NCBI RefSeq assembly: GCF_000148725.1
Contig: NZ_GL476320.1
Coordinates: forward strand, 163,637-227,636
Direction of reading: 5' to 3'
DNA length: 64,000 bases
Origin: Roseibium sp. TrichSKD4
GTDB lineage: Bacteria > Pseudomonadota > Alphaproteobacteria > Rhizobiales > Stappiaceae
Part shown: in pieces, positions 1 through 64,000 of the stretch
Position numbering within the stretch: position 1 is the first letter of the stretch
Layout: each line of letters begins with the position of its first letter
Notes under the pieces: model-generated
What the model was told of the DNA's origin: nothing
The model's input: only the letters and a program-made list of their open reading frames with translations
Database searches by the model: none
Translations under genes and position numbers: made by a program

Positions 1-274
1 CATCGATAAGGATAAGTAATCATAGAATAACGGTTATTTCTGATAGTTAATTACAATTAACTCAATTTTAAATTGTAAGTAAAAGTCGAATTTCCCTCAC
101 TGGCTGTATTGTCTTCAGAACGGCAGAATAGACTTAATTCGAGGGCTAAAATTATCTGGCGCTGTGGATAATTCTGGTTGATAGGAAGAAATACCAATAC
201 TTGCAGACTATCCCAACGGCTGAGTTGCCTTTGTTTTGTCTTCAAGACTAAAACATGGGGCAATGGAGACGCGA
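1..274. other. Non-coding AT-rich leader upstream of mutA
   Basis: No convincing gene is present on either strand. The first 200 bases are AT-rich and presumably hold the promoter for the methylmalonyl-CoA mutase operon, but I could not assign -35/-10 boxes with confidence. The only clear signal is the GGAGA ribosome-binding sequence at about 265-269, just before the chosen mutA start. Confidence 0.5.
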
Positions 275-2299
275 ATGACCGACAGTCCTTTGATCACGAT
301 ACCCGATTCCTTTTTATCCTCTGGCGAAGAGGATTGGTTCAAAGCGGTGGACGCTGCTTTAAAGGGCGCTGACCGATCCCGATTGACCGGGGCGTCGGAA
401 GATGGGTTTCCTATCGCCCCTATATATAAGCGTCGCGCGGACACCGCTCCGCAAACTGGCCGGAGTGCTGGAACACCGTGGACTGTGATCCAAAGGGTGG
501 ACCTGCCCGACCCAAAGGATGCGAATGCGCAGATCTTGGAAGACCTGAATGGCGGGGCGGGCGGTATGGAGTTGGTTTTTGCCAGCTCAACCGTTTCTGA
601 CGGAAACGGTATTCGCGTGAACACGCTTTCTGATCTGGAGCAGCTTCTGGATGGTGTGCTTCTTGACTTGGTGACCATCCGTATTGGCGCTGGGCATGAA
701 TGGGCGCCTATGCTGGCCATGTTCGCTGCGCATCTGAAAAAGACAGGTATTGACCCGAAAACCATCTCCCTGAATGCCGGATGGGATCCATTAGGCTGGA
801 ATGCGCAGCGCGGCGAATATTGGTTCAGCAGAGAGATGGTCAGCGCCCGCATTTGCGACGCTGTAGTGGCGCTTGATGAAATAGGCTGTGCAACACGGGT
901 TCTGGAGCCGGACGGACGCACTTGGCACAATGCCGGTGCCAGCCAAGCCGAAGAGCTCGCCTGCGTCATGGCTGCCGGAATTGAGTATCTGCGTCTTCTG
1001 GACAAGGGATTGCCAGCGCAGGCAGCGCCGCACAACCGAATTGGCTTCACACTGGCAGCAGACGCGGATCAAATTGGCACCATTGCGAAAGCCAGAGCCG
1101 CGCGGCGACTTTGGGCGGCGATCCTGGAGCAAAGCGGTCTTGAGCAAAGCCCGATGCGCCTGCACATGCAGTCCTCCTATCGCATGCTGACCACGCAAGA
1201 CCCGTGGGTGAACTTGTTACGCAACACGGTGGCTGCTTTTTCGGCCGGGGTTGGCGGAGCGGACACAGTCGCCATTTTGCCCTTTACCGGCAGCATTGGT
1301 CTGCCTGACGGGTTTGCCCGTAGATTGTCGCGGAACACCCAGTCCATCCTGATTGAGGAAAGCAACCTTCACATGGTGGCTGACCCATCTGCAGGTTCTG
1401 GCGCAATTGAAGCGCGGACCGAGGAACTGGTCGCGGCAGCCTGGAGCATGCTTCAGGAGATTGAAAAGGAAGGTGGCCTCTTCAAGGCGCTCGTGGCTGG
1501 CAAGGTTCAAAATCGGATTGCGGACACTGCGGCTGCGCGTGGCGAAAAAATCGCGCGCCGCGTGCGCCCGATCACCGGGGTCAGCGAATTCCCGGATCTG
1601 GCTGAAAAACCGGTTCATGTCCTGCCTAACAAGGCGCAGGATGTTGAACTGAGCGACGCCCGTCGCGAACTGCCGCTCCCTGCCTCGGATGGGCGTTTCC
1701 TGAAAGCCAAAATCGCGGCCTATCTGGATGGTGCAGACATTTGTGAGTTGATCACCATCGGCAACGCCAACAGCGCTCCCGTCGGCACAATGGAAAAGCT
1801 GCACCCTGTTCGCGATGCTGTTCCGTTTGAGGACCTGAGAGCGCAAGCAAATGCGCATAAGGCGGAATCGGGGCAGGCTCCGATACTGTTCCTTGCCTGC
1901 CTGGGCAGTCTGTCCGAGTTTACCGCCCGTGCCACCTGGACGAAGAATGCCTTTGCCGCCGGTGGATTGGAAACTCAAGGTGGCGAGCCGGTTGAAAACC
2001 TGGAAGCGTTGGTCGCAGCTTTTAGTGAAAGCGGCGCGAAGATGGCCTGTCTGGTCTCCTCGGACCGCGTTTACGCAGAGCAAGCCGTCGATGCGGCCAA
2101 GGCATTGAAGGATGCCGGGGCGTCTCACCTTTATCTCGCCGGGAAGCCGGGTGACTTGAAAGACGCACTTCAGGAGGCGGGCATCGACACATTCCTTTAT
2201 GCAGGTGGAAACCTGCTCATGTTGCTGAGAGAGGCGCATACACGGTTGGGGCTTGGGCTAATGGGCGACAATGTCATTGCACTGGAGGGCCGATCATGA
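275..2299 (+). CDS. mutA: Methylmalonyl-CoA mutase, small subunit
   Basis: The 674-residue product matches the small (beta) subunit of methylmalonyl-CoA mutase. It dimerises with the large subunit that carries adenosylcobalamin, in the conversion of (R)-methylmalonyl-CoA to succinyl-CoA in propionate and odd-chain degradation. Family-like stretches include a barrel region with [18 protein letters not shown] and a degenerate C-terminal Rossmann-like domain that lacks the DxHxxG cobalt-ligand motif seen in the partner. The frame is open from a TTG at 236, but the ATG at 275 is preferred because GGAGA lies about six bases upstream. The stop overlaps the start of mutB (ATGA), indicating translational coupling. 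The pathway is established for the family; that this operon works in propionate catabolism is inferred. Confidence 0.93.
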
Positions 2300-4464
2300 G
2301 CCGGATCCCAGACTTCTCCACCATTCCCTTCAAGGACGCACTCGGCGAAGCGGCTGCGCCATCGAACGCAAATGCCTGGACCACACCGGAAGGCATTGAT
2401 GTCGCGCCTGTCGTAAAAGCTGAAGATGTTGCTGATCTGAAGCACCTCGACACTTGGCCGGGTCTGGCTCCCTTCATGCGCGGGCCATATCCGACAATGT
2501 ATGTCCAGCGGCCCTGGACAGTGCGCCAGTATGCTGGCTTTTCAACGGCGGAAGAATCCAACGCCTTTTATCGGCGCAATCTGGCAGCTGGTCAGAAAGG
2601 TCTGTCTGTCGCCTTCGACCTTGCCACACACCGAGGCTATGACAGCGACCATCCGCGCGTTGCCGGCGATGTCGGCATGGCCGGTGTCGCGATCGATTCC
2701 ATCTATGATATGCGCACGCTTTTCTCCGGCATTCCGCTGGACAAGATGAGCGTCTCCATGACCATGAACGGCGCTGTTCTGCCCGTTCTGGCGCTTTACA
2801 TTGTGGCAGCGGAAGAGCAGGGCGTTGCCCAAAAGGACCTATCCGGAACCATTCAAAATGACATTTTGAAGGAGTTCATGGTCCGCAACACCTATATCTA
2901 CCCGCCGAAGCACTCGATGAAGATCATCTCTGATATCTTCTCATACACGTCGCAAAATATGCCGCGCTTCAATTCCATCTCCATTTCCGGCTACCATATG
3001 CAGGAAGCTGGGGCGACGGCAGACCTGGAACTCGCCTATACTATTGCGGACGGCATCGAATATGCCCGCGCTGGTGTCGCGGCGGGCATGGATATTGATG
3101 CGTTCGCACCGCGTTTGTCGTTTTTCTGGGCGATTGGCATGAACTTCTTCATGGAAGTGGCCAAGCTGCGCGCTGCGCGCCTCATCTGGTCCACCTTGAT
3201 GCGCGAAAACTTCAATCCGCAGAACCCGAAATCCCTATCACTTCGCACCCACTCCCAGACTTCCGGCTGGTCCTTGACCGCGCAGGACGTCTTCAACAAC
3301 GTCATCCGCACGTGTGTTGAGGCCATGGCGGCCACACAAGGTCACACCCAGTCGCTGCACACCAATGCGCTGGACGAAGCGTTGGCCCTGCCGACGGACT
3401 TCTCCGCACGTATTGCCCGCAACACCCAGCTGTTCCTGCAGCAGGAAAGCGGCACCACGCAGGTGATCGACCCATGGGGTGGATCGTTCTATGTCGAGAA
3501 GCTCACCGCAGACCTTGCCGCCAAGGCGATGGAACATATTCGCGAGGTGGAAGAACTGGGCGGCATGGCCAAGGCCATCGAAAAAGGCATCCCGAAGCTC
3601 CGGATCGAGGAAGCTGCCGCCAAGACGCAAGCCCGCATCGACAGTGGCAATCAGACTGTGGTGGGCGTCAACAAGTTCAAGCCGGACTCAGAACAACCGA
3701 TTGACGTTCTGAAAGTCGACAACGCGGAAGTCCGCGCCCGCCAGATCGAAAAGCTGGAACGCCTGCGCGCTGAGCGCAATGAGGCGGAAACACAGGCTGC
3801 GCTGGAAGCCCTGACCAACTGCGCCCAAAATGGCGACGGCAATCTGCTCGACCTCTCGGTCAAGGCGGCCCGCGCCAAGGCCACCGTTGGTGAGATTTCC
3901 ATGGCGATGGAAAAGGTCTTTGATCGCCACCGGGCCGAAATCAAATCCATTTCCGGCGTTTACAAGAGGGAGGCAGGTGCCATGGGCGGAACGCTCGACA
4001 AGGTTCAGGCCCTCGTGGAAGAGTTTGAGGAAAATGATGGTCGCCGTCCGCGCATCCTTGTTGCCAAGATGGGGCAGGACGGTCACGATCGCGGCCAGAA
4101 GGTCATCGCCTCAGCCTTTGCCGATCTCGGCTTTGACGTGGATATCGGACCTCTGTTCCAGACACCCGATGAAGCTGCCCGTCAGGCGGTGGAAAACGAT
4201 GTTCATGTCGTTGGCGTGTCATCGCTCGCCGCAGGGCATCTGACGCTTGTGCCTGCGCTCAAAAAGGCACTGGCGGACGAAGGCCGCGAAGACATCATGA
4301 TCGTGGTTGGCGGCGTTGTTCCCCCGCAAGATTACGACGAACTCCTCGCCGCTGGCGCCTCAGCCATCTTCCCCCCCGGCACCGTCATCGCCGAAGCCGC
4401 TGTCGATCTCATTGGCAAGCTCAACACAGCGCTGGGCTACGAGCCGAAACAGGCGGCGGAGTAG
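2296..4464 (+). CDS. mutB: Methylmalonyl-CoA mutase, large (catalytic) subunit
   Basis: This 722-residue protein is the catalytic subunit of methylmalonyl-CoA mutase. The N-terminal half is the TIM barrel that binds the CoA ester, with [18 protein letters not shown] and later [12 protein letters not shown]. The C-terminal 130 residues are the B12-binding Rossmann domain with the base-off signature DGHDRGQ near residue 600, whose histidine is the lower cobalt ligand, followed by GVSSLAAGH and [11 protein letters not shown]. The length is normal for the family. It follows mutA with a four-base overlap. No metallochaperone (meaB) or epimerase is adjacent. Activity depends on adenosylcobalamin, and a cobalamin-riboswitch uptake operon lies at 28.8-32.6 kb. 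Confidence 0.97.
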
Positions 4465-4500
4465 GGGCAGCGGTTGGCACCGCCAACTGCAAACTACGTC

Positions 4501-4680
4501 TTGGTCGGGCCTGTCCCGACCAACTTACGAACATCAGACATGGGTAGATCCTCGGCTCAAGGCCGAGGAAGACGACCAAATCTCTCGACCGCCGTCCCGG
4601 CCAAGCGCAGCGCGCGCCGGGATCTGCTGCGACTGTCGATGAGTGTTGAAACAGGTCCCGCATCGAGTGCGGGACGGCAG
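4501..4680. repeat. Intergenic palindromic repeat cluster, copy A
   Basis: The 288-base gap between mutB and the XRE gene has no ORF but is rich in inverted repeats. A perfect hairpin has TTGGTCGGG at 4501-4509 and CCCGACCAA at 4515-4523. A second, CCTCGG...CCGAGG, lies near 4551-4568. A GTCCCGGCCAAGCGCAGCG block at about 4594-4612 continues into a GTCCCGCA...TGCGGGAC hairpin ending near 4676. The segment from 4591 to 4680 resembles 8855-8946, so this looks like a dispersed palindromic intergenic element. The first hairpin might also help terminate mutB transcripts, though no T-run follows. Confidence 0.7.
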
Positions 4681-4752
4681 AAGGCTGGCACCATTTATAG
4701 ACGCCAAGACCGTGCTGATTGAGGGTGACTCGCGCCTTGTTTCAAAGAACGA

Positions 4753-4974
4753 TCAGCTCTCGGAGCCGTCTTCCGGTTCGTAGATAAGAATGTCGCCGGG
4801 TTGGCAGTTCAGGACTTCGCAGATCTTTTCAAGGGTCTCGAACCGCACGCCCTTCACCTTGCCGGATTTCAGCAAGGAGACGTTTTGCTCAGTAATGCCA
4901 ATGCGCTCGGCCAGTTCCTTGGACCGCATCTTGCGCCTGGCAAGCATGACATCCAGTTCAATGACAATCGGCAT
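4753..4974 (-). CDS. Small XRE-family (Cro/CI, YozG-like) DNA-binding regulator
   Basis: The 73-residue product is almost entirely one helix-turn-helix domain: SKELAERIGITEQNVSLLKSG is the recognition region, followed by FETLEKICEVLNCQPGDIL, typical of the compact YozG-like Cro/CI family. An acidic tail closes the protein. The ATG at 4974 is preceded by an AGGGG Shine-Dalgarno sequence. It is the last gene of a minus-strand operon after two DUF2975 membrane proteins, a pairing common for these small regulators. A role as cognate regulator of the membrane proteins is inferred from that linkage. Confidence 0.85.
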   Translation of the reverse strand: MPIVIELDVMLARRKMRSKELAERIGITEQNVSLLKSGKVKGVRFETLEKICEVLNCQPGDILIYEPEDGSES

Positions 4975-5012
4975 GATGAACCCCTAAGGTCCTAGCGGGT
5001 GAGATGGTGCGA

Positions 5013-5594
5013 TCAGACAAACTGCCGATTCTCCTCATCAATAGCTGCCGCCTCGCGCATGATCCAGCCAAAGACAAGGATCAAGCCACCAAAGACGAGG
5101 AAAAACAGCTCGCTACCGTCCAATCCAACTATCAGTTGGCGTTGGCCTTCAGGATAATCCAGCGTTGCCAAAATCGAGGAAATCGGATCCTCCACGATGT
5201 CAAACACCCCGAAGGCAATCAGGCACGACCCGGCCAGAAGAATGCGGTTCAAGGTTGCCAATTCAAAAAAGCGGAGCTCCTGAAATTGGCTGAAAAGTCT
5301 GCGCAGGTTCCAGGCCATGGCGATCAGAATTCCGAAATAGACCAACATCAAACAGAGAATGCCCATCCGCTGCACAAACGGGATATCGGCATAAGGGCGT
5401 TCCTGTTCGTCCAGATAGACAGCGGTTTCCGTTGCCAGGAAATCAAGGCTTGGATCAATCAGGGCAAGCGCCAACCCAAGCGCCACCACTACCATGATCG
5501 CAGCGCAAAGTGTCGACACCCATTTCATCACGCAGGAGAGGCCGTACAGGCGGTTCAAACGCGGGTGTTGACGGGCGGAAAGGTCAGTGGCCAT
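5013..5594 (-). CDS. DUF2975 family membrane protein (copy 2)
   Basis: A 193-residue integral membrane protein of the DUF2975 type, function unknown. Four hydrophobic segments are visible: near the N terminus (KWVSTLCAAIMVVVALGLAL), after IPFVQRMG, around LLAGSCLIAFGVFDI, and LFFLVFGGLILVFGWIM. It ends in the family-typical REAAAIDEENRQFV. The ATG at 5594 is used; an in-frame GTG at 5612 is possible, but the GGA closest to good spacing precedes 5594. It is a diverged duplicate of the gene immediately upstream, with shared YPEGQRQL-like and EAAxxxxENRQF motifs, and is followed by the XRE gene. Confidence 0.82.
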   Translation of the reverse strand: MATDLSARQHPRLNRLYGLSCVMKWVSTLCAAIMVVVALGLALALIDPSLDFLATETAVYLDEQERPYADIPFVQRMGILCLMLVYFGILIAMAWNLRRLFSQFQELRFFELATLNRILLAGSCLIAFGVFDIVEDPISSILATLDYPEGQRQLIVGLDGSELFFLVFGGLILVFGWIMREAAAIDEENRQFV

Positions 5595-5615
5595 GGCAAG
5601 GTGTCCATTCACAAC

Positions 5616-6209
5616 TTAGATAAACTGGCGGTTTTCATCCGCAATTTCAGCGGCTTCTCGCAACGTCCAGCCGAACACGATCATCAGGCTGCCAATCACG
5701 ATGAAGAACAGCTCGCCGCCGTCAATGGTGAGGTCCAGTTGTCGTTGGCCTTCGGGCAAATCCAGTGTGAAGAGCAGCGTCATCAGCGGGTCGGTCAACA
5801 CATCCAGAAGGCCGAAGGCAATCAGCCAGCCACCGATGCCAACAAAGCGGAAAAGCGTGCGCGGTGAGAAATAATCTCCCTGACGCAGAAACTCGAACAA
5901 CTGGCGGATTTGCCAGCAAATCCCCACCAAAATGCCGAATGAAATCACCACAAGGGCCGACACGCCTGCCCGTTGGACCAGAGGGACGTCACCGAGGCGG
6001 CGCTCCACCTCTCCGAGATCCATCATCTCGTTCATGGCTTCAAAGGGACCGGGAAACACCAGCAGGGCAGACAGGAGAAGGCCGACCGCAACCAGCAGGA
6101 GCAAGACACACGTGACGAACCACTTCATGAAGCGGGACACCCGGCGGATCCTGGTCAGCCGCGCTGTTCGTTGCGCTTGAAGGACGTCGGCACTGTGGCT
6201 CGTGGTCAT
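5616..6209 (-). CDS. DUF2975 family membrane protein (copy 1)
   Basis: A 197-residue membrane protein with four predicted transmembrane segments and the C-terminal tail LREAAEIADENRQFI that marks DUF2975. The ATG at 6209 is chosen over an upstream start at 6239 because a GGAGA lies six bases before it. It is first in a three-gene minus-strand operon (DUF2975, DUF2975, XRE). The tandem duplication suggests the two products may form a hetero-oligomer, but this is inference. No catalytic motif is visible. Confidence 0.85.
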   Translation of the reverse strand: MTTSHSADVLQAQRTARLTRIRRVSRFMKWFVTCVLLLLVAVGLLLSALLVFPGPFEAMNEMMDLGEVERRLGDVPLVQRAGVSALVVISFGILVGICWQIRQLFEFLRQGDYFSPRTLFRFVGIGGWLIAFGLLDVLTDPLMTLLFTLDLPEGQRQLDLTIDGGELFFIVIGSLMIVFGWTLREAAEIADENRQFI

Positions 6210-6355
6210 AAGCGTCTCCAAAAAGAAAGGGTCAGGCAATGGTGGCTATCTAACGCGGTGCAGGAAATAACACAACAAAAAAATAAACCCATTGACAAAA
6301 AAATAAAACTATAAGATTTGAAAATTATTGTTTTACGATAATTATTTGTGAAACG

Positions 6356-7156
6356 ATGTATTTGTCACATAAATTGGGAAATCCCATGCAGATTGATCAG
6401 ATGAGGACGCGTCAGGCGACCTTCCCGTATTCCCGCGCAATTTGGGCTGGAAAAACCGGTGTTTCCATGGGCAGTGGTTCCAAGGGAAGCGCACACCGGT
6501 TTTGGGTGCGTCCGCTTGTTATGTGCGCCGTGTTGGGCGGGCTGGTTGCCGGAGCAAAGGCTGCCGACATGCCGGTCTATGATGATTTCGTCACGCCAAA
6601 CCTGCCATCTGCCGGTTCGGTTTGGGAGGGCGGATACGTCGGTGCTGAGGCGGGCCTATCGCAGACATTGACCGAATCCAAAGTGCCCGGCGCCAAAAGC
6701 ACGGCATCAAAGATGGACGCGGCCTTCGGCTTGTTTGGCGGTTACAATTGGCAGGTGTCCCGCGTTGTTCTCGGTGTGGAAGCGGGAGCCACATATCTGG
6801 GCGGACAGGCCAAAAAGAACCTTAGTGGTGTCGGCCAAGTTAAGGCTGGCAGCCAATGGTCGGCCAGTTTGCGCGGGCGCGTTGGTCTGCCGTTTGAAAG
6901 CTTCATGCCGTATCTGACCGCAGGTCTCGCTGCCACGGACCATTCCACAAAGGCAAATGGCAAGACCCACTCTGCCTTGGGTGTCGGGCTGATGTTCGGC
7001 GGTGGTCTGGAAGTGGCTGTTTCGGAAAACTGGCGTGTTCGGGCCGACTACTCCATGACCGGCATTTTGAACGAAAAAGACATGTTCGGTGGAACGCGGA
7101 TTGAGCGAACGGCCGCAAATCATCGTCTGATGCTCGGTGTCTCCTACGCATTTTGA
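6356..7156 (+). CDS. Outer-membrane beta-barrel protein, Omp25/Omp31-like
   Basis: The mature region reads like the small eight-stranded porin-like barrels of Hyphomicrobiales: GYVGAEAG at the first strand, alternating aromatic and glycine segments such as GLFGGYNWQVSRVVLGVEAGATYLG and LRGRVGLPFESFMPYLTAGLA, ending in a terminal phenylalanine (LMLGVSYAF) as expected for BAM-dependent insertion. A signal peptide is visible before AADMPVYDD (RPLVMCAVLGGLVAGAKA). The first ATG at 6356 gives an unusually long 46-residue N-region before the hydrophobic core. ATG codons at 6386 or 6467 are plausible true starts; none has a strong Shine-Dalgarno sequence. Confidence 0.82.
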   Translation: MYLSHKLGNPMQIDQMRTRQATFPYSRAIWAGKTGVSMGSGSKGSAHRFWVRPLVMCAVLGGLVAGAKAADMPVYDDFVTPNLPSAGSVWEGGYVGAEAGLSQTLTESKVPGAKSTASKMDAAFGLFGGYNWQVSRVVLGVEAGATYLGGQAKKNLSGVGQVKAGSQWSASLRGRVGLPFESFMPYLTAGLAATDHSTKANGKTHSALGVGLMFGGGLEVAVSENWRVRADYSMTGILNEKDMFGGTRIERTAANHRLMLGVSYAF

Positions 7157-7169
7157 GGACAGGAAAAGA

Positions 7170-7192
7170 CTGGTCGGCCCCACACCGGCCAG
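7170..7192 (+). terminator. Hairpin after the outer-membrane protein gene
   Basis: CTGGTCGG at 7170-7177 can pair with CCGGCCAG at 7185-7192 (one G-U pair) just 14 bases after the stop codon at 7156. The T-run expected for an intrinsic terminator is missing, so it may only protect the 3' end of the mRNA. Confidence 0.35.
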
Positions 7193-7226
7193 CCTCCTGT
7201 TGCGGGCATTTTAAAAGGATCTCTAA

Positions 7227-7688
7227 ATGACAAGACGTCACACACTCGTTGCCAGCATTTTTGCTGCCGCCGCTTTGGCAGGATGTGCTGAAACCACCAC
7301 CGGTAGCGGCCAACTTACCTCGCTTAATGGCTATGCTGCTGAACGCGTCTCATTTCAAATTCGTGAAGAGTTGTTCAAGAACAGCGCAGTTGCGACCGCA
7401 ACCTTGAAAAATGGCGAGATTTTTCAAGGCAAGATGGTCATTGAAAAATCGCGCTCTGAAGACTTTGGCAGCAGCTATCTCTGGGATGACGACAAAAGCG
7501 ATGACGAGTTTGGGTTATTTGAAAATTCCAGGGTCACCTACAGCCCCAAAGCCCGCGGTGTCCTCATGAGCCATTCGCGGTCAATGCAATGCCAAATGAC
7601 ACTGTCGGACGCGTCACTTGGCTTTTCGGCAGGTGGGATCGGCACCTGCCGTCTGTCAACCGGTGAAACACTGCCTGTGCAGTTCTAG
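7227..7688 (+). CDS. Hypothetical lipoprotein
   Basis: A 153-residue protein with a clear lipoprotein signal: positively charged start (MTRRH), hydrophobic core and lipobox LAGC with the lipidated cysteine near residue 20. The mature part has no recognised domain; ATATLKNGEIFQGKMVI and MTLSDASLGFSAGGIGTCRL suggest a compact beta-rich periplasmic module. It follows the outer-membrane barrel on the same strand and could belong to the same envelope function, but no direct evidence links them. Confidence 0.75.
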   Translation: MTRRHTLVASIFAAAALAGCAETTTGSGQLTSLNGYAAERVSFQIREELFKNSAVATATLKNGEIFQGKMVIEKSRSEDFGSSYLWDDDKSDDEFGLFENSRVTYSPKARGVLMSHSRSMQCQMTLSDASLGFSAGGIGTCRLSTGETLPVQF

Positions 7689-7721
7689 AGCATTTTCGCC
7701 GGCTATCGCGCTTGATTGCCT

Positions 7722-8084
7722 CTAGAACTCGCGTTCACGCACGATAAAGGCGGAGGATTTGGAGTGGTCGATGAACGTGCTTTCATCGGCAAGAAGCTCT
7801 TCGCCCAGTTTCGCCATTTCTGGCGTGGACATGGCGGCCATCAGGTCTTCTTCCGATTCAAACCAGACCTCGGCGACACCATCATAATCTGCCTGTAGGC
7901 CTCTGGACTCGCGAAACGCGTCGTTCAGCGGTGTCGTGACCGTGAGGGACTGAACGTATTTTTTCGCCCGCATCGTCTCGATGTTTTTCATGAAAAACGG
8001 ACCATGACTGTTCTGCCAGTAATCCTGAAAAGACTCGCGGCTCAGGTCCGGGTGGCGTGTCAGGCACATAATGAGTTTAATCAT
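7722..8084 (-). CDS. EthD domain-containing protein
   Basis: A 120-residue ferredoxin-like alpha/beta protein of the EthD family. The start MIKLIMCLTRHPDLSRESFQDYWQ followed by HGPFF matches the family opening (hydrophobic strand, then a conserved FxxYWxxxHG). AEVWFESEEDLMAAM corresponds to the second half. EthD proteins are often encoded near oxidative degradation genes and are thought to bind small substrates or products; the exact role is unknown. It stands alone, convergent with the lipoprotein gene. Confidence 0.85.
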   Translation of the reverse strand: MIKLIMCLTRHPDLSRESFQDYWQNSHGPFFMKNIETMRAKKYVQSLTVTTPLNDAFRESRGLQADYDGVAEVWFESEEDLMAAMSTPEMAKLGEELLADESTFIDHSKSSAFIVREREF

Positions 8085-8259
8085 GGGTCACGTTCCTTGG
8101 TTTAGGGTCCGCAGGGATTGTTGACTTAGCGATTTCAAACGTTGGCAACAGGTGGGGAAGGCATGAGATGTCTACAAGGGGCGGGGCAACAAATTGCAGA
8201 GCGGAACGTTGGCAGTCTGTGGTAAGAAAATGCATCAATTCATTGGAGGTGTTTTCAAA

Positions 8260-8673
8260 ATGAGTTCGACAGTCAAAGCCAATATTTTTGGTGTTGCCCT
8301 GATGGTTGCTCCCTTGGTTCTGCTCTCTGCGCCTGTTGCAATGGCTCAGGAAGGTGTTAACCGGACGGTGCTCAACCGCGCCGATCTCACACGCGATCCA
8401 TCGATGGAGGTGGTGGTGTCTCGTCTGGAGATTGCACCGGGCGCGCGCATACCGCTTCACACCCATTTCGGGGATGAGCATCTGGTCGTGGTTGATGGCG
8501 GTGAAATGACCGCACCCAATGGCAAGGCGGTGAATTTCAAACAAGGCATGACGGTGTATTTCCCCGAAGGGCAGGTGCATGGCGGCATGACCAACACCGG
8601 ATCGGCCCCCGTGGTTGTCTACACAACGCATGTCATTGAAAAAGGAAAACCGTTTCAAACCGCTGCGGAGTAG
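8260..8673 (+). CDS. Exported cupin-domain protein
   Basis: A 137-residue secreted small cupin. Residues 1-28 form a signal peptide ending ...APVAMAQ. The cupin motifs follow: PGARIPLHTHFGDEHLVVVDGG (motif 1 with the two metal-binding histidines and glutamate) and FPEGQVHGGMTNTG (motif 2 with the last histidine), so a metal site is probably intact. The start at 8260 is supported by GGAGG ten bases upstream; the frame extends to 8194 without a ribosome-binding site. It is divergent from the EthD gene. The substrate is unknown. Confidence 0.82.
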   Translation: MSSTVKANIFGVALMVAPLVLLSAPVAMAQEGVNRTVLNRADLTRDPSMEVVVSRLEIAPGARIPLHTHFGDEHLVVVDGGEMTAPNGKAVNFKQGMTVYFPEGQVHGGMTNTGSAPVVVYTTHVIEKGKPFQTAAE

Positions 8674-8699
8674 AAGCCTCCTGCGATTTCTTTGACAGT

Positions 8700-8946
8700 G
8701 AGCACGCTTCGTTCACCTCTCCCATGGGCAGAGGTCGGCGCGCAGCGGCCGGTGAGGGGAGGCGATCTCTCAGGGAGGCGGTGGCCATCCCAGCACCTCA
8801 CCCCAACCCTCTCCCAGCGGGCGAGGGGGCGCATCGGTGACTGATTGCATTTCTGCCCGTCTTCCTGGCCAAGCGTAGCGCGAGCCGGGGTCTGTCGCGG
8901 TGAACAGCCATACTGAAAGAGGCCCCGGAGCAAGTCCGGGGCGGCG
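8700..8946. repeat. Intergenic palindromic repeats, copy B
   Basis: The 292-base gap between the convergent cupin and haloacid dehalogenase genes has no gene but holds two repeat-like blocks. The first (about 8716-8830) contains CCTCTCCCATGGGCAGAGG and a CCTCACCCCAACCCTCTCCC block of the kind found between genes in many alphaproteobacteria. The second (8855-8946) resembles 4591-4680 (shared TGGCCAAGCG, AGCGCG and GCCGGG segments) and ends in a CCCCGGAGCAAGTCCGGGG hairpin at about 8924-8942. Confidence 0.7.
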
Positions 8947-8965
8947 CAAGTGGCGCTGCGAGGTC

Positions 8966-9628
8966 CTAACCCAGTGCAGGCAGGCCTGTGAGGTCGCTCA
9001 AGGTGGCTGCTGGGGAAAGATCCGCATACTCATCGGGCATGCCGGTACGGTTCATCCAGACAGTTCGGAAACCGAATTTGGTGGCACCGGCAATATCCCA
9101 GCGGTTTGATGACTGGAAGGACACGGCATCGGCGTAGATGCGATAAGAGAACGTCACTTCCTCATAGACCTTCGGGTCGGTCTTGAAGGTTTTCAGGCTA
9201 TCGACGGAAAAGACGTCATCCAGAAGGTCAGACAGGCCAGCCGCTTTCACGGCGGCGTCCAGCATTTCCGGAGATCCGTTTGACAGGATCGCAAGTTTCG
9301 CGCCGGTTGCCTTGAGTTCCGTCAGCACTTCCGGGACTTCCGGATAGCAATCCAGCGTCATGTAAGCACTTAAAAGATCAGCGCGCATGGACTTGTCGGC
9401 GGTTGGTACAAGAGCAAAGGCCGTGTCGAGCGCATCTTCCGTTAGCTGCCAGAAGTCTTTGTATTGGCCCATGAGGGCCCGCACCCAGGAATACTCCAAT
9501 TGCTTCTCACGCCATAGGGACGACAGCCGCTGCGCATCTGGCCCCAGCTTCGCCGCATGCTTGCGAACAGCTGCGTGGACATCAAACAAAGTCCCATATG
9601 CATCAAAAACATAAGCCGCATGCGACAT
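8966..9628 (-). CDS. (S)-2-haloacid dehalogenase, haloacid dehalogenase type II
   Basis: A 220-residue HAD-superfamily hydrolase that matches L-2-haloacid dehalogenases, which convert 2-haloalkanoates to 2-hydroxy acids. Motif I FDAYGTLFD has the nucleophilic Asp near residue 9. Motif II is LSNGS, motif III the lysine of KTFKTDPKVYE, and motif IV SSNRWDIAGATKFGF; the SSN.WD variant is typical of this subfamily. The ATG at 9628 has GGAG upstream and replaces a longer reading from 9751 that adds an unrelated N terminus. The gene stands alone. Confidence 0.9.
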   Translation of the reverse strand: MSHAAYVFDAYGTLFDVHAAVRKHAAKLGPDAQRLSSLWREKQLEYSWVRALMGQYKDFWQLTEDALDTAFALVPTADKSMRADLLSAYMTLDCYPEVPEVLTELKATGAKLAILSNGSPEMLDAAVKAAGLSDLLDDVFSVDSLKTFKTDPKVYEEVTFSYRIYADAVSFQSSNRWDIAGATKFGFRTVWMNRTGMPDEYADLSPAATLSDLTGLPALG

Positions 9629-9999
9629 GACAAGCTCCAAGCCCGATAATGAATGTGTGGCGCATACATGCCCCGCTACCGAAAGAAACGTCAAGCCGTA
9701 GAAACCGCGTAAGTGTGCACTGCGGCATAGTGCCGTGGATGAGTGGGGCAAGTGGACAATCGCGCGAACATCGATAGATCGGGCTGGTTTTCGGTCGGGA
9801 AATTCTGTTTTTGGAAAGGTTTGATTGATGAGAAAAATTCCGGTTCTGCGGATTGCGTGGGATAATCTATCTCAAAATTGCGGAGTGGCCGCGAAAGTGT
9901 TGACCTTGCTGGCTCTGTGTCGTTTTTTCAAGGCAATAATCAAGGTACGCAGCGCGTGGTTGGCCCATGGAGCTGCCGATTTTAGGGAAGAAACACATC

Positions 10000-10857
10000 A
10001 TGAGCACCTGGAGCGAGACCTGGACCTGGTATGAAGGCGAATGGTATTCGGGCAACCCGCCGATCATGGGGCCGCGAACCCATGCAGCGTGGCTCGGCTC
10101 CAGCGTGTTTGACGGTGCCCGGTATTTCGAGGGCGTTATGCCAGACCTCGATTTGCACTGTCAGCGCGTCAATGATTCTGCCGATGCGTTGGGCATGAAA
10201 GCGACCTTCGAAGTCGGCAAGATGATGGAGCTGACGAAAGACGGCGTGAATAAATTCAGCCCAGACAAGCAAATCTATATCAAGCCGATGTATTGGGCGG
10301 AAGCGGACGGACCGGGCGTAATCGCCGCTGATCCGGAAAGTACACGCTTCTGCCTTTGTCTTTTCGATGCCCCGATGGCGCCGAAGGAAGCTGCAGCGTC
10401 GGTGACTTTGTCTCCATTCCGCCGTCCAACCATGGAAACCATGCCGGTCAATGCCAAAGCCGGTTGCCTTTATCCGAACAACGCGCGCGCGATGGTGGAA
10501 GCCAAAAGCCGCGGGTTTGATAATGCTGTTGTGCTGGACATGCTTGGCAATGTAGCCGAGCTGACATCGGCCAACCTTTTCATGGCAAAGGATGGTGAGG
10601 TTCACACGCCAGCCCCCAACGGAACGTTCCTGAATGGCCTGACACGCCAGCGCGTGATCCACCTGCTGCGCACCGCCGGGTACAAGGTCCATGAGCGCAC
10701 AATCGGCTATCCGGAGTTTTTAGAGGCTGACGAGATTTTCTCAACCGGCAACTACAACAAGGTTTCACCTGTGAACCGCATCGAAACGCGGGACATCCAG
10801 CCCGGCCCGATTGCGGCCAAGGCGCGGGAGCTTTATTGGGAATTTGCCCACGCCTGA
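10000..10857 (+). CDS. ilvE: Branched-chain amino acid aminotransferase
   Basis: A 285-residue fold-type IV PLP enzyme that transfers amino groups between glutamate and branched-chain 2-oxo acids. Visible motifs are the opening TWTWYEGEWYSGNPPIMGPRTHAAW, SSVFDGARYFEG, the PLP-lysine region MPVNAKAGCLYPNNARAM (lysine in NAKAG), and the phosphate-binding AELTSANLFMAKDG and TFLNGLTRQRV. The ATG at 10000 fits other family members; the frame is open from 9967. It is a single gene, convergent with the MFS gene that follows. Confidence 0.9.
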   Translation: MSTWSETWTWYEGEWYSGNPPIMGPRTHAAWLGSSVFDGARYFEGVMPDLDLHCQRVNDSADALGMKATFEVGKMMELTKDGVNKFSPDKQIYIKPMYWAEADGPGVIAADPESTRFCLCLFDAPMAPKEAAASVTLSPFRRPTMETMPVNAKAGCLYPNNARAMVEAKSRGFDNAVVLDMLGNVAELTSANLFMAKDGEVHTPAPNGTFLNGLTRQRVIHLLRTAGYKVHERTIGYPEFLEADEIFSTGNYNKVSPVNRIETRDIQPGPIAAKARELYWEFAHA

Positions 10858-10863
10858 TGGGGG

Positions 10864-12051
10864 TTATCTGACGACAAGCAGCGCCGCGACAACAAGCGCG
10901 GCGGCTGCGCATAAGGTGGGGGCCTCAAAAGACCCGGTCAGGGTGTACAACTCGCCAGCAAACCAAGGCCCTGCCATCTGACCAAGGCCGAAACTGGCAG
11001 TCATAAGCGCCAAAATGCGTCTTGGGTCCGCTGTTCCCAGTTTGGCCAGATGGGCCCGCGCTTCCACTAATCCCAGCGCTGTGATGCCCATAAAGGTGCC
11101 GCCAAGCAGAGCTGCGCCAAACCTGAAAATCAGGGGCTCTTGCGATAGCACGGTGAGACTGACGCCGACTGCTTCTGTGAGGCAGGCGAGAGCAATGGCG
11201 CGCCGTGCGCCAGTTCGCTCGGAGATCTGGTTCCAGATGAAAATGGAAGGCGCTGCCGCTAGGCCAACGATCAGCCAGACATATGGCTCACTTGGCTGTA
11301 AGTCTGGCGTCGTTCGGGCAAGAACCGAAACAAAAGTTGCTGTGATCACATAACCAAAGCCGAACAAGCCGTAGGCAAAGATCAGCCGGATAAGCGAGCC
11401 ATCCAGTTGCAGCTTATCTGAAACGGGGCCTTGCTCCGGCGCGGGTACTTCCATAGTTGGTACATTCGACTGAGCCGGAACCAAATTTGCGCTGATCAGC
11501 AGCAAGAGAAGGCTTGCACCACCGGCTGCAAACCAAAGGTCTGACGAGCTCGCATTTGCCAGTGCCAGCAGTGCGATCAAAAGGGCTGAAAAGGCAATCC
11601 CGCTGCCGACACCTGCAAAATGAACCGCTGATAACCCCGGCTTTCCCGAGGTGCGCAAGCGATCCAGAATGAGGCTGGAGGAAAATACCAGAACAAGGGC
11701 GCTTGCGACCCCACCTATAAACCGGAGTGCCAGAAAGGTCTCAAGACTTGTAACGGTTCCCATCAGTCCCGTTGTCGCCGCACTGGCAAAAAGAGCACCC
11801 AAAAACCAGCTTCTGGCGCTGCCCGGCAGACCACGCATAGCCCCGAAAAGCGCGCCAATAAGATAGCCGAGAAAATTGGCGGAGGCGATCAATCCTGCAT
11901 CATCTGCGCTGAGATTAAGCCCATCCACCATAAAGGGCAGGATGGGCGTATAGACAAACCGCCCAATACCCATGGCTGCAGCCAAAGACAGAAGGCCGCC
12001 GATGGCCAACAGGGTGGGGGACGTTAAACTGCGCAAGAAAGAACCAGCCAA
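10864..12051 (-). CDS. MFS transporter, YbfB/YjiJ family
   Basis: A 395-residue, twelve-helix major facilitator. The N terminus with GIGRFVYTPILPFM followed by LSADDAGLIASANFLGYLIGAL is the signature of the YbfB/YjiJ branch; the substrate is unknown. The reading frame begins at a TTG (12051) with no clear ribosome-binding site, so the true start is uncertain. The stop codon lies only six bases from the end of ilvE on the opposite strand. Confidence 0.85.
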   Translation of the reverse strand: MAGSFLRSLTSPTLLAIGGLLSLAAAMGIGRFVYTPILPFMVDGLNLSADDAGLIASANFLGYLIGALFGAMRGLPGSARSWFLGALFASAATTGLMGTVTSLETFLALRFIGGVASALVLVFSSSLILDRLRTSGKPGLSAVHFAGVGSGIAFSALLIALLALANASSSDLWFAAGGASLLLLLISANLVPAQSNVPTMEVPAPEQGPVSDKLQLDGSLIRLIFAYGLFGFGYVITATFVSVLARTTPDLQPSEPYVWLIVGLAAAPSIFIWNQISERTGARRAIALACLTEAVGVSLTVLSQEPLIFRFGAALLGGTFMGITALGLVEARAHLAKLGTADPRRILALMTASFGLGQMAGPWFAGELYTLTGSFEAPTLCAAAALVVAALLVVR

Positions 12052-12131
12052 GTGATGGAATACGAACAGACGCTAGCCGCACTTCCAGCATCAAGGCAAG
12101 GACTAATCAAGCGGTCTTTTTTGGGGGCATC

Positions 12132-14368
12132 TCAGATCTTGTTGGCTTGGTAGTATTGTACGTCCCGCGCGGCAAATTGGGGTGGCTGGTGACTCAGGAC
12201 GGCGTGGATCCTCTCGGAGAGGTCTTTCAATGAGAACGGCTTCAACAAGACATCCGTGCCATGCGGTGGTTTGACCTTGGAGAAGCCCGAAACATAGACA
12301 ACACCCGGTGAAGTTTTGCAGGCGCGCCGTAAATCTTCTACTGGCTGAAAGGCATGCCCATCTGACAGCACTGCGTCGCTGACGATCAGGTCCAACGGGT
12401 CTTCCGGATCAACTCTGTATTGGAGTTCCGCAATGCTCTCGGCGTTTGTTACGTTAAAGCCAAGATCTGTCAGCATCTCGTTCAAGGTCTGAAGTAGCTC
12501 GGGATTGTCCTCGATCACGAGCGCTTTGCGGCCAGAATAGTTCGCATTTTGCCTTGGCGAGGCCGTTTCGTTTGTCGGGTGCTGGACTGGTTGGGCCATG
12601 GGAATTGCTAGCGGCAAGGTCAGGATCGCCTCTGCTCCCGGACCAGCATTCTGAAGCTGAACTTCGCCGTCCGACTTGTGTGCAAAGCCTCTGACCATTG
12701 CAAGCCCTAGACCCGCGCCACCTTCGCCGTGCCGGGTGGTGAAAAACGGCTCAAAAATGCGGTCGAGAATCTCCTCCGATATACCCGCCCCATAATCTCG
12801 GATGCGAAGTTCCACGCGGGCATCTTTCGCCAACGTTGCGGTCACATCAACATAGCCAGAGCTCAACATCGCCTTTGCTGCATTCTCCATCAAATTGCGC
12901 AAGGCACGGTGAAAAGTGACCACGTCGACCAACACATGTAGCCCTTCATCGATATCGATCTGGAAAATCAGGCCCTGTCCATGGGCGCTGATGATTTCTC
13001 TCGACACTTCCTGAACAGCTTTCAGGCAATTGACCTGTTTGGCGTTTTGAAGCTTGTGGTCCTTGGTGAAGGACAGAAGGTCATGAGTGACCTTGGCTGC
13101 GCGCATCGCTCCATTACGGGCATTGTTAAGTGCCTTTTCGCCAGCAGCCGACAGGTTTTCCCTGAACTCTAGAACATCGAGAGAACCCACAACAGTCGCC
13201 AGATAGTTGTTGAAGTCATGAGCAATAATTGCCGTCATGCGCACAATCGCATCGTGCCTCTCCCGTTCTGCGGCAGACACTTGAAGCGCGTGACTTTCCG
13301 AAAAGTCGTGGGCCACAAAACGATAGCCTTTGAAATGCTCATCTTCATCGAAATAGGGACGCCCACGCAGCTTCCAAAATCGGTTCGGGGCGGGTTGTTT
13401 TAATTGAAGAACGACATCCTTGATCGGTTGTTGGATCTGAAGAGTGTTCTCCAGTTGGTAAGCCGCGCTGGTTCCTTTGACGAAGAGCTCGCCGAGAAGA
13501 GTTTCGTTTTCGATCAGCTCATGAGGCTCAGCGGCCATATGCATTCGATCGGGAATAGAGATCAGGTGACCGGACTTGTTGGTCTCAAGAGCCAGTCTTC
13601 TGCCGAATTCTCAAACTCGGCGAGCGCCAACGAAATATAGTCCCAGGAGCGCTGCAACTCGTCGCGCAAAAGCGCGCCGTCGACAAAGACCCTCCATTGG
13701 CGCCAGAAGAAGACCGAATAGAGGATGAAAATGCTGACAACAGTCCATTCGATAGTACCGATGACGCCGCTGTTCTCGGACATCATCAGGTAGATCGCAG
13801 CCATGGTCGTTAGACCGGTTAGGCCCATAACCGGGAAAATGCTGCACCACCACGTAACAAAAAACATCCAAACCAGAAAAGTAAAATAGAGGCAGATTTT
13901 CTGGATATCGCCATGATTGGCTTGGTCCGTCAGGACCGGCATTGTTCCGATTGCAAGCGAAATCCAGATCGTCATGACGAAGTATACGGCGTAAATATGC
14001 CGCCGCTTGTACTTGCGTCTTTTAGCCTCTGTTCCAAACAAAAATATCAGACCGGCTTGAACCACAAACTCCAGCGCCGTGAAGATGAACCAGTAGATTT
14101 GCGGCAGGCCAATTGCCGGATAAACGGTAATAAAGGTACTGATAAGTCCAGGTATCGCCAACAGCTGCATATGCGTGTTGCCAGCGAAAAAACTTCGGAA
14201 CTGCTCCTGCCGCACAAAGCGAGCAGTACTCTTCTTAAAAGCGTTGCCTTGAAGACCAAAGCCAAGTTTCAGGATATCGACTTCAGAGGGGCGGCTTGAA
14301 TAGGATGGGCTGGAAGCGTCAAGAAAACTGGCAGTCCGTGAGCCTGAATGGGCTGATCGCGTTGACAT
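12132..14368 (-). pseudogene. Membrane-bound hybrid sensor histidine kinase, split by a frameshift
   Basis: Two adjacent minus-strand frames encode consecutive parts of one hybrid kinase. The 5' part (14368 to 13562) has about six membrane helices and ends in AEFENSAEDWL, the usual beginning of a PAS domain. The 3' part (12132-13544) continues the PAS domain (RFWKLRGRPYFDEDEHFKGYRFVAHD), then the phosphoacceptor box IIAHDFNNYLATVVG, an ATPase domain (NLMENAAKAM, DYGAGI, GGAGLGLAMVRG) and a C-terminal receiver (ALVIEDNP, LIVSDAVLSDG, LLKPF). Reading the 3' frame upstream of its first ATG gives ETNKSGHLISIPDRM, which joins directly after EDWL. A one-base deletion near 13583-13592 explains the break. 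CckA-like HDFNN kinases are the nearest type. It is either a true pseudogene or a sequence error. Confidence 0.85.
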
Positions 14369-14596
14369 GCTATAGACGGTCCGGATTTCACCATAAGTCT
14401 CGATGCAAAGCAGGCGGCAAAATTGTAGAAGAACAAATTCAACGCGCGTTAATGTTGCAATTGCGAATGGAAGTATAGTTCAGTCGAGGTAGAGCGTGTA
14501 ACCGTCTATAGGTTGTATATAGGGCAGAGCCTCTACGTCATTTAGGCTTGGTTTTGAACGAGTTCGGAAATATTGAGACAAGGTCTGGACACGAAT

Positions 14597-15289
14597 TCAG
14601 GAGCCGGCAGATGGACGCCACCCCGCGGCTAAGGCCTCTGCTTCTGAACAAAACCATCGCTCTCCCTTGGCTTCGTTGATCCGTGTCCTCGAGTATGAAG
14701 GAGCCCAAGGTGGATGATAGATCCGTCCACGGTTGGAAATGTTTCCTTTGATCGGACAACCTACGGGCGCGCTTTGGTCTGCAACCTGCCACTTGGCCTT
14801 TCGGTAATCCCACGGGGCCTCTGCCCAACCTGACCACATTCCCACCCGAGATTGGCGCGCGATCTTCTCGTCCATCACATATTGATGGGAGTATTTGACG
14901 AAAGCGAAAGCGTGTCCGGACCGGACCATTTCCGCATTCATGTTCACATGACCGGCAAAACAGGTTGCGATCCGTCGCTGGTATCGGTCCGTCTCAGTGC
15001 CTTCGCAATGAACTGGCCCTTGTTGGGCAAGGCGTTCCAGCTGTTTCTTGGCAAGTGCCCCGCACCGTGTGATTTGTCCCGTTTTGTCGAGGCAGCGTTG
15101 ACCAAGCTCTGGTGCATCAATTCCATCTAACCGGATGCGTTCACCTGACAGAACGATCGTGTCGCCATCAACAATACGCAATCCCTCGTTTGCCTGTGCC
15201 GTACCGCTCATCTGCAAGAGGGCGAAGGACAGCATCAGGGAAAGGGCAAAAGTTCGGTGTCCCGATGCGGTCAGGATTGATTGGAGCAT
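14597..15289 (-). CDS. Secreted thermonuclease (SNase)-like protein with C-terminal sunset-type domain
   Basis: About 230 residues. A signal peptide (LSLMLSFALLQMSGTAQA) precedes a staphylococcal-nuclease fold: IVDGDTIVLSGERIRLDGIDAPE with its conserved catalytic-site Asp, then TDRYQRRIATCF and a VRSGHAFAF segment. After residue 170 a short cysteine-containing module (GCPIKGNISNRGRIYH, then GERWFCSEAEALAAGWR) resembles the sunset/excalibur-like domains often appended to such nucleases. The ATG at 15289 is used; a GTG at 15334 is possible. It is probably an extracytoplasmic nucleic-acid degrading enzyme. Confidence 0.82.
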   Translation of the reverse strand: MLQSILTASGHRTFALSLMLSFALLQMSGTAQANEGLRIVDGDTIVLSGERIRLDGIDAPELGQRCLDKTGQITRCGALAKKQLERLAQQGPVHCEGTETDRYQRRIATCFAGHVNMNAEMVRSGHAFAFVKYSHQYVMDEKIARQSRVGMWSGWAEAPWDYRKAKWQVADQSAPVGCPIKGNISNRGRIYHPPWAPSYSRTRINEAKGERWFCSEAEALAAGWRPSAGS

Positions 15290-15513
15290 GTCACGCGCTC
15301 TGGCTGTGTCTGAAACGTGCGGCAACTCTGACACGGCGAAGGTTACCGGCAGGTTGATATCTCAAAGAGGCTTGGGGATAGAGACGCGCCCAAAAAGCGT
15401 ATGTGACCGAAATGTGCGATCGAACCGAATGATATAATCCGGCAAAACGCGCCAATTGACGAAAGGTCAATAATACCGCTGTAAAAACGTGGCCCATCAA
15501 AAGGGGTTTTCAG

Positions 15514-16371
15514 GTGTTTTCAAAAATTTCGCGCGCGTACAGTCTGGTTGGTCCTTGTTGGCGGGTTCTGATGCTCGACAAGGAGCTATTGTTGTTTCCG
15601 ATCATGAGCGCCATTGCTTTGGCAACGGTTCTCGGCGCGACCGTTTATCCGCTTTATGCCTCTGGCGCATTGGAAATGCTGGTCAACGACTTGCAAACAG
15701 AGCAGGGGGCAGAACAGCATTTGCTCTATCTAGCCGTTGGACTCGGGTTCTATTTTGTCTGTTATTTTGTGATCATTTTCTTCAACGCAGCCCTGATTGG
15801 CTGTGCGTTGATCCGTTTTGGTGGGGGAGATCCGACGGTTGCTGACGGTTTCAGGCTGTCACTTCGGAACCTGCCTCAAATCACTTTATGGGCGCTGGTG
15901 ATGGCAACGGTGGGCTTTCTGCTGCAGCTCCTTGAAAGTCGTTTCAGAGGACTTGCTCGCTTTCTGGTTGGTTTCATCGGAGCCGCTTGGTCTGTCGCTA
16001 CCTTTTTCGCAGTCCCCATTCTTGTGGTTGACGGTGTTGGGCCGGTCGATGCGGTCAAACGCTCGGTTGCTGCCATCCGAAAGACTTGGGGCGAAGCTCT
16101 GGTGAGCCATGTCGGATTCGGCATCCTTGGCGGTTTGGCGACGCTCATCATGCTGCCGTTGTTCGCGGGTGCGGTTTGGATTGCGCCGACATCTTCTACA
16201 ATGGCAATCGGATTGGCGTTCGTGGCGCTGGTCTGGATCCTCCTGGTCAATCTGGTTCTGACGACCTTGAGTGCCATCATGCGCGCAGCGCTTTACATCT
16301 ATGCGGTCGAAGGCGAGATCCCTGCTCACTTCGACAGTCAGCTCATGAAAGACGCTTTTGGCGCTACGTGA
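15514..16371 (+). CDS. DUF6159-like integral membrane protein
   Basis: A 285-residue polytopic protein with about six hydrophobic segments, matching proteins annotated DUF6159. The opening MFSKISRAYSLVGPCWRVLMLDKELLLFP, the central ARFLVGFIGAAWSVATFFAVPILVVDGVGPVDAVKRS and the C-terminal MRAALYIYAVEGEIPAHFD are characteristic. The start is a GTG with AAGGGG about eight bases upstream. Function is unknown; the PILVVDGxGPxDAxKRS stretch is also seen in glycerophosphodiesterase-type membrane domains. Confidence 0.75.
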   Translation: MFSKISRAYSLVGPCWRVLMLDKELLLFPIMSAIALATVLGATVYPLYASGALEMLVNDLQTEQGAEQHLLYLAVGLGFYFVCYFVIIFFNAALIGCALIRFGGGDPTVADGFRLSLRNLPQITLWALVMATVGFLLQLLESRFRGLARFLVGFIGAAWSVATFFAVPILVVDGVGPVDAVKRSVAAIRKTWGEALVSHVGFGILGGLATLIMLPLFAGAVWIAPTSSTMAIGLAFVALVWILLVNLVLTTLSAIMRAALYIYAVEGEIPAHFDSQLMKDAFGAT

Positions 16372-16526
16372 TTGTCCGTAGGGACAAAAAACAAGAAAAA
16401 ATTTCTTTATTTGGAAATCCGTCATTGCCGTTTGGCATTCAGGCTCCTAAATTGCCGGGCGAAGCGGGGAGCTATGGCAGATTTGGGCTGCGCTCTCCGT
16501 CCGCCTCAACCCAATGGAGTTTTGCC

Positions 16527-17126
16527 ATGTCTTTTGAATTGCCTGATCTTCCGTATGCCCATGATGCGCTCGGCCCGTACATGTCTTCTGAAACTCTCGA
16601 GTTTCACCACGACAAGCACCACATGGCCTATGTGACCAAGGGTAATGAACTTCTCGCTGGCAGCGGTCTTGAAGGTAAGTCCCTCGAAGAGGTTGTGAAA
16701 GAAAGCTTTGGCAAGTACGCCCCACTGTTCAACAATGCCGGTCAGCATTTCAACCACATCCATTTCTGGAACTGGATGAAGCCAAATGGTGGCGGCACAT
16801 CTCTTCCGGGCGCATTGGCTTCCAAAATCGACAGCGATCTGGGCGGCTTTGACAAGTTCCGTGCCGACTTCATCGCAGCTGGTGTTGGCCAGTTCGGTTC
16901 CGGTTGGGCCTGGCTTGTATTGAAAGACGGCAAGCTGGAAATCATGAAGACACCGAACGGTGAAAATCCGCTCGTTCACGGCGCAGCTCCGCTGCTCGGC
17001 GTCGATGTTTGGGAGCACTCCTACTACATCGACTATCGCAACGCGCGTCCGAAGTACCTCGAAGCCTTCGTCGATAATCTCGTCAACTGGGATTACGTTC
17101 TGGAGCTTTACGAAGCAGCTTCCTGA
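16527..17126 (+). CDS. sodB: Superoxide dismutase (Fe/Mn family)
   Basis: A 199-residue cytoplasmic superoxide dismutase. The metal ligands are visible: His in LEFHHDKHH (about residue 27), His in NNAGQHFNHIHFWNWM, and Asp and His in DVWEHSYYIDY. FGSGWAWLVL and the C-terminal WDYVLELYEAA are family hallmarks. The GQHFNH placement favours the iron or cambialistic type, but metal preference cannot be settled by eye. The frame extends upstream to 16086 through another gene, so the ATG at 16527 with GGAG upstream is the start. A strong terminator follows. Confidence 0.95.
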   Translation: MSFELPDLPYAHDALGPYMSSETLEFHHDKHHMAYVTKGNELLAGSGLEGKSLEEVVKESFGKYAPLFNNAGQHFNHIHFWNWMKPNGGGTSLPGALASKIDSDLGGFDKFRADFIAAGVGQFGSGWAWLVLKDGKLEIMKTPNGENPLVHGAAPLLGVDVWEHSYYIDYRNARPKYLEAFVDNLVNWDYVLELYEAAS

Positions 17127-17154
17127 ACGAAGCAAAGCGCTGAATGATTTGAGA

Positions 17155-17183
17155 AAACCCGGCCATTGTGGCCGGGTTTTTTT
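17155..17183 (+). terminator. Intrinsic terminator of sodB
   Basis: An eight-base perfect stem, CCCGGCCA at 17158-17165 with TGGCCGGG at 17169-17176, has a three-base loop and is followed by seven T residues. It lies about 30 bases after the sodB stop. Confidence 0.93.
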
Positions 17184-17300
17184 GTGCGTGGCATTGATCA
17201 CGTTCCCGTGTCTTGTCTCCGTAACACAGACATGTCTAAGTTTTTTCCCTTAGGTGAGATTTAACAATTTGGACGCGATTTTTCTGGAGAGGAGAACCCT

Positions 17301-17762
17301 ATGCGCTTTTTGAAATATGGAATTGCCGTTGCTGCGCTCGCTGCTGCAAGTCTTTCCCTGAATGCGGCTGCCGCATCAGATGACCCGGTTGCGGACCGCA
17401 AAGCTGTCATGCAATCGGTTGGTGCCGCTGCCGGCCTTGGTGGCGGAATGCTGAAAGGGCAGATCGAGTATACGCCAGCTGCGGGCAAGGCAGCCATTTC
17501 CACCATGAACGCAGCTGCGCACACGTTTGGGGGTCTGTTCCCGGATGGGTCTGACATGGCTGACAATTCAACAGCAGCTCCAGCGATTTGGGATGACCGC
17601 GCCGGTTTTGATGCCGAGCTCGCCAAATTCGCTGCGGCAACAGGTGCAGCGGCCAAAGCTTCCGGCAAAGAGGGGCCTGCAGACCTCGATGCATTCAAGG
17701 CTGTATTTGGCCCGGTTTTGGGAACCTGCAAATCCTGTCATGAGGGCTTCCGGGTGAAGTAA
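17301..17762 (+). CDS. Cytochrome c' (periplasmic)
   Basis: A 153-residue protein with a signal peptide (to about residue 25) and a single heme motif, CKSCH, at residues 143-147 near the C terminus, the hallmark of the four-helix-bundle cytochrome c' family. These bind NO or CO at five-coordinate heme and are linked to nitrosative stress tolerance. GGAGAGGAG precedes the ATG. The diheme cytochrome gene follows 87 bases after the stop on the same strand and may be its redox partner. Confidence 0.92.
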   Translation: MRFLKYGIAVAALAAASLSLNAAAASDDPVADRKAVMQSVGAAAGLGGGMLKGQIEYTPAAGKAAISTMNAAAHTFGGLFPDGSDMADNSTAAPAIWDDRAGFDAELAKFAAATGAAAKASGKEGPADLDAFKAVFGPVLGTCKSCHEGFRVK

Positions 17763-17849
17763 CCCGAGCGGGTATTTCAACCCATCGAATAGATATCGCG
17801 TCGCTTGAAAGGCCAAGCGGCGTGATTGCTGTTATTGCCGGAGGTTTTC

Positions 17850-18764
17850 ATGAAAAGAGTTTTGCTGGGCCTGGTTTCGTTGGCTGCTATCGCCGCTGTT
17901 GTAGCTTGGGTGTTGTCCGCCCCGCAAACCTTGTCTGAAACAGCTCTGGCAAATCTTCAGCCCGGTGACGCTGTTCGCGGTGAGCAGGTGTTTTGGGCGG
18001 GCGGTTGTGCATCTTGTCACGCGGCACCGGGTGCAAAAGGTGAAGACAAACTGCGCCTCGTCGGGGGTGTGAAGCTGGAAAGCCCATTCGGTGACTTTAT
18101 AGCGCCTAACATTTCCATGAGCGCGCCGGATGGACTGGCGAATTGGTCGCTGGAGCAGTTTGCCAATGCCATGCTCAAGGGAACGTCCCCGGATGGACAA
18201 AACTATTTCCCGGCCTTTCCCTATACGTCCTACACGCGCATGGAGTTGCAGGATGTGGCCGACCTTTTTGCGTTCATGAAAACGCTTCCCGCTGTCGATG
18301 GTAAAGCACCGGATCATGAGGTTGGGTTTCCCTTCAATATCCGCCGGGCAGTTGGGCTCTGGAAGGTCCTGTTTCTAAAAGAGGGGCCAGTGATCGCTGA
18401 GCCACTGACCTCAGAAACAGATTTGGCCGTCTGGCAACGCGGGCGCTATTTGGTGGAAGGTGCTGGCCATTGCGGCGAATGCCACACGCCTCGTAATCCC
18501 GTCGGCGGCCTTGAGCTTGCATCTTGGCTTTCTGCGGCAAAAGCACCCGTCGGAAACGGCACCATTCCGGATATCACGGCTTCTGAAAAGGGAATTGGCA
18601 GCTGGTCCGTTGAAGACATTGCCTACTATCTGGAAAGCGGCTTTACGCCAGACTACGATTCGGTCGGCGGTGAGATGGTGTCGGTGCAGGAAAACATGGC
18701 CAAATTACCCGCTTCAGACCGAGAAGCTATCGCGGTTTACCTGAAAAATATCCCGCATAAATAG
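17850..18764 (+). CDS. Diheme cytochrome c, membrane-anchored or secreted
   Basis: A 304-residue protein with an N-terminal hydrophobic segment (residues 4-24) and two class I heme motifs, CASCH at 53-57 and CGECH at 208-212, each followed by a distal methionine region (ISMSAPDGLANWS; the second domain ends DREAIAVYLKNIP). The arrangement matches the diheme subunits that accept electrons from periplasmic dehydrogenases. The ATG at 17850 has GGAGG six bases upstream. Cotranscription with cytochrome c' is likely from spacing and orientation. The dedicated electron donor is not in this window. Confidence 0.9.
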   Translation: MKRVLLGLVSLAAIAAVVAWVLSAPQTLSETALANLQPGDAVRGEQVFWAGGCASCHAAPGAKGEDKLRLVGGVKLESPFGDFIAPNISMSAPDGLANWSLEQFANAMLKGTSPDGQNYFPAFPYTSYTRMELQDVADLFAFMKTLPAVDGKAPDHEVGFPFNIRRAVGLWKVLFLKEGPVIAEPLTSETDLAVWQRGRYLVEGAGHCGECHTPRNPVGGLELASWLSAAKAPVGNGTIPDITASEKGIGSWSVEDIAYYLESGFTPDYDSVGGEMVSVQENMAKLPASDREAIAVYLKNIPHK

Positions 18765-18935
18765 AGCGTCCAATTCCATTCAAAGCAGTGTTTCTGGCCA
18801 AATTTTGTGTCCGACACCGACTGGCAAGAATGCGTCAAAAGCGACTACCTAAGACAAAAGTAGGTCGCAATCGTGCAAATGCCTAACGCATGGTAAACTA
18901 CTCTTAACCGTTATACGTACGGGGGAGGAGACGTA

Positions 18936-20630
18936 ATGAGCGATAGTCACCCAAACAGTCACCTTGTAGCGAAGAGTGGCCTCTTCGCCGGGTTACATCC
19001 GGGCATGGGCATTGCCGCAAAGGGGATGGTTGCGGCGTTTGTAATTTTCACGGTTTTGAATGTTGATTTTGCGGGTAAGGTCTACGGAGCCGTCCGCAGC
19101 TGGATCGAAAGCGGTCTGGGTTGGTATTACATCACGGCGATGACGGTTATGTTCTTCGTCTGTGTGTTTTTGATGTTCTCCAAGCATGGGTCACTTCGAC
19201 TTGGAGATGATGACAGTCGACCGGAATTCAGCAATTTCTCTTGGTTTTCCATGCTGTTTTCCGCCGGTGTCGGCATCGGCATCCTGTTCTTTGGTGTCGC
19301 AGAACCGGTCTTCTACTTCGATAACTCTGGTGCATTTGGATATCCAAACAACCCTCATGCCGACCTGAACGGCCACGGGGACATGAATATCCAACGTGCC
19401 GTCGACGCCATGCGGGTGACTTACTTCCACTGGGGTTTCCATGGTTGGTCGGTCTACGTGATGGTCGGCCTGTGTCTGGCCTATTTCGGGTTCCGTAAAA
19501 AGCTGCCGCTCACCATGCGGTCTGCCCTTTTCCCGCTGATCGGGAACAAGATTTACGGTCCATGGGGTCATGCTGTTGACCTGCTGGCTGTTTTCGGCAC
19601 CGTTTTCGGTGTTGCGACATCGCTGGGTCTTGGTGTCAGCCAAATGGCAGAGGGGCTCAATGTTCTGTTTGGCATTGAACCTTCGATCTTCACCAAACTG
19701 ATGCTTATCCTTGTCATCTCGGTGATCGCGACACTTTCCGCCGTTTCTGGTGTTGGCAATGGCATCCGTATAATTTCCGAATGGAACATCTGGCTGTCTG
19801 TCGTGCTGCTGGCCGCCTTTGTCGCTATTGGCCCGTTCAAGTGGCTCATGAGCTTCTTCGTGACCTCCATCGGCGACTATATCTGGAACGTTGTTCCGAT
19901 GGGTTTCTGGACCGCGAATGAGGCAGGCAACGCTGCGTGGCAGGGTGGCTGGACCATCTTCTACTGGGGCTGGTGGATTTCCTGGTCACCGTTTGTTGGT
20001 ATGTTCATCGCCCGTATTTCGCGTGGTCGCACAATCCGTGAGTTCATGGTTGGCGTTATGTTCGTCCCAACGCTGATCGCGTTCTTCTGGCTCTGCATGT
20101 TTGGCGGCAACGCCATCTGGCAGGAACTGAATGCAGCCGGTGGACCAGGTGTTGCCGGCGGAGCAGGGGTCATCGAAACGGTACGGGCGTGGAATCTTCC
20201 GGCAGCCCTTTATGGCACCATTGACAACCTTGGCCGGACGTCCTGGCTGGGTGACATGAGCTGGACCATCTGGCCACTGTCGGCGCTTGCCACATTCCTG
20301 TTGGCCTCGTGGTTCATAACATCGTCCGACTCCGGAACACTTGTGATCACCACCATGCTCTCCATGGGTGATGACAACCCGCCAAAGATCTTCCGGATCG
20401 TCTGGGGCATGGGTGAAGGTCTTGTGGCTGCAGTTCTGCTGTTGGCCGGTGGACTTGGTGCGCTTCAAACCGCGTCGATTGCCGCGGCGTTCCCGATTTC
20501 CTTTGTTCTGCTGGCCATGTGCTGGGGACTGTTGAAATCGCTGAAGGAAGATCCGTCCGCATCCCCGGCCATCGCGCCGGATGCTGTGGCGCCGGATGGC
20601 ACACACATTGCGCAGGACCTGCACGCCTGA
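18936..20630 (+). CDS. BCCT family betaine/choline/carnitine transporter
   Basis: A 564-residue, twelve-helix secondary transporter for quaternary ammonium osmolytes. Visible family signatures are SMLFSAGVGIGILFFGVAEP, TYFHWGFHGWSVYV, a glycine-rich GVATSLGLGVSQ, and the tryptophan-rich substrate segment WTIFYWGWWISWSPFVGMFIARISRGRT. The long cytoplasmic C-terminal extension of BetP-type osmosensors is short here. GGGGGAGGAG precedes the ATG. It stands alone with its own terminator. It probably supplies betaine or choline in salt stress; specificity is not deducible. Confidence 0.93.
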   Translation: MSDSHPNSHLVAKSGLFAGLHPGMGIAAKGMVAAFVIFTVLNVDFAGKVYGAVRSWIESGLGWYYITAMTVMFFVCVFLMFSKHGSLRLGDDDSRPEFSNFSWFSMLFSAGVGIGILFFGVAEPVFYFDNSGAFGYPNNPHADLNGHGDMNIQRAVDAMRVTYFHWGFHGWSVYVMVGLCLAYFGFRKKLPLTMRSALFPLIGNKIYGPWGHAVDLLAVFGTVFGVATSLGLGVSQMAEGLNVLFGIEPSIFTKLMLILVISVIATLSAVSGVGNGIRIISEWNIWLSVVLLAAFVAIGPFKWLMSFFVTSIGDYIWNVVPMGFWTANEAGNAAWQGGWTIFYWGWWISWSPFVGMFIARISRGRTIREFMVGVMFVPTLIAFFWLCMFGGNAIWQELNAAGGPGVAGGAGVIETVRAWNLPAALYGTIDNLGRTSWLGDMSWTIWPLSALATFLLASWFITSSDSGTLVITTMLSMGDDNPPKIFRIVWGMGEGLVAAVLLLAGGLGALQTASIAAAFPISFVLLAMCWGLLKSLKEDPSASPAIAPDAVAPDGTHIAQDLHA

Positions 20631-20656
20631 TTACGGGAATGTGCCTTCAAAAACGA

Positions 20657-20686
20657 AAATGCCCGCCAAATCGGCGGGCATTTTTA
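20657..20686 (+). terminator. Intrinsic terminator after the BCCT gene
   Basis: ATGCCCGCC at 20659-20667 pairs with GGCGGGCAT at 20673-20681 around a five-base loop, followed by five T residues. The A-run before the stem could let it also act for the convergent lipoprotein gene. Confidence 0.92.
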
Positions 20687-20716
20687 TTGGGTTTTCAAAG
20701 CAATTGAGGTCTTTCC

Positions 20717-21070
20717 TCAGGCCCCGATTTCCTGACAGCGCGAGTAGATGGTGATCTGGATCATTCCGCTGATATAGCCGAGGAATGTCTTGCACTCTGG
20801 CAGTGTTTTAAAGCAACCCACCCGGGTTACATTCCGGTTTTCGCCAAAAGCTGCATACTTGCCACCGACAGTCCCTTTCCAGCCCGGACCATTGAAGGAC
20901 CGGCAGTCGTAGCGGGTGTTATAGGTCTGCGGGATGCTTCTGAATGACGGTGTCGGGTTGGACAGGAAATCGTCGAAGTTTTGGTTTTGGCAGCCGACCA
21001 AAAAGACTGAAAAGGCGGCCACACAGCCAAGCTTGGCTGCGCGTTTTACGAATGGTGTCGCGCTTGGCAT
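20717..21070 (-). CDS. Small hypothetical lipoprotein
   Basis: 117 residues. The signal region (RAAKLGCVAAFSVFLVGC) has a lipobox with the lipidated cysteine at about residue 27. The mature part contains four further cysteines (YDCRSF, VGCFKT, ECKTF, SRCQE), compatible with two disulfides in the periplasm. GGAGA precedes the ATG at 21070. No known domain is recognised. It lies convergent to the BCCT gene. Confidence 0.7.
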   Translation of the reverse strand: MPSATPFVKRAAKLGCVAAFSVFLVGCQNQNFDDFLSNPTPSFRSIPQTYNTRYDCRSFNGPGWKGTVGGKYAAFGENRNVTRVGCFKTLPECKTFLGYISGMIQITIYSRCQEIGA

Positions 21071-21200
21071 TGAAAATCTCCTGAACCGAATGCGTAGGGT
21101 CTGAATTGATCTTGCTCTGGCCTACAACCCTCTGGCGACCTTGCCAAGGGATTGCGATGCGAAAGTGGGTACCCGGCGGCCATATGCCACCGGTCGAAGG

Positions 21201-22787
21201 TCAATCCACCGTGATCCAACGTAGCATGACAAAATTGTCCGCACGCTGCACCAGCTTCACATCGGCGCGCGAAGCCCACAAAAGCGGCTGGATGTGCAGC
21301 GGAACATAGACCTGGTCGCTTTGTACAATGCTTGCCACTTCATCAAGCATTGCCTGACGCTTGGCCGGATCAAGCTCGCGCTGAATTTGCGGCAGAAGCT
21401 CGTCGACCCGCGGGTTGGAATAGCCGCCGAAATTCCAGCTGCCCAGTTTCTTTTCCTTGTTCGGTGTGTTCACAAGAAAGCGGATTGGATGTTCCGCATC
21501 AAAGGTGCCCGGCGACCAGCCGAGCAGGTACATGTCGAAGTTGCCTTCGCGCAGTTCTTTCCAGTAGTTGCGGACCGGCATTGCGTTGACATTGGCGCGA
21601 ACATTCACCCGCGCGAGCATTGCGGCGATGGCCTTGCAGATCGCTTCATCGTTGATGTAGCGGTCATTCGGACACATGAGGCCAAAAGAAAATCCGTTTG
21701 GATAACCGGCGTCTGCAAGCAGTTCACGAGCCTTTTGCGGATTGAATTCAACACCAGCGGCGTTGGCGCTGCTGTAGCCGTTCATGTGGCGGCTGACCAG
21801 TTGGGAGGCCGTTTCGCCATTGCCGCGCATGATCTTGTCGACAATTGCCTGCGTGTTCACCGCATGAGCTACGGCTTGCCGAACGCGAGCGTTCTGAAAC
21901 GGATTCTTGTCCTGTTCTTCCTGATTGTATTTCAGCGCGTCGGCATCGTGGCCGAAGCCGAGCATGATCACCCGCGCCTCAATGTCGCGATGGACCGCGA
22001 TCTCAAGGTTTTGGTCCAATCGGTCAATATCCTGAACTGGAACCGGATTGATGAGGTCGATCTCACCGGTCAAAAGCGCTGCGACGGAAGTTGCCGGGTT
22101 GGAAATCGGGAAAAATTCAACACGTGTTAGATTATGCGTTGATGTGTCCCACCAGTCCGCATGAGGCACAAGCACGGTTTGCACGCCCGGTTCCCGGTCT
22201 TGAACCTCAAATGGTCCTGTTCCGTTGGTCCGCAAGGTGGCGAATGTTTCTTGATCGCGGGCTGGGCGGCTTGCCTTGTTGGCTTCAGCCCAGTCCTTGT
22301 CCATGATCAGGAAGTTGGCGATGGAATCTGGAAAGATCGGGTTAGGTTCATGGGTCAGAAAGTCGATGGTGTATTCGTCAACGACCTTGACTTGGGCAAC
22401 CGGTGCAAACCACGACTGAACGTCAGAATCGTCTGACGCCGCCCGTTCATAGGAGAACAGGACATCTTCAGCGGTAAAGTCAGCACCATCATGAAACTTG
22501 ACGCCCCTTCTCAGGTGAAACCGCCAACCGGTTTCACCGAGTGGTTCCCAGCTTTCTGCCAATGAGGCCTCAATCGCCATGTCCTTGTTGCGGCGGACAA
22601 GCCCCTCGTAAACATTGTTCAAGAACCCAAGAACCGCCGCGGAGTTGACAGCGTGAGGGTCCATTGTTTGCGGGTCGGTCGGTGACGCCCATCGCAATTC
22701 GGCTGCTGACGCCGTTCCGGACAAAAAGACGGCCGTAAGGGCACCTGCCAGTCCGCGCATCAGTGCATTGTTTTTTGGTCGTGTCAT
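21201..22787 (-). CDS. ABC transporter substrate-binding protein, family 5 (peptide/nickel type)
   Basis: A 528-residue periplasmic binding protein with a signal peptide ending ...SGTASA. Family 5 landmarks are ADLRW-like start of the mature chain (AELRWASPTDPQTMDPH), AESWEPLGETGWRFHLRRGVKFHDGADFTAEDVLFSYER, and the C-terminal YLLGWSPGTFDAEHPIRF. It is an orphan: no permease or ATPase gene is adjacent. Oligopeptidase B lies immediately upstream on the same strand, and a shared role in oligopeptide use is attractive, but a terminator separates them. AAGGA precedes the ATG. Confidence 0.92.
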   Translation of the reverse strand: MTRPKNNALMRGLAGALTAVFLSGTASAAELRWASPTDPQTMDPHAVNSAAVLGFLNNVYEGLVRRNKDMAIEASLAESWEPLGETGWRFHLRRGVKFHDGADFTAEDVLFSYERAASDDSDVQSWFAPVAQVKVVDEYTIDFLTHEPNPIFPDSIANFLIMDKDWAEANKASRPARDQETFATLRTNGTGPFEVQDREPGVQTVLVPHADWWDTSTHNLTRVEFFPISNPATSVAALLTGEIDLINPVPVQDIDRLDQNLEIAVHRDIEARVIMLGFGHDADALKYNQEEQDKNPFQNARVRQAVAHAVNTQAIVDKIMRGNGETASQLVSRHMNGYSSANAAGVEFNPQKARELLADAGYPNGFSFGLMCPNDRYINDEAICKAIAAMLARVNVRANVNAMPVRNYWKELREGNFDMYLLGWSPGTFDAEHPIRFLVNTPNKEKKLGSWNFGGYSNPRVDELLPQIQRELDPAKRQAMLDEVASIVQSDQVYVPLHIQPLLWASRADVKLVQRADNFVMLRWITVD

Positions 22788-22837
22788 TGTGTTTTCCTTC
22801 GACTTCGGTCGAGCGATAAAAACTCTAAACAGAGTTC

Positions 22838-22875
22838 AAAATAAAGAAACGCCGGACTGCAAATTCAGCCCGGCG
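22838..22875 (-). terminator. Intrinsic terminator of ptrB (minus strand)
   Basis: Read on the minus strand, a ten-base stem (22866-22875 with 22850-22859, one G-U pair) with a six-base loop is followed by a T-rich tract (complement of 22838-22849). It lies between the ptrB stop and the start of the substrate-binding protein gene, so the two are probably separate transcripts. Confidence 0.85.
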
Positions 22876-22913
22876 GGGATTTCAATTCTAAGTGATATGG
22901 GCGGGTGTTGGGA

Positions 22914-24998
22914 TCAGGCTTTCCCCGTCACCATCAGTGCAAATGCCTGATTCAAGGCAACTTCCTTCAGGCGGTCAAACCGCCCGGACGCACCGCCGTG
23001 GCCCGCATCCATGTTTGTTTTCAGCATCAAGACACTGTCACCGGTTTTGGTCGCTCGTAACTTGGCAACCCATTTTGCCGGTTCCCAATAGGTCACGCGC
23101 GGGTCGGTCAAGCCGCCAACCGCCAAGATTGCCGGATAGTCCTTCGCCTCGACATTGTCGTAAGGCGAATAGGACGCAATGTATTGATAAGCGTCCGTGT
23201 CGGTGATCGGATTGCCCCATTCCGGCCATTCCGGCGGTGTGAGGGGCAGGGTGTCATCCACCATGGTGTTCAGCACGTCGACAAACGGTACTTCAGCAAT
23301 GATGCCTGCGAATTTTTCGGGGGCCATGTTGCTCACAGCGCCCATCAGCATGCCGCCGGCAGATCCGCCCTGCGCAACAATCCGATCATGGGCGGTCAAG
23401 TTTTCGGCCACCAGATGGTCAGCCGCGGCGATGAAGTCTGCAAACGTGTTTTTTTTGTGCTCCCGGCGGCCATCCTTGTACCAGCGGAAGCCCTTGTCCT
23501 TGCCGCCACGAATATGGGCGATGGCATAAACAAAACCGCGATTGGCCAGAGACAGCGCGTTGGTGTTGAAGCTTGCCGGAATGGATATGCCGTAGGAGCC
23601 ATAGCCGTACAGAAGGCAGGGTGAAGTGCCATCAAGCGGTGTATCCTTGTGATAAAACAAGGAAATTGGAACGGTCTCACCATCGGCAGTTGGGGCCTGC
23701 AAGCGGCGGCTGACATAATCTGACGCCGTGTGCCCGGATGGGACTTCCTGTTCTTTCAACAGCGAGCGTTCGCGCGTTTGAACGTTGTAATCAAACGTTT
23801 GCGACGGCGTTGTCATCGAAGAATAGGAAAAGCGGATCGTTTGAGTGTCGAACTCGTAACCGCCGCCCATGCCCAGCGAATAGGCCTCTTCGTCAAAGGC
23901 AACTTCATGTTCGCTGTTGTCCGCAAGACTGCGGATCACGATGCGTGGCAGGCCGTTTTCCCGCTCCAGCCTTGTCATGAAGGTCTTGTAGACCGTCAGC
24001 GACAGAATGAGCGTGCCCGGCTTGTGAGCAACCAGATCGCTCCAGTTGTCCTTCCCAGGTGCTAATTTGGGGGCGGTGACGATCTTGAAGTCTTCCGCAT
24101 CCCCGGCATTGGTGAGGATGTAAAGCGTATCGCCATGGTCTTCGACGGAATACTCAATGCTGGTTTCGCGCGGGGCGATCAGCACCGGCTCACTGAGCGG
24201 CGCATCCGACGGGATCATCCAGACTTCCGATGTCTCGTGATCGTGAATGTCGATCAGGATCGTATCGCCAGACTGGGTTTCGCCAACGCCCATGAAAAAG
24301 CCGGCATCCTTTTCCTCATGGACCAGTACATCATTGGCCGGGTCGGTGCCGATTTCATGTCGAAACAGTTTGGACGGGCGGTGGTTCGCATCAAGGCGGA
24401 TGTAAAACAGGTGCTTGCTGTCTTTGGAAAAGACACCGCCGCCGCCTGTGTCTTCAATCACGTAATTCAGGTCTGCGCCTTTGGTGAGATCGCGAATTTG
24501 AAGTGAGTAATACTCCGATCCCTTGTCGTCATAGCCCCAGGCCAGAAGTTCATGGTTGGGGGAGTGGCTGGCCCCACCAAACTTGAAATATGCTTTTCCA
24601 TCAGCTTCCTTGTCACCATCAAGAAGAACGGTTTCTTCGCCGCCATCGCGCGGCGTACGCACGAACTTTGGATGCTGGCCGCCGGTCACATATTTCAGGC
24701 CATAGGCGTAAGGTCCATCGGGTGAGGGAACAGAGCTGTCGTCCTCCTTGATGCGCCCGCGCATCTCCTTGTAGAGCACGTCCTGCAGGTCTGCCGTTGG
24801 GGCCATCACAGCCTCCTGATAGGCGTTCTCTGCTTCCAGATACTGGCGAATATCGTCGGCCAGCACAGAAGGATCGCGCATCACCTCCTGCCAGTTGTCT
24901 GCTCTCAGCCAGGCGTAATCGTCCTGACGTTTAAAGCCGTTGGTCTCAAGGGTGACGGGCCGCGCATCTGCGCGAGGGGGCGTTGGAATCTGTGTCAT
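22914..24998 (-). CDS. ptrB: Oligopeptidase B (S9A prolyl oligopeptidase family)
   Basis: A 694-residue serine peptidase that cleaves short peptides after Arg or Lys in the cytoplasm. The N-terminal beta-propeller runs to about residue 410. The C-terminal alpha/beta hydrolase has the nucleophile in GGSAGGMLMGA, the Asp in GGLTDPRVTYWEPAKW, and the His in MDAGHGGASGRF. HIRGGKDKGFRWYKDGR is a family signature. Length is typical and no signal peptide is present. The ATG at 24998 is clear. Confidence 0.95.
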   Translation of the reverse strand: MTQIPTPPRADARPVTLETNGFKRQDDYAWLRADNWQEVMRDPSVLADDIRQYLEAENAYQEAVMAPTADLQDVLYKEMRGRIKEDDSSVPSPDGPYAYGLKYVTGGQHPKFVRTPRDGGEETVLLDGDKEADGKAYFKFGGASHSPNHELLAWGYDDKGSEYYSLQIRDLTKGADLNYVIEDTGGGGVFSKDSKHLFYIRLDANHRPSKLFRHEIGTDPANDVLVHEEKDAGFFMGVGETQSGDTILIDIHDHETSEVWMIPSDAPLSEPVLIAPRETSIEYSVEDHGDTLYILTNAGDAEDFKIVTAPKLAPGKDNWSDLVAHKPGTLILSLTVYKTFMTRLERENGLPRIVIRSLADNSEHEVAFDEEAYSLGMGGGYEFDTQTIRFSYSSMTTPSQTFDYNVQTRERSLLKEQEVPSGHTASDYVSRRLQAPTADGETVPISLFYHKDTPLDGTSPCLLYGYGSYGISIPASFNTNALSLANRGFVYAIAHIRGGKDKGFRWYKDGRREHKKNTFADFIAAADHLVAENLTAHDRIVAQGGSAGGMLMGAVSNMAPEKFAGIIAEVPFVDVLNTMVDDTLPLTPPEWPEWGNPITDTDAYQYIASYSPYDNVEAKDYPAILAVGGLTDPRVTYWEPAKWVAKLRATKTGDSVLMLKTNMDAGHGGASGRFDRLKEVALNQAFALMVTGKA

Positions 24999-25167
24999 GA
25001 AATCGAGTTAGGTTTTTTAGCGCGACATGGCAAGGGAGGAGGCCGAGTTTATGACAGATCCATGCAGGCCGTGACGAGAGTGAAAAATATCGTCCACCCG
25101 CGCTGATTGTTTTCACGCTGCGTTTTCCCTAGCGTTTTTAATTGGTCGAGAGGTTGGGGAGGGTGTC

Positions 25168-26244
25168 ATGAGCGTAATGAAAGCAGCAGTCTTTGTTGAA
25201 AAAGACAGGATCGAAATCGAGGAAAAGGCAATTCCTGATATAGGCCCAACAGATGCCCTGATACGGATTACGACGACGACCATTTGCGGGTCGGATGTTC
25301 ACATACTTACAGGCGCTTACCCGGTCGACCGTGGACGCACAATTGGGCACGAACCCGTCGGTGTCATCGAAAAACTCGGCTCAGCCGTGAAGGGCTTTGA
25401 AGAAGGGCTGCGGGTCATTGTCGGCGCTGTTACGCCCAGTGGCACCTCAAACGCTTGCCTGTGCGGTCAATGCTCACAAGACGGGCCGGGAACACCCCAT
25501 GGATACGCCCCCTTTGGTGGTTGGCGTTTTGGAAACAACATCGACGGCGCACAGGCAGAATACCTCAAAGTTCCGGACGCCGAAGTGAATATGGCTGTTG
25601 TGCCAGATGGGCTAACTGACGAGCAGGTGCTCATGTGTCCCGACATCATGTCGACAGGCTTCAAGGGCGCGGAAAACGGCGGCATTCAGATTGGGGATAC
25701 AGTTGCTGTGTTTGCTCAAGGCCCGATTGGTCTCTGCGCGACAGCAGGTGCCCGTTTGTTGGGCGCGTCCAAAATCGTCACAGTCGACTGCGTTCCGGGG
25801 CGCTTGGCCATCTCCAAAAAGATGGGCGCAGACGAGGTGATTGATTTCACAAAGGTCAACCCGATCGACAAGATCATGGAGTTGACCAATGGGCGGGGAG
25901 TAGATGTTGCAATTGAAGCGCTTGGCAAGCAGGTGACCTTTCAAAACTGCCTGGAGGTGCTTCGGCCCGGCGGAACACTCTCCAGTCTCGGTGTTTACAC
26001 CGAAGATCTGACCATTCCTGCGAGTGCGATTCATCTAGGCATCGGCGACAACAAGATCGTGACGGCCCTTTGTCCGGGCGGGAAAGACCGAATGCGGCGG
26101 TTGATGTCCATTGTTGCAAGTGGCCGTGTTGACCTCAGCGAAATGGTCACCCACCGCATGAAACTGGATCAGATCGTCGACGCCTATGACCTTTTCGCAA
26201 ACCAACGTGATGGCGTCCTGAAAATCGCCCTCACGCCGGGGTGA
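25168..26244 (+). CDS. Zinc-dependent alcohol dehydrogenase (MDR family)
   Basis: 358 residues. The catalytic zinc site is visible as TICGSDVH and GHEPVG, a partial structural zinc loop as CLCGQCSQDG, and a Rossmann region as FAQGPIGLCATAGARLLGASKIVTVDC. The GYAPFGGWRFGNNIDGAQAEY segment places it near secondary alcohol (isopropanol/butanediol-type) dehydrogenases of the Thermoanaerobacter type. Substrate and cofactor preference are uncertain. A GGGGAGGG ribosome-binding site precedes the ATG. The gene is divergent from ptrB. Confidence 0.92.
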   Translation: MSVMKAAVFVEKDRIEIEEKAIPDIGPTDALIRITTTTICGSDVHILTGAYPVDRGRTIGHEPVGVIEKLGSAVKGFEEGLRVIVGAVTPSGTSNACLCGQCSQDGPGTPHGYAPFGGWRFGNNIDGAQAEYLKVPDAEVNMAVVPDGLTDEQVLMCPDIMSTGFKGAENGGIQIGDTVAVFAQGPIGLCATAGARLLGASKIVTVDCVPGRLAISKKMGADEVIDFTKVNPIDKIMELTNGRGVDVAIEALGKQVTFQNCLEVLRPGGTLSSLGVYTEDLTIPASAIHLGIGDNKIVTALCPGGKDRMRRLMSIVASGRVDLSEMVTHRMKLDQIVDAYDLFANQRDGVLKIALTPG

Positions 26245-26361
26245 AATATGAAGGCTGAGGCAGCCAGCTTGTCCGCGGCCATAAACCCCGCCTTGAGCTG
26301 GTTCATGGTCAAGACCGTGGCTCAACCAAATAGGAGAAACTCCGACGGCGGCAGCCAAACA

Positions 26362-28614
26362 TTAAACAGGTGAGGCCTGCGCCTTCGCGTGGGCCGCTAG
26401 GGCGGCTGCGTGGGCGGTGTCTGCTGTGTCGCTGTCGGTGTCACTTGTTTCCGTTGTCGAAGACACGTTGATTGTCGGTCTGGCGAATTGAATGCCGTTT
26501 TCTTCAAACACCCTTTGCACGGTGGCAAAGGCGTGACGTCGGATAACGAATTGTTTGCCGGGTTTGGACATGAATTTCGTGCTGATAACAAACCCGTAGT
26601 CACTGGCCTCGACAGCGCCTTGTGCCTTGAATGGCTGTAGAAAATCGTCCTTGATGTCTTCTTTCTGCGAAAGCTCTTGACCCGCCTTCTTTAGGAGCTT
26701 GCGAACCTTTTCAAGGTCAGTGTCGAACGGAACAGTGAACCGCAATTTCATGATCGCCCAGTCGCGGCTGTAGTTTGTCAGTGTCTGGATTTCACCGAAC
26801 GGAATGGTGTGGACGGCTCCGCGGTGATGGCGAAGCTGTAGCGATCGCACTGACATGCGCTCGACAACCCCTTTCACCGAGCCAGTGTCTATGTATTCGC
26901 CAATGCGAACAGCATCGTCGATCAAAAAGAACGCCCCAGAGACAATGTCCCGTACCAGCGTTTGGGAGCCAAAACCGATGGCAAGCCCGAGAACACCGGC
27001 ACCGGCAAGCACGGGGGCAATATCAACGCCAGCTGCTGTGAGGATAGCCATTGTCACGGTAGCAATGACGATGACTTGAATGGTGCGTTTGATGAGCGGA
27101 AGGAGCGTTCGGGTTCTCGAAAGGCCCGTACCCCCGATCTCCATTTCTCCCAAATCGTCACTCGCGCCCCTTAACGCGTCTTCCTTCTCGATTTGCTGGG
27201 TGATGTAGATGTTGCTGAAGTTCCAGAACGCCAAACCGACAAGAATATAAAAAGCGCTGTTCACCAGTGTGTTCCAGTATTGGGCTACGGACCCATCGCC
27301 CTCTGGAGTGACCACAATCGAATAGAGCCGCCAAGACGCAAAGAGCACGATTGCCAGCAATGCAGCGGCCAGCGGTCGAGCCGTGTTGATCACCGCATAG
27401 GCAAAGGACTTCGCTTCATCATCACGAAGTTCGGCTTCAGTGCGAACCAGAAAAGCATCGATATGCGGATACGTCGCTGCGAGCAGCAGGGTTAGAAGTC
27501 CTGCACCATAGGGCACCCCGTCCCCGATCAGTTCCAAGGCCACCAACACAGCCCACACCAAAACAGGCAGAAAGATCAAAAAACGGGACCATTTAGCAGC
27601 AAATGAATGCCTTGCAGCTGAATTTCCAACGCTTAGGTCTTGGCGGATTGCTTCTCTGTTCAGCGTAAATGAGATTGAGAGCAGGAAGGCGGCAATGCCT
27701 GTCACCGTGACCAGAAAAAGATCATGGACCGGACCAGAGACGCCGAGCGTGTTGATCAAGGCACAGGTGAAAAAGGCAAAAGCCCCAAACCCAACCGCAA
27801 TCAACATTGTCACAAACAGTTTTTGCGCTTGTTGGTCAGTAAAGGATGGCAGCCTGAGATCCGTGGTGAAGGGGGAGTAAAAGGCCCGCAGCAATAAAGT
27901 TGCAAACCAAAACAGGCAGATCGGCACGATGTAGAAGACAAACGCCAGCCGGTTGTTCGCACTCTCATCAAAAAACACGAAATAAAGGACTGAGGTTACC
28001 GCCGCAAAAACTGTCATGGACACCATGCCACCGAGAATGGTGTGGCCGTGCGACGCCAGTTTCTCAAGGGCGTTCGGGTGAGCGATTTGTGTATGACGGG
28101 GCGTCTGCCGCCGACCCGCCGCATAATGCGCCAAACCGAACGTGAAAAATGCGCCGCAGATGACGGAGGCAAGCAAAGCGACAACAAACCGGCCTCCCGA
28201 GCCGGGTGACTGGTTTTTGCTGAAAGCGGCATAGCCCTTGCCAAAAATGCCGGGAAGGTCCGCATAAGCGCCAAACACTTCACCACCGTGATCTGAAAGT
28301 CGGCTGAACGCGGAGTTGAAGAAGAATGCGATTTTTGCAGGATTGAAAACTCCACTGTCGCTTCCCTTTTTCTCCTCTCGATCCTTGAGTTCGTTCAGGA
28401 GAATCTCCCGAACTTGTTGATCTGTCAGGGTCAAATAGTCCTCGGTGTCGGTCCCCAGGTCTGAAAGGGTCTCGAGATTTCCTGCCGAGGTCTGAGCTAA
28501 TCCTGAACTTGCTGAAGCCATCAGGAAAAGGACTGCGAGGAATATCAGAACAGATGACAGGTGGTGGAGCAATCGGGATGGGAACCGGACCTGGTGCGCC
28601 GCTATTGTGACCAT
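26362..28614 (-). CDS. Large MscS-family mechanosensitive channel
   Basis: A 750-residue inner-membrane protein. After a signal-like N terminus and a short periplasmic domain come about ten hydrophobic helices. The conserved MscS core is C-terminal: the pore helix region VLGLAIGFGSQTLVRDIVSGAFFLIDD, then the beta domain IGEYIDTGSVKGVVERMSVRSLQLRHHRG and IPFGEIQTLTNYSRDW. The extended N-terminal part resembles YbiO/MscK-like channels. The role is probably osmotic down-shock relief. The ATG at 28614 lacks a strong ribosome-binding site. Confidence 0.92.
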   Translation of the reverse strand: MVTIAAHQVRFPSRLLHHLSSVLIFLAVLFLMASASSGLAQTSAGNLETLSDLGTDTEDYLTLTDQQVREILLNELKDREEKKGSDSGVFNPAKIAFFFNSAFSRLSDHGGEVFGAYADLPGIFGKGYAAFSKNQSPGSGGRFVVALLASVICGAFFTFGLAHYAAGRRQTPRHTQIAHPNALEKLASHGHTILGGMVSMTVFAAVTSVLYFVFFDESANNRLAFVFYIVPICLFWFATLLLRAFYSPFTTDLRLPSFTDQQAQKLFVTMLIAVGFGAFAFFTCALINTLGVSGPVHDLFLVTVTGIAAFLLSISFTLNREAIRQDLSVGNSAARHSFAAKWSRFLIFLPVLVWAVLVALELIGDGVPYGAGLLTLLLAATYPHIDAFLVRTEAELRDDEAKSFAYAVINTARPLAAALLAIVLFASWRLYSIVVTPEGDGSVAQYWNTLVNSAFYILVGLAFWNFSNIYITQQIEKEDALRGASDDLGEMEIGGTGLSRTRTLLPLIKRTIQVIVIATVTMAILTAAGVDIAPVLAGAGVLGLAIGFGSQTLVRDIVSGAFFLIDDAVRIGEYIDTGSVKGVVERMSVRSLQLRHHRGAVHTIPFGEIQTLTNYSRDWAIMKLRFTVPFDTDLEKVRKLLKKAGQELSQKEDIKDDFLQPFKAQGAVEASDYGFVISTKFMSKPGKQFVIRRHAFATVQRVFEENGIQFARPTINVSSTTETSDTDSDTADTAHAAALAAHAKAQASPV

Positions 28615-28842
28615 TAATATTCACTCTGCCTGTTGATCGCCTGACCCCAATATAGCTGGCCAAAATGCAGTGTGAGCATTTCTGAATCGAATTGTTTCAA
28701 TAGTTTAGGGTGATTGTATGCGCGCGCCGATACGAAGAAAATCAGGGTGTATTTCAGACGCCGAGTGGACAAAATGCGTCACGATATTTGTCGTTATTGA
28801 CAAAGTGGGTGCCAACATTCAAGAACAAGACGCGTAATGGTT

Positions 28843-29018
28843 ATCAGGTTGCGAACGTGATCTGGCATTAAAAGGGAACACGGTGAGACGTAGGCATCAG
28901 CCATCAAGTCCGTGACTGCCCCCGCAACTGTGAGCGGTTAGCAAACCTGAATTTGACCACTGGGAGGAAACCCGGGAAGGCTCAGGCAAGCGATGACCCG
29001 CAAGTCAGGAGACCTGCC
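28843..29018 (+). promoter_or_regulatory. Cobalamin riboswitch
   Basis: All the conserved blocks of the AdoCbl riboswitch are present in order: AAAAGGGAA near 28870, the GGTGA element after it, CTGCCCCCGCAACTGT at about 28916-28931, CCACTGGG, CGGGAAGG, GATGACCCG, and the B12 box AAGTCAGGAGACCTGCC ending at 29018. The 5' edge is approximate. It sits directly before a coupled operon containing DUF1636 and a FecCD-type ABC transporter, which predicts repression of uptake by cobalamin. Confidence 0.96.
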
Positions 29019-29119
29019 ATGCGATTGTATTTCAACCCGGGCGGGGCGCCCTGGACGAGATCGGTTGGTGGCCTTGCCTTTGTTTTGATCGCATCCACTC
29101 TTCGGTTTTCTCCCCCAAG

Positions 29120-29142
29120 GCCCTCGCAAGATCGCGGAGGGC
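29120..29142 (+). promoter_or_regulatory. Hairpin that could hide the ribosome-binding site (riboswitch expression platform)
   Basis: GCCCTCGC at 29120-29127 can pair with GCGGAGGGC at 29134-29142 (one bulged base). The second arm contains GGAGGG, the Shine-Dalgarno sequence of the ORF starting at 29146. About 100 bases separate it from the B12 box. Translation control by ribosome-site sequestration is established for cobalamin riboswitches of Gram-negative bacteria; applying it here is inference. Confidence 0.55.
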
Positions 29143-29145
29143 GAC

Positions 29146-29364
29146 ATGACCCGGACAGACAACTTTGCGCAGCTTGCCGAGCTGCTGACACAAACCAGTT
29201 CACTTGCTGAGCGGGCCCATCGGGCAATGCAGGATATTCCCGTTTCAGGGCAGCTTGACGGATATGAGAATAGTAACGTAATAACGTTACATAAATTTCG
29301 TGAAGATGCCGTCCGGCCACAAACCGGCTTGAAAGAAACCTCTCCAGAGAAGTCCAAACAATGA
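29146..29364 (+). CDS. Small hypothetical protein, first gene of the cobalamin-regulated operon
   Basis: A 72-residue soluble, charged protein with no signal peptide, no membrane segment and no cysteines; I do not recognise its family. Being a gene is supported by GGAGGG before the ATG and by its stop overlapping the start of the next gene (ATGA). The N-terminal half (AQLAELLTQTSSLAERAHRAM) looks helical and amphipathic. Its position between the riboswitch and a corrinoid or metal uptake operon suggests an accessory or regulatory role. Confidence 0.65.
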   Translation: MTRTDNFAQLAELLTQTSSLAERAHRAMQDIPVSGQLDGYENSNVITLHKFREDAVRPQTGLKETSPEKSKQ

Positions 29365-29798
29365 CTGCAGATCGACACCAGATCATTGTGTGCACCACCT
29401 GTCGTGAAAAAGGCAGCGATCTGCGACCAGGTAAGGATATTCTGGCCAAGCTCGAAGTTGACTTGAAGAACCAGCCGGACCTTGAGGCGCGATACGACAT
29501 CGCCGGTATCGAATGCATGGCTGGCTGCGCGCGGTCTTGCACGGTAGCGTTTCGTGCTGAAGGCAAGGCGACGTACCTCTTCGGTGACATGACACCGGAA
29601 GAGGACATCGACGACTTGATCGCGTTTGCGCGCCAATATTCCGAATTGCCCGACGGTTGGTGCATCTCGCGCGATCGGCCCGGCAAACTTCGCCGCACCG
29701 CTTTGGCCCGCATTCCGGCGTTGAACGTGCCTGAAGCTGGGGCTAAGGCCAAGGCAGGGGCAGGGGCAGGGGCTGGGGCAGGGGCGGACAAGCCATGA
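29361..29798 (+). CDS. DUF1636 family metal-binding (ferredoxin-like) protein
   Basis: 145 residues. The core matches DUF1636, a thioredoxin-like, probably metal- or cluster-binding family often linked to cobalamin regulons: IIVCTTCREKG at the N terminus and AGIECMAGCARSCTVAF in the middle supply five or more cysteines, followed by YLFGDMTPEEDIDDLI. The last 20 residues are an alanine/glycine run encoded by near-perfect GGGGCA hexamers. The start overlaps the previous stop, and its stop overlaps the ATPase start (ATGA both times). The function is unproven; cobalt or corrinoid handling is the usual proposal. Confidence 0.88.
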   Translation: MTADRHQIIVCTTCREKGSDLRPGKDILAKLEVDLKNQPDLEARYDIAGIECMAGCARSCTVAFRAEGKATYLFGDMTPEEDIDDLIAFARQYSELPDGWCISRDRPGKLRRTALARIPALNVPEAGAKAKAGAGAGAGAGADKP

Positions 29799-30568
29799 GT
29801 ACAGCAAAACTCACTGTCGAGGGCGTGACATGGGGCCCGGACCGGCAGGGCGTGCTGCTTCATCCGGTGTCCTTCGAATTGGAGCCCGGTCACATTCTGG
29901 GAGTTGTCGGGGCCAACGGCGCTGGCAAGTCGACGCTTTTGCGGCTTATCTATCGGTACAACAAGCCGCGCTCCGGACGTGTCTTGTTAAATGGAACGGA
30001 TATCTGGTCCTTGAGCGCGCGCGACGCAGCCCGCAGCATTGCCGCTGTTTTGCAGGAACAGCCGACCGATTTTGCTTTGAGTGTTCGTGAGATTGTCGCG
30101 CTGGGCCGCACGCCTTACGCACAAGGGCTGTCGCGAGGTGGTGCCCGCGATGCGGAAATAATCGAAGGTGCGCTGAAACGCATGCAGCTGCTGCCTCTGG
30201 CCGACCGGCGGCTTGGAACGCTGTCTGGCGGAGAGCGCCAGCGGGCCATGGTCGCCCGGGCGCTGACACAAGAGCCAAAACTGCTCGTTCTGGACGAACC
30301 GACCAATCACCTCGACATTCGTCACCAGCTTGAGATCCTTGCGCTGGTGCGCGGTCTCGGCATCACGGTCGTTACCAGCCTGCATGATTTGAACATGGCA
30401 GCTGATCTCTGTGATGACATTCTATTGCTATCTGGCGGCAAGGCGCTGGCATTCGGCCCGCCTCACGACGTCTTGATCCCGGACCGGGTGGAAACAGCCT
30501 TTGGCGTCCAGACCCGAGTTCAGATGCTCGCTCCAAGCGGCGATCGACACCTCACGTTTTCATTGTAA
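29795..30568 (+). CDS. ABC transporter ATP-binding protein (corrinoid/siderophore type)
   Basis: A 257-residue ATPase of the FecE/BtuD/FepC type. Walker A GANGAGKST is at residues 39-47, the Q-loop in LQEQPTD, the signature LSGGERQRAMVARAL, Walker B LLVLDEPTNHLD, and the switch His in SLHDLNMA. It is coupled to the preceding gene by a four-base overlap and followed by the binding protein and permease, making a complete importer. Control by the upstream cobalamin riboswitch makes cobalamin or another corrinoid (or cobalt chelate) the likely cargo. Confidence 0.93.
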   Translation: MSTAKLTVEGVTWGPDRQGVLLHPVSFELEPGHILGVVGANGAGKSTLLRLIYRYNKPRSGRVLLNGTDIWSLSARDAARSIAAVLQEQPTDFALSVREIVALGRTPYAQGLSRGGARDAEIIEGALKRMQLLPLADRRLGTLSGGERQRAMVARALTQEPKLLVLDEPTNHLDIRHQLEILALVRGLGITVVTSLHDLNMAADLCDDILLLSGGKALAFGPPHDVLIPDRVETAFGVQTRVQMLAPSGDRHLTFSL

Positions 30569-30587
30569 ATCAAGGAAATCTACAATC

Positions 30588-31523
30588 ATGAAATCCCTCC
30601 TTGCAACGCTGGCATTTTCTCTGCTTGCTTCCTCTGCTTTGGCCTCTGTTGAAGTGAAAAGCTGCAACCGAACCGTGACGTTTGAAGAACCGCCGAAAGC
30701 AGCCATTTCCAATGATGTTAATCTGACAGAAATGATGCTGGTTCTTGGCCTTCGGGATCACATGGTTGGGTACACAGGTATCTCCGGTTGGAAAACGCTG
30801 GACGAGAAGATGCGGGAAGGTGTCGCCGAACTTCCAGAGTTATCCGAGAAATATCCAACCAAGGAAGTTCTTGTTGGGGCAGATGCCGACTTCTATTTCG
30901 CTGGTTGGAACTACGGCATGAAGGTTGGCGGTGAGGTCACCCCAGAAACTCTGGAGCCATTTGGAATCAAGGTCTATGAGCTGACCGAATCCTGCATTCA
31001 TATCGGCGAAAAACCGAAGGTCTCCATGGATGACATGTACAACGACCTTTTGAATCTCGGCAAAATCTTTCAGGTGGAAGAACGCGCGCAAAGCCTCGTG
31101 GCTGCTTACCGCACTGAACTTGAAGAGTTCACTTCAGGCTTGAAAACGTCTGGCGAGCCTTTGAAAGTCTTCGTCTATGACAGTGGCGAAGATCGACCGT
31201 TCACTGCTGGTCGTTACGCCATGCCGACTGCGATGATCGAGGCTGCTGGCGGCAAAAACATCATGGATGGTTTTGATAAGAGCTGGGCGAAAGTCGATTG
31301 GGAAGCTGTTGTCGATGGCGCTCCAGAAGTTGTCGTGATCGTGAATTACGGCTCTGTAACCGCAGAGCAGAAGATCAACTTCATAAAGACCAATCCGGCG
31401 CTTTCTGATATTCCGGCAGTGAAAAATGATCGTTTCGTGGTGTTGGAATATGTTGAGGCAACTCCTGGGCCACGGAATATTAAAGCGGTGAAAAAACTCG
31501 CATCCGGCTTCTGGGGCGAGTGA
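30588..31523 (+). CDS. ABC transporter periplasmic binding protein (corrinoid/siderophore type)
   Basis: 311 residues with a signal peptide ending ...SSALA. The two-lobed helical-backbone fold of BtuF/FepB-type proteins is recognisable: AISNDVNLTEMMLVLGLRDHMVGYTG, PTKEVLVGADADFYFAGWNYGM, and in the second lobe VFVYDSGEDRPFTAGRYAMPTAMIEAAGGKNI. SWAKVDWEAVVDGAPEVVVIV is also typical. The frame is open from 30501 but the ATG at 30588 starts the signal peptide. It lies between the ATPase and the permease, five bases from the latter's start. Confidence 0.92.
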   Translation: MKSLLATLAFSLLASSALASVEVKSCNRTVTFEEPPKAAISNDVNLTEMMLVLGLRDHMVGYTGISGWKTLDEKMREGVAELPELSEKYPTKEVLVGADADFYFAGWNYGMKVGGEVTPETLEPFGIKVYELTESCIHIGEKPKVSMDDMYNDLLNLGKIFQVEERAQSLVAAYRTELEEFTSGLKTSGEPLKVFVYDSGEDRPFTAGRYAMPTAMIEAAGGKNIMDGFDKSWAKVDWEAVVDGAPEVVVIVNYGSVTAEQKINFIKTNPALSDIPAVKNDRFVVLEYVEATPGPRNIKAVKKLASGFWGE

Positions 31524-31527
31524 CACC

Positions 31528-32613
31528 ATGACAGACCAGACCGAGGATTTCCGCTTGGCGTCATCTCGCCCCTTGGAGGCACGCGAAAAGCGCAAAATTG
31601 TGTTCAGCGGGTTTGCGCTGGCCATGGTTGGCGGCTTCGGTCTACTTTTGCTGTCTGTCATCTTTGCTGTGTCTGTCGGGGCGGTCTCCGTTCCGGCAGA
31701 AACGGTTTTTGGCATTCTCTTGAGCAAAGTGGCACCCGGCCTTGTTGAGGTGGACTGGTCCAAGGGCCGCGAAGCAATTGTGTGGGAAATCAGGTTTCCC
31801 CGCGTCTTGCTGGCTGCTTTGGTGGGCGCAGGGCTTGCGGTTGTCGGCGCTGCACTTCAGGCCGTGACCCGAAATCCACTGGCTGATCCACATCTTCTGG
31901 GCATTTCTTCTGGCGGTGCTTTCGGGGCCATCCTCGCCCTTTTGCACACGGGGCTGTTTCTCGGGCTTTTGACTGTGCCGTTCATGGCCTTTGTGGGTGC
32001 GCTGGGCGCAACGCTGCTGGTGCTGGGGGTCACGCGATTTGCAGCTGCCACCAGTGCTGACCGGTTGGTTCTGGCCGGAGTTGCTGTTTCTTTCATCATC
32101 ATGGCTGGCGCCAATGTGCTGATTTTTCTAGGCGACCCACGGGCAACCCACACGGTGGTGTTCTGGATGCTGGGCGGCTTGGGCCTCGCGCAATGGAGCC
32201 ATCTGGTGTTTCCGTTGGTCATTCTTGCTGTCTGCGGAGCCTATTTCTGGGCTCGGGCAGGGGATCTCAATGCCATGACAATCGGCGATGAAACCGCCTC
32301 AACACTTGGAATTCCGGTTGCAAGGTTCCGCCTGACCGTTTTTGTGATAGGCGCGCTGATTACCGGCGTCATGGTTGCCTTTTCCGGCATGATCGGCTTC
32401 GTCGGGCTGATGATTCCGCATATTGTTCGCTTTGTTGCAGGAGGAAATTACGTCCGCGTTGTGCCTGCTTCCATGCTGCTGGGCGCCATCTTTCTCATTT
32501 GGGCGGATATTCTGGCTCGCACCATCATGTCACCCGAAGACATGCCCATCGGCATTGTCACCGGCCTGATCGGCGGCGTCTTCTTCATCTGGCTGCTGAG
32601 AAGGCAGAGCTGA
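31528..32613 (+). CDS. ABC transporter permease, FecCD/BtuC family
   Basis: A 361-residue permease with about ten membrane helices. RFPRVLLAALVGAGLAVVG is the FecCD opening; RNPLADPHLLGISSGGAFGA is the highly conserved family motif, and GMIGFVGLMIPHIVRF is the coupling-helix region that contacts the ATPase. It completes the uptake operon (small ORF, DUF1636, ATPase, binding protein, permease). No TonB-dependent receptor gene is nearby, so outer-membrane entry must be encoded elsewhere. Confidence 0.94.
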   Translation: MTDQTEDFRLASSRPLEAREKRKIVFSGFALAMVGGFGLLLLSVIFAVSVGAVSVPAETVFGILLSKVAPGLVEVDWSKGREAIVWEIRFPRVLLAALVGAGLAVVGAALQAVTRNPLADPHLLGISSGGAFGAILALLHTGLFLGLLTVPFMAFVGALGATLLVLGVTRFAAATSADRLVLAGVAVSFIIMAGANVLIFLGDPRATHTVVFWMLGGLGLAQWSHLVFPLVILAVCGAYFWARAGDLNAMTIGDETASTLGIPVARFRLTVFVIGALITGVMVAFSGMIGFVGLMIPHIVRFVAGGNYVRVVPASMLLGAIFLIWADILARTIMSPEDMPIGIVTGLIGGVFFIWLLRRQS

Positions 32614-32627
32614 GTTTTTTCGTTCCA

Positions 32628-32794
32628 AGGTCATTCCAGACCGCGTGGCCGAATGGCCATCGCTTGATCCGGAATCCAGATAATATGCCCATGCCAAAGG
32701 CATGGTCATATTTTAGAAGAGTTCGCGCTGCTCACAATGACACGCTGGATTCTGGATCATCATGCAGCAGCGCTGCATTTGTCCAGAATGACCT
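32628..32794. repeat. Long nested imperfect palindrome between convergent genes
   Basis: Three nested inverted-repeat tiers fill the gap between the permease and the MFS gene. The outer arms are AGGTCATTCCAGAC at 32628 and GTCCAGAATGACCT ending 32794. The middle arms are GATCCGGAATCCAG at 32666-32679 and CTGGATTCTGGATC at 32745-32758. The core is ATATGCCCATGCC at 32683-32695 and GGCATGGTCATAT at 32699-32711 around AAA. A GCAGC...GCTGC hairpin sits in the right half. It could serve as a bidirectional transcript end, and it looks like a dispersed intergenic element. Confidence 0.75.
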
Positions 32795-32832
32795 GTGAGC
32801 TATCAGTTCGGGATTTGCGACTGGAAAAACAA

Positions 32833-34074
32833 TCAAGCAGCGATCGGCGACCCGCCGTGCTTCTTGCGCGTGTTCATCAGGATGAAGATCATGATGCCCA
32901 TGTTCAAAAAGTTCCAGGCGATGCCATTGAGGAACGCGGCCTGATAAGAGCCGGTGAGGTCATAAATCCAGCCGGACATCCAGCCACCAAGGGCCATGCC
33001 CAAAATCGTCGCCATGATGACAAGACCGATCCGCTGTCCGGCCTCACGTGCTGGCAGATACTCACGCACGATGACGGCGTAGCTCGGCACAATGCCACCC
33101 TGTGACAGTCCAAAGATCAGGGACACGAGATAAAGCGGCGTCAGCCCATCAAACGGGATATAGAGAAACAACGCTGCGCATTGCAGCACGGAGCCAAGCA
33201 AGAGGGTGCGTACGCCGCCGATCTTGTCGGCCAGAAACCCGGACGCAATCCGGCTGATGATCCCAAATCCGGTCATCAGGGAGATCATGTCCGCCCCCGG
33301 CGCAACGCCATATCCAAGATCCACGCAATAAGCGACGATATGAACCTGCGGCATGGACATGGCGACGCAGCAACCAAGCCCTGCAAGGACCAATAACAGT
33401 TGAAGCCGTCCCGGCGTCACAGCAACGGAGAGTTGGCCAAAGTGGCCCAAAACGCTGCCCGTGCTTCCATAAACATCGTAGTCCGGCCTGCGGCGCAGCG
33501 CGAAGGTCAGCGGCACCATAATGACCAAACAGAGAATGGCGATCATCAGATAAGTCGTACGCCAGTCGGTAAAGGTGAGGCCCCACTGAATGAAGGAGGG
33601 CCACAAAACACCAGCGAGGTAATTGCCGCAAGCAGCCGAGGCGACTGCAATTCCGCGTCTTTTGTTGAACCAATGAGACAAATCGGCGATCAGCGGACCA
33701 AAAGTGGCTGCCGTGCCAAGGCCGATCAATACACCTTGAGCCAGTGAAAAGAGCAGAAGGTTCGGCGCTAGACCAGCAAGCGCGAACCCGGCTGACAGCG
33801 CAAGGGCAGAAACCAGCACAGGCAGGACAATCCCGAACCGGTCCACCCAGCGGCCAATGAGATAGTTTCCGGCTGCAAAGCCCAACATTGTCATCGTGTA
33901 GGGCAGGGAGGCATCGCCCCGATCAACACCAAATTCCGCCTGAACGGCGGGCAGAACAATCACCACAGCCCACATGCCTGCACCACCCACGGTGGACAAG
34001 ATGATGCACACCGCAAGGCGAAACCAGGCATAGCTGCCATCAGGGGCGTATGGATCAGTGTCGGCGGTTGTCAT
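32833..34074 (-). CDS. MFS transporter, oxalate/formate or monocarboxylate-like
   Basis: A 413-residue twelve-helix transporter. GSYAWFRLAVCIILSTVGGAGMWAVVIVLPAVQAEFGVDRGDAS is the N-terminal portion (opening helix, then a family VxxxxxxSxxY-type loop). LSHWFNKRRGIAVASAACGNYLAGVLWP is the loop and helix 4-5 signature seen in the monocarboxylate/oxalate group. The C terminus is MNTRKKHGGSPIAA. Substrate is unknown. It may be controlled by the neighbouring XRE gene, which is transcribed in the same direction just upstream. Confidence 0.88.
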   Translation of the reverse strand: MTTADTDPYAPDGSYAWFRLAVCIILSTVGGAGMWAVVIVLPAVQAEFGVDRGDASLPYTMTMLGFAAGNYLIGRWVDRFGIVLPVLVSALALSAGFALAGLAPNLLLFSLAQGVLIGLGTAATFGPLIADLSHWFNKRRGIAVASAACGNYLAGVLWPSFIQWGLTFTDWRTTYLMIAILCLVIMVPLTFALRRRPDYDVYGSTGSVLGHFGQLSVAVTPGRLQLLLVLAGLGCCVAMSMPQVHIVAYCVDLGYGVAPGADMISLMTGFGIISRIASGFLADKIGGVRTLLLGSVLQCAALFLYIPFDGLTPLYLVSLIFGLSQGGIVPSYAVIVREYLPAREAGQRIGLVIMATILGMALGGWMSGWIYDLTGSYQAAFLNGIAWNFLNMGIMIFILMNTRKKHGGSPIAA

Positions 34075-34196
34075 TCAGGAGATCGAGAAAAGTCGCTGTT
34101 CAGGTCATTATTTAAATCAAGCGCTATCAGGCAAATCGCATCAGCTCCAATAAAACTTTTCGTTCCATCCATTCGTCTTCTTGATGGAAGTGCTCG

Positions 34197-34977
34197 TTAT
34201 CTAATCAGATCTTCGCTTTCCTGATCGATGGGAACCAATAATTCGATGGTCAGTCCTTCGATGATGGCGTCTTGAACAGACACCAACTGACCAAGCAAGG
34301 AAGTCATCCGAACAGGTATGCCGCCTGGGCCTTCGAAAAAGAACAGGAACGAAAATTGGGACCGTTTCGGTTGGTTCGGCTTCAGTCTCTATGAAAAGGC
34401 CCTGTTCTGAAGCCCGCTGAAGCAGTGCTGCCAAGCCCGCGTCCTCTCGCGCTTCCCGGATGAGACGGGTCGCCAGAATTGGGGCGACCTCAGTCCAGTT
34501 CAAGACACGATCTCGGAAAGCATTCTCCATAAGGAGTTCAAACAGGTTAGGGGCTTCGTTTGAACCGGGAGAAGCAGCTTGACCAAGAAAGGCGTTCCCT
34601 TGGTCGTTCATGCGCAAAATGTCCCAGCGCTTGTTTAGGACATAGGCCGGGAAGGGCCAGTGAGCGAGAACACGCTTCTCAACAATATTAAGCGCCTCCA
34701 ATACTTCCTCAGACCCAAAGTCACGCCGTTTGTAGGGGCTTGTAAGACCTGCTGCTTCATAAAGCGAAAGCCGTTTTGAAATCGGTAGGCCCAGAACCCG
34801 GGAAATCCGGTCGACCATCTGAGTGCTCGGTTGTGCACGGCCTGTTTCAAGAAAAGAAAGGTGGCGCTGAGTTGAAGACAAACGATCCGCGAGAGCTGAT
34901 TGGCTGATGTTCAGCTCTCTACGCAGAGCCCTTAAAGCCTGCCCAAAGCTGGTGGAACTGACGGTTGTTAGAGACAA
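34197..34977 (-). pseudogene. XRE-family regulator with MmyB-like ligand domain, C terminus frameshifted
   Basis: Residues 10-70 form a helix-turn-helix (LRALRRELNISQSALADRLSSTQRHLSFLETG), and the following region (LNKRWDILRMNDQGNAFL) is the MmyB-like PAS-type domain common in such regulators. As read, the last 40 residues are an arginine-rich nonsense tail ending at 34201. Shifting by one base in the run of five A at 34336-34340 (T5 on the coding strand) restores FEGPGGIPVRMTSLLGQ, then EGLTIELLVPIDQES, a normal family C terminus, with a stop at 34197. One extra base in a homopolymer is the simplest cause. The start is a TTG at 34977 with GAGGAG upstream. Confidence 0.82.
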
Positions 34978-35083
34978 CGGAAAAGAAACTCCTCATTCCC
35001 TCCAAGGGAATTGAAACTTTGATCCTCGGCAGAGACTGTAGGCCTCACAAGAACACTGATCTCAAGTTCAATTGGTGAAACAG

Positions 35084-35473
35084 ATGCTTATATGGGTTTT
35101 CCTCGTTCTCGGACTTTATTTTGTTCAAATATATGTGTCAGCTACCTTCATCACGCTCAAGGAGGGTCTACTCCGTCATTTTGGCCCGCGTGATATTATG
35201 CCCGAGCGCGGTGTTATCGGCGCGCGTGCGGAGCGTGCCCTGTTGAACATGAAGGAAAATCTGCCGTTTTTCTTCGTCCCGGCTCTTCTAAGTCTGTATG
35301 TGGAAGGAGCAGACTTCCAGCTGGCGATACTGGGCGCACAGCTATTCTTCTTTGGTCGGTCGGCATTTCTGATTCTTTACATAGCTGGTGTGCCTTGGCT
35401 GCGCTCTGTTGCCTACGCTGTGGCACTCTGCGGCAATATTTTGATGGTACTTGCGCTTTGGGAGAGCATTTAA
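35084..35473 (+). CDS. MAPEG family membrane protein
   Basis: About 129 residues with four hydrophobic helices. The family motif is visible as GARAERALLNMKENLPFFFVPALL (ERAxxNxxENxPxF), the glutathione-binding signature of microsomal GST-like MAPEG proteins, and AQLFFFGRSAFLILYIAGVPWLRS follows. Bacterial members are of unknown substrate. The ATG at 35084 is used; TTG and GTG codons a few bases upstream are possible. The next gene starts five bases after the stop, so the two are probably cotranscribed. Confidence 0.85.
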   Translation: MLIWVFLVLGLYFVQIYVSATFITLKEGLLRHFGPRDIMPERGVIGARAERALLNMKENLPFFFVPALLSLYVEGADFQLAILGAQLFFFGRSAFLILYIAGVPWLRSVAYAVALCGNILMVLALWESI

Positions 35474-35477
35474 GGCA

Positions 35478-35792
35478 ATGCGGTTGAGCACATTTTATTT
35501 ATGCATGGCCGTGGTTGGAACAGTTGTTCCTTGGGTGTTTTTTGCTTCGTTTTTTGCAAGCAAAGGTCTGGATATCCCGCTGTTCATCTTGTCACTCTTT
35601 GGAAATGCGGCCTCGGGCGGGTTCTCCGCAGATGTGTTGATTTCGATATTGGTGTTTTGGATCTGGTCTTTTGTCGATGCTCGGCAATTGGGCATTTCGC
35701 AGTGGTGGCTCGTGTTGCCAGCTGGCTGCTTTGTGGGCCTTTCGTGTGCCTTGCCGCTCTATCTCTATTTCAGGCAGAAGGTGGTTGCCTGA
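35478..35792 (+). CDS. DUF2834 family membrane protein
   Basis: A 104-residue protein with three membrane helices: STFYLCMAVVGTVVPWVFFASFF at the N terminus, then ADVLISILVFWIWSFVDARQLG, the DUF2834 hallmark (a D.. S..VFW.W ..EGRRLG pattern), and a C-terminal helix VGLSCALPLYLYFRQK. The ATG at 35478 follows the MAPEG stop directly; reading from 35451 would run through that stop in another frame. Function unknown. Confidence 0.82.
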   Translation: MRLSTFYLCMAVVGTVVPWVFFASFFASKGLDIPLFILSLFGNAASGGFSADVLISILVFWIWSFVDARQLGISQWWLVLPAGCFVGLSCALPLYLYFRQKVVA

Positions 35793-36265
35793 CATTTGGA
35801 AATTCTGCCGCTTTTTCGAAACAGCACAGGTGGTTTGAGGCCGTGTGAATCGTGTGTTAGCGTTATGGCAATGCAGAGATGATCAGTGGTGTTTCGGGCT
35901 GTTTGGAACGCTGGATATTCCGTCTTTGCAGACGGGGGTGCAGCTGGTGTGGGGCTCAATCGCAAAAGAAGAGAAAAGTCGACTCAGTTGCAATTGAACA
36001 AGCAATGGTTGAAACCTATATGGCTCGGCAATGATAAAAATCTGAGGGCTTGGCAATGTTCACTAGTCTATTTTCCCATCAAATTAAAAAACCCACAGCA
36101 ATTCATCTGGTTTTGATGGAAACGTTTTTCTAACGGTTGCGCATCTAATCTCTCAGCCGTTAAGTAAATACCATAACTCTTGTGCCTTCCAGTCTGGGTG
36201 CCGGGCGTAGAACTTCCTCAGTATTCGCCCATCGCCATCCTCACCGAACTTGAAATCGGATCAGC
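35793..36265. other. 473-base gap upstream of the mrp operon
   Basis: No ORF here looks like a gene on either strand. The right half (36000-36170) is AT-rich, with runs such as CAAATTAAAAAACC, and probably holds the mrp promoter, but no box pair stands out. Confidence 0.45.
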
Positions 36266-38644
36266 ATGACGCAAGTGGCGATTGATACAACACTCCTCGC
36301 GATACTGGCCCCGTTTCTGGCCGCTGCCATCGCTCCCATCCTCACCCGTTATCTAAAGCACAATGCGGCCTGGCTGCTTGCTTTGGTTCCAGCATGGATA
36401 TTCTGGCATTTTACCGGCTTCATCGCGCCGGTGTCTGAAGGGCAGTCCTTCATCGCAGCCAGATCCTGGGCGCCGATCTATCGGGTAGACTTCTCATTCT
36501 ACATTGATGGTTTGGCGACGGTCTTCGCGCTGCTGATCTCCGGCATTGGAACTTTCATTATCCTCTATGCCGGCGGATACATGAAGGGCCACGCGCAGCA
36601 GGGGCGGTTCTTCTCGTTTTTGTTCCTGTTCATGGGCGCGATGCTGGGGCTGGTTCTCGGCAATAACCTCTTCACGCTGTTCATTTTCTGGGAGTTGACG
36701 TCCATCACGTCCTTCCTTTTGATCGGGTTCAATCATCTCAAGGCGAAATCGCGCCGTGCGGCCATTCAGGCGCTGGTTGTCACCGGTGGCGGCGGTCTTA
36801 TCCTGCTGGCCGGGTTCGTGATGATCATTTCCGTCACGGGCGAAGTCTCCATGTCGGAGCTTTTGAAATCGCCGGATGTCATCCGCAACAGCGGATACTT
36901 TGTCCCGATTTTCTTCCTGATCCTTGGTGGTGCGTTCACCAAATCGGCTCAGTTCCCGTTTCACTTCTGGTTGCCCAACGCAATGGAAGCCCCCACTCCG
37001 GTGTCAGCGTTCCTGCACTCGGCCACCATGGTCAAAGCGGGTGTTTATCTCCTGATGCGCATGCATCCGATGCTGGGTGGAACAGATCTCTGGATGACCG
37101 TGCTGCCGGTCTTTGGTGGCGCAACTCTTCTCGTCGGCACGATCCTCGCAGTTCGCCAAACCGACTTGAAGCTCATGTTGGCCTACACGACCGTGGCATC
37201 GCTGGGCCTGTTGGTGATGCTGATCGGCACTAGCTATGAGCGTGCGCTTGAAGGTGCTGTGCTTTATCTGATCGCGCACTCACTGTTTAAAGGCGCGCTC
37301 TTCATGGTGGCTGGTACCATCGACCATGAAGCCGGAACGCGGGACGTTACCAAATTGGGTGGTCTGCGCGGTGCAATGCCGTTGACCTTCCTGTTTGCTT
37401 GCCTTGCTGCGCTCTCCATGTCCGGCCTGCCGCCGTTCATCGGCTTCATCGCCAAGGAAGTGCTGTATTACGGAACGTCCGGCGCACCGAGCGCAGCGGC
37501 TCTCCTGACTGTGACAGCCGTTGTCGGCAATGCGTTGATGCTTGTGATTGCAGCTGCCGTTGCCTTGAAGCCATTCCTCGGCCCAAAGGTTGAAACACCA
37601 AAAGCAGCACACGAAGGCCCGGTTATGCTTTGGGCGGGAGCAGCGTTCCTGTCGATCACGGGCCTTGTACTGGCTTTCACAACCCATTGGACCGGAGCTC
37701 AGCTGATTGGTCCGATGTTGTCGTCGCTGACCGGTACGCCAACCGAAGTTGAGCTGCATCTGGTGCCGCCTTACTTCATCGGCAACGTGGCCCTGATGCT
37801 CTCAATTGCAACAGTTGCACTCGGTGTTGTCTTGTTCTGGCAATTGGATCGCTTGCGGGCTTTGATTGCCGGTATACTGGTGGGCCCTTTGATGAATTGG
37901 GGTCCGGACAAGGGTTTCGATCAGGTCATTGCTGCCATTGTGTCTTTCGCCGCAGCTGCAACCCGGTTCCTGCAAAACGGCAAGATGCAGACCTACATGG
38001 CGTTGACCTTTGTTGTGACAGCCATCGCGGTTCTGCTGCCGGGTTATCTGTCGAACGGATGGCCCGCAGTGCCGAAAATGCCGCACTATCACTTCTATGA
38101 GTGGGGCATTTTCCTGATTGCCATCATGGGGCTCGGTGCAGTGCTGATCGCCAAGACCCGTCTGACGGCGATTGTCTCGCTCGGCATTCAGGGCTTCGCG
38201 GTTGCCATCATCTTCATGCTGTTTGGTGCGCCCGATCTGGCCTTCACGCAGTTGATGGTCGAAACCCTCTCGGTTGTAATTCTGGCTCTGGTCATGACTC
38301 GGTTGAAGCTGACACCGCGCGACCATCGCTCGGGTGCGGCGGCGCTTGTTACCGGCGTCATTGCGGTGGCTGTTGGGCTTGGCCTTGCGCTGACAATCAT
38401 TGCGATCACGCAGCAGCCATTTGACCGCACGCTGTCCGACTTCTTCACCGAATATAGCCGCTCCATCGCCCATGGCCGCAATATTGTGAACGTGATCCTC
38501 GTCGACTTCCGCGGCATTGATACCTTGGGTGAAATCGCGGTGGTCACCTTGGCCGGGCTCTGTGTCCTTGCGCTGATCCGCGTGAGAACGCCGCGCCCAA
38601 AGGATGCTGATCCAGCTCCACTGAAAAATGAGGAGGCTGCCTGA
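36266..38644 (+). CDS. mrpA: Mrp-type Na+/H+ antiporter subunit A
   Basis: A 792-residue polytopic protein homologous to NuoL/ND5 and the largest Mrp subunit. The proton-channel core shows [36 protein letters not shown], and [32 protein letters not shown] with the conserved Lys and His residues. The C-terminal third ([13 protein letters not shown] and later) is the part shared with MbhD/MnhB-type domains. It is the first of seven genes encoding a complete Mrp complex, which expels Na+ (or K+) in exchange for protons. Its stop and the next start overlap by one base. Confidence 0.95.
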
Positions 38645-39063
38645 TGCGTACGGTTATCTTCCGCACTGTTGCGCCTTACCTCACAGCGCTCATGGTCCTG
38701 TTTTCCATCTTCGTGCTGTTGCGCGGACACAATGAGCCGGGTGGGGGCTTTATCGGCGGCCTGATCGCAGCCTCTGCACTTGCGATCTTCGGGATTGCTT
38801 GCGGCGTTGCATCCGTGCGCCGAGCCATCGTGTTCCACCCGATGAGCATTGCCGGGTTCGGCCTTTTGCTGGGGGCGGTATCGGCCCTGCCGTCACTGTT
38901 CAAAAAGCAGCCGTTCATGACCAGCCAGTGGCTTGAGTTCAAGTTCTTTGACGTGAATGTCGCGCTGTCGACACCGCTGTTTTTCGATATCGGCGTTTAT
39001 CTAGTGGTTGTCGGAGCAATCAGCTCGATTGCGCTGGCCTTGGAAGAAAGGGAGAGCGACTGA
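38644..39063 (+). CDS. mrpB: Mrp-type Na+/H+ antiporter subunit B
   Basis: A 139-residue membrane protein with four helices. [27 protein letters not shown] is the MnhB family signature. TGATG overlaps at both gene ends show tight translational coupling within the mrp operon. It forms part of the membrane arm with subunits A and C. Confidence 0.95.
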
Positions 39064-39440
39064 TGGAAACCGGTCTTGCGATTGTGATCGGCATATTCTT
39101 TGCCGTTTCAGTCTATCTCCTGCTCTCAAAGCAGCTTGTGCGGATGCTGATCGGTGTTGCGATCCTCGGCAACGCGGTAAACATGCTGATCTTCACCAAC
39201 GGACGGCTGACCCGGGAAGTTCCACCGGTGATCCCGGCAGACCTCTACGTTCCGGCAGAAGTCACCGCGAACCCGTTGCCGCAAGCGTTGGTTCTGACCG
39301 CGATTGTGATTTCGTTCTCGTTCTTTGCCTTCCTGTTGGTGCTGGCCTTCCGCGCCTATCAGGAGCTTGGCACAGACGACGTCAACGAGATGCGCGTTGC
39401 CGAACCTTCAAACGACCCTCTTCCTCCGCAAGGATATTGA
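39063..39440 (+). CDS. mrpC: Mrp-type Na+/H+ antiporter subunit C
   Basis: 125 residues, three helices, NuoK-like. VYLLLSKQLVRMLIGVAILGNAVNMLIF corresponds to the conserved NuoK helix pair, and QALVLTAIVISFSFFAFLLVLAFR is the last helix with its family QALVLTAIVI motif. It is coupled to subunit B by a one-base overlap. Confidence 0.95.
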   Translation: METGLAIVIGIFFAVSVYLLLSKQLVRMLIGVAILGNAVNMLIFTNGRLTREVPPVIPADLYVPAEVTANPLPQALVLTAIVISFSFFAFLLVLAFRAYQELGTDDVNEMRVAEPSNDPLPPQGY

Positions 39441-39446
39441 TCTGAT

Positions 39447-41036
39447 ATGGCCGGTTCCTATCCTTCCGTAGACGTCGATTTTTCCCAAGCGTGGAACTTG
39501 ACGCCCGTTTCCGCAGCCGACTGGCTGATCGTGGCCCCGGTTGTCATTTCCATGATCGGCGGCGCGGTGTGCCTCATGGCGCGCAAAAACACAGATGCCC
39601 AGCCAAAACTGGGTCTGATCTTCCTCGTTCTTCTCGTACTTGCCAGCGGCGGTTTGCTGCTGAGGGTTCTGGACAAGGGCGTCATCACCATGGTGATGGG
39701 TTCTTGGTTGCCGCCCTTCGGGATTGCGTTCACCGTTGATGCACTTGGCGCAACCTTGTGCTTGATCGCCTCTGTGGTTGCCCTGTGCGCCGGGATCCAT
39801 GGCGCAGCCACGGTTGACAATACGGGGCGTCGCTACGGGTTCTACCCGTTCCTTTTGTTATTGATGACCGGTGTTTGTGGGGCGTTTTTGACCGGCGACA
39901 TCTTCAACCTCTATGTCTGGTTTGAAGTGCTGCTCATCTCGTCCTATGGCTTGCTGGTTCTTGGCAACGAGCGTCCGCAGCTAGATGGTGCTGTCAAATA
40001 CGGCATTTTGAACCTGATCGGCACCAACCTCTTCCTGATCGGAACGGGTTTGATTTACGGCGTGTTCGGCACGCTAAACATGGCCGACATTGCGATCAAA
40101 ATCTCCGAGATGGATGCGCCCGCCAGCGGAACGCTGGCAACCATTGCCGCGCTTTATTTGCTGGCCTTTGCCATGAAGGCAGCTGCGTTTCCGGTCAATT
40201 TCTGGCTTCCAGCCTCCTATCACACGCCGAATATTGTGATTTCCGCTGTCTTCGCAGGCCTTTTGACGAAGGTGGGTGTCTACGCACTCCTGCGCATCTT
40301 CGTCCTGATCATGCCAGCTTCTCGCGAATATATGGCAGACCTGATCTCGGTCGTTGCCATCGGCACCATGATCGTCGGCGCACTTGGCGCGTTGGCGCAA
40401 AGTGAAGTCCGCAGGCTTCTGGGATATCTGGTGATTTGCGGCATCGGCTCCATGCTGGCCGGTCTTGCAATTGGCAGCACGGTGGCGATCTCCGGCGCGA
40501 TTTTTTATGCCGTGCATTCGATCATTGTCATGACTGCGCTCTATATGGCCGCTGGCGTTATCTATCAGATGGCGGGGTCCTATGACCTTCGAAAACTGGG
40601 TGGCCTTTATGGAGCCAGCCCGGCATTTGCAGCGATCTTCCTCATCCTCGCCTTCGCCGTGTCCGGCCTGCCGCCGTTCTCCGGTTTCTGGCCAAAGGTC
40701 ATGCTGGTTGAAGCTGCAATCAATGACAGCCGCGTCTGGTTGGCCGTTGCAATCCTGCTCAGCGGTTTCCTGACAACCATCGCCATGGGGCGAACGTGGA
40801 TCTACGCATTTTGGCGGGGCGGTCCGGAAGGCACGGAAGACGGCAAGTCTGTCGCCCTGTCGCCGAAGACCTTGCCAATCCCTGCTGCATCATGGGTGCC
40901 GGTCTGCATGCTGACAGCGCTGGTCATTTATTTCGGCCTGCAGCCGGAGGGCATCATGCATCTGTCAGCCTATGGTTCAATCGGTCTCATTGATCCGCAG
41001 GGATATGTGAACTCAGTCTTCGGAGGTGCACAATGA
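39447..41036 (+). CDS. mrpD: Mrp-type Na+/H+ antiporter subunit D
   Basis: A 529-residue NuoM/N-like subunit with about fourteen helices. Key segments are TGDIFNLYVWFEVLLISSYGLLV, with the conserved glutamate, AFPVNFWLPASYHTPNIVISAVFAGLLTKVGVYALLR, with the conserved lysine, and SGLPPFSGFWPKVMLVEAA. Together with subunit A it forms the ion-translocating core. Its stop overlaps the start of subunit E (ATGA). Confidence 0.95.
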   Translation: MAGSYPSVDVDFSQAWNLTPVSAADWLIVAPVVISMIGGAVCLMARKNTDAQPKLGLIFLVLLVLASGGLLLRVLDKGVITMVMGSWLPPFGIAFTVDALGATLCLIASVVALCAGIHGAATVDNTGRRYGFYPFLLLLMTGVCGAFLTGDIFNLYVWFEVLLISSYGLLVLGNERPQLDGAVKYGILNLIGTNLFLIGTGLIYGVFGTLNMADIAIKISEMDAPASGTLATIAALYLLAFAMKAAAFPVNFWLPASYHTPNIVISAVFAGLLTKVGVYALLRIFVLIMPASREYMADLISVVAIGTMIVGALGALAQSEVRRLLGYLVICGIGSMLAGLAIGSTVAISGAIFYAVHSIIVMTALYMAAGVIYQMAGSYDLRKLGGLYGASPAFAAIFLILAFAVSGLPPFSGFWPKVMLVEAAINDSRVWLAVAILLSGFLTTIAMGRTWIYAFWRGGPEGTEDGKSVALSPKTLPIPAASWVPVCMLTALVIYFGLQPEGIMHLSAYGSIGLIDPQGYVNSVFGGAQ

Positions 41037-41509
41037 CCGGATTGTTCCTGATCAATGTCCTCCTGTCGCTGGCCTGGGGGGCGGTTACCGGTAGTTTTTC
41101 CGCCGTAAACCTGGTCTTCGGCTTCGTTTTGGGGACGGGCGCTCTTTATCTCATCCGCGAACAGGTTGGCACATCCGGGTACTTTTCGCGGGCAGGTAAA
41201 ACGCTAAGCCTCGGAGCGCTGTTTATCTACGAGTTGATCCTGTCGTCCTGGCGGGTTGCCAAGATTGTGTTGCAGCCGAAAATCGAGCTGGAGCCGGGGA
41301 TCATCGCCTATCCGCTGACCGTGGATCGTGATTTTGAAATCACCATGCTCGCCAATCTCATCACCTTGACCCCCGGAACCCTGTCCGTGGACGTGTCTGA
41401 CGACAGAAAAACCCTTTTTGTTCACTGCATTGATGTTCCTGATCCCCAGGCCACTATCGACGAGATCAAAAACGGGTTTGAACGCAAGATCCTGGAGGCC
41501 TTCCGGTGA
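41033..41509 (+). CDS. mrpE: Mrp-type Na+/H+ antiporter subunit E
   Basis: 158 residues with two N-terminal hydrophobic segments and a soluble C-terminal domain. [29 protein letters not shown] is the family-defining stretch. It overlaps its neighbours by four bases on both sides. Subunit E stabilises complex assembly in characterised Mrp systems. Confidence 0.95.
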
Positions 41510-41862
41510 CACCTCTTGAAACCTTCTCAGCCGACTTCCTTGATGCCTGTGTGCATATCGCGCTGGCTGTCTTGACCGTCAGCTTCATTTTGATTGCGAT
41601 CCGGACAGTAAAGGGACCGACCTTGCCGGACAGGGTGGTGGCGCTCGATATGCTTGTCGCAGTCGGGATCGGCTTTCTGGCAACCTTCGGGGTTCTGACC
41701 TCATATTACCTTTATATTGATGTGGCCATCACACTTGGTCTCGTCGGCTTCCTCGCAACGGTTGCTTTTGCGCGCTTCATCCTGAACCGCGGCACAGCCG
41801 GAGACACGGCGATCATGAACGAAGTGGACGAGTCCATCGAACGCAGAAAGGCAGGACAATGA
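41506..41862 (+). CDS. mrpF: Mrp-type antiporter subunit F
   Basis: 118 residues, three helices. [26 protein letters not shown] is the characteristic MnhF loop and helix. Translation starts at a GTG that overlaps the mrpE stop (GTGA), so coupling probably substitutes for a strong start signal. Confidence 0.93.
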
Positions 41863-42212
41863 TCGGAGCCTGGATGGATATCATTGTCGGCATCATGCTG
41901 GTGGTAGGAGCCGGTTTTGCCTTGGTCGCGTCAATTGGGATCTTGAGACTGCAAGACGTCTACATGCGCATGCATGCCGGATCAAAAGCAGGAACACTTG
42001 GATCTGGCGTAATGTTGCTGGCACTTGCCGTGCACGCATCTGACGGCGGTGTCGTGACCCGCGCCATTGCCGGTGTTATCTTCTTTCTGCTGACTGCGCC
42101 TGTCTCCGCCCATCTTCTGGCAACCGCCGCCTATCGAGTGGGGTACCGGCCATGTGCGTTGACGAAAAAAGATGCTTTCAAAGCCGAAGCTCGTCCGCAG
42201 GACAAGGACTGA
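41859..42212 (+). CDS. mrpG: Mrp-type antiporter subunit G
   Basis: 117 residues with three helices. [30 protein letters not shown] is the MnhG signature, followed by [21 protein letters not shown]. It is the last gene of the seven-gene operon; the start overlaps the mrpF stop by four bases. A CAGCCAGA...TCTGGCTG hairpin follows at 42233-42256. Confidence 0.94.
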
Positions 42213-42232
42213 CGTTTTTCCGCCTCATTGTG

Positions 42233-42256
42233 CAGCCAGAGATTGACTTCTGGCTG
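42233..42256 (+). terminator. Possible transcript-end hairpin of the mrp operon
   Basis: CAGCCAGA at 42233-42240 is complementary to TCTGGCTG at 42249-42256 around an eight-base loop, 20 bases after the mrpG stop. There is no T-run, so Rho-independent termination is uncertain. Confidence 0.4.
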
Positions 42257-42628
42257 AACGGCGAAGGGTGTCGAATCGTCTCCCGGCCGTCGAGTTTTAT
42301 CCGCAAGATGAGTTGTGAGATGGTTGTTAAAAGACAGCTTTCTCTTGCGTTACATATACTTTTCCTAAAATGTGAAAAAACGCGGAAATACGACCAGTAA
42401 TATTACAAAACTGCAGCCTTTAATTGAAAAACGATAGTAATTTACTGCTTTCAGGGGTTGTCTACGACGGTAACCCATCTTATAAGAAGCTTATCCGATA
42501 CCTCGAAAGTAGAACATTTTTTGTATGTGGTGTGGTCAAGTATCGATTATTTACGGTACCTGCTGCGTCAAGAAGCTTTTTAGGGTTAGAGAGACAGAAT
42601 TCTCGATTTAAAGAAGAATGGACCTGAA
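42257..42628 (+). promoter_or_regulatory. Long AT-rich mucR leader/promoter region
   Basis: Most of the 416-base gap between mrpG and mucR is clearly more AT-rich than the surrounding genes, with T- and A-runs such as ATACTTTTCCTAAAATG and AATTTACTGCTTTC. No protein-coding ORF is convincing. MucR/Ros proteins bind AT-rich sites with T-A steps and commonly repress their own promoter, so this is the likely autoregulatory region. Exact promoter boxes were not assigned. Confidence 0.5.
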
Positions 42629-43045
42629 ATGACGGAAAATCCGGTAGACGGCGCTCTGATTGAACTTACCTCCGATATCGTGTCTGCTTATGTCAGCAAC
42701 AACACTGTGGCTTCAACAGACCTGCCGAACCTGATCAACGAAGTTTACGGCGCTCTGCAGCGCACCGCGACCGCTTCCCAAGAGCCGGAGCCGGAGCCGC
42801 TGAAGCCAGCCGTGCCGATCAAGAAGTCGGTCATGCCGGACTACATCATCTGCCTGGAAGACGGCAAGAAGTTCAAGTCGCTGAAGCGTCACCTGCGCAC
42901 CCATTACGACATGACCCCGGACGAATACCGCGAGAAGTGGGAGCTTGGCCCGGATTATCCGATGGTTGCTCCTAACTACGCAGCTGCTCGTTCCGAGCTT
43001 GCAAAGAAAATGGGCCTCGGCCAGCAGCGCAAACGCGCTAAATAA
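42629..43045 (+). CDS. mucR: MucR/Ros family zinc-finger transcriptional regulator
   Basis: 138 residues. The N-terminal helix region ([28 protein letters not shown]) drives oligomerisation. The C-terminal prokaryotic zinc finger is [30 protein letters not shown], with one cysteine-side ligand region and two histidines, followed by [16 protein letters not shown]. MucR proteins are global H-NS-like silencers of exopolysaccharide, motility and virulence genes in Hyphomicrobiales. The first conventional zinc-ligand cysteine pair is reduced to one cysteine, as in other MucR proteins. A strong terminator follows. Confidence 0.96.
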
Positions 43046-43068
43046 GCCGTTACATGCTGCGTTCTTTC

Positions 43069-43097
43069 AACCGCCCGGATTTTCCGGGCGGTTTTTT
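43069..43097 (+). terminator. Intrinsic terminator of mucR
   Basis: AACCGCCCGGA at 43069-43079 pairs with TCCGGGCGGTT at 43083-43093, loop of three to four bases, then a run of T residues. It lies 24 bases after the mucR stop. Confidence 0.95.
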
Positions 43098-43158
43098 GTT
43101 GGTTAGTGTAGATTGGAAAATCGCGTGAGGAAAAAGTCCGCCCCTTGAGGAGATCAAA

Positions 43159-43794
43159 ATGCTTCAAGCCTATCTCGCAACTCTTGTTGGGTTGATTGCC
43201 ATGCAGGTTGCGCCAGGCCCAAACCTTTTGGCGGTTGCTTCTGCAGGAATGGGGCAGGAACGTCGATCCGCGCTCCTGATCGCGCTTGGGGTCGCAAGTG
43301 GCGCAGCAATTTGGGTGTTCCTGGTTGCCATGGGAATTGGCGTTGCAGTCAAAAACCATCCGGAACTCCTCACTGTGCTCAAGTTTGCGGGCGGCGGGTA
43401 TTTGATGTGGATCGGAGCAAGAGCATTTTTATCCGCACTCAAGGGCCAAAATACGCGCATAGCGCAGACAGAAGGGGCGTGTTCGGATTGGGTTTCTTGG
43501 CGCAGAGGGCTGTTTGTTGTCATGTCTAACCCCAAGGCCGCATTGGGTTGGGCCGCTATTGCCTCTTTCATGTTCGGGGCGGGGCTGACTGCGCTTCAGG
43601 TCGCAGCCTTTGCACCCCTTGCCGCATTAAGCGCAATCATGGTCTACGGCGGATATGCGCTTTTGTTTTCAACCGGCAGGGCAGTTCGCACCTACCAAAG
43701 GTTTTGGCGAGGGGTAGAGCTTGTGTTCGGGGGCGTCTTCGGTGCGATGGGGGCGAGCCTGCTTCTGGCCGGGGCGAGAGATTTGCGCCCATAA
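43159..43794 (+). CDS. LysE-type amino acid exporter
   Basis: A 211-residue, six-helix exporter of the LysE/RhtB family. The opening LVGLIAMQVAPGPNLLAVASAGMGQERRSALLIALGVASGA is the family signature (PGPN), and KFAGGGYLMWIGARAFLSA with RRGLFVVMSNPKAALGWAA (the NPK motif) are also canonical. GAGGAGAT precedes the ATG. Cargo is unknown. Confidence 0.93.
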   Translation: MLQAYLATLVGLIAMQVAPGPNLLAVASAGMGQERRSALLIALGVASGAAIWVFLVAMGIGVAVKNHPELLTVLKFAGGGYLMWIGARAFLSALKGQNTRIAQTEGACSDWVSWRRGLFVVMSNPKAALGWAAIASFMFGAGLTALQVAAFAPLAALSAIMVYGGYALLFSTGRAVRTYQRFWRGVELVFGGVFGAMGASLLLAGARDLRP

Positions 43795-43803
43795 AGGTGC
43801 TGT

Positions 43804-43827
43804 AGCAGCTCTATTAAGAGAGCTGCT
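43804..43827 (+). terminator. Hairpin after the LysE-family gene
   Basis: AGCAGCTCT at 43804-43812 pairs perfectly with AGAGCTGCT at 43819-43827, ten bases after the stop. The following T content is low (TGTCTACCTTG), so termination strength is unclear. Confidence 0.45.
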
Positions 43828-44040
43828 TGTCTACCTTGTTGCTGAATAACTATCTGAAAAACATTCAAAAACGATCGTGCCCAAAGGTGGTTTGGGCGAG
43901 CACGGTCGCGCGTGCGGCTGTGTGAAGTCGCGCTGTGCACCCTTAAGAATATAAGGAAACTTATGCTCAACCTAAAATTTTATGTTAGTATAATAGGAAA
44001 AATTACCTAGTCGTTTTGATGGATAGGGTGGAGTTTCAAA

Positions 44041-44439
44041 ATGGCACCGCACCGGAAGGGGAAACAAAAAGCAGGTAACTGCTCCAGTTGTTATTCCGCT
44101 TTTGCGCAGTTGTTTGCCAATCGCATGGCGGCACATTTGCATATTGCCGAAGGGTAAGTCTCACGGGTGTTTTGCATTGAGCCAAACGAGTTTTACCGCG
44201 AGACGCGCGGGCGTCGTCAGGTTGTCGAGGCGCGCCACTTGGTGATGTATCTGGCCCATGTGGAACTCGGCTATCCCCTCAAGGATATCGGACATCGTTA
44301 CCACCGCCACCGAAGCACCGCGGCCTATGCGTGCCGCGTCACCTAAAACCGCAGAGAAGATCCCGAATTCGATGATATGGTTTGCCAATTGGAGGCCATT
44401 ATTTCCCTTCGCAACGACCCGTTGTTTATTGCTGTTTGA
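44041..44439 (+). pseudogene. DnaA-C-like helix-turn-helix protein interrupted by two in-frame TAA codons
   Basis: Reading one frame from the ATG at 44041 (GGTGGAG upstream) gives about 132 codons with only two stops, at 44155-44157 and 44344-44346. The part between encodes RGRRQVVEARHLVMYLAHVE, then GYPLKDIGHRYHRHRSTAAYACRV, which matches the DnaA domain IV-like small HTH proteins of Hyphomicrobiales. After the second stop the frame continues NRREDPEFDDMVCQLEAI to a natural TGA at 44437. A single G-to-T change (GAA to TAA) could explain the second stop. It is normally a neighbour of DUF6456, sufE and mucR. It is probably non-functional unless read otherwise in vivo. Confidence 0.7.
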
Positions 44440-44449
44440 GAGGTTCTCG

Positions 44450-45247
44450 ATGAAAAAACGTTTGCCCAAAGACTATCAATTGTTGTTTCGCCTCCTGAAA
44501 GCCCTGTCGGCAAGTGGAAAGCGGGTCGTGCCAGACCCGAGCGCACCGGAAGGTTGGTGGGTTCAATCCTCTGACGGTGTGTGAGGTCAGACCGTGCTGG
44601 ACGATGGCCGAAGGTCAGATTATCTGAAAGGGGGCGAAGGCAATACATTTGCCTTGAGTGACACAGGCAAGAAGGCGCTCAGGCGGTATCTAGCGAGCGA
44701 AGGCGCATTTTTAAGCCAGCACCGCGAAATGAGTCGCGAGCATTATGACGGCATGGATGCGCCGCTAACCGTGAACCTCTCGGAGAGCCCGTTGGCGTGG
44801 CTGGCCAAACGCAAGGACAAGTCGGGGAAACCTCTTCTATCCAAGACCCAGATACTGGCGGGAGAACGGCTGCGGCAAGACTTTTCCTTTGCCTGCCTCA
44901 TGCCTGACATGGCGGGTGGCTGGAAAGTGGAGCAGTCAGGCTTGCCACGCGGGGGTGGGAAGTCGTCCGGTGACTTGAATGACGACGTTATCGCCGCAAA
45001 GGACCGGGTTCAGCGGACACTCGACAGTCTTGAGCCGAAATGCGCGCGGGTTCTGGTGGATGTGTGCTGTTATCTAAAAGGGCTGGAGACTGTTGAGGCA
45101 GAACAGGGCTGGCCTGCGCGCTCTGCCAAGATCGTATTGCAGATCGCGCTGAACTCACTCGCTTTGAGTTACGGCATGATCATCCAGTCAAAACGGGCAG
45201 GTGGTCACATTTCGGTCTGGACGTCAGAGCCTGATCACCTTCAGTGA
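44450..45247 (+). pseudogene. DUF6456 protein with an in-frame TGA near its N terminus
   Basis: From the ATG at 44450 the frame reads MKKRLPKDYQLLFRLLKAL, then a TGA at 44582-44584, and continues in the same frame as a 217-residue stretch to 45247. The downstream part contains TFALSDTGKKALRRYL, then ESPLAWLAKRKDKSGKPLLSKTQILAGERLRQDF and the C-terminal DUF6456 region. A GTG at 44594 could restart translation and give a protein missing about 48 residues. DUF6456 is of unknown function and in this order often lies beside the DnaA-like HTH gene, which here is also interrupted. Confidence 0.75.
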
Positions 45248-45269
45248 GCAACCCGCTGTCGGGAGTTCA

Positions 45270-45303
45270 GAAAAAGAAAGAGGGCGCCCTGTCAGGCGTC
45301 CTC
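45270..45303 (-). terminator. Intrinsic terminator of sufE (minus strand)
   Basis: On the minus strand a nine-base stem (45295-45303 with 45280-45288, one G-U pair) and six-base loop are followed by a T-rich run (complement of 45271-45279). The stem overlaps the last codons of sufE. Confidence 0.85.
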
Positions 45304-45726
45304 AGACCGCAATGCGGCTTCTGCATCGGCGCGAATGCGGCCGATCATCGACTTGAGACCGTTTGACCGTTGTGGGGTCAGGTGCTCTTGCAGGCCGAGC
45401 TGATTGAAAATCGCATCAACATCCGTCGCCAGAACATCTTGCGCAGTCTTGCCAGAGAAAACAGCCAATGCAACGGCCACAAGCCCCTGAACGATTAGCG
45501 CGTCGCTGTCTCCGCGATAGGTCAAGACCGGAGCTTCACCACTGCGATCCACCTCCGTGACCAACCAGACTTGCGAAACACAGCCACGCACCTTGTTGGA
45601 CTCGTTCTTTTCGTCGTCAGCAAGGCCGGGCAGCTCTTTGCCGAGATCGATCAGGTATTTGTAACGGTCTTCCCAGTCATCGAGAAAATCAAACGTTTCA
45701 ACAATATCGTCGAGTGAAGTAGTCAT
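45292..45726 (-). CDS. sufE: SufE cysteine desulfuration protein
   Basis: A 144-residue protein that accepts persulfide sulfur from SufS for Fe-S cluster assembly. The conserved active-site loop is NKVRGCVSQVWLV, with the acceptor cysteine near residue 49, and the opening IVETFDFLDDWEDRYKYLIDLGKELPGL is typical. HLTPQRSNGLKSMIGRIR closes the fold. No suf operon is adjacent; its presence beside DUF5330 and DUF6456 is a known Hyphomicrobiales arrangement. Confidence 0.95.
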   Translation of the reverse strand: MTTSLDDIVETFDFLDDWEDRYKYLIDLGKELPGLADDEKNESNKVRGCVSQVWLVTEVDRSGEAPVLTYRGDSDALIVQGLVAVALAVFSGKTAQDVLATDVDAIFNQLGLQEHLTPQRSNGLKSMIGRIRADAEAALRSEDA

Positions 45727-45992
45727 GGTCGCTCATATCGGGATGATGTGGTCACACCCTTATACCTAGGGGCCTCGATTGCGCAAATCGAGGATAAAAA
45801 GCACTTGGAGGATGAATGGGGAAAGAAAAATCGCCGCAGGTGATAATGGGCAGCAACACACCTGCGGCGTGCGGAACAATCCGCATAAGTTAAACCGTCA
45901 TTCAGACCTTCAAACTTTCGTCGTCCAATCTGCTCAAGCGGGCGCAAAGTTGCTCAGGGTTCAGGTTCTTGAGCCCTTCGCAACAGGGACGC

Positions 45993-46478
45993 TCACGTAC
46001 GGTGACGTGAACGCGGGTTTGGGCGGGGAACCGCACCAAGTAGTGCCTCCGGTTCTGGGGCAACCTCGGGACGATCCGCCACACTCACTGCGGGGCCGCC
46101 ATTTGTCTTATATGCGTCGAACACAGGCGACGCGGATGTGGAGCCGGTTGTCAGCGGGGCGTCAACGCTTTCGATCGCGACAACGCTGGGCACATTTGCC
46201 TCGTGTGGCTCTGTGACCTGATCATCCAAAAACTCATACACGATCCGAGCACCGTCGCGGGCTTGCGCGCCAATCGCTGTCAGCGCTTCACCACCTGTCT
46301 TGCAAGCACCTGGGTTGCGTGTGCAAAAGCCGCCCATATCCGCCACTGCGGCATGAGCTGCAAAATAGGCTGCAACGGGATCAACCGATTCAAAATGTGA
46401 GTCGTCTCGGTCGGACCCAAGCGGGATGAGAACCAGAACAAGCGTGATCCAGAACGTCGTACGTAGGAGAAAAAACAT
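45993..46478 (-). CDS. DUF5330 domain-containing membrane-anchored protein
   Basis: 161 residues. The N terminus MFFLLRTTFWITLVLVLIPL is the family's signal-anchor, followed by a conserved cysteine pair region DMGGFCTRNPGACKTGGEAL, the DUF5330 hallmark, and a variable proline-rich C-terminal half. Function is unknown, probably periplasmic. It is transcribed upstream of sufE in the same direction, with a 266-base gap, and divergent from the sensor-kinase-like gene. Confidence 0.85.
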   Translation of the reverse strand: MFFLLRTTFWITLVLVLIPLGSDRDDSHFESVDPVAAYFAAHAAVADMGGFCTRNPGACKTGGEALTAIGAQARDGARIVYEFLDDQVTEPHEANVPSVVAIESVDAPLTTGSTSASPVFDAYKTNGGPAVSVADRPEVAPEPEALLGAVPRPNPRSRHRT

Positions 46479-46817
46479 CTTTGCTACCCTGTTCAGTTTT
46501 TTCTATCTGCCCAATTTGTCCGGGCTATCTTTGTCTATGGAGGGCAATCTAGCAGGCAGGTTCAAAGACCGCGTTGAAGTGGAAGCGCAGATTTTCTTCA
46601 AATTAATCAGGTGTTTGAAGAAAATTTTCGATGAAATTGATTCAAATTGTAACTATCGGGAAAAATGCCAGTTTTTCCCATGCGTTATCGGCATCACGGC
46701 CCATGATGTTTCGCGTAATGTCGGCACTATCCTTTATCGTTCTTTAAGTGGTCGATGCGAAAAATGTTCGTGAAAGTAATTGTGGTGTGAATCGCCCTTA
46801 GGGCGCGGTAGTAAGCG
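46479..46817. other. 339-base intergenic region between divergent genes
   Basis: No gene recognised. The segment from 46600 to 46760 is AT-rich and should contain the outward promoters of the DUF5330 gene and the sensor-like gene. The ORFs that cross it lack coding character. Confidence 0.45.
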
Positions 46818-46880
46818 TTGCGTATAAAGAACCAAAAATTACAGGCCGTCTTTCAGGAGGCCCTTGGGCTTCTGAACACG

Positions 46881-48569
46881 ATGGTTCATCCCAACTGGGC
46901 AAACGATCATCTGGAAGCACCCAGGCACCGGGCCTTTCTGGCCGTGGCTCTGGTCACCGGAGTTTTGTCGCTTGTCTTTCTGCCTTTGCATCTGGCCTTG
47001 TTTGGCCCGACGCCCTTGCCCCTCGTCCTGTTGATCAGTTGGATGTTGGCGCAGTGGCCGCTTGCCCACTATCTCAGCCAAACGGGTCGGTTGGACAGGG
47101 CTTACGGCCTGTCTGCATTTTGCTTCGCTGCTTTTTTAGGGGCGATGGCTTATGTCACCGGAGGCCCAGCTTCGTTTGCGATGATCTGGCTGGCAGTGGT
47201 TCCGCTCGAGGCTGCCCTGTCAGGCTCACGCCGTATGGTGCTCACCGCTTCGCTCGCCTGCGCTGTCGTGGTCGGGGTTCTATACGCAGTTGCTCCCGCA
47301 AGCACGGCTACCAATTTTTCTGATCCGTTCTTGATGACGGTCTCCGGGATTGCTGCTCTTCTTTATACAGGCGGTTTGTGTGCCCGACTTGTCGCTGACA
47401 TGAAGCGCATGAAAACCCGGTTGGAAACACGCGAAGATGAAACGCGGCTTTTGAATCAGGGAACCGGCAATCTCGTGCTTCGTTGCTGCGAAAGCGGCGG
47501 GACGCATTTCGTCGGCGGAAACCCGGAGCGGTTTTTAGGGACAACCAAGCGCCAGCTGCGTGGAAACTGGCTGTTTCAGCGCATCCATGTCGCCGATCGT
47601 CCGGCCTACTTGCAGGAACTGTCAGAAGCGCGCGCTGGATCAACCAGTCGCCGGTCTGAATTCCGCTTGCGCCACGGTGCGAATGAGCCGGGTGATGAAG
47701 GAACCGCAGATTACATATGGGTATCTGCGGAAGCGCAGCCGACCCGCGCCCGAGATAACAAAGGTGATGCAGGTCTTCTGCTGTGCCTTTCCAACATCAC
47801 CGAACGCAAGGAAGCAGATCAGGATCATGATCTGGCCTGTACAGCCATTCAGGAAGAACTTCACCGCAAAAATGGCCTTGTCGCAGCTGCTGGTGTTCAG
47901 TTGCGCGGTCCGGCAGAGAACTTTGTCAAACTGGGCAATCTCCTGAACGCCATGCCGGAAACGCGTCACGAGGGGGCGGAGCGCACGCGCGCTGTCGTGG
48001 ATGAACTGATGCGCACCGGACGTCAGTTGATGCAAACAGTGGATGGGCTTGAAGAAACCGCAGCGCTTGATGCCGGACTTCGATCGCTCGATATCACGGC
48101 CATTGATCTTCAAGAGGCTCTGGAAATTGTTGGTGCTGAAATGCAGCCACTGGCAGACAGTGTTAGTGTGGCTTTGTCAATGTCCATGCCGCATTGCCGC
48201 ACGACAATTCCGGCAGACCGAAAGGTCATCCATAACCTCTTGATCCAGTCTTTCCGCGCCATGTTGGACAATGCTGCCGACGGTGATCAAATCTCGCTGA
48301 CAGCCTCTCGCGGTCGTGGGGCCGTGGAACTGACCCTGCAGATGAGCGTGCTGGCGGAAAACGACAATCGGAATGAAAGTCAGGAAAACGCGTTCCGGTT
48401 TACGATGGTTGAACATTTATGCGCCATGCAGGGCGGCGTCACAGAAAGCCATGTTGAGCCGAATGGCGAATGCCGCTTGATGTTGCGCCTACCATGTGCA
48501 GCCCCGGTTTCAGGGTATTCTGAGCCGGAAAAACAAGACAAAACACCTCCAGCGCGCAGGATTGCATAA
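46881..48569 (+). CDS. Sensor histidine-kinase-like protein with degenerate catalytic motifs (pseudokinase)
   Basis: About 562 residues. Six membrane helices fill the first 170 residues. A PAS domain (NLVLRCCESGGTHFVGGN to LLCLSNITERKEAD) follows. The dimerisation region reads NGLVAAAGVQLRGPAENFVKLGNLL where kinases have a SHELRTP box: LR.P is kept but the phospho-accepting histidine is replaced. The ATPase part (HNLLIQSFRAMLDNAADGD) lacks a clear N-box asparagine and DxGxG motif. Kinases with intact motifs are usual at this locus. The frame is open from a TTG at 46818; the ATG at 46881 is preferred. It is likely a signalling scaffold rather than an active kinase. Confidence 0.75.
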   Translation: MVHPNWANDHLEAPRHRAFLAVALVTGVLSLVFLPLHLALFGPTPLPLVLLISWMLAQWPLAHYLSQTGRLDRAYGLSAFCFAAFLGAMAYVTGGPASFAMIWLAVVPLEAALSGSRRMVLTASLACAVVVGVLYAVAPASTATNFSDPFLMTVSGIAALLYTGGLCARLVADMKRMKTRLETREDETRLLNQGTGNLVLRCCESGGTHFVGGNPERFLGTTKRQLRGNWLFQRIHVADRPAYLQELSEARAGSTSRRSEFRLRHGANEPGDEGTADYIWVSAEAQPTRARDNKGDAGLLLCLSNITERKEADQDHDLACTAIQEELHRKNGLVAAAGVQLRGPAENFVKLGNLLNAMPETRHEGAERTRAVVDELMRTGRQLMQTVDGLEETAALDAGLRSLDITAIDLQEALEIVGAEMQPLADSVSVALSMSMPHCRTTIPADRKVIHNLLIQSFRAMLDNAADGDQISLTASRGRGAVELTLQMSVLAENDNRNESQENAFRFTMVEHLCAMQGGVTESHVEPNGECRLMLRLPCAAPVSGYSEPEKQDKTPPARRIA

Positions 48570-48663
48570 GGCTTGAGAGCCTGCGCAACCATGCGTGCGA
48601 CGAAAAACTGATGTGGGAACCAGACCGTAGAGTTTGGTAAGATTATAGAACAAAGGACGGCGA

Positions 48664-49431
48664 ATGCCGCGGAGCCGAGGTCAAAAAAAGGTTCAGAAAC
48701 CTGAAGGTCTGGTCGACAAGGCCGGGGGCTTTGCGCGCGACAATCCAGTTGCGGCAGGCGGCGCTCTTGTCATGGCCTTGACCGGAACCTTGATCATTGC
48801 CAACGCACTTGGCCTGCAATCCGGCATGCATCCAGCACCGCTTTTTGCCACCCGCAACATCGATACGCAGCCACAATTGCAACCGGATGAAACCGTGCCA
48901 GTGCAGCAGATGTCGCCTCTGGTGCTGGATCTTCAGCTGGAGCTGCGCAATCAGGGCCTTTATGAAGGTCCGCTTGATGGCATGAACGGTCCGGCAACGG
49001 AACGCGCGATCCGCCTGGCGGAACGCAAGCTTGGCAAACTGGAGACCGGCGAGCCGACCGAAGCACTTTTGGCCATTTTGTCGCTGAATAAATCCGCTCC
49101 CACAACGGTTCCGTCAACGACACCTGAGCCTGTTCTGGGAGATGTTCCGGTGCCGCGCCCCAAGCCGCGTCAGCAGGTCGGAACGCTCGACAATGATTTT
49201 GGCGCACCGCCAGCAGAACTTCCTGTCCGAGATGCGCGTCTTGCAAACATTCAACGGTTATTGGCCGATCTTGGCTACGGGCCCCTTGCCGCTGACGGCG
49301 TGATGGGGGAAAACACATCTATTGCAATCCGGCGGTTTGAGCTGGATCGCGGCTTGCCATTGACCGGAGAACCGAGCCCGGATGTGATCCAGCGCCTTGA
49401 AAAGGTCAGCGGGCAGCGCATCAGCGGGTGA
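48664..49431 (+). CDS. Peptidoglycan-binding domain protein, membrane-anchored
   Basis: 255 residues. A lysine-rich cytoplasmic start precedes one hydrophobic anchor (AAGGALVMALTGTLIIANAL). Two peptidoglycan-binding-1-like repeats follow: VLDLQLELRNQGLYEGPLDGMNGPATERAIR (about residues 87-117) and ANIQRLLADLGYGPLAADGVMGENTSIAIRRFELDRGLPLTGE near the C terminus, separated by a proline-rich linker. It probably anchors to the cell wall in the periplasm. It lies between the sensor-like gene and the DUF1491 gene on the same strand. Confidence 0.88.
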   Translation: MPRSRGQKKVQKPEGLVDKAGGFARDNPVAAGGALVMALTGTLIIANALGLQSGMHPAPLFATRNIDTQPQLQPDETVPVQQMSPLVLDLQLELRNQGLYEGPLDGMNGPATERAIRLAERKLGKLETGEPTEALLAILSLNKSAPTTVPSTTPEPVLGDVPVPRPKPRQQVGTLDNDFGAPPAELPVRDARLANIQRLLADLGYGPLAADGVMGENTSIAIRRFELDRGLPLTGEPSPDVIQRLEKVSGQRISG

Positions 49432-49476
49432 GAAACCCGGATTGCCCCTTTTCATGGCTGACAAACCGGAAACGTC

Positions 49477-49851
49477 ATGCGCGTTACATCTGATTTTTAC
49501 GTCACAGCTTTGGTCCGGCGGATCTTTTCCGAAGGCGGGTTTGCGGCGATCTCCAAGCGGGGAGCGCCGGAAGCCGGTGCTGTTTTTGTGCTCGTTGATC
49601 GACTGGATGGAGAGTTTGATCTTTATGGACCGGCTCCGCAGGCGTTTTTCATGGAGCCTAAAGATGGACGCTTGTTTGAGCGCGTTTTGAGCGCAGCTGA
49701 CAAGGAGACGGTGCTTTCGCGCCTAGCGAGCGAAGATCGGATGGATCCAGATTATTGGCTGGTCGATGTGGAAGCCAGAGGCGGTGCAATCGATCTGCCA
49801 CTGGCGGACGATGAGGCCGATCAAGAAAGGCCTCAGTGGCCACCGTTATGA
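49477..49851 (+). CDS. DUF1491 family protein
   Basis: A 124-residue soluble protein matching DUF1491, common in alphaproteobacteria and of unknown function. The conserved opening is RVTSDFYVTALVRRIFSEGGFAAISKRGAPEAGAVFV, and SRLASEDRMDPDYWLVDVEAR is the C-terminal motif. The gene ends overlapping the stop region of the convergent DUF2336 gene by six bases. Confidence 0.9.
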   Translation: MRVTSDFYVTALVRRIFSEGGFAAISKRGAPEAGAVFVLVDRLDGEFDLYGPAPQAFFMEPKDGRLFERVLSAADKETVLSRLASEDRMDPDYWLVDVEARGGAIDLPLADDEADQERPQWPPL

Positions 49852-51009
49852 TCCAGTAAAGCCCGCTCTGCGCCCGAATGGCTTTTGAGCGGCCGATGCA
49901 GCTTCGGTAGCTGCAGGCGTCTCAGACAGACTGATTTTCTTTTCTGCATCTGTGTGGATGGGCTGATGGCCTTTTGCAGGCTGGGCTGCAGGCTTCTTGC
50001 GCTCAATCGACCAGTGGCCGACCAGAATTTGGGAGGCGCTCAAGCTGATATTCCGGAATAGGGTAAAGACCGGACGGAGCTGCAAAAGCCCGCGGCGCTG
50101 ACCCAGAGTCCGAATGATAATCGTTGTCGCTTCTTCTTCCGTAAAGCCTTGAGACCTCAAGACAATCGCGAGACTGTCACCATTGTCCTCATCGATGATC
50201 TGCGTAATCGTTTCAGGGGCGAGCTGCATCGTTTGCCCGAGAACTTTTACGGCGTTGAATGGATTTTCGCTGAGGACGGTCGTGAGGATAATCTCAACCA
50301 GATCTTCATCGCGAGGAACTGAAGGAACCGAGGCAAGGTTGCCGTTGGTCTGTCCGACAATGGCGGACATTTCGGCAGCTGCAATGGCTTTGCCGCGCAG
50401 CTTCTTGTCCAGCGAAAAGAAGTCCGTCATCAGCTTGTCGGGGGTCTGCTTTGTTTCGCGGGTGATGTTCTCGACATAGACCTTGCCGTCATCTCCCGGC
50501 TTGACCACCGGTTTAGGCTTTTTGATGAAACGGGAGATACCGGGGCGGGCAAGGAGGCGTTGAACGACATTTTCCCCGCCATGGCGGCAAATGCCCTCCA
50601 CAATTTCAACCGTCAGAACTGGCCGTTCTCCGATGGCCTGACGCAGACTGTCCGGGCCGCGCACAATGATTTCCTCAAGAATTTTCATCGGAATGTCATC
50701 GGCAAACCGGAGGACGGAATAGGCTGTCAAAGGGTCAGCATCGAGCGCCAGCATTTCAAGAAGCGGCAATGGGCTCTGCTTGTGCCGAGCCAGCAAGCTG
50801 GAGATGCGTCGCCTGTCACTCAGTTTGGTTTTGGGCAGAAGATTGAGCGCAAGCTCGGTGAAAACCCGTGTGTCTTCAGGGGCATGGTGCGTCCTGCTGA
50901 CAAACAGTTCACAGGCGGAAAGCAGAACGCCACGGTCCGTTTCAGGCGCGCTGATATTGGAGGCGTTGGTCGCTTTGGATGTGGTGTCGGGTTGCACGAG
51001 CAGGCTCAT
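49846..51009 (-). CDS. DUF2336 domain-containing protein
   Basis: A 387-residue protein with HEAT-like helical repeats. DRRRISSLLARHKQSPLPLLEMLALD, then ADPLTAYSVLRFADDIPMKILEEIIVRGPDSLRQAIGERPVLT, matches DUF2336, a soluble family often near flagellar or cell-cycle genes in alphaproteobacteria. The ATG at 51009 is preferred to the reading from 51084. The function is unknown. Confidence 0.88.
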   Translation of the reverse strand: MSLLVQPDTTSKATNASNISAPETDRGVLLSACELFVSRTHHAPEDTRVFTELALNLLPKTKLSDRRRISSLLARHKQSPLPLLEMLALDADPLTAYSVLRFADDIPMKILEEIIVRGPDSLRQAIGERPVLTVEIVEGICRHGGENVVQRLLARPGISRFIKKPKPVVKPGDDGKVYVENITRETKQTPDKLMTDFFSLDKKLRGKAIAAAEMSAIVGQTNGNLASVPSVPRDEDLVEIILTTVLSENPFNAVKVLGQTMQLAPETITQIIDEDNGDSLAIVLRSQGFTEEEATTIIIRTLGQRRGLLQLRPVFTLFRNISLSASQILVGHWSIERKKPAAQPAKGHQPIHTDAEKKISLSETPAATEAASAAQKPFGRRAGFTGS

Positions 51010-51201
51010 AATTCTTGTACACGAAAAACTGAGTGAACCGGTGCCAAAGGGCACTTCGGCAAGATGGGGGAAAACCGTTAGCAACCTATTAACCCTGATG
51101 AAGGCTTAATATCTTTCGTAGAAGTCGAAGTATTGCGTCGCCCGTTGAAACCGGACCCCGTTTTTGAAAGAGCGCGGTTTGGAAAACCAAAGGAGAGAAC
51201 G

Positions 51202-51411
51202 ATGGGTACTTTACTGGATTTTGCATCCGCACCCAGACCCTCATCCCGTCTGACCCGGACCACCAGACCGGTCGGACGTAGCGCATCGGCACCCGCAGGA
51301 GAGGTTGTGATCTTTCCAGGTGTGCGCTACGAGCGCAACGAACTTGATTTGGCAGCGAGAATCGGGACGATCAGTAAAACGGCCAAACCAGCCCGTTCTG
51401 AAGCTGATTGA
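51202..51411 (+). CDS. Small hypothetical protein
   Basis: 69 residues, basic and partly disordered (ASAPRPSSRLTRTTRPVGRSASAPAG), ending with the conserved-looking GEVVIFPGVRYERNELD seen in small Hyphomicrobiales proteins. GGAGAGAACG just before the ATG supports the start; the frame extends to 51133 without a ribosome-binding site. Function unknown. Confidence 0.7.
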   Translation: MGTLLDFASAPRPSSRLTRTTRPVGRSASAPAGEVVIFPGVRYERNELDLAARIGTISKTAKPARSEAD

Positions 51412-51460
51412 CGTTTCGGGCTGGACCTGCCGATCCCGAGGATCCGTGGAGACCAGCCAC

Positions 51461-52329
51461 ATGGGCGCAAACCCGAATGCCAATGCCAAGGCAGATCAAA
51501 ATGGCAGCCCGCTGTGGCGCCGACTTGGTCGGGCATATGCGCCAATGGTCTTGCCAGTGCTTGCGGTCGCCATTCTGACCGGCTGCACACGTCCCACCGG
51601 GGACTTTAACCGGGCTGAACCCTCTGTGATCCATGACACGATCATGCCGGCAATGGGGGAACAGGCTGCCAGACTGCGCGGCGACCCGGTATCCAAATTC
51701 AACATGACCAATGACGAAAAGCTATTGCGCGATCGTGCTTGGGCCTTGATCCGACCGCCTTGGGTGGAAGACTGGATCGGCGGCACGATTGTGGAGCTAT
51801 CACGCACCCGGGCCTTGCCTGAGTTGGAGGGGCGGGTTCCGGTTGACCTCTATTACACGTTCCTCAGGACAGACAAATTCCGCTCCAGTGATGCGCGTTA
51901 TGACCGGATCGCCTCGGACGCAAACGGTGATGCCGAACTCGTGCCACCATTTTGCGTGATTGCAACACGAGTTCGCAAGGCAGACCAGGAACGCCTGCGG
52001 GTTTTGGAAAACAAAAAGCTCACAACCTCTGAACTTTATGACGGTGCGAAGGCGCGGGTTTGGGAAAACCGGGTCACGATCCGCTGGGTCGGGCAGGCGC
52101 TACGTTATCGGATCAAAGCCTACAAGACAGCGCTGGACAGTCTGGAAATAGAAACCCCCACTGGTGACCGATTGTGGCAGGTCAACACGGCCATCCGCAA
52201 ATGGAAGGGCAGGTGCGTTTGGCTGAAAAGGGCTGCGATGTCGGCGGTACAGCGCCGAGCGCAGAACCGGTCCGTCGCTCTCGCATCTATGAAAACTGGG
52301 GCACGGAACGCCCGACGACCCAAAAATAG
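51461..52329 (+). pseudogene. Hypothetical lipoprotein with a C-terminal frameshift
   Basis: The N terminus (LGRAYAPMVLPVLAVAILTGC) is a long lipoprotein signal with lipobox LTGC. The body continues through KLLRDRAWALIRPPWVEDWIGG to DRLWQVNTAIRK in one frame. In that frame the tail becomes basic nonsense running on to 52432. The other frame, from 52201, gives MEGQVRLAEKGCDVGG, then RRSRIYENWGTERPTTQK and a stop at 52329, which has normal composition and an acidic/aromatic end. One base missing from the AAA at 52199-52201 restores a 289-residue protein. No known family was recognised. Confidence 0.72.
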
Positions 52330-52363
52330 TCTAAGCTTCCTAACTATTGCCAATAGCAGCAGT

Positions 52364-52402
52364 AAAAACCGCCGTTTTCCAGTCTCGCTGAAAAACGGCG
52401 GT
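52364..52402 (-). terminator. Intrinsic terminator, minus strand
   Basis: ACCGCCGTTTT at 52368-52378 and AAAACGGCGGT at 52392-52402 form an eleven-base perfect stem. Read on the minus strand it is followed by TTTTTA (complement of 52363-52368), so it most likely ends the penicillin-binding protein / DUF1214 / DUF1254 transcript about 250 bases past the last stop. Confidence 0.75.
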
Positions 52403-52418
52403 AAGGGAGATCAGTCTT

Positions 52419-52577
52419 ATGCAGGAAATTGAATTGCGGTGGCAATCCGAACGTTTGGAACCAGTAATCGAACAGGGAGATGCAGGTGGCGGCCCGCTAC
52501 AGTTTGTATGTTCTCCTGGCGCTCCAACTGTTCACAGGCGACTGGTCATGACCGTATCTGCGAAGTCACGACACTAA
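52419..52577 (+). CDS. Possible small protein (52 residues)
   Basis: An ATG with GGGAGA eight bases upstream opens a 52-residue frame, MQEIELRWQSERLEPVIEQ, continuing through GGGPLQFVCSPG to a TAA. It has a charged N-terminal half, one cysteine and no membrane segment. I do not recognise a family. The ribosome-binding site and position between transcript units are the only support. Confidence 0.35.
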   Translation: MQEIELRWQSERLEPVIEQGDAGGGPLQFVCSPGAPTVHRRLVMTVSAKSRH

Positions 52578-52650
52578 AACTATGATCCAGCCTCACATTC
52601 TTTGAAAGGTCGTAAAAACCCTTAATATTTATAAGCATTGTAAAAAATAA

Positions 52651-53211
52651 CTAATTGAGTAAATCGCAAGCAGCGTTTTGCAGGGCGGCTTTGGTGTCTG
52701 CCAGTTCTGTCGGGTGGGAGACAAAAGCGCGCAAAATGGCAAAGCCCTCCTGCTTCTCGGTTTCAATGACAATCAGGTCTTCGAGGTCTTCGGGCGGGTT
52801 TTCCCGCAAGATTGAAAGCTGGGCAGGGGACAGAAGTAGCATGGACAGGGTTTCAGATCCCGCAGTCCGATTGTTTAGGCTGTAGATGATCTGCCCTGTC
52901 ACATCAAAAAGACCAATGGACCAGAACGGCACGGGCAGGCTGGCCGTAAACTGGACCGGGCCTTCCTCGATCTGGAACCGGCAAACCGCATGCGTCATGG
53001 CAGGATCAAGGGCGGGAAGGGGTTCTTGACCGGGCAGGACTTCGCTCAAAATGTTGAATTGGAAGTCAGCTCCGAAATCGGCTGTCTTTGCATAGGCGCT
53101 GTGCGTAACGTTCTTCGGGATCGAAAGAATAACCAGAATGTGGACGATGCCTGCAATGGCGAGGGTTGCCAGAATACCAACGGTCCAGCTCATGCTTTTC
53201 GATAGGGTCAT
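52651..53211 (-). CDS. DUF1254-like membrane-anchored protein
   Basis: 186 residues with a single N-terminal hydrophobic anchor (MSWTVGILATLAIAGIVHILVILSIP) and a periplasmic beta-rich domain: LPALDPAMTHAVCRFQIEEGPVQFTASLPVPFWSIGLFD matches the short DUF1254-type proteins. Its ATG at 53211 overlaps the TGA of the DUF1214 gene, so the two are translated together. DUF1254 and DUF1214 are often fused elsewhere; here they are two genes. Function unknown. Confidence 0.8.
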   Translation of the reverse strand: MTLSKSMSWTVGILATLAIAGIVHILVILSIPKNVTHSAYAKTADFGADFQFNILSEVLPGQEPLPALDPAMTHAVCRFQIEEGPVQFTASLPVPFWSIGLFDVTGQIIYSLNNRTAGSETLSMLLLSPAQLSILRENPPEDLEDLIVIETEKQEGFAILRAFVSHPTELADTKAALQNAACDLLN

Positions 53212-53882
53212 TGGCAAAACACCCTTGAAATCTCGGGCATTGTCGCACCGCTGAGAGCTGCGCCCGTGGTGACCGGCGCATCATAAAGACGAAGGGTCAG
53301 GATCATCCCGTCTGAGCTGCGAGCGTATCGCGGCAAGGGTAGCCAATTGCCGGGGTAAGGGCTTGCAGAGGCGGTGATGTCGAAACTGCCGTCTTCCCGT
53401 CTCAGCAAGCCGGAGCTGGTAACGAAGGTGCGTCCGGCCAATGTCTTCTGAAGTTTTCCATTTTCGTTTGTTGCCGACAAGGTCCAGAACCGGGCCGTCG
53501 GTGTCTGACCCGACACAGAATAGGTGCAAGTCGGATCGAGCCGCCGTCCTTCACTATCTTTATGGGCGGTAAGCATCAGCCCTTCACCGGAAGCAAGGGG
53601 AATCAAGGCACCTCGGGTATAGATTGCTACCGAATAAGGATCGGCTTCCGAAGTTCCAGCCTCCGGATAAGCCTCCCACGGCCCAATCGTCAAAGGCAGC
53701 AGCGGACGCTCGCGTTCAATCAGGAGGAAAGCGCTCACAATTCCGATCAGAGAGCCGAATATGAGAGTGATTACAACGGTCAGAACGGACCGCAGGGGGG
53801 CAGGGCGCGAACTTTGTAGAACGCGGGGAAGATCAGAGCGGTAAAGGTTCTCTTCACCGGTTGGTTGCCACTGCTGGTTCAT
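53208..53882 (-). CDS. DUF1214 domain-containing membrane-anchored protein
   Basis: 224 residues: a cytoplasmic N terminus, one membrane helix (VLTVVITLIFGSLIGIVSAFLL), then a periplasmic DUF1214 domain with GPWEAYPEAGTSEADPYSVAIYTRGALIPLASGEGL, ARFWTLSATNENG and LPLPRYARSSDGMILTLRLYD. The start overlaps the stop of the penicillin-binding protein gene and the stop overlaps the DUF1254-like gene, both as ATGA. This layout suggests a role in the envelope together with peptidoglycan synthesis, by context only. Confidence 0.85.
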   Translation of the reverse strand: MNQQWQPTGEENLYRSDLPRVLQSSRPAPLRSVLTVVITLIFGSLIGIVSAFLLIERERPLLPLTIGPWEAYPEAGTSEADPYSVAIYTRGALIPLASGEGLMLTAHKDSEGRRLDPTCTYSVSGQTPTARFWTLSATNENGKLQKTLAGRTFVTSSGLLRREDGSFDITASASPYPGNWLPLPRYARSSDGMILTLRLYDAPVTTGAALSGATMPEISRVFCQ

Positions 53883-56077
53883 TCGACGCGCGCCACAGTG
53901 TCCCCGTTTTGAACGGAGGCTTCAACGGAGGGCATAATGGCCTTCAGATTGGAGCCGATGCCTTGTAGAACGCCAAGGGCTCTCTTGTTCAAGATGCGCG
54001 GTTGCTGGATGCTCTCGGTCTGCCGAGTTGCCTTGGCCAATTGTGGACGGCGCAGAGTGGAAGGATCAATACCCGGTAAGGCCGTCAATTCAATGCCGTT
54101 ATGGGCGTAGGCCATGAACTTTTGCCAGGTCATCGCCGGAAGGTTGCCGCCGGTCAGTCGGCGTGTCGGCAGGAAGTTGTCATTGCCATACCAGACAGCG
54201 GCCACAAAGTTCCCCGTATAACCGACGAACCATGCATCGCGGTAAGCATTGGTGGTGCCGGTCTTGCCAGCAGCGACCGTGTTTTCAAGGCGGGCACGAC
54301 GTCCGGTTCCCGCTTCCACGACGTTCACCAGAATGTCGTTCATTTCCTCCACCTTATCGGCAGGCAAGACGCGCTGCGCAATGGGGGCACTTTCATCGCG
54401 CCGGTAAAGCGTGTCGCCGTTGCTGTTCTTCACTTCTACAATGGCATAGGGCTCGGCCCGCATCCCGCCATTTGCAAAAGTCGAGTAAGAGGCGGCCATA
54501 TCAATGACGGTGACCTCAGAAGAGCCGATGGGCAGCGAGACAGAATTTTGAAGCTCGTGGGTGATCCCCATTTTGTAAGAGGTCTCGAGGATCTTGTCGC
54601 GCCCGATGGCCTGTGACAGCCGCACCGGAATGGTGTTGATCGATTTTGTAAGCGCCAGTTTCAGGCTCACAGGTCCACGGTAGCTGCGGTTGTAGTTTTT
54701 CGGAGACCAGTTGCCGATGCTGATCGGGCGATCAGGAACAATGCTGTCCTTGGAATAACCGTTCATGAACGCTGTCATGTAGACGAACGGCTTGAAGGTT
54801 GAGCCGGGCTGGCGAAGGGCATTTGTCGCGCGGTTAAACTGGCTGTTGCCGTAGGACGAGCCGCCAACCATGGCCACGACAGCGCCGTCCGGAACCATCG
54901 CAACCAGCGCGGCTTCGCTGACGTCTCGAGCCTTGCCATTGTCGCGCAAGGTTGTTTCCACGGCAAAGTCTGCCTGTTTTTGCAGCGCCGGATCAAAGGT
55001 GGTGCGCACGGTCAGAATGCGGTCATTGGCAAGCGTTCGCGTTTCTCTGGCCAGCTTCTTCACTTCTTCCAGCGCCCAGTCGAGATAATATTCCGGTAAG
55101 CGTTCTTGCGAGCGATCAACGGCAATGGCCGGATTGCGCCGAGCGCCGATCACCTGGCCTTCCGTCAACAGTCCGGCCTGAACCATGTTGGTCAGAACTT
55201 CATTGGCGCGGGCACGCGCTGCTGGCAGGTTCACATGCGGCGCGTATTTGGTGGGAGCCTTGTAGAGCCCGGCCAGCATCGCACTTTCCGCAAGAGACAG
55301 CTCACGGATGTTTTTGTTGAAGTAAAACTCGGCCGCAGCTGTGACGCCAAACACACCGCCGCCCATATAAGCCCGGTCGAGATAAAGCTTCAGGATTTCC
55401 TGCTTGGTGAGATTGGCTTCCAGCCAGAGCGCAAGATAGGCTTCCTTGATTTTCCTGCCCAAAGTGCGCTCATTCGTCAAAAAGAGGTTCTTGGCCAACT
55501 GCTGGGTGAGCGACGAGCCACCTTGCACGACGCCGCCCGCGCGCGCGTTTTCCACCATGGCGCGGAACGTGCCCATGAAGTCGATGCCGAAATGATAGAA
55601 AAAGCGCCGATCCTCTGTGGCAAGCGTTGCCTTGATCAGAGAATCCGGAATTTCATTCAGCGGCACACTGTCGTTCAAGACAATTCCGCGCTTGCCGATT
55701 TCATTGCCGAACCGGTCGAGAAATGTCACCGCAAATTCGTCAGTTGTCTTCCAGTCTGCTGTTCGGGTGGCCTCAAAGGCCGGCTGCGCGAAGGCAAGAA
55801 CGACGATTAGACCGGCAAGGCCGTAGGTCAGGCCATCAGAAGAAAGTTCCGCCATCCAACGCCAGAACCCGCGCGCTCTGAACCTGCGCAAGAACGTGTC
55901 ATAGCCGTCCCAAAGCCGCTTGATCCCTGTACCAATGGTCCAAAGCGCGGTGTCGACCCAAGCGTCAAACGCCAGCAGGTAGTGGCGGAATTTCCGCTCC
56001 GGGCGAACCTGCGAAACTGCCGATTGTTTTTCGCCGTCAGGTGTGTCCTGGGTCACGTTGCGAGCAGACCTTTTCAA
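53879..56077 (-). CDS. Class A penicillin-binding protein (PBP1A-type)
   Basis: A 732-residue bifunctional peptidoglycan synthase. After a cytoplasmic region and anchor helix (LTYGLAGLIVVLAFAQPAF) comes the GT51 glycosyltransferase: ATEDRRFFYHFGIDFMGTFRA with its catalytic glutamate, GGSSLTQQLAKNLFLTNERT and KQEILKLYLDRAYMGGGVFGV. The transpeptidase shows the serine of GSTFKPF, the SxN triad as KSINTIP, and KTGTT. The N-terminal cytoplasmic part is longer than in many homologues. It begins the coupled DUF1214/DUF1254 operon. Confidence 0.94.
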   Translation of the reverse strand: MKRSARNVTQDTPDGEKQSAVSQVRPERKFRHYLLAFDAWVDTALWTIGTGIKRLWDGYDTFLRRFRARGFWRWMAELSSDGLTYGLAGLIVVLAFAQPAFEATRTADWKTTDEFAVTFLDRFGNEIGKRGIVLNDSVPLNEIPDSLIKATLATEDRRFFYHFGIDFMGTFRAMVENARAGGVVQGGSSLTQQLAKNLFLTNERTLGRKIKEAYLALWLEANLTKQEILKLYLDRAYMGGGVFGVTAAAEFYFNKNIRELSLAESAMLAGLYKAPTKYAPHVNLPAARARANEVLTNMVQAGLLTEGQVIGARRNPAIAVDRSQERLPEYYLDWALEEVKKLARETRTLANDRILTVRTTFDPALQKQADFAVETTLRDNGKARDVSEAALVAMVPDGAVVAMVGGSSYGNSQFNRATNALRQPGSTFKPFVYMTAFMNGYSKDSIVPDRPISIGNWSPKNYNRSYRGPVSLKLALTKSINTIPVRLSQAIGRDKILETSYKMGITHELQNSVSLPIGSSEVTVIDMAASYSTFANGGMRAEPYAIVEVKNSNGDTLYRRDESAPIAQRVLPADKVEEMNDILVNVVEAGTGRRARLENTVAAGKTGTTNAYRDAWFVGYTGNFVAAVWYGNDNFLPTRRLTGGNLPAMTWQKFMAYAHNGIELTALPGIDPSTLRRPQLAKATRQTESIQQPRILNKRALGVLQGIGSNLKAIMPSVEASVQNGDTVARVE

Positions 56078-56318
56078 GGATCGTCAGGGTTGCAATCAAA
56101 ATAGCGGCTGGCGCGCCAAAAGAGAACCGGAACCTATCGGAAAATTTGACCAATCGGCAGAAATCACCGGTTGTGCTGCATGACTTTAAAGATTTCGGAG
56201 GGTGTTCGCTGAAAAAGCTGCCGATTGTCAGGTGGTTCCGAGCATGATAGGCGGCAAGACGAGATGAAATGTCATGACAAGTGACATCTTCAAAATCCTC
56301 TGAAAGGTTCGTGATCCC

Positions 56319-56804
56319 GTGCCCAATGCCACACCGCCGCAAAGCGGCGAACCCTTCTGGAAGACAACATCCTTAGACGACATGTCCCAAGCGCAATGGG
56401 AATCTCTGTGCGACGGATGCGCCAGATGCTGTTTGAACAAGCTGGAAGACTGGGATACGGGCCAGATCGTCTGGACGGACGTGCGATGCACGTTGCTCGA
56501 TGGCGAAAGTTGCCGCTGCAAGGATTATGAAAACCGCGCAGCGACCGTGCCGGATTGTATCCACCTGACCCCGTCGGAAGTTCGCACCTTGAGCTGGTTG
56601 CCGCCAACCTGCGCCTATCGGCTGGTGCAGGAAGGGCGAGACCTTTACTGGTGGCATCCGCTCCTATCAGGCGATCCGGACACTGTCCATCAGGCAGGAG
56701 TTTCGGTCGAAAACCGAACAGTCTCAGAAGACGGAATGGCACTCGAGGATTACGAGCACCATGTGGTTTTCTGGCCGGGCGAGGATATAGAATCTAACCA
56801 GTAA
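56319..56804 (+). CDS. YcgN/UPF0260 family cysteine-cluster protein
   Basis: 161 residues. The family cysteine pattern is visible as [11 protein letters not shown], followed by [16 protein letters not shown] and PDCIHLTP, a likely metal or Fe-S binding arrangement, and by [13 protein letters not shown]. The C terminus [13 protein letters not shown] is also typical. The start is a GTG at 56319. The gene is divergent from the PBP gene and its biochemical role is unknown. Confidence 0.93.
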
Positions 56805-57015
56805 TACCGAACTGGTCGTTGGCCTTGCAGAAGATTTTCACATACTCGCCGTCATGGACCATGCCCGATGACGCGGCATAGCGTTGACCATTGATCATGC
56901 AAAAAGCGAGCTGGTGTTGGCCGGGGGCAACCATCCAGTTGAGGGCCGTTTCCTTGTTGCATTCAGGCACGGCGACTGTGGACAAGCACACGGCGACATA
57001 AGCTGTAAAGAGCAT
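56794..57015 (-). CDS. Small exported cysteine-containing protein
   Basis: 73 residues beginning [19 protein letters not shown], a short signal-like segment. Cysteines at 10, 19, about 38 and about 63 and the stretch [29 protein letters not shown] suggest a small disulfide-bonded periplasmic protein. AAGGA nine bases before the ATG at 57015 supports the start; the frame extends to 57039. It overlaps the convergent YcgN gene by eleven bases. No family was recognised. Confidence 0.6.
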
Positions 57016-57206
57016 GGTTCGATTCCTTGATGGGGCCAAATCTGTGTTTTTGTTGGCGTAACCTGATCATTCTTCGTCAGGCTGTCCCATGATTTCACAG
57101 GCTTTACAGGGAGTCGATACTGTAAGTTGTATCGTCGTCAGCTTATGTGTTGTAGGTGGCAAGTAAGTCAAATTGAATGTGAATTGTTTAAGGTTTGTTA
57201 AGTCTT

Positions 57207-57866
57207 TTATGGGGAGGGTGCAGCAACGAGGAAAGCCTCGGCATGACGCCGCAGTCGTTCTTCAATTGTATGCATGTCTTCTATTTGGTGAGATTGCCAC
57301 AAAATCGCGCCGTGGCACATGAATGCAATCAACCCGTCGACCATTTCTTGCGGATCCCGGTCCCGTCTGAGAGGGGGAGACAGATCTGGCGAGGATTGCC
57401 ACTTTTCCAAAAAGGTCACCAGATGCCTGTCGAGCACATCCAGTTGCTCGACAAACTCTGGGGCGCAGTTGCCTTTGGTGGCGCCGATATTCTCCATGAA
57501 AATGCGCAGCATCACTGGTGTGTGGGTGATCACTTCAACCAGTTTCATCATGCGCGATGCCAAAACCGAAAGTGGATCTGAGGCACAAGCGGCCGCGAAC
57601 ATGTCATCCTTGTCGGTCTCAAGGCGCAGGGCTGTCAAACGGTCCAGAAGCACATAGGAATAAAGCCCGTCCATATCCCCGAAATGGGCAAAAACCGTGC
57701 CTTTGGCGACACCAGCTGCGGCCGCAATTTCCTCCGCCGTGATATCTTCCAGCTGCCTTTCCGAGGCAAGTTTCTGCGTGGTCTCAAGAATGCGAGACCG
57801 CGTGAGAAGGGTGCGCGCCTGCGGCTTGCGCTGGGGTGTCTTTTCCGGATCGGACATTGCCGACAT
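57207..57866 (-). CDS. TetR family transcriptional repressor
   Basis: 219 residues. The helix-turn-helix domain is TRSRILETTQKLASERQLEDITAEEIAAAAGVAKGTVFAHFGDMDGLYSYVL, the classic TetR start. The C-terminal ligand domain is all helical and unassigned. GGAG lies five bases before the ATG at 57866. It is divergent from the truncated quinone-reductase gene at 57926, and a palindrome between them is the probable operator, so the reductase was likely its target. Confidence 0.93.
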   Translation of the reverse strand: MSAMSDPEKTPQRKPQARTLLTRSRILETTQKLASERQLEDITAEEIAAAAGVAKGTVFAHFGDMDGLYSYVLLDRLTALRLETDKDDMFAAACASDPLSVLASRMMKLVEVITHTPVMLRIFMENIGATKGNCAPEFVEQLDVLDRHLVTFLEKWQSSPDLSPPLRRDRDPQEMVDGLIAFMCHGAILWQSHQIEDMHTIEERLRRHAEAFLVAAPSP

Positions 57867-57879
57867 AAGAGCTCCAAAA

Positions 57880-57895
57880 ATTGACCGTGGTCAAT
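57880..57895. promoter_or_regulatory. Probable TetR operator
   Basis: ATTGACC-GT-GGTCAAT is a perfect seven-base inverted repeat with a two-base centre, lying 14 bases upstream of the TetR start and 31 bases upstream of the divergent reductase start. Symmetric sites with this position are typical autoregulatory TetR operators. Confidence 0.7.
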
Positions 57896-57925
57896 AATTG
57901 ATATTCCAAAGTTTGGAGCGTTTTC

Positions 57926-57990
57926 ATGTCACGAAAAATACTGGTGCTGGATGGGCATCCGGCAAAGGACAGCTTTTGCGGTGCGCTTGT
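57926..57990 (+). pseudogene. 5' fragment of an NAD(P)H:quinone oxidoreductase (flavodoxin-2 family), cut by IS21
   Basis: Only the first 22 codons remain. MSRKILVLDGHPAKDSF, then CGALV, is the FMN-binding first strand and loop of NQO/YwrO-type reductases. The ATG at 57926 has GGAG upstream. The gene runs straight into the left end of the IS21 element at 57991 and terminates at a TGA inside it (58001-58003). The missing 3' part is not on the other side of the element. Confidence 0.8.
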
Positions 57991-58048
57991 TGATTTTCAC
58001 TGAGAACTGACCCGGTGGCCCCATAAATTGTCACTGAGAACTGACCCA
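57991..58048. repeat. IS21 left end with two transposase-binding repeats
   Basis: The outer repeat is 57991-58016. An inner copy of CACTGAGAACTGACCC occurs at 58032-58047, just before istA. IstA binds such multiple terminal repeats in IS21 elements. Confidence 0.9.
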
Positions 58049-58100
58049 TGTGAACACACTACCCCGACGTTTTTGGCTCGGGGGATATGGAGTGATCGAC

Positions 58101-59630
58101 ATGGGATTTTTGAGTGTCATTCGACGCTGGGCATTGCGTGACAAAATGCCAATCAGAGAGATTTCCCGTCGCACGGGTTTATCTCGCAACACGGTGAAGA
58201 AGTATCTGCGCGAGGGCATTGTTGAGCCGAAGTTCAAAACCCCGCCGCGACCAACCAAACTTGATCCGTATGCGGACCGTTTGTCTTCTTGGTTTGTGGC
58301 CCAGACGCGCAAGTCGCGCAAAGAGCGTCGAACCGTCAAACAGATGCACGTGGATCTGGTGCAGTTAGGGTATGATGGCTCCTATGAACGTGTGGCGGCC
58401 TTTGTCCGTGCGTGGCGTGCGGACCGGCAGCGGGCGGAACAGACGACAGGGCGCGGCACATTTGTGCCTCTGATCTTCCAGCCCGGCGAAGCTTTCCAGT
58501 TTGATTGGAGTGAAGACTGGGCCAATATTGGCGGCGAGCGACTGAAGCTTCAGGTCGCGCATATCAAGTTGTCACACAGTCGGGCGTTTTTGGTCCGGGC
58601 TTACCTGCTGCAAACGCACGAGATGCTGTTTGACGCCCATTGGCACGCGTTCCGCGTGTTTGGCGGCGTTCCTGGCCGAGGGATCTATGACAATATGAAG
58701 ACAGCGGTTGATCGCGTCGGCAAAGGCAAGCAGCGGGACATCAACGTCCGTTTCAAGGCGATGGCTAGCCACTACGTCTTTGAGCCTGAGTTCTGCAATC
58801 CGGCTTCAGGTTGGGAGAAAGGCCAGGTCGAGAAGAACGTCCAGGACGCGCGCAATCGGCTTTGGCAGGTCATGCCCGTCCTTGCAGATCTGGCTGAACT
58901 GAACCAATGGCTTGAAGATCGGTGCATCGCCCTTTGGGCGGAGACGCCGCACAAAGCCTTGCCGGGGTCTCTCGCCGATGTGTGGAAAGCTGAGAAGCCA
59001 ATGCTGATGGCTCTGCCGCCGGCCTTCGATGGATTTATCGAACATAGCAAGCGAGTGTCTCCCACATGCCTGATCACATTCGAACGCAACAGGTATAGCG
59101 TGCCCGCCAGCTTTGCGAACCGCCGTGTCAGCCTGCATGTCTACCCTGACCGACTGGTCGTTGTGGCCGAAGGGCAAACAGTTTGTGAACATGCACGGCT
59201 CATTGATCGGTCCTGCCGCAAATCAGGCAAGGTTGTTTATGACTGGCGGCACTATCTTGCTGTCATTCAGCGCAAACCTGGCGCCCTTCGCAATGGCGCG
59301 CCCTTCACCGAGATGCCGGAAGCCTTCCAACGGCTGCAGGAACGCATGTTACGCAAGGAGGGGGGTGACAGGGAAATGGTCGACATCCTCTCATTGGTTC
59401 TGCAGCATAACGAAGAGGACGTGTTACGCGCCGTGGACAAGGCGCTGGAAGCGGGTGTGCCAACCAAGACGCATATCCTGAACCTTCTACACCGGTTGAT
59501 CGACCGTAAGCCGACGGAACATCCAGAAGTCGACCCACCGGACGCCTTGGCATTGCAAACCACGCCCGAGGCAAATCTAAATCGTTACGATGGCCTGAGA
59601 CAGGCTGGGGAGAAGCGCCATGCGTCATGA
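58101..59630 (+). CDS. istA: IS21-family transposase IstA
   Basis: 509 residues. The N-terminal helix-turn-helix is [19 protein letters not shown] (about residues 21-39). The DDE catalytic core has the first Asp in FQFDWSEDW (residue 135), the second in [11 protein letters not shown], and the glutamate in [16 protein letters not shown]. The ATG at 58101 has GGAG eight bases upstream; the frame extends to 58050. The ORF is intact, so the element may be active. Confidence 0.96.
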
Positions 59631-60411
59631 CCCAGCCGGAGCCTCTATCGTCATCATGCTGCGCAGCCTCAAGCTCTATGGCATGGCAAATGCCGTCGAA
59701 GACCTGGTCGCCCAAGGTGCCCCAGCCTTTGAAGCCGCGACCCCGATGTTATCACAGCTGCTCAAGGCTGAAATGGCGGAACGAGAGGTTCGATCCATCG
59801 CTTACCACACAAAGGTCGCCCGCTTCCCTGCATACAAAGACCTCACCGGCTTTGATTTTGCGTCCAGTGAAATTAACGAAGCGAAAGTCCGGCAGTTACA
59901 CCGGTGTGAGTTCATCGAAAACACCGAGAATGTCGTTCTGATCGGTGGGCCCGGCACGGGCAAAAGCCACACCGCCACAGCAATCGGCGTTCAGGCGATC
60001 GAACACCACAGGCGCAAGGTTCGGTTCTTCTCAACAGTGGAGCTGGTCAATGCACTGGAGCAAGAAAAAGCGATTGGCAAGGCTGGGAAAATCGCTGATA
60101 TGCTGACCAAAGTCGACTTGGTCATCCTGGATGAGCTCGGTTACCTGCCGTTCAGTTCATCAGGTGGGGCGCTGCTCTTTCACCTGCTCAGCAAGCTCTA
60201 CGAGCGCACAAGCGTCATCATCACAACCAACCGTAGCTTCTCAGAATGGGCGCAGGTCTTCACAGATGCAAAGATGACCACCGCTCTCTTAGACCGCCTC
60301 ACGCACCGCTGCCACATCTTGGAAACAGGCAACGACAGCTACCGCTTCAAAGCCAGTTCCAAGGATACAAAGAAAACTAGAAAGGAGACCCCAACATTGA
60401 CCGCGTCATAG
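59620..60411 (+). CDS. istB: IS21-family helper ATPase IstB
   Basis: 263 residues, AAA+ ATPase that stimulates IstA and selects targets. The DnaC-like Walker A GGPGTGKS is at residues 109-116, Walker B in [19 protein letters not shown], and [20 protein letters not shown] is a family signature. Its start lies 11 bases inside istA, indicating coupled translation. It is intact. Confidence 0.96.
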
Positions 60412-60433
60412 ACCACGACGCATAACTAAAGGT

Positions 60434-60480
60434 GGGTCAATTCTCGGTGAAAATACCGGGTCAGTTCTCAGTGAAAATCA
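60434..60480. repeat. IS21 right end with two transposase-binding repeats
   Basis: The outer inverted repeat is 60455-60480, identical in complement to the left outer repeat for 26 bases. The inner repeat GGGTCAATTCTCGGTGAAAA at 60434-60453 is slightly diverged. Confidence 0.9.
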
Positions 60481-60680
60481 ACAATCTCGCGGGCGATATT
60501 CTGGTTTTTCGATGGAAGGATGGGTCGCCCGCCAAACATGCGGGCATCCTCGCTTCATCCACCAGCCTCATTCACACCTATGACCGCATTGGCGTTGTCG
60601 AAACACCGCTTGTACCCGCCTGGAAACGGCGGGTTGCTGCCGTTTTCTCGTTTCCCGGAGGTTCCCCATGGCAACATTGA
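60481..60680 (+). pseudogene. 3' fragment of GTA NlpC/P60-type peptidase gene
   Basis: The frame entering from the IS right end encodes NLAGDILVFRWKDGSPAKHAG, then TYDRIGVVETPLVPAWKRRVAAVFSFP, and stops at 60680. This is the C-terminal third of the NlpC/P60 cell-wall peptidase that precedes the megatron-type tail protein in alphaproteobacterial gene transfer agents. The N-terminal part with the catalytic Cys-His is missing. The stop overlaps the start of the next gene by 13 bases, as in intact GTA clusters. Confidence 0.8.
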
Positions 60681-63600
60681 TTTTGGCCGCCGCCGGTGCA
60701 TTGGCCGGGGGGCTGGTTGACCAATCCTTGTTCGGCTCGACCCGGACGATTGAAGGCGCGCGGCTGAAGGATCTGGACGTTCAGGCCTCCACCGAAGGGG
60801 CAAGCTTGCCAAAGGTCTATGGCCGGGTGCGCCTGTCCGGGCAGGTGATCTGGTCTTCCCGCTTTGAAGAAGTGGTGAGCGAGGAACGCCACGGCGGCAA
60901 GGGCGGCGGGCCGAATGTCAAGGTGAAGTCCTATTCCTACTTCGCCAATTTCGCCGTTGCCATTTGCGAGGGCCCGATTGTCCGGGTCGGGCGCGTTTGG
61001 GCAGATGGCAAGGAAATCGATGCCTCAAGTCTGCCCATGCGCATCTATCTTGGTGTTGATGATCAATTGCCAGACCCGCTGGTGTCGGCTTTGCAAGGCA
61101 CGGCTCCGGCCTATCGAGGCACAGCCTATGTGGTGTTTGAGCGTCTGCCGCTGGAAGAGTTTGGCAACCGCTTGCCGCAGCTTTCCTTTGAGGTAATCCG
61201 GCCTGTCGATCATCTGGAAAATCTGGTGCAGGCCGTCACGATTATTCCCGGCGCGGGCGAGTTCGTCTATGCGCCTCATCAGGTGACCAGTCAGCCGCGC
61301 CCCGGTGTGACGGAAAGCGTGAATACGCATGTCAGTGGAGCGAACTCCGACTGGCAAGCCTCGATTGATGAATTGCAGGCCCTGTGCCCAAATCTGAAAC
61401 GTGTTGCTCTGGTGGTGGCGTGGTTTGGGGATGATTTGCGTGCAGGCCAGCGTTCCATCAAGCCCAAGGTGGAGGTGGCGGACAAAACCACATCAGGCGC
61501 GACTTGGTCTGTCTCAGGTGTCAGTCGTGAGCAGGCAGAGTTAGTCTCCCGGCTAGAGGGGCGCCCAGCCTATGGCGGCACACCTTCAGATGACACGGTT
61601 ATTGCGGCCATCAAAGACTTGAAGGTACGCGGCCTTGAGGTGATGCTTATTCCCTTCGTCCTGATGGATATTGCCCCCGGCAATGGGCTTGCCGACCCTT
61701 ACGGAGCAAACGAGCAAGCACCGTTTCCCTGGCGTGGGCGCATCGTGTCAGCCGCAGACCCTATGGCTGTGGCAGCATCCTTTTTTGGAAGTATTTCAGC
61801 AGCGAACTTTTCTGTTTCTGCCGGTTCTGTTGCATATTCTGGGCCTGATAGTTGGGGTTTCCGACGGCACATTTTGCACTGCGCAGCGCTGTGCAAAGCT
61901 GCTGGCGGGGTTGAAGCGTTCCTGATCGGTACGGAAATGCGTGGGCTGAGCAGAGCCCATGCGGGTGGTGGCCTTTATCCCTTCGTTGATCAGTGGGTCA
62001 GCCTTGCGAGCGAGGCAAGGCAGGTGCTGGGACCCGCAACCAAACTGTCTTACGCTGCGGATTGGTCGGAATATGGCGCGCATCCCATCTCGGATCAGGA
62101 ACTGCGGTTTCCGCTCGACAAACTTTGGGCGGCCCCGGAGATCGATTTTGTCGGGATCGACAATTACCTGCCGATTGCAGACCAACGGGACGCGGGTGAT
62201 CCGGACGGAAACCGTGATCCCTATGATGTGGAAACCCTGCACAGCCAAATCGAGCGCGGCGAATATCATGACTGGTATTACGCCACGGACGCCGACCGTG
62301 AGGTCGGACACCGGACGCCCATTACGGATGGAGCCGCAGGCAAACCGTGGGTTTACCGCACAAAGGACATTCGTTCATGGTGGGAAAATCAGCATTTTGA
62401 GCGCGTTGCGGGAAGCGAGTTGGCAAGCCCGACACTTTGGGTGCCCGGTTCAAAACCCATCCGGTTTACCGAACTGGGCGTTCCGGCCATTGATCGCGGT
62501 GCCAATCAGCCCAATGTGTTTGTCGATCCGAAATCCTCCGAAAATGCCGTGCCGCATTTTTCGTGCGGGATACGCGATGACCTCATTCAGCGCCGGGCCC
62601 TGGAGGCTCACTTAAGTTATTAGGGGGCAGGGCATCCGCTCCATTTGCCAGCCGTGCAACCGGTGTCGCTACAATACGGCGGGCCGATGGTGGAGCCGAA
62701 CGGCATCTATCTCTGGACATGGGACGCCCGGCCATATCCAGCCTTTCCGCGTTACGGCGATGTGTGGGCCGATGGTGCCAACTGGGCGCTGGGCCATTGG
62801 CTGACAGGGCGTCTGGGCGCGTCCGGATTGACGGCTGTGGTCATGAAAATCCTGGAAGACTTCGGATTATCGGCTGCCGACTTCCCGGTGCATGACTTGA
62901 AGGGCTCGATTGATGGTCTTGCTATTCCAGCTCCGGTTTCCGCACAGCAGGTTCTGGAGCCGCTTCTCAACGCCTATGGCGGATTGGCGGCTGATCTGGG
63001 GACGCAGGTCGTGTTCAAGGACAGCGACGGGCCGATCGTTCAAAGTCTTGAGGCGAAGTCTCTGGCAGAACCGGCCGCAGACGAAGCGATCCTGTCACGC
63101 ACGCGGGCACAAGCCAATGAATTGCCCCATGAGGTGAGGGTCGGTGCAAGTGATCCGGTGACGGATTTCCGAACGCGGATTGCCGGGTCTCGCCGCCTTG
63201 AAGGCGGCAGCCGAACCATAGAGAGCCTTGATCTGAATGCGGTGCTCAAACCTGAGGACGCTCAAGTGCTCGCCGAGCGCCGTCTGCACCGCATCTGGCA
63301 GGAGCGCGAACGGGTGCAATTTGCCCTCGGGCCGGGGGACTTGGCCGTTGATGTAGGCGATACTGTTGAGATCAAGAGCACTCCGACGGAAGAGTTCGAC
63401 CCGCCGCTAAAGCTCCGAATTCTGTCCGTGGAGGAAACAGATCGTCGGAAAATAGAAGGCGTGGTTCTGGGAAGCGGCGCGCCTGCAATGCTGAAAAGCG
63501 GTGCCGCTGATATCGTGCCGTTTCGCTCGCGGGTTCTGGGGCCGCCTGTCTTTGAGGTTCTGGACCTGCCCATGCTCAGTGAAGAAGATGCGGCGCACGC

Positions 63601-64000
63601 GCCCCGGCTTGCGGTCTTTGCCGAGCCGTGGCCGGGTGGCTACGCGCTTGAGCGAACGGCCGGGACGACTGGATATCAGCCGGTTACAACATTGGAAAGC
63701 CCAGCCACCATGGGGGTGCTTACGCAGCCATTGGAAGCTGGCCCCCTGTGGATTTGGGATGAAGGGCAGGTTCTGGACATTGAGTTTTTCTCCGGGCACC
63801 CAAGTTCAAGATCTGTACAAGAGGTGCTGGCGGGAGCAAATGCGCTTGCCGTCAAAACCCGCACCAGCGGCTATGAAGTCTTGCAGTTTCAAAACGCTGA
63901 ATTGCTTGGTCCGCGACACTATCGCCTGAGTCGATTGTTACGCGGGCAAAGGGGCACCGAAGAGGAAACGGCAGCGGGCGCTGATGCCGGTGCAAGCGTT
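60668..64000 (+). pseudogene. GTA baseplate/host-specificity (megatron-type) tail protein, interrupted by TAG, 3' end outside window
   Basis: From the ATG at 60668 (GGAGG upstream) the frame encodes the long GTA tail-tip protein (gp15-like). The first part begins ATLILAAAGALAGGLVD and carries ASLPKVYGRVRLSGQVIWSSRF; the TIM-barrel domain follows, with FLIGTEMRGLSRAH and KLSYAADWSEYG. A TAG at 62621-62623 ends it after EAHLSY. The same frame then continues with LHLPAVQPVSLQYGG, then PNGIYLWTWDARPYPAFP, and further tail domains to the window end without another stop. A TGG-to-TAG change is one possible cause. Together with the truncated peptidase this GTA cluster looks inactivated. Confidence 0.8.

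Follow-up and report, generated by a model that had tools for sequence, protein, structure and literature searches.

An IS21-family element at the site of a probable deletion in a GTA cluster of Roseibium

The IS21-family element and its flanks

The window, by which we mean the whole 64-kb stretch of DNA that was analysed (64,000 nucleotides), contains an intact IS21-family insertion sequence that lies between the first codons of a quinone reductase gene and the last codons of a peptidase gene of a gene transfer agent (GTA), a virus-like particle that transfers genes. The features of this locus are given below; the g numbers of the GTA genes are those that we presume from the gene order of RcGTA.

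57207..57866, minus strand: intact TetR-family repressor gene, divergent from the reductase (Pfam TetR_N, E = 3.8e-10)
57881..57894: palindrome TTGACCGTGGTCAA, a likely TetR operator, retained (pattern search)
57926..57987, plus strand: truncated flavodoxin-2 quinone reductase (20 codons and 2 nt)
57988..60483, plus strand: IS21-family insertion sequence, 2496 bp, intact
57988..58016: left terminal inverted repeat, with an inner copy of its motif at 58027-58047
58101..59630, plus strand: istA transposase (frame open from 58050; start at 58101 as in annotated relatives)
59620..60411, plus strand: istB helper ATPase with Walker A motif GGPGTGKS (NCBIfam match)
60455..60483: right terminal inverted repeat (inverted-repeat search)
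60484..60680, plus strand: 3′ remnant of GTA g14, an NlpC/P60 peptidase gene (family by TIGR02219)
60668..64000, plus strand: GTA g15, the 'megatron' baseplate gene, running off the window (NCBIfam GTA_megatron and alignment to relatives)

The assignment of the element to the IS21 family follows from a transposase and an AAA+ helper in tandem, both above their NCBIfam cut-offs (IstA, transpos_IS21, NF033546, 327 bits against 160; IstB, IS21_help_AAA, NF038214, 281 bits against 200). Pfam adds IstB_IS21 at 258.6 bits and Mu-transpos_C_2 above its cut-off, with the rve match (31.7) slightly under the cut-off of 32.6. Elements of this family end in inverted repeats that start with TG and carry further repeated terminal motifs, and the window element has both perfect inverted repeats and the inner repeat at 58027-58047. 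The arms are perfect and measure 29 bp, not the 26 bp given in a preliminary description of this DNA; the search tool reports 30, counting in one outermost pair that belongs to the flanks. The element is single-copy within the window, and its full-length relatives match it over positions 1-2496. At the protein level, IstA is 76-89% identical to 14 relatives. Among plasmid records, 1666 match the element and 230 contain at least 80% of it in one place; the full-length relatives are on Roseobacter-group plasmids, the best of them with 83.6% nucleotide identity, while a search of a phage collection gave three records, each covering 1-6% of the query. The copy of Roseovarius pelagicus (NZ_CP106737; 83.6% identity in nucleotides, 89% in IstA) shares with the window element its length of 2496 bp, the termini TGTTGATT...AATCAACA, the istA/istB overlap and the proteins. 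It differs in having an 8-bp target duplication, as expected of a simple insertion, whereas the window element has none.

No target duplication was found at the ends of the window element when lengths of 2-12 bp and 4-12 bp were tested, and the mark of a simple IS21 insertion is thus missing. The same holds for 17 of the 21 full-length relatives (L101-L108, L135-L140 and L161-L167, a non-independent sample with several copies from one strain or species, of which L108, L136 and L167 are longer than 2496 bp), which have no duplication of at least 4 bp. The other four (L101, L102, L163 and L165) have one of 6-9 bp, 8 bp in L101 and L102. The absence of a duplication, correctly reported in the preliminary description, is therefore weak evidence, and we dropped it as a proof of recombination.

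On the left, the reductase gene is truncated after 20 codons and 2 nt; an earlier count of 22 codons had recognized the truncated start and included bases of the IS. The piece matches the reductase start of nine relatives over 18-20 residues (95% identity to Roseibium sediminis), and its full-length relative belongs to Pfam Flavodoxin_2. On the right, the g14 remnant comprises, as reckoned from the coordinates, about the last 65 codons, the first 95 or so of 160 being absent relative to R. sediminis; it matches positions 79-134 of the 134 positions of TIGR02219 with 68 bits, the cut-off of 81.9 being that of the whole protein. Profiles and relatives thus confirm that the element joins the start of a reductase to the end of a GTA NlpC/P60 peptidase. 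Downstream, g15 is short of 21 N-terminal residues (6 + 15 in the alignment) and is broken by an in-frame stop codon (TAG, 62621-62623) at the place of a tryptophan in R. sediminis; the frame is otherwise open to the window end. The GTA_megatron profile scores 1008 bits before the stop and 395 after it, with a cut-off of 800 that applies to the whole protein. Peptidase and megatron follow each other as in an RcGTA-type cluster. However, the clusters of relatives also have terminase, portal, capsid, connector, tail, tape measure, DUF2460 and hub genes, whereas the window is left with a piece of g14 and a stop-interrupted g15.

Gene order in relatives and the missing interval

Relatives carrying the g15 protein were found in a genome collection; among the best 80 of 114, the nearest by g15 is R. 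sediminis (77% identity). The TetR protein was first sought in the genomes of nine of these relatives, then across the 45 genomes of the R. sediminis genus group, the completeness of which is unstated. In this group, TetR matches occur in 39 genomes (E<=1e-20; best match R. sediminis, 75%), the reductase in 39 (E<=1e-30), g15 in 17 (E<=1e-20) and the capsid in 18, at 69% identity or more in 17 of them and at 48% in the eighteenth (G046). In nine of the 17 g15-bearing genomes (G001, G002, G003, G007, G008, G010, G018, G022 and G035), the TetR-reductase pair lies directly upstream of the GTA cluster, in the order and orientation of the window. The pair and the cluster are far apart on one contig in G016 and G032 and on different contigs in G004, G019, G029, G037 and G043, and G020 has g15 with no TetR match at E<=1e-20.

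The reductase piece and the g14 piece can each be located in all nine collinear spans, and 12,897-18,100 bp separate the two break points there. The preliminary description took the two half-genes to be unrelated; they are in fact neighbours across this interval, in the same orientation, in nine of the 17 GTA-bearing genomes. Using tblastn, terminase, portal, capsid, g6, g9, g11, g12, g13 and NlpC were found in order in all eight spans searched; most of the queries were taken from the ninth (L098, Roseibium litorale), whose ORFs are arranged in the same order. An ORF of about 555 residues between reductase and terminase, which we take to be glutamate-synthase-like, is present in five of the eight searched spans and in L098. 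Pfam and NCBIfam identify in L098 and L001 the terminase (Pfam only), an HK97-type portal, the capsid, the connector, the tail tube, the distal tail protein, the hub and NlpC, with the RcGTA tape measure at 135 bits, under its cut-off of 220. The IS-less junction between peptidase and reductase that would have contradicted the preliminary description was seen in none of the nine spans, all of which hold intervening genes.

In the window, homology to the relatives extends to the IS boundary on both sides, and what is absent runs from codon 21 of the reductase to about codon 95 of g14, with the IS exactly between the two ends. Each edge is flush with an IS end and the DNA found between them in relatives is gone. 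The missing halves are not elsewhere in the window, as the preliminary description had stated: blastn of the missing intervals of L096 and L098 against the window returned only a sequence of about 48 bp at 8714-8758, and tblastn of the window ORFs against the GTA loci of the nine relatives gave no match beyond the g14 and g15 ORFs. The closest comparison comes from R. sediminis, the nearest relative seen, to which five window proteins are 74-87% identical; a same-species genome without the deletion was not found.

We therefore read the locus, with a probability of about 90%, as the product of a single deletion, with one IS21-family element now lying at the scar. The ancestral order was likely TetR on the minus strand, the reductase on the plus strand, followed by the GTA genes as far as NlpC (g14) and the megatron (g15), an order reconstructed from other species, since in eight of the 17 GTA-bearing genomes the pair is not shown beside the GTA. 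The deletion would have taken with it the body of the reductase, the part of the GTA cluster that runs from terminase to baseplate hub and more than half of the g14 peptidase gene, and should abolish the production of GTA particles from this cluster. A single deletion suffices because the genes on either side of the IS have the order and orientation of the nine relatives minus the interval. Moreover, three ORFs next to TetR (at 56794, a YcgN-family ORF at 56319 and a penicillin-binding one at 53879) follow in the same order beyond TetR in R. sediminis. An inversion or a translocation, with the remaining GTA cluster elsewhere in the genome, would not be needed to explain this arrangement; we judge it very improbable and rejected it. 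Of the IS-mediated rearrangement proposed earlier, it is thus the deletion of the GTA structural genes upstream of mid-g14 that stands, and not the inversion or relocation.

How the deletion may have arisen

The outermost 52-55 bp of the window element recur, 100% identical, at seven contig edges of R. sediminis, four as left and three as right ends (L122, L145-L150), and the body of the IS was not seen there. Several identical ends suggest a mobile, multi-copy element, and an identical or very similar IS is probably present in several copies in this species. None of the 12 left-right pairs of these ends shares a target duplication, and several of their flanks hold ORFs that resemble, by eye, integrases or transposases. 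In the IS search of the 45-genome group, six candidates were scored per genome and the IS counts are lower bounds.

Repeats of this kind break assemblies, as the R. sediminis contigs that stop 52-55 bp into the IS illustrate, and the junction in the window could be an artefact in which two IS copies were collapsed and the DNA between them dropped out. A random misjoin would bring together two loci some 15 kb from each other, correctly ordered and oriented, with a probability of about 0.2% (an estimate for a 5-Mb genome), although the collapse of two nearby copies would do so. The stop codon in g15 independently suggests a cluster that no longer works, unless it is a sequencing error. Altogether we regard a misassembly as improbable. 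Less credible still is that a deletion independent of the IS came first and the element landed later exactly at the junction: the IS sits at the very base where both homologies end, and a later simple insertion would be expected to duplicate its target, as with the 8 bp of L101 and L102, even if most of the copies examined show no duplication.

For the single deletion itself, a precedent exists in ISPve1, an IS21-family element of Paracoccus versutus. Of the resistant clones described there, 16% had an insertion with an adjacent deletion of 0.5-4.5 kb, invariably at the 5′ end of the element, and 7% had a simple insertion with 8-bp repeats (PMC3281130). The same paper did not see this habit with the 99% identical isoform ISPve1a or with the other IS21 members studied (PMC3281130). 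A further text attributes such deletions to IS21 head-to-tail dimers (PMC9330008). Compared by description, the window element is like ISPve1 in belonging to the IS21 family, in its size of about 2.5 kb and in its position at the edge of a deletion. It is unlike it in scale and setting: the ISPve1 deletions were obtained in laboratory trap plasmids, whereas the 12.9-18.1 kb missing from the window are estimated by comparison with relatives.

We lean towards an adjacent deletion made by the transposase of one IS that had entered g14, which by analogy with ISPve1 appears to be the most likely mechanism. The IS, perhaps as a head-to-tail dimer, would have landed in g14 with the same orientation as that gene; the transposase would then have linked the 5′ end of the element, on the istA side, to another site within the reductase, with loss of the DNA between the two. 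This direction is suggested by the polarity of ISPve1: with deletion on the 5′ side, an element inserted in g14 would have removed DNA to its left as far as the reductase, and the likeness to ISPve1 on this point holds only if the element did insert there.

A serious rival, to which we give an appreciable but minority share of the probability, is homologous recombination between an IS21 copy in the reductase and a second copy, in direct orientation, in g14, which deleted the DNA between them and left a single copy. It would yield the same end product as an adjacent deletion, likewise without a target duplication, and the repeated IS ends in R. sediminis fit a genome with several copies. It requires, however, two insertions about 15 kb apart in the same orientation; moreover, no IstA/IstB match was found in the eight relative spans searched, and the reductase and NlpC frames of L098 are whole.

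The left flank after the deletion also deserves consideration. The palindrome TTGACCGTGGTCAA at 57881-57894, between TetR and the reductase start, is the sole window match of the pattern TTGAC-N2-4-GTCAA, and TGACC-N2-GGTCA was seen by eye in the upstream stretches of seven of the nine relatives (not in L100 and L144). TetR therefore probably keeps an operator despite the loss of the reductase. The preliminary description had TetR left without its target; the reductase has indeed gone, but the repressor gene and its operator-like palindrome remain. The region upstream of the reductase start now points, in sense orientation, into istA. On the plus strand, a simple scan gave no promoter-like site within 57700-60800 and no terminator-like site from the start of the reductase to the start codon of istA; the first terminator-like site, at 58165-58177, is inside istA.

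Decay of g15 and GTA loss in the group

Apart from its stop codon, g15 shows little excess change. As synonymous divergence is near saturation (dS of 1.4-2.6), dN and relative rates were used and dN/dS was discarded. The dN of the window gene to outgroups is near that of the intact R. sediminis gene (window/R. sediminis: L002 0.282/0.287, L003 0.373/0.375, L005 0.387/0.385, L007 0.389/0.381, L008 0.375/0.365), in comparisons that span 1102-1109 codons for the window gene and 1282-1291 for the R. sediminis gene. Changes unique to the window or to R. sediminis, counted on identical columns, show no excess before the stop (36/49 with L002, 36/39 with L003, 45/37 with L005 and 38/36 with L007). 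After the stop there is a window excess with L002 (46/26, chi-square 5.56) and no clear excess with L003 (35/27), L005 (40/28) or L007 (31/28). Among columns invariant in the others, the window gene has changed at 10 of 298 before the stop and 10 of 132 after it, and the R. sediminis gene at 9 of 297 and 5 of 127 before and after the corresponding position. Decay of g15 is thus slight and probably recent, unless its stop codon is an error of sequencing, and the loss of the GTA looks recent.

Absence of this GTA is common in the R. sediminis group: 28 of the 45 genomes have no megatron match at E<=1e-20, a count of genomes and not of independent losses. The window bears on the question of why GTA clusters are kept or lost: it offers a concrete case of loss in which the cluster was cut in apparently one step, the likely agent is still at the scar and the last gene is little decayed, so that the cost or benefit of the loss could be measured against sister strains. 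Element-linked deletion is a known kind of event, of which the window appears to be a good and apparently fresh example for a GTA; the titles and abstract openings of the papers listed contain no report of GTA loss by an IS, although such reports may exist. More generally, where a draft sequence shows an IS flanked by two partial genes, comparison with relatives can expose a genuine deletion. A broader proposal, which we advance as speculative, is that this IS21 subgroup, in which 17 of the 21 full-length copies have no target duplication, habitually deletes adjoining DNA in the manner of ISPve1 and provides one route of GTA loss in the Roseibium group, the loss in the window being datably recent, and that istA may be controlled by TetR. 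In that event, transposase expression would be under a TetR-controlled switch, with the reductase promoter region facing istA.

Some minor observations were made alongside. In G016 (contig C1; L152, L153) the GTA is split, with terminase-portal-capsid about 58 kb from g6-megatron in the same orientation, which suggests a large insertion between g5 and g6 and another kind of GTA disruption in the group. Further megatron homologues of 51-55% identity are present in 11 of the 17 megatron-bearing genomes (on G001:C63, G003:C10, G035:C1 and others); these are perhaps prophages or second GTA-like clusters. A tRNA scan of the window found none. The sequence at 8714-8758 is about 80% identical to two places in L098 and is perhaps a dispersed repeat. 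Finally, an ORF at 5004-5867 without a Pfam match contains two 151-bp segments, 5015-5165 and 5618-5768, that are 70% alike.
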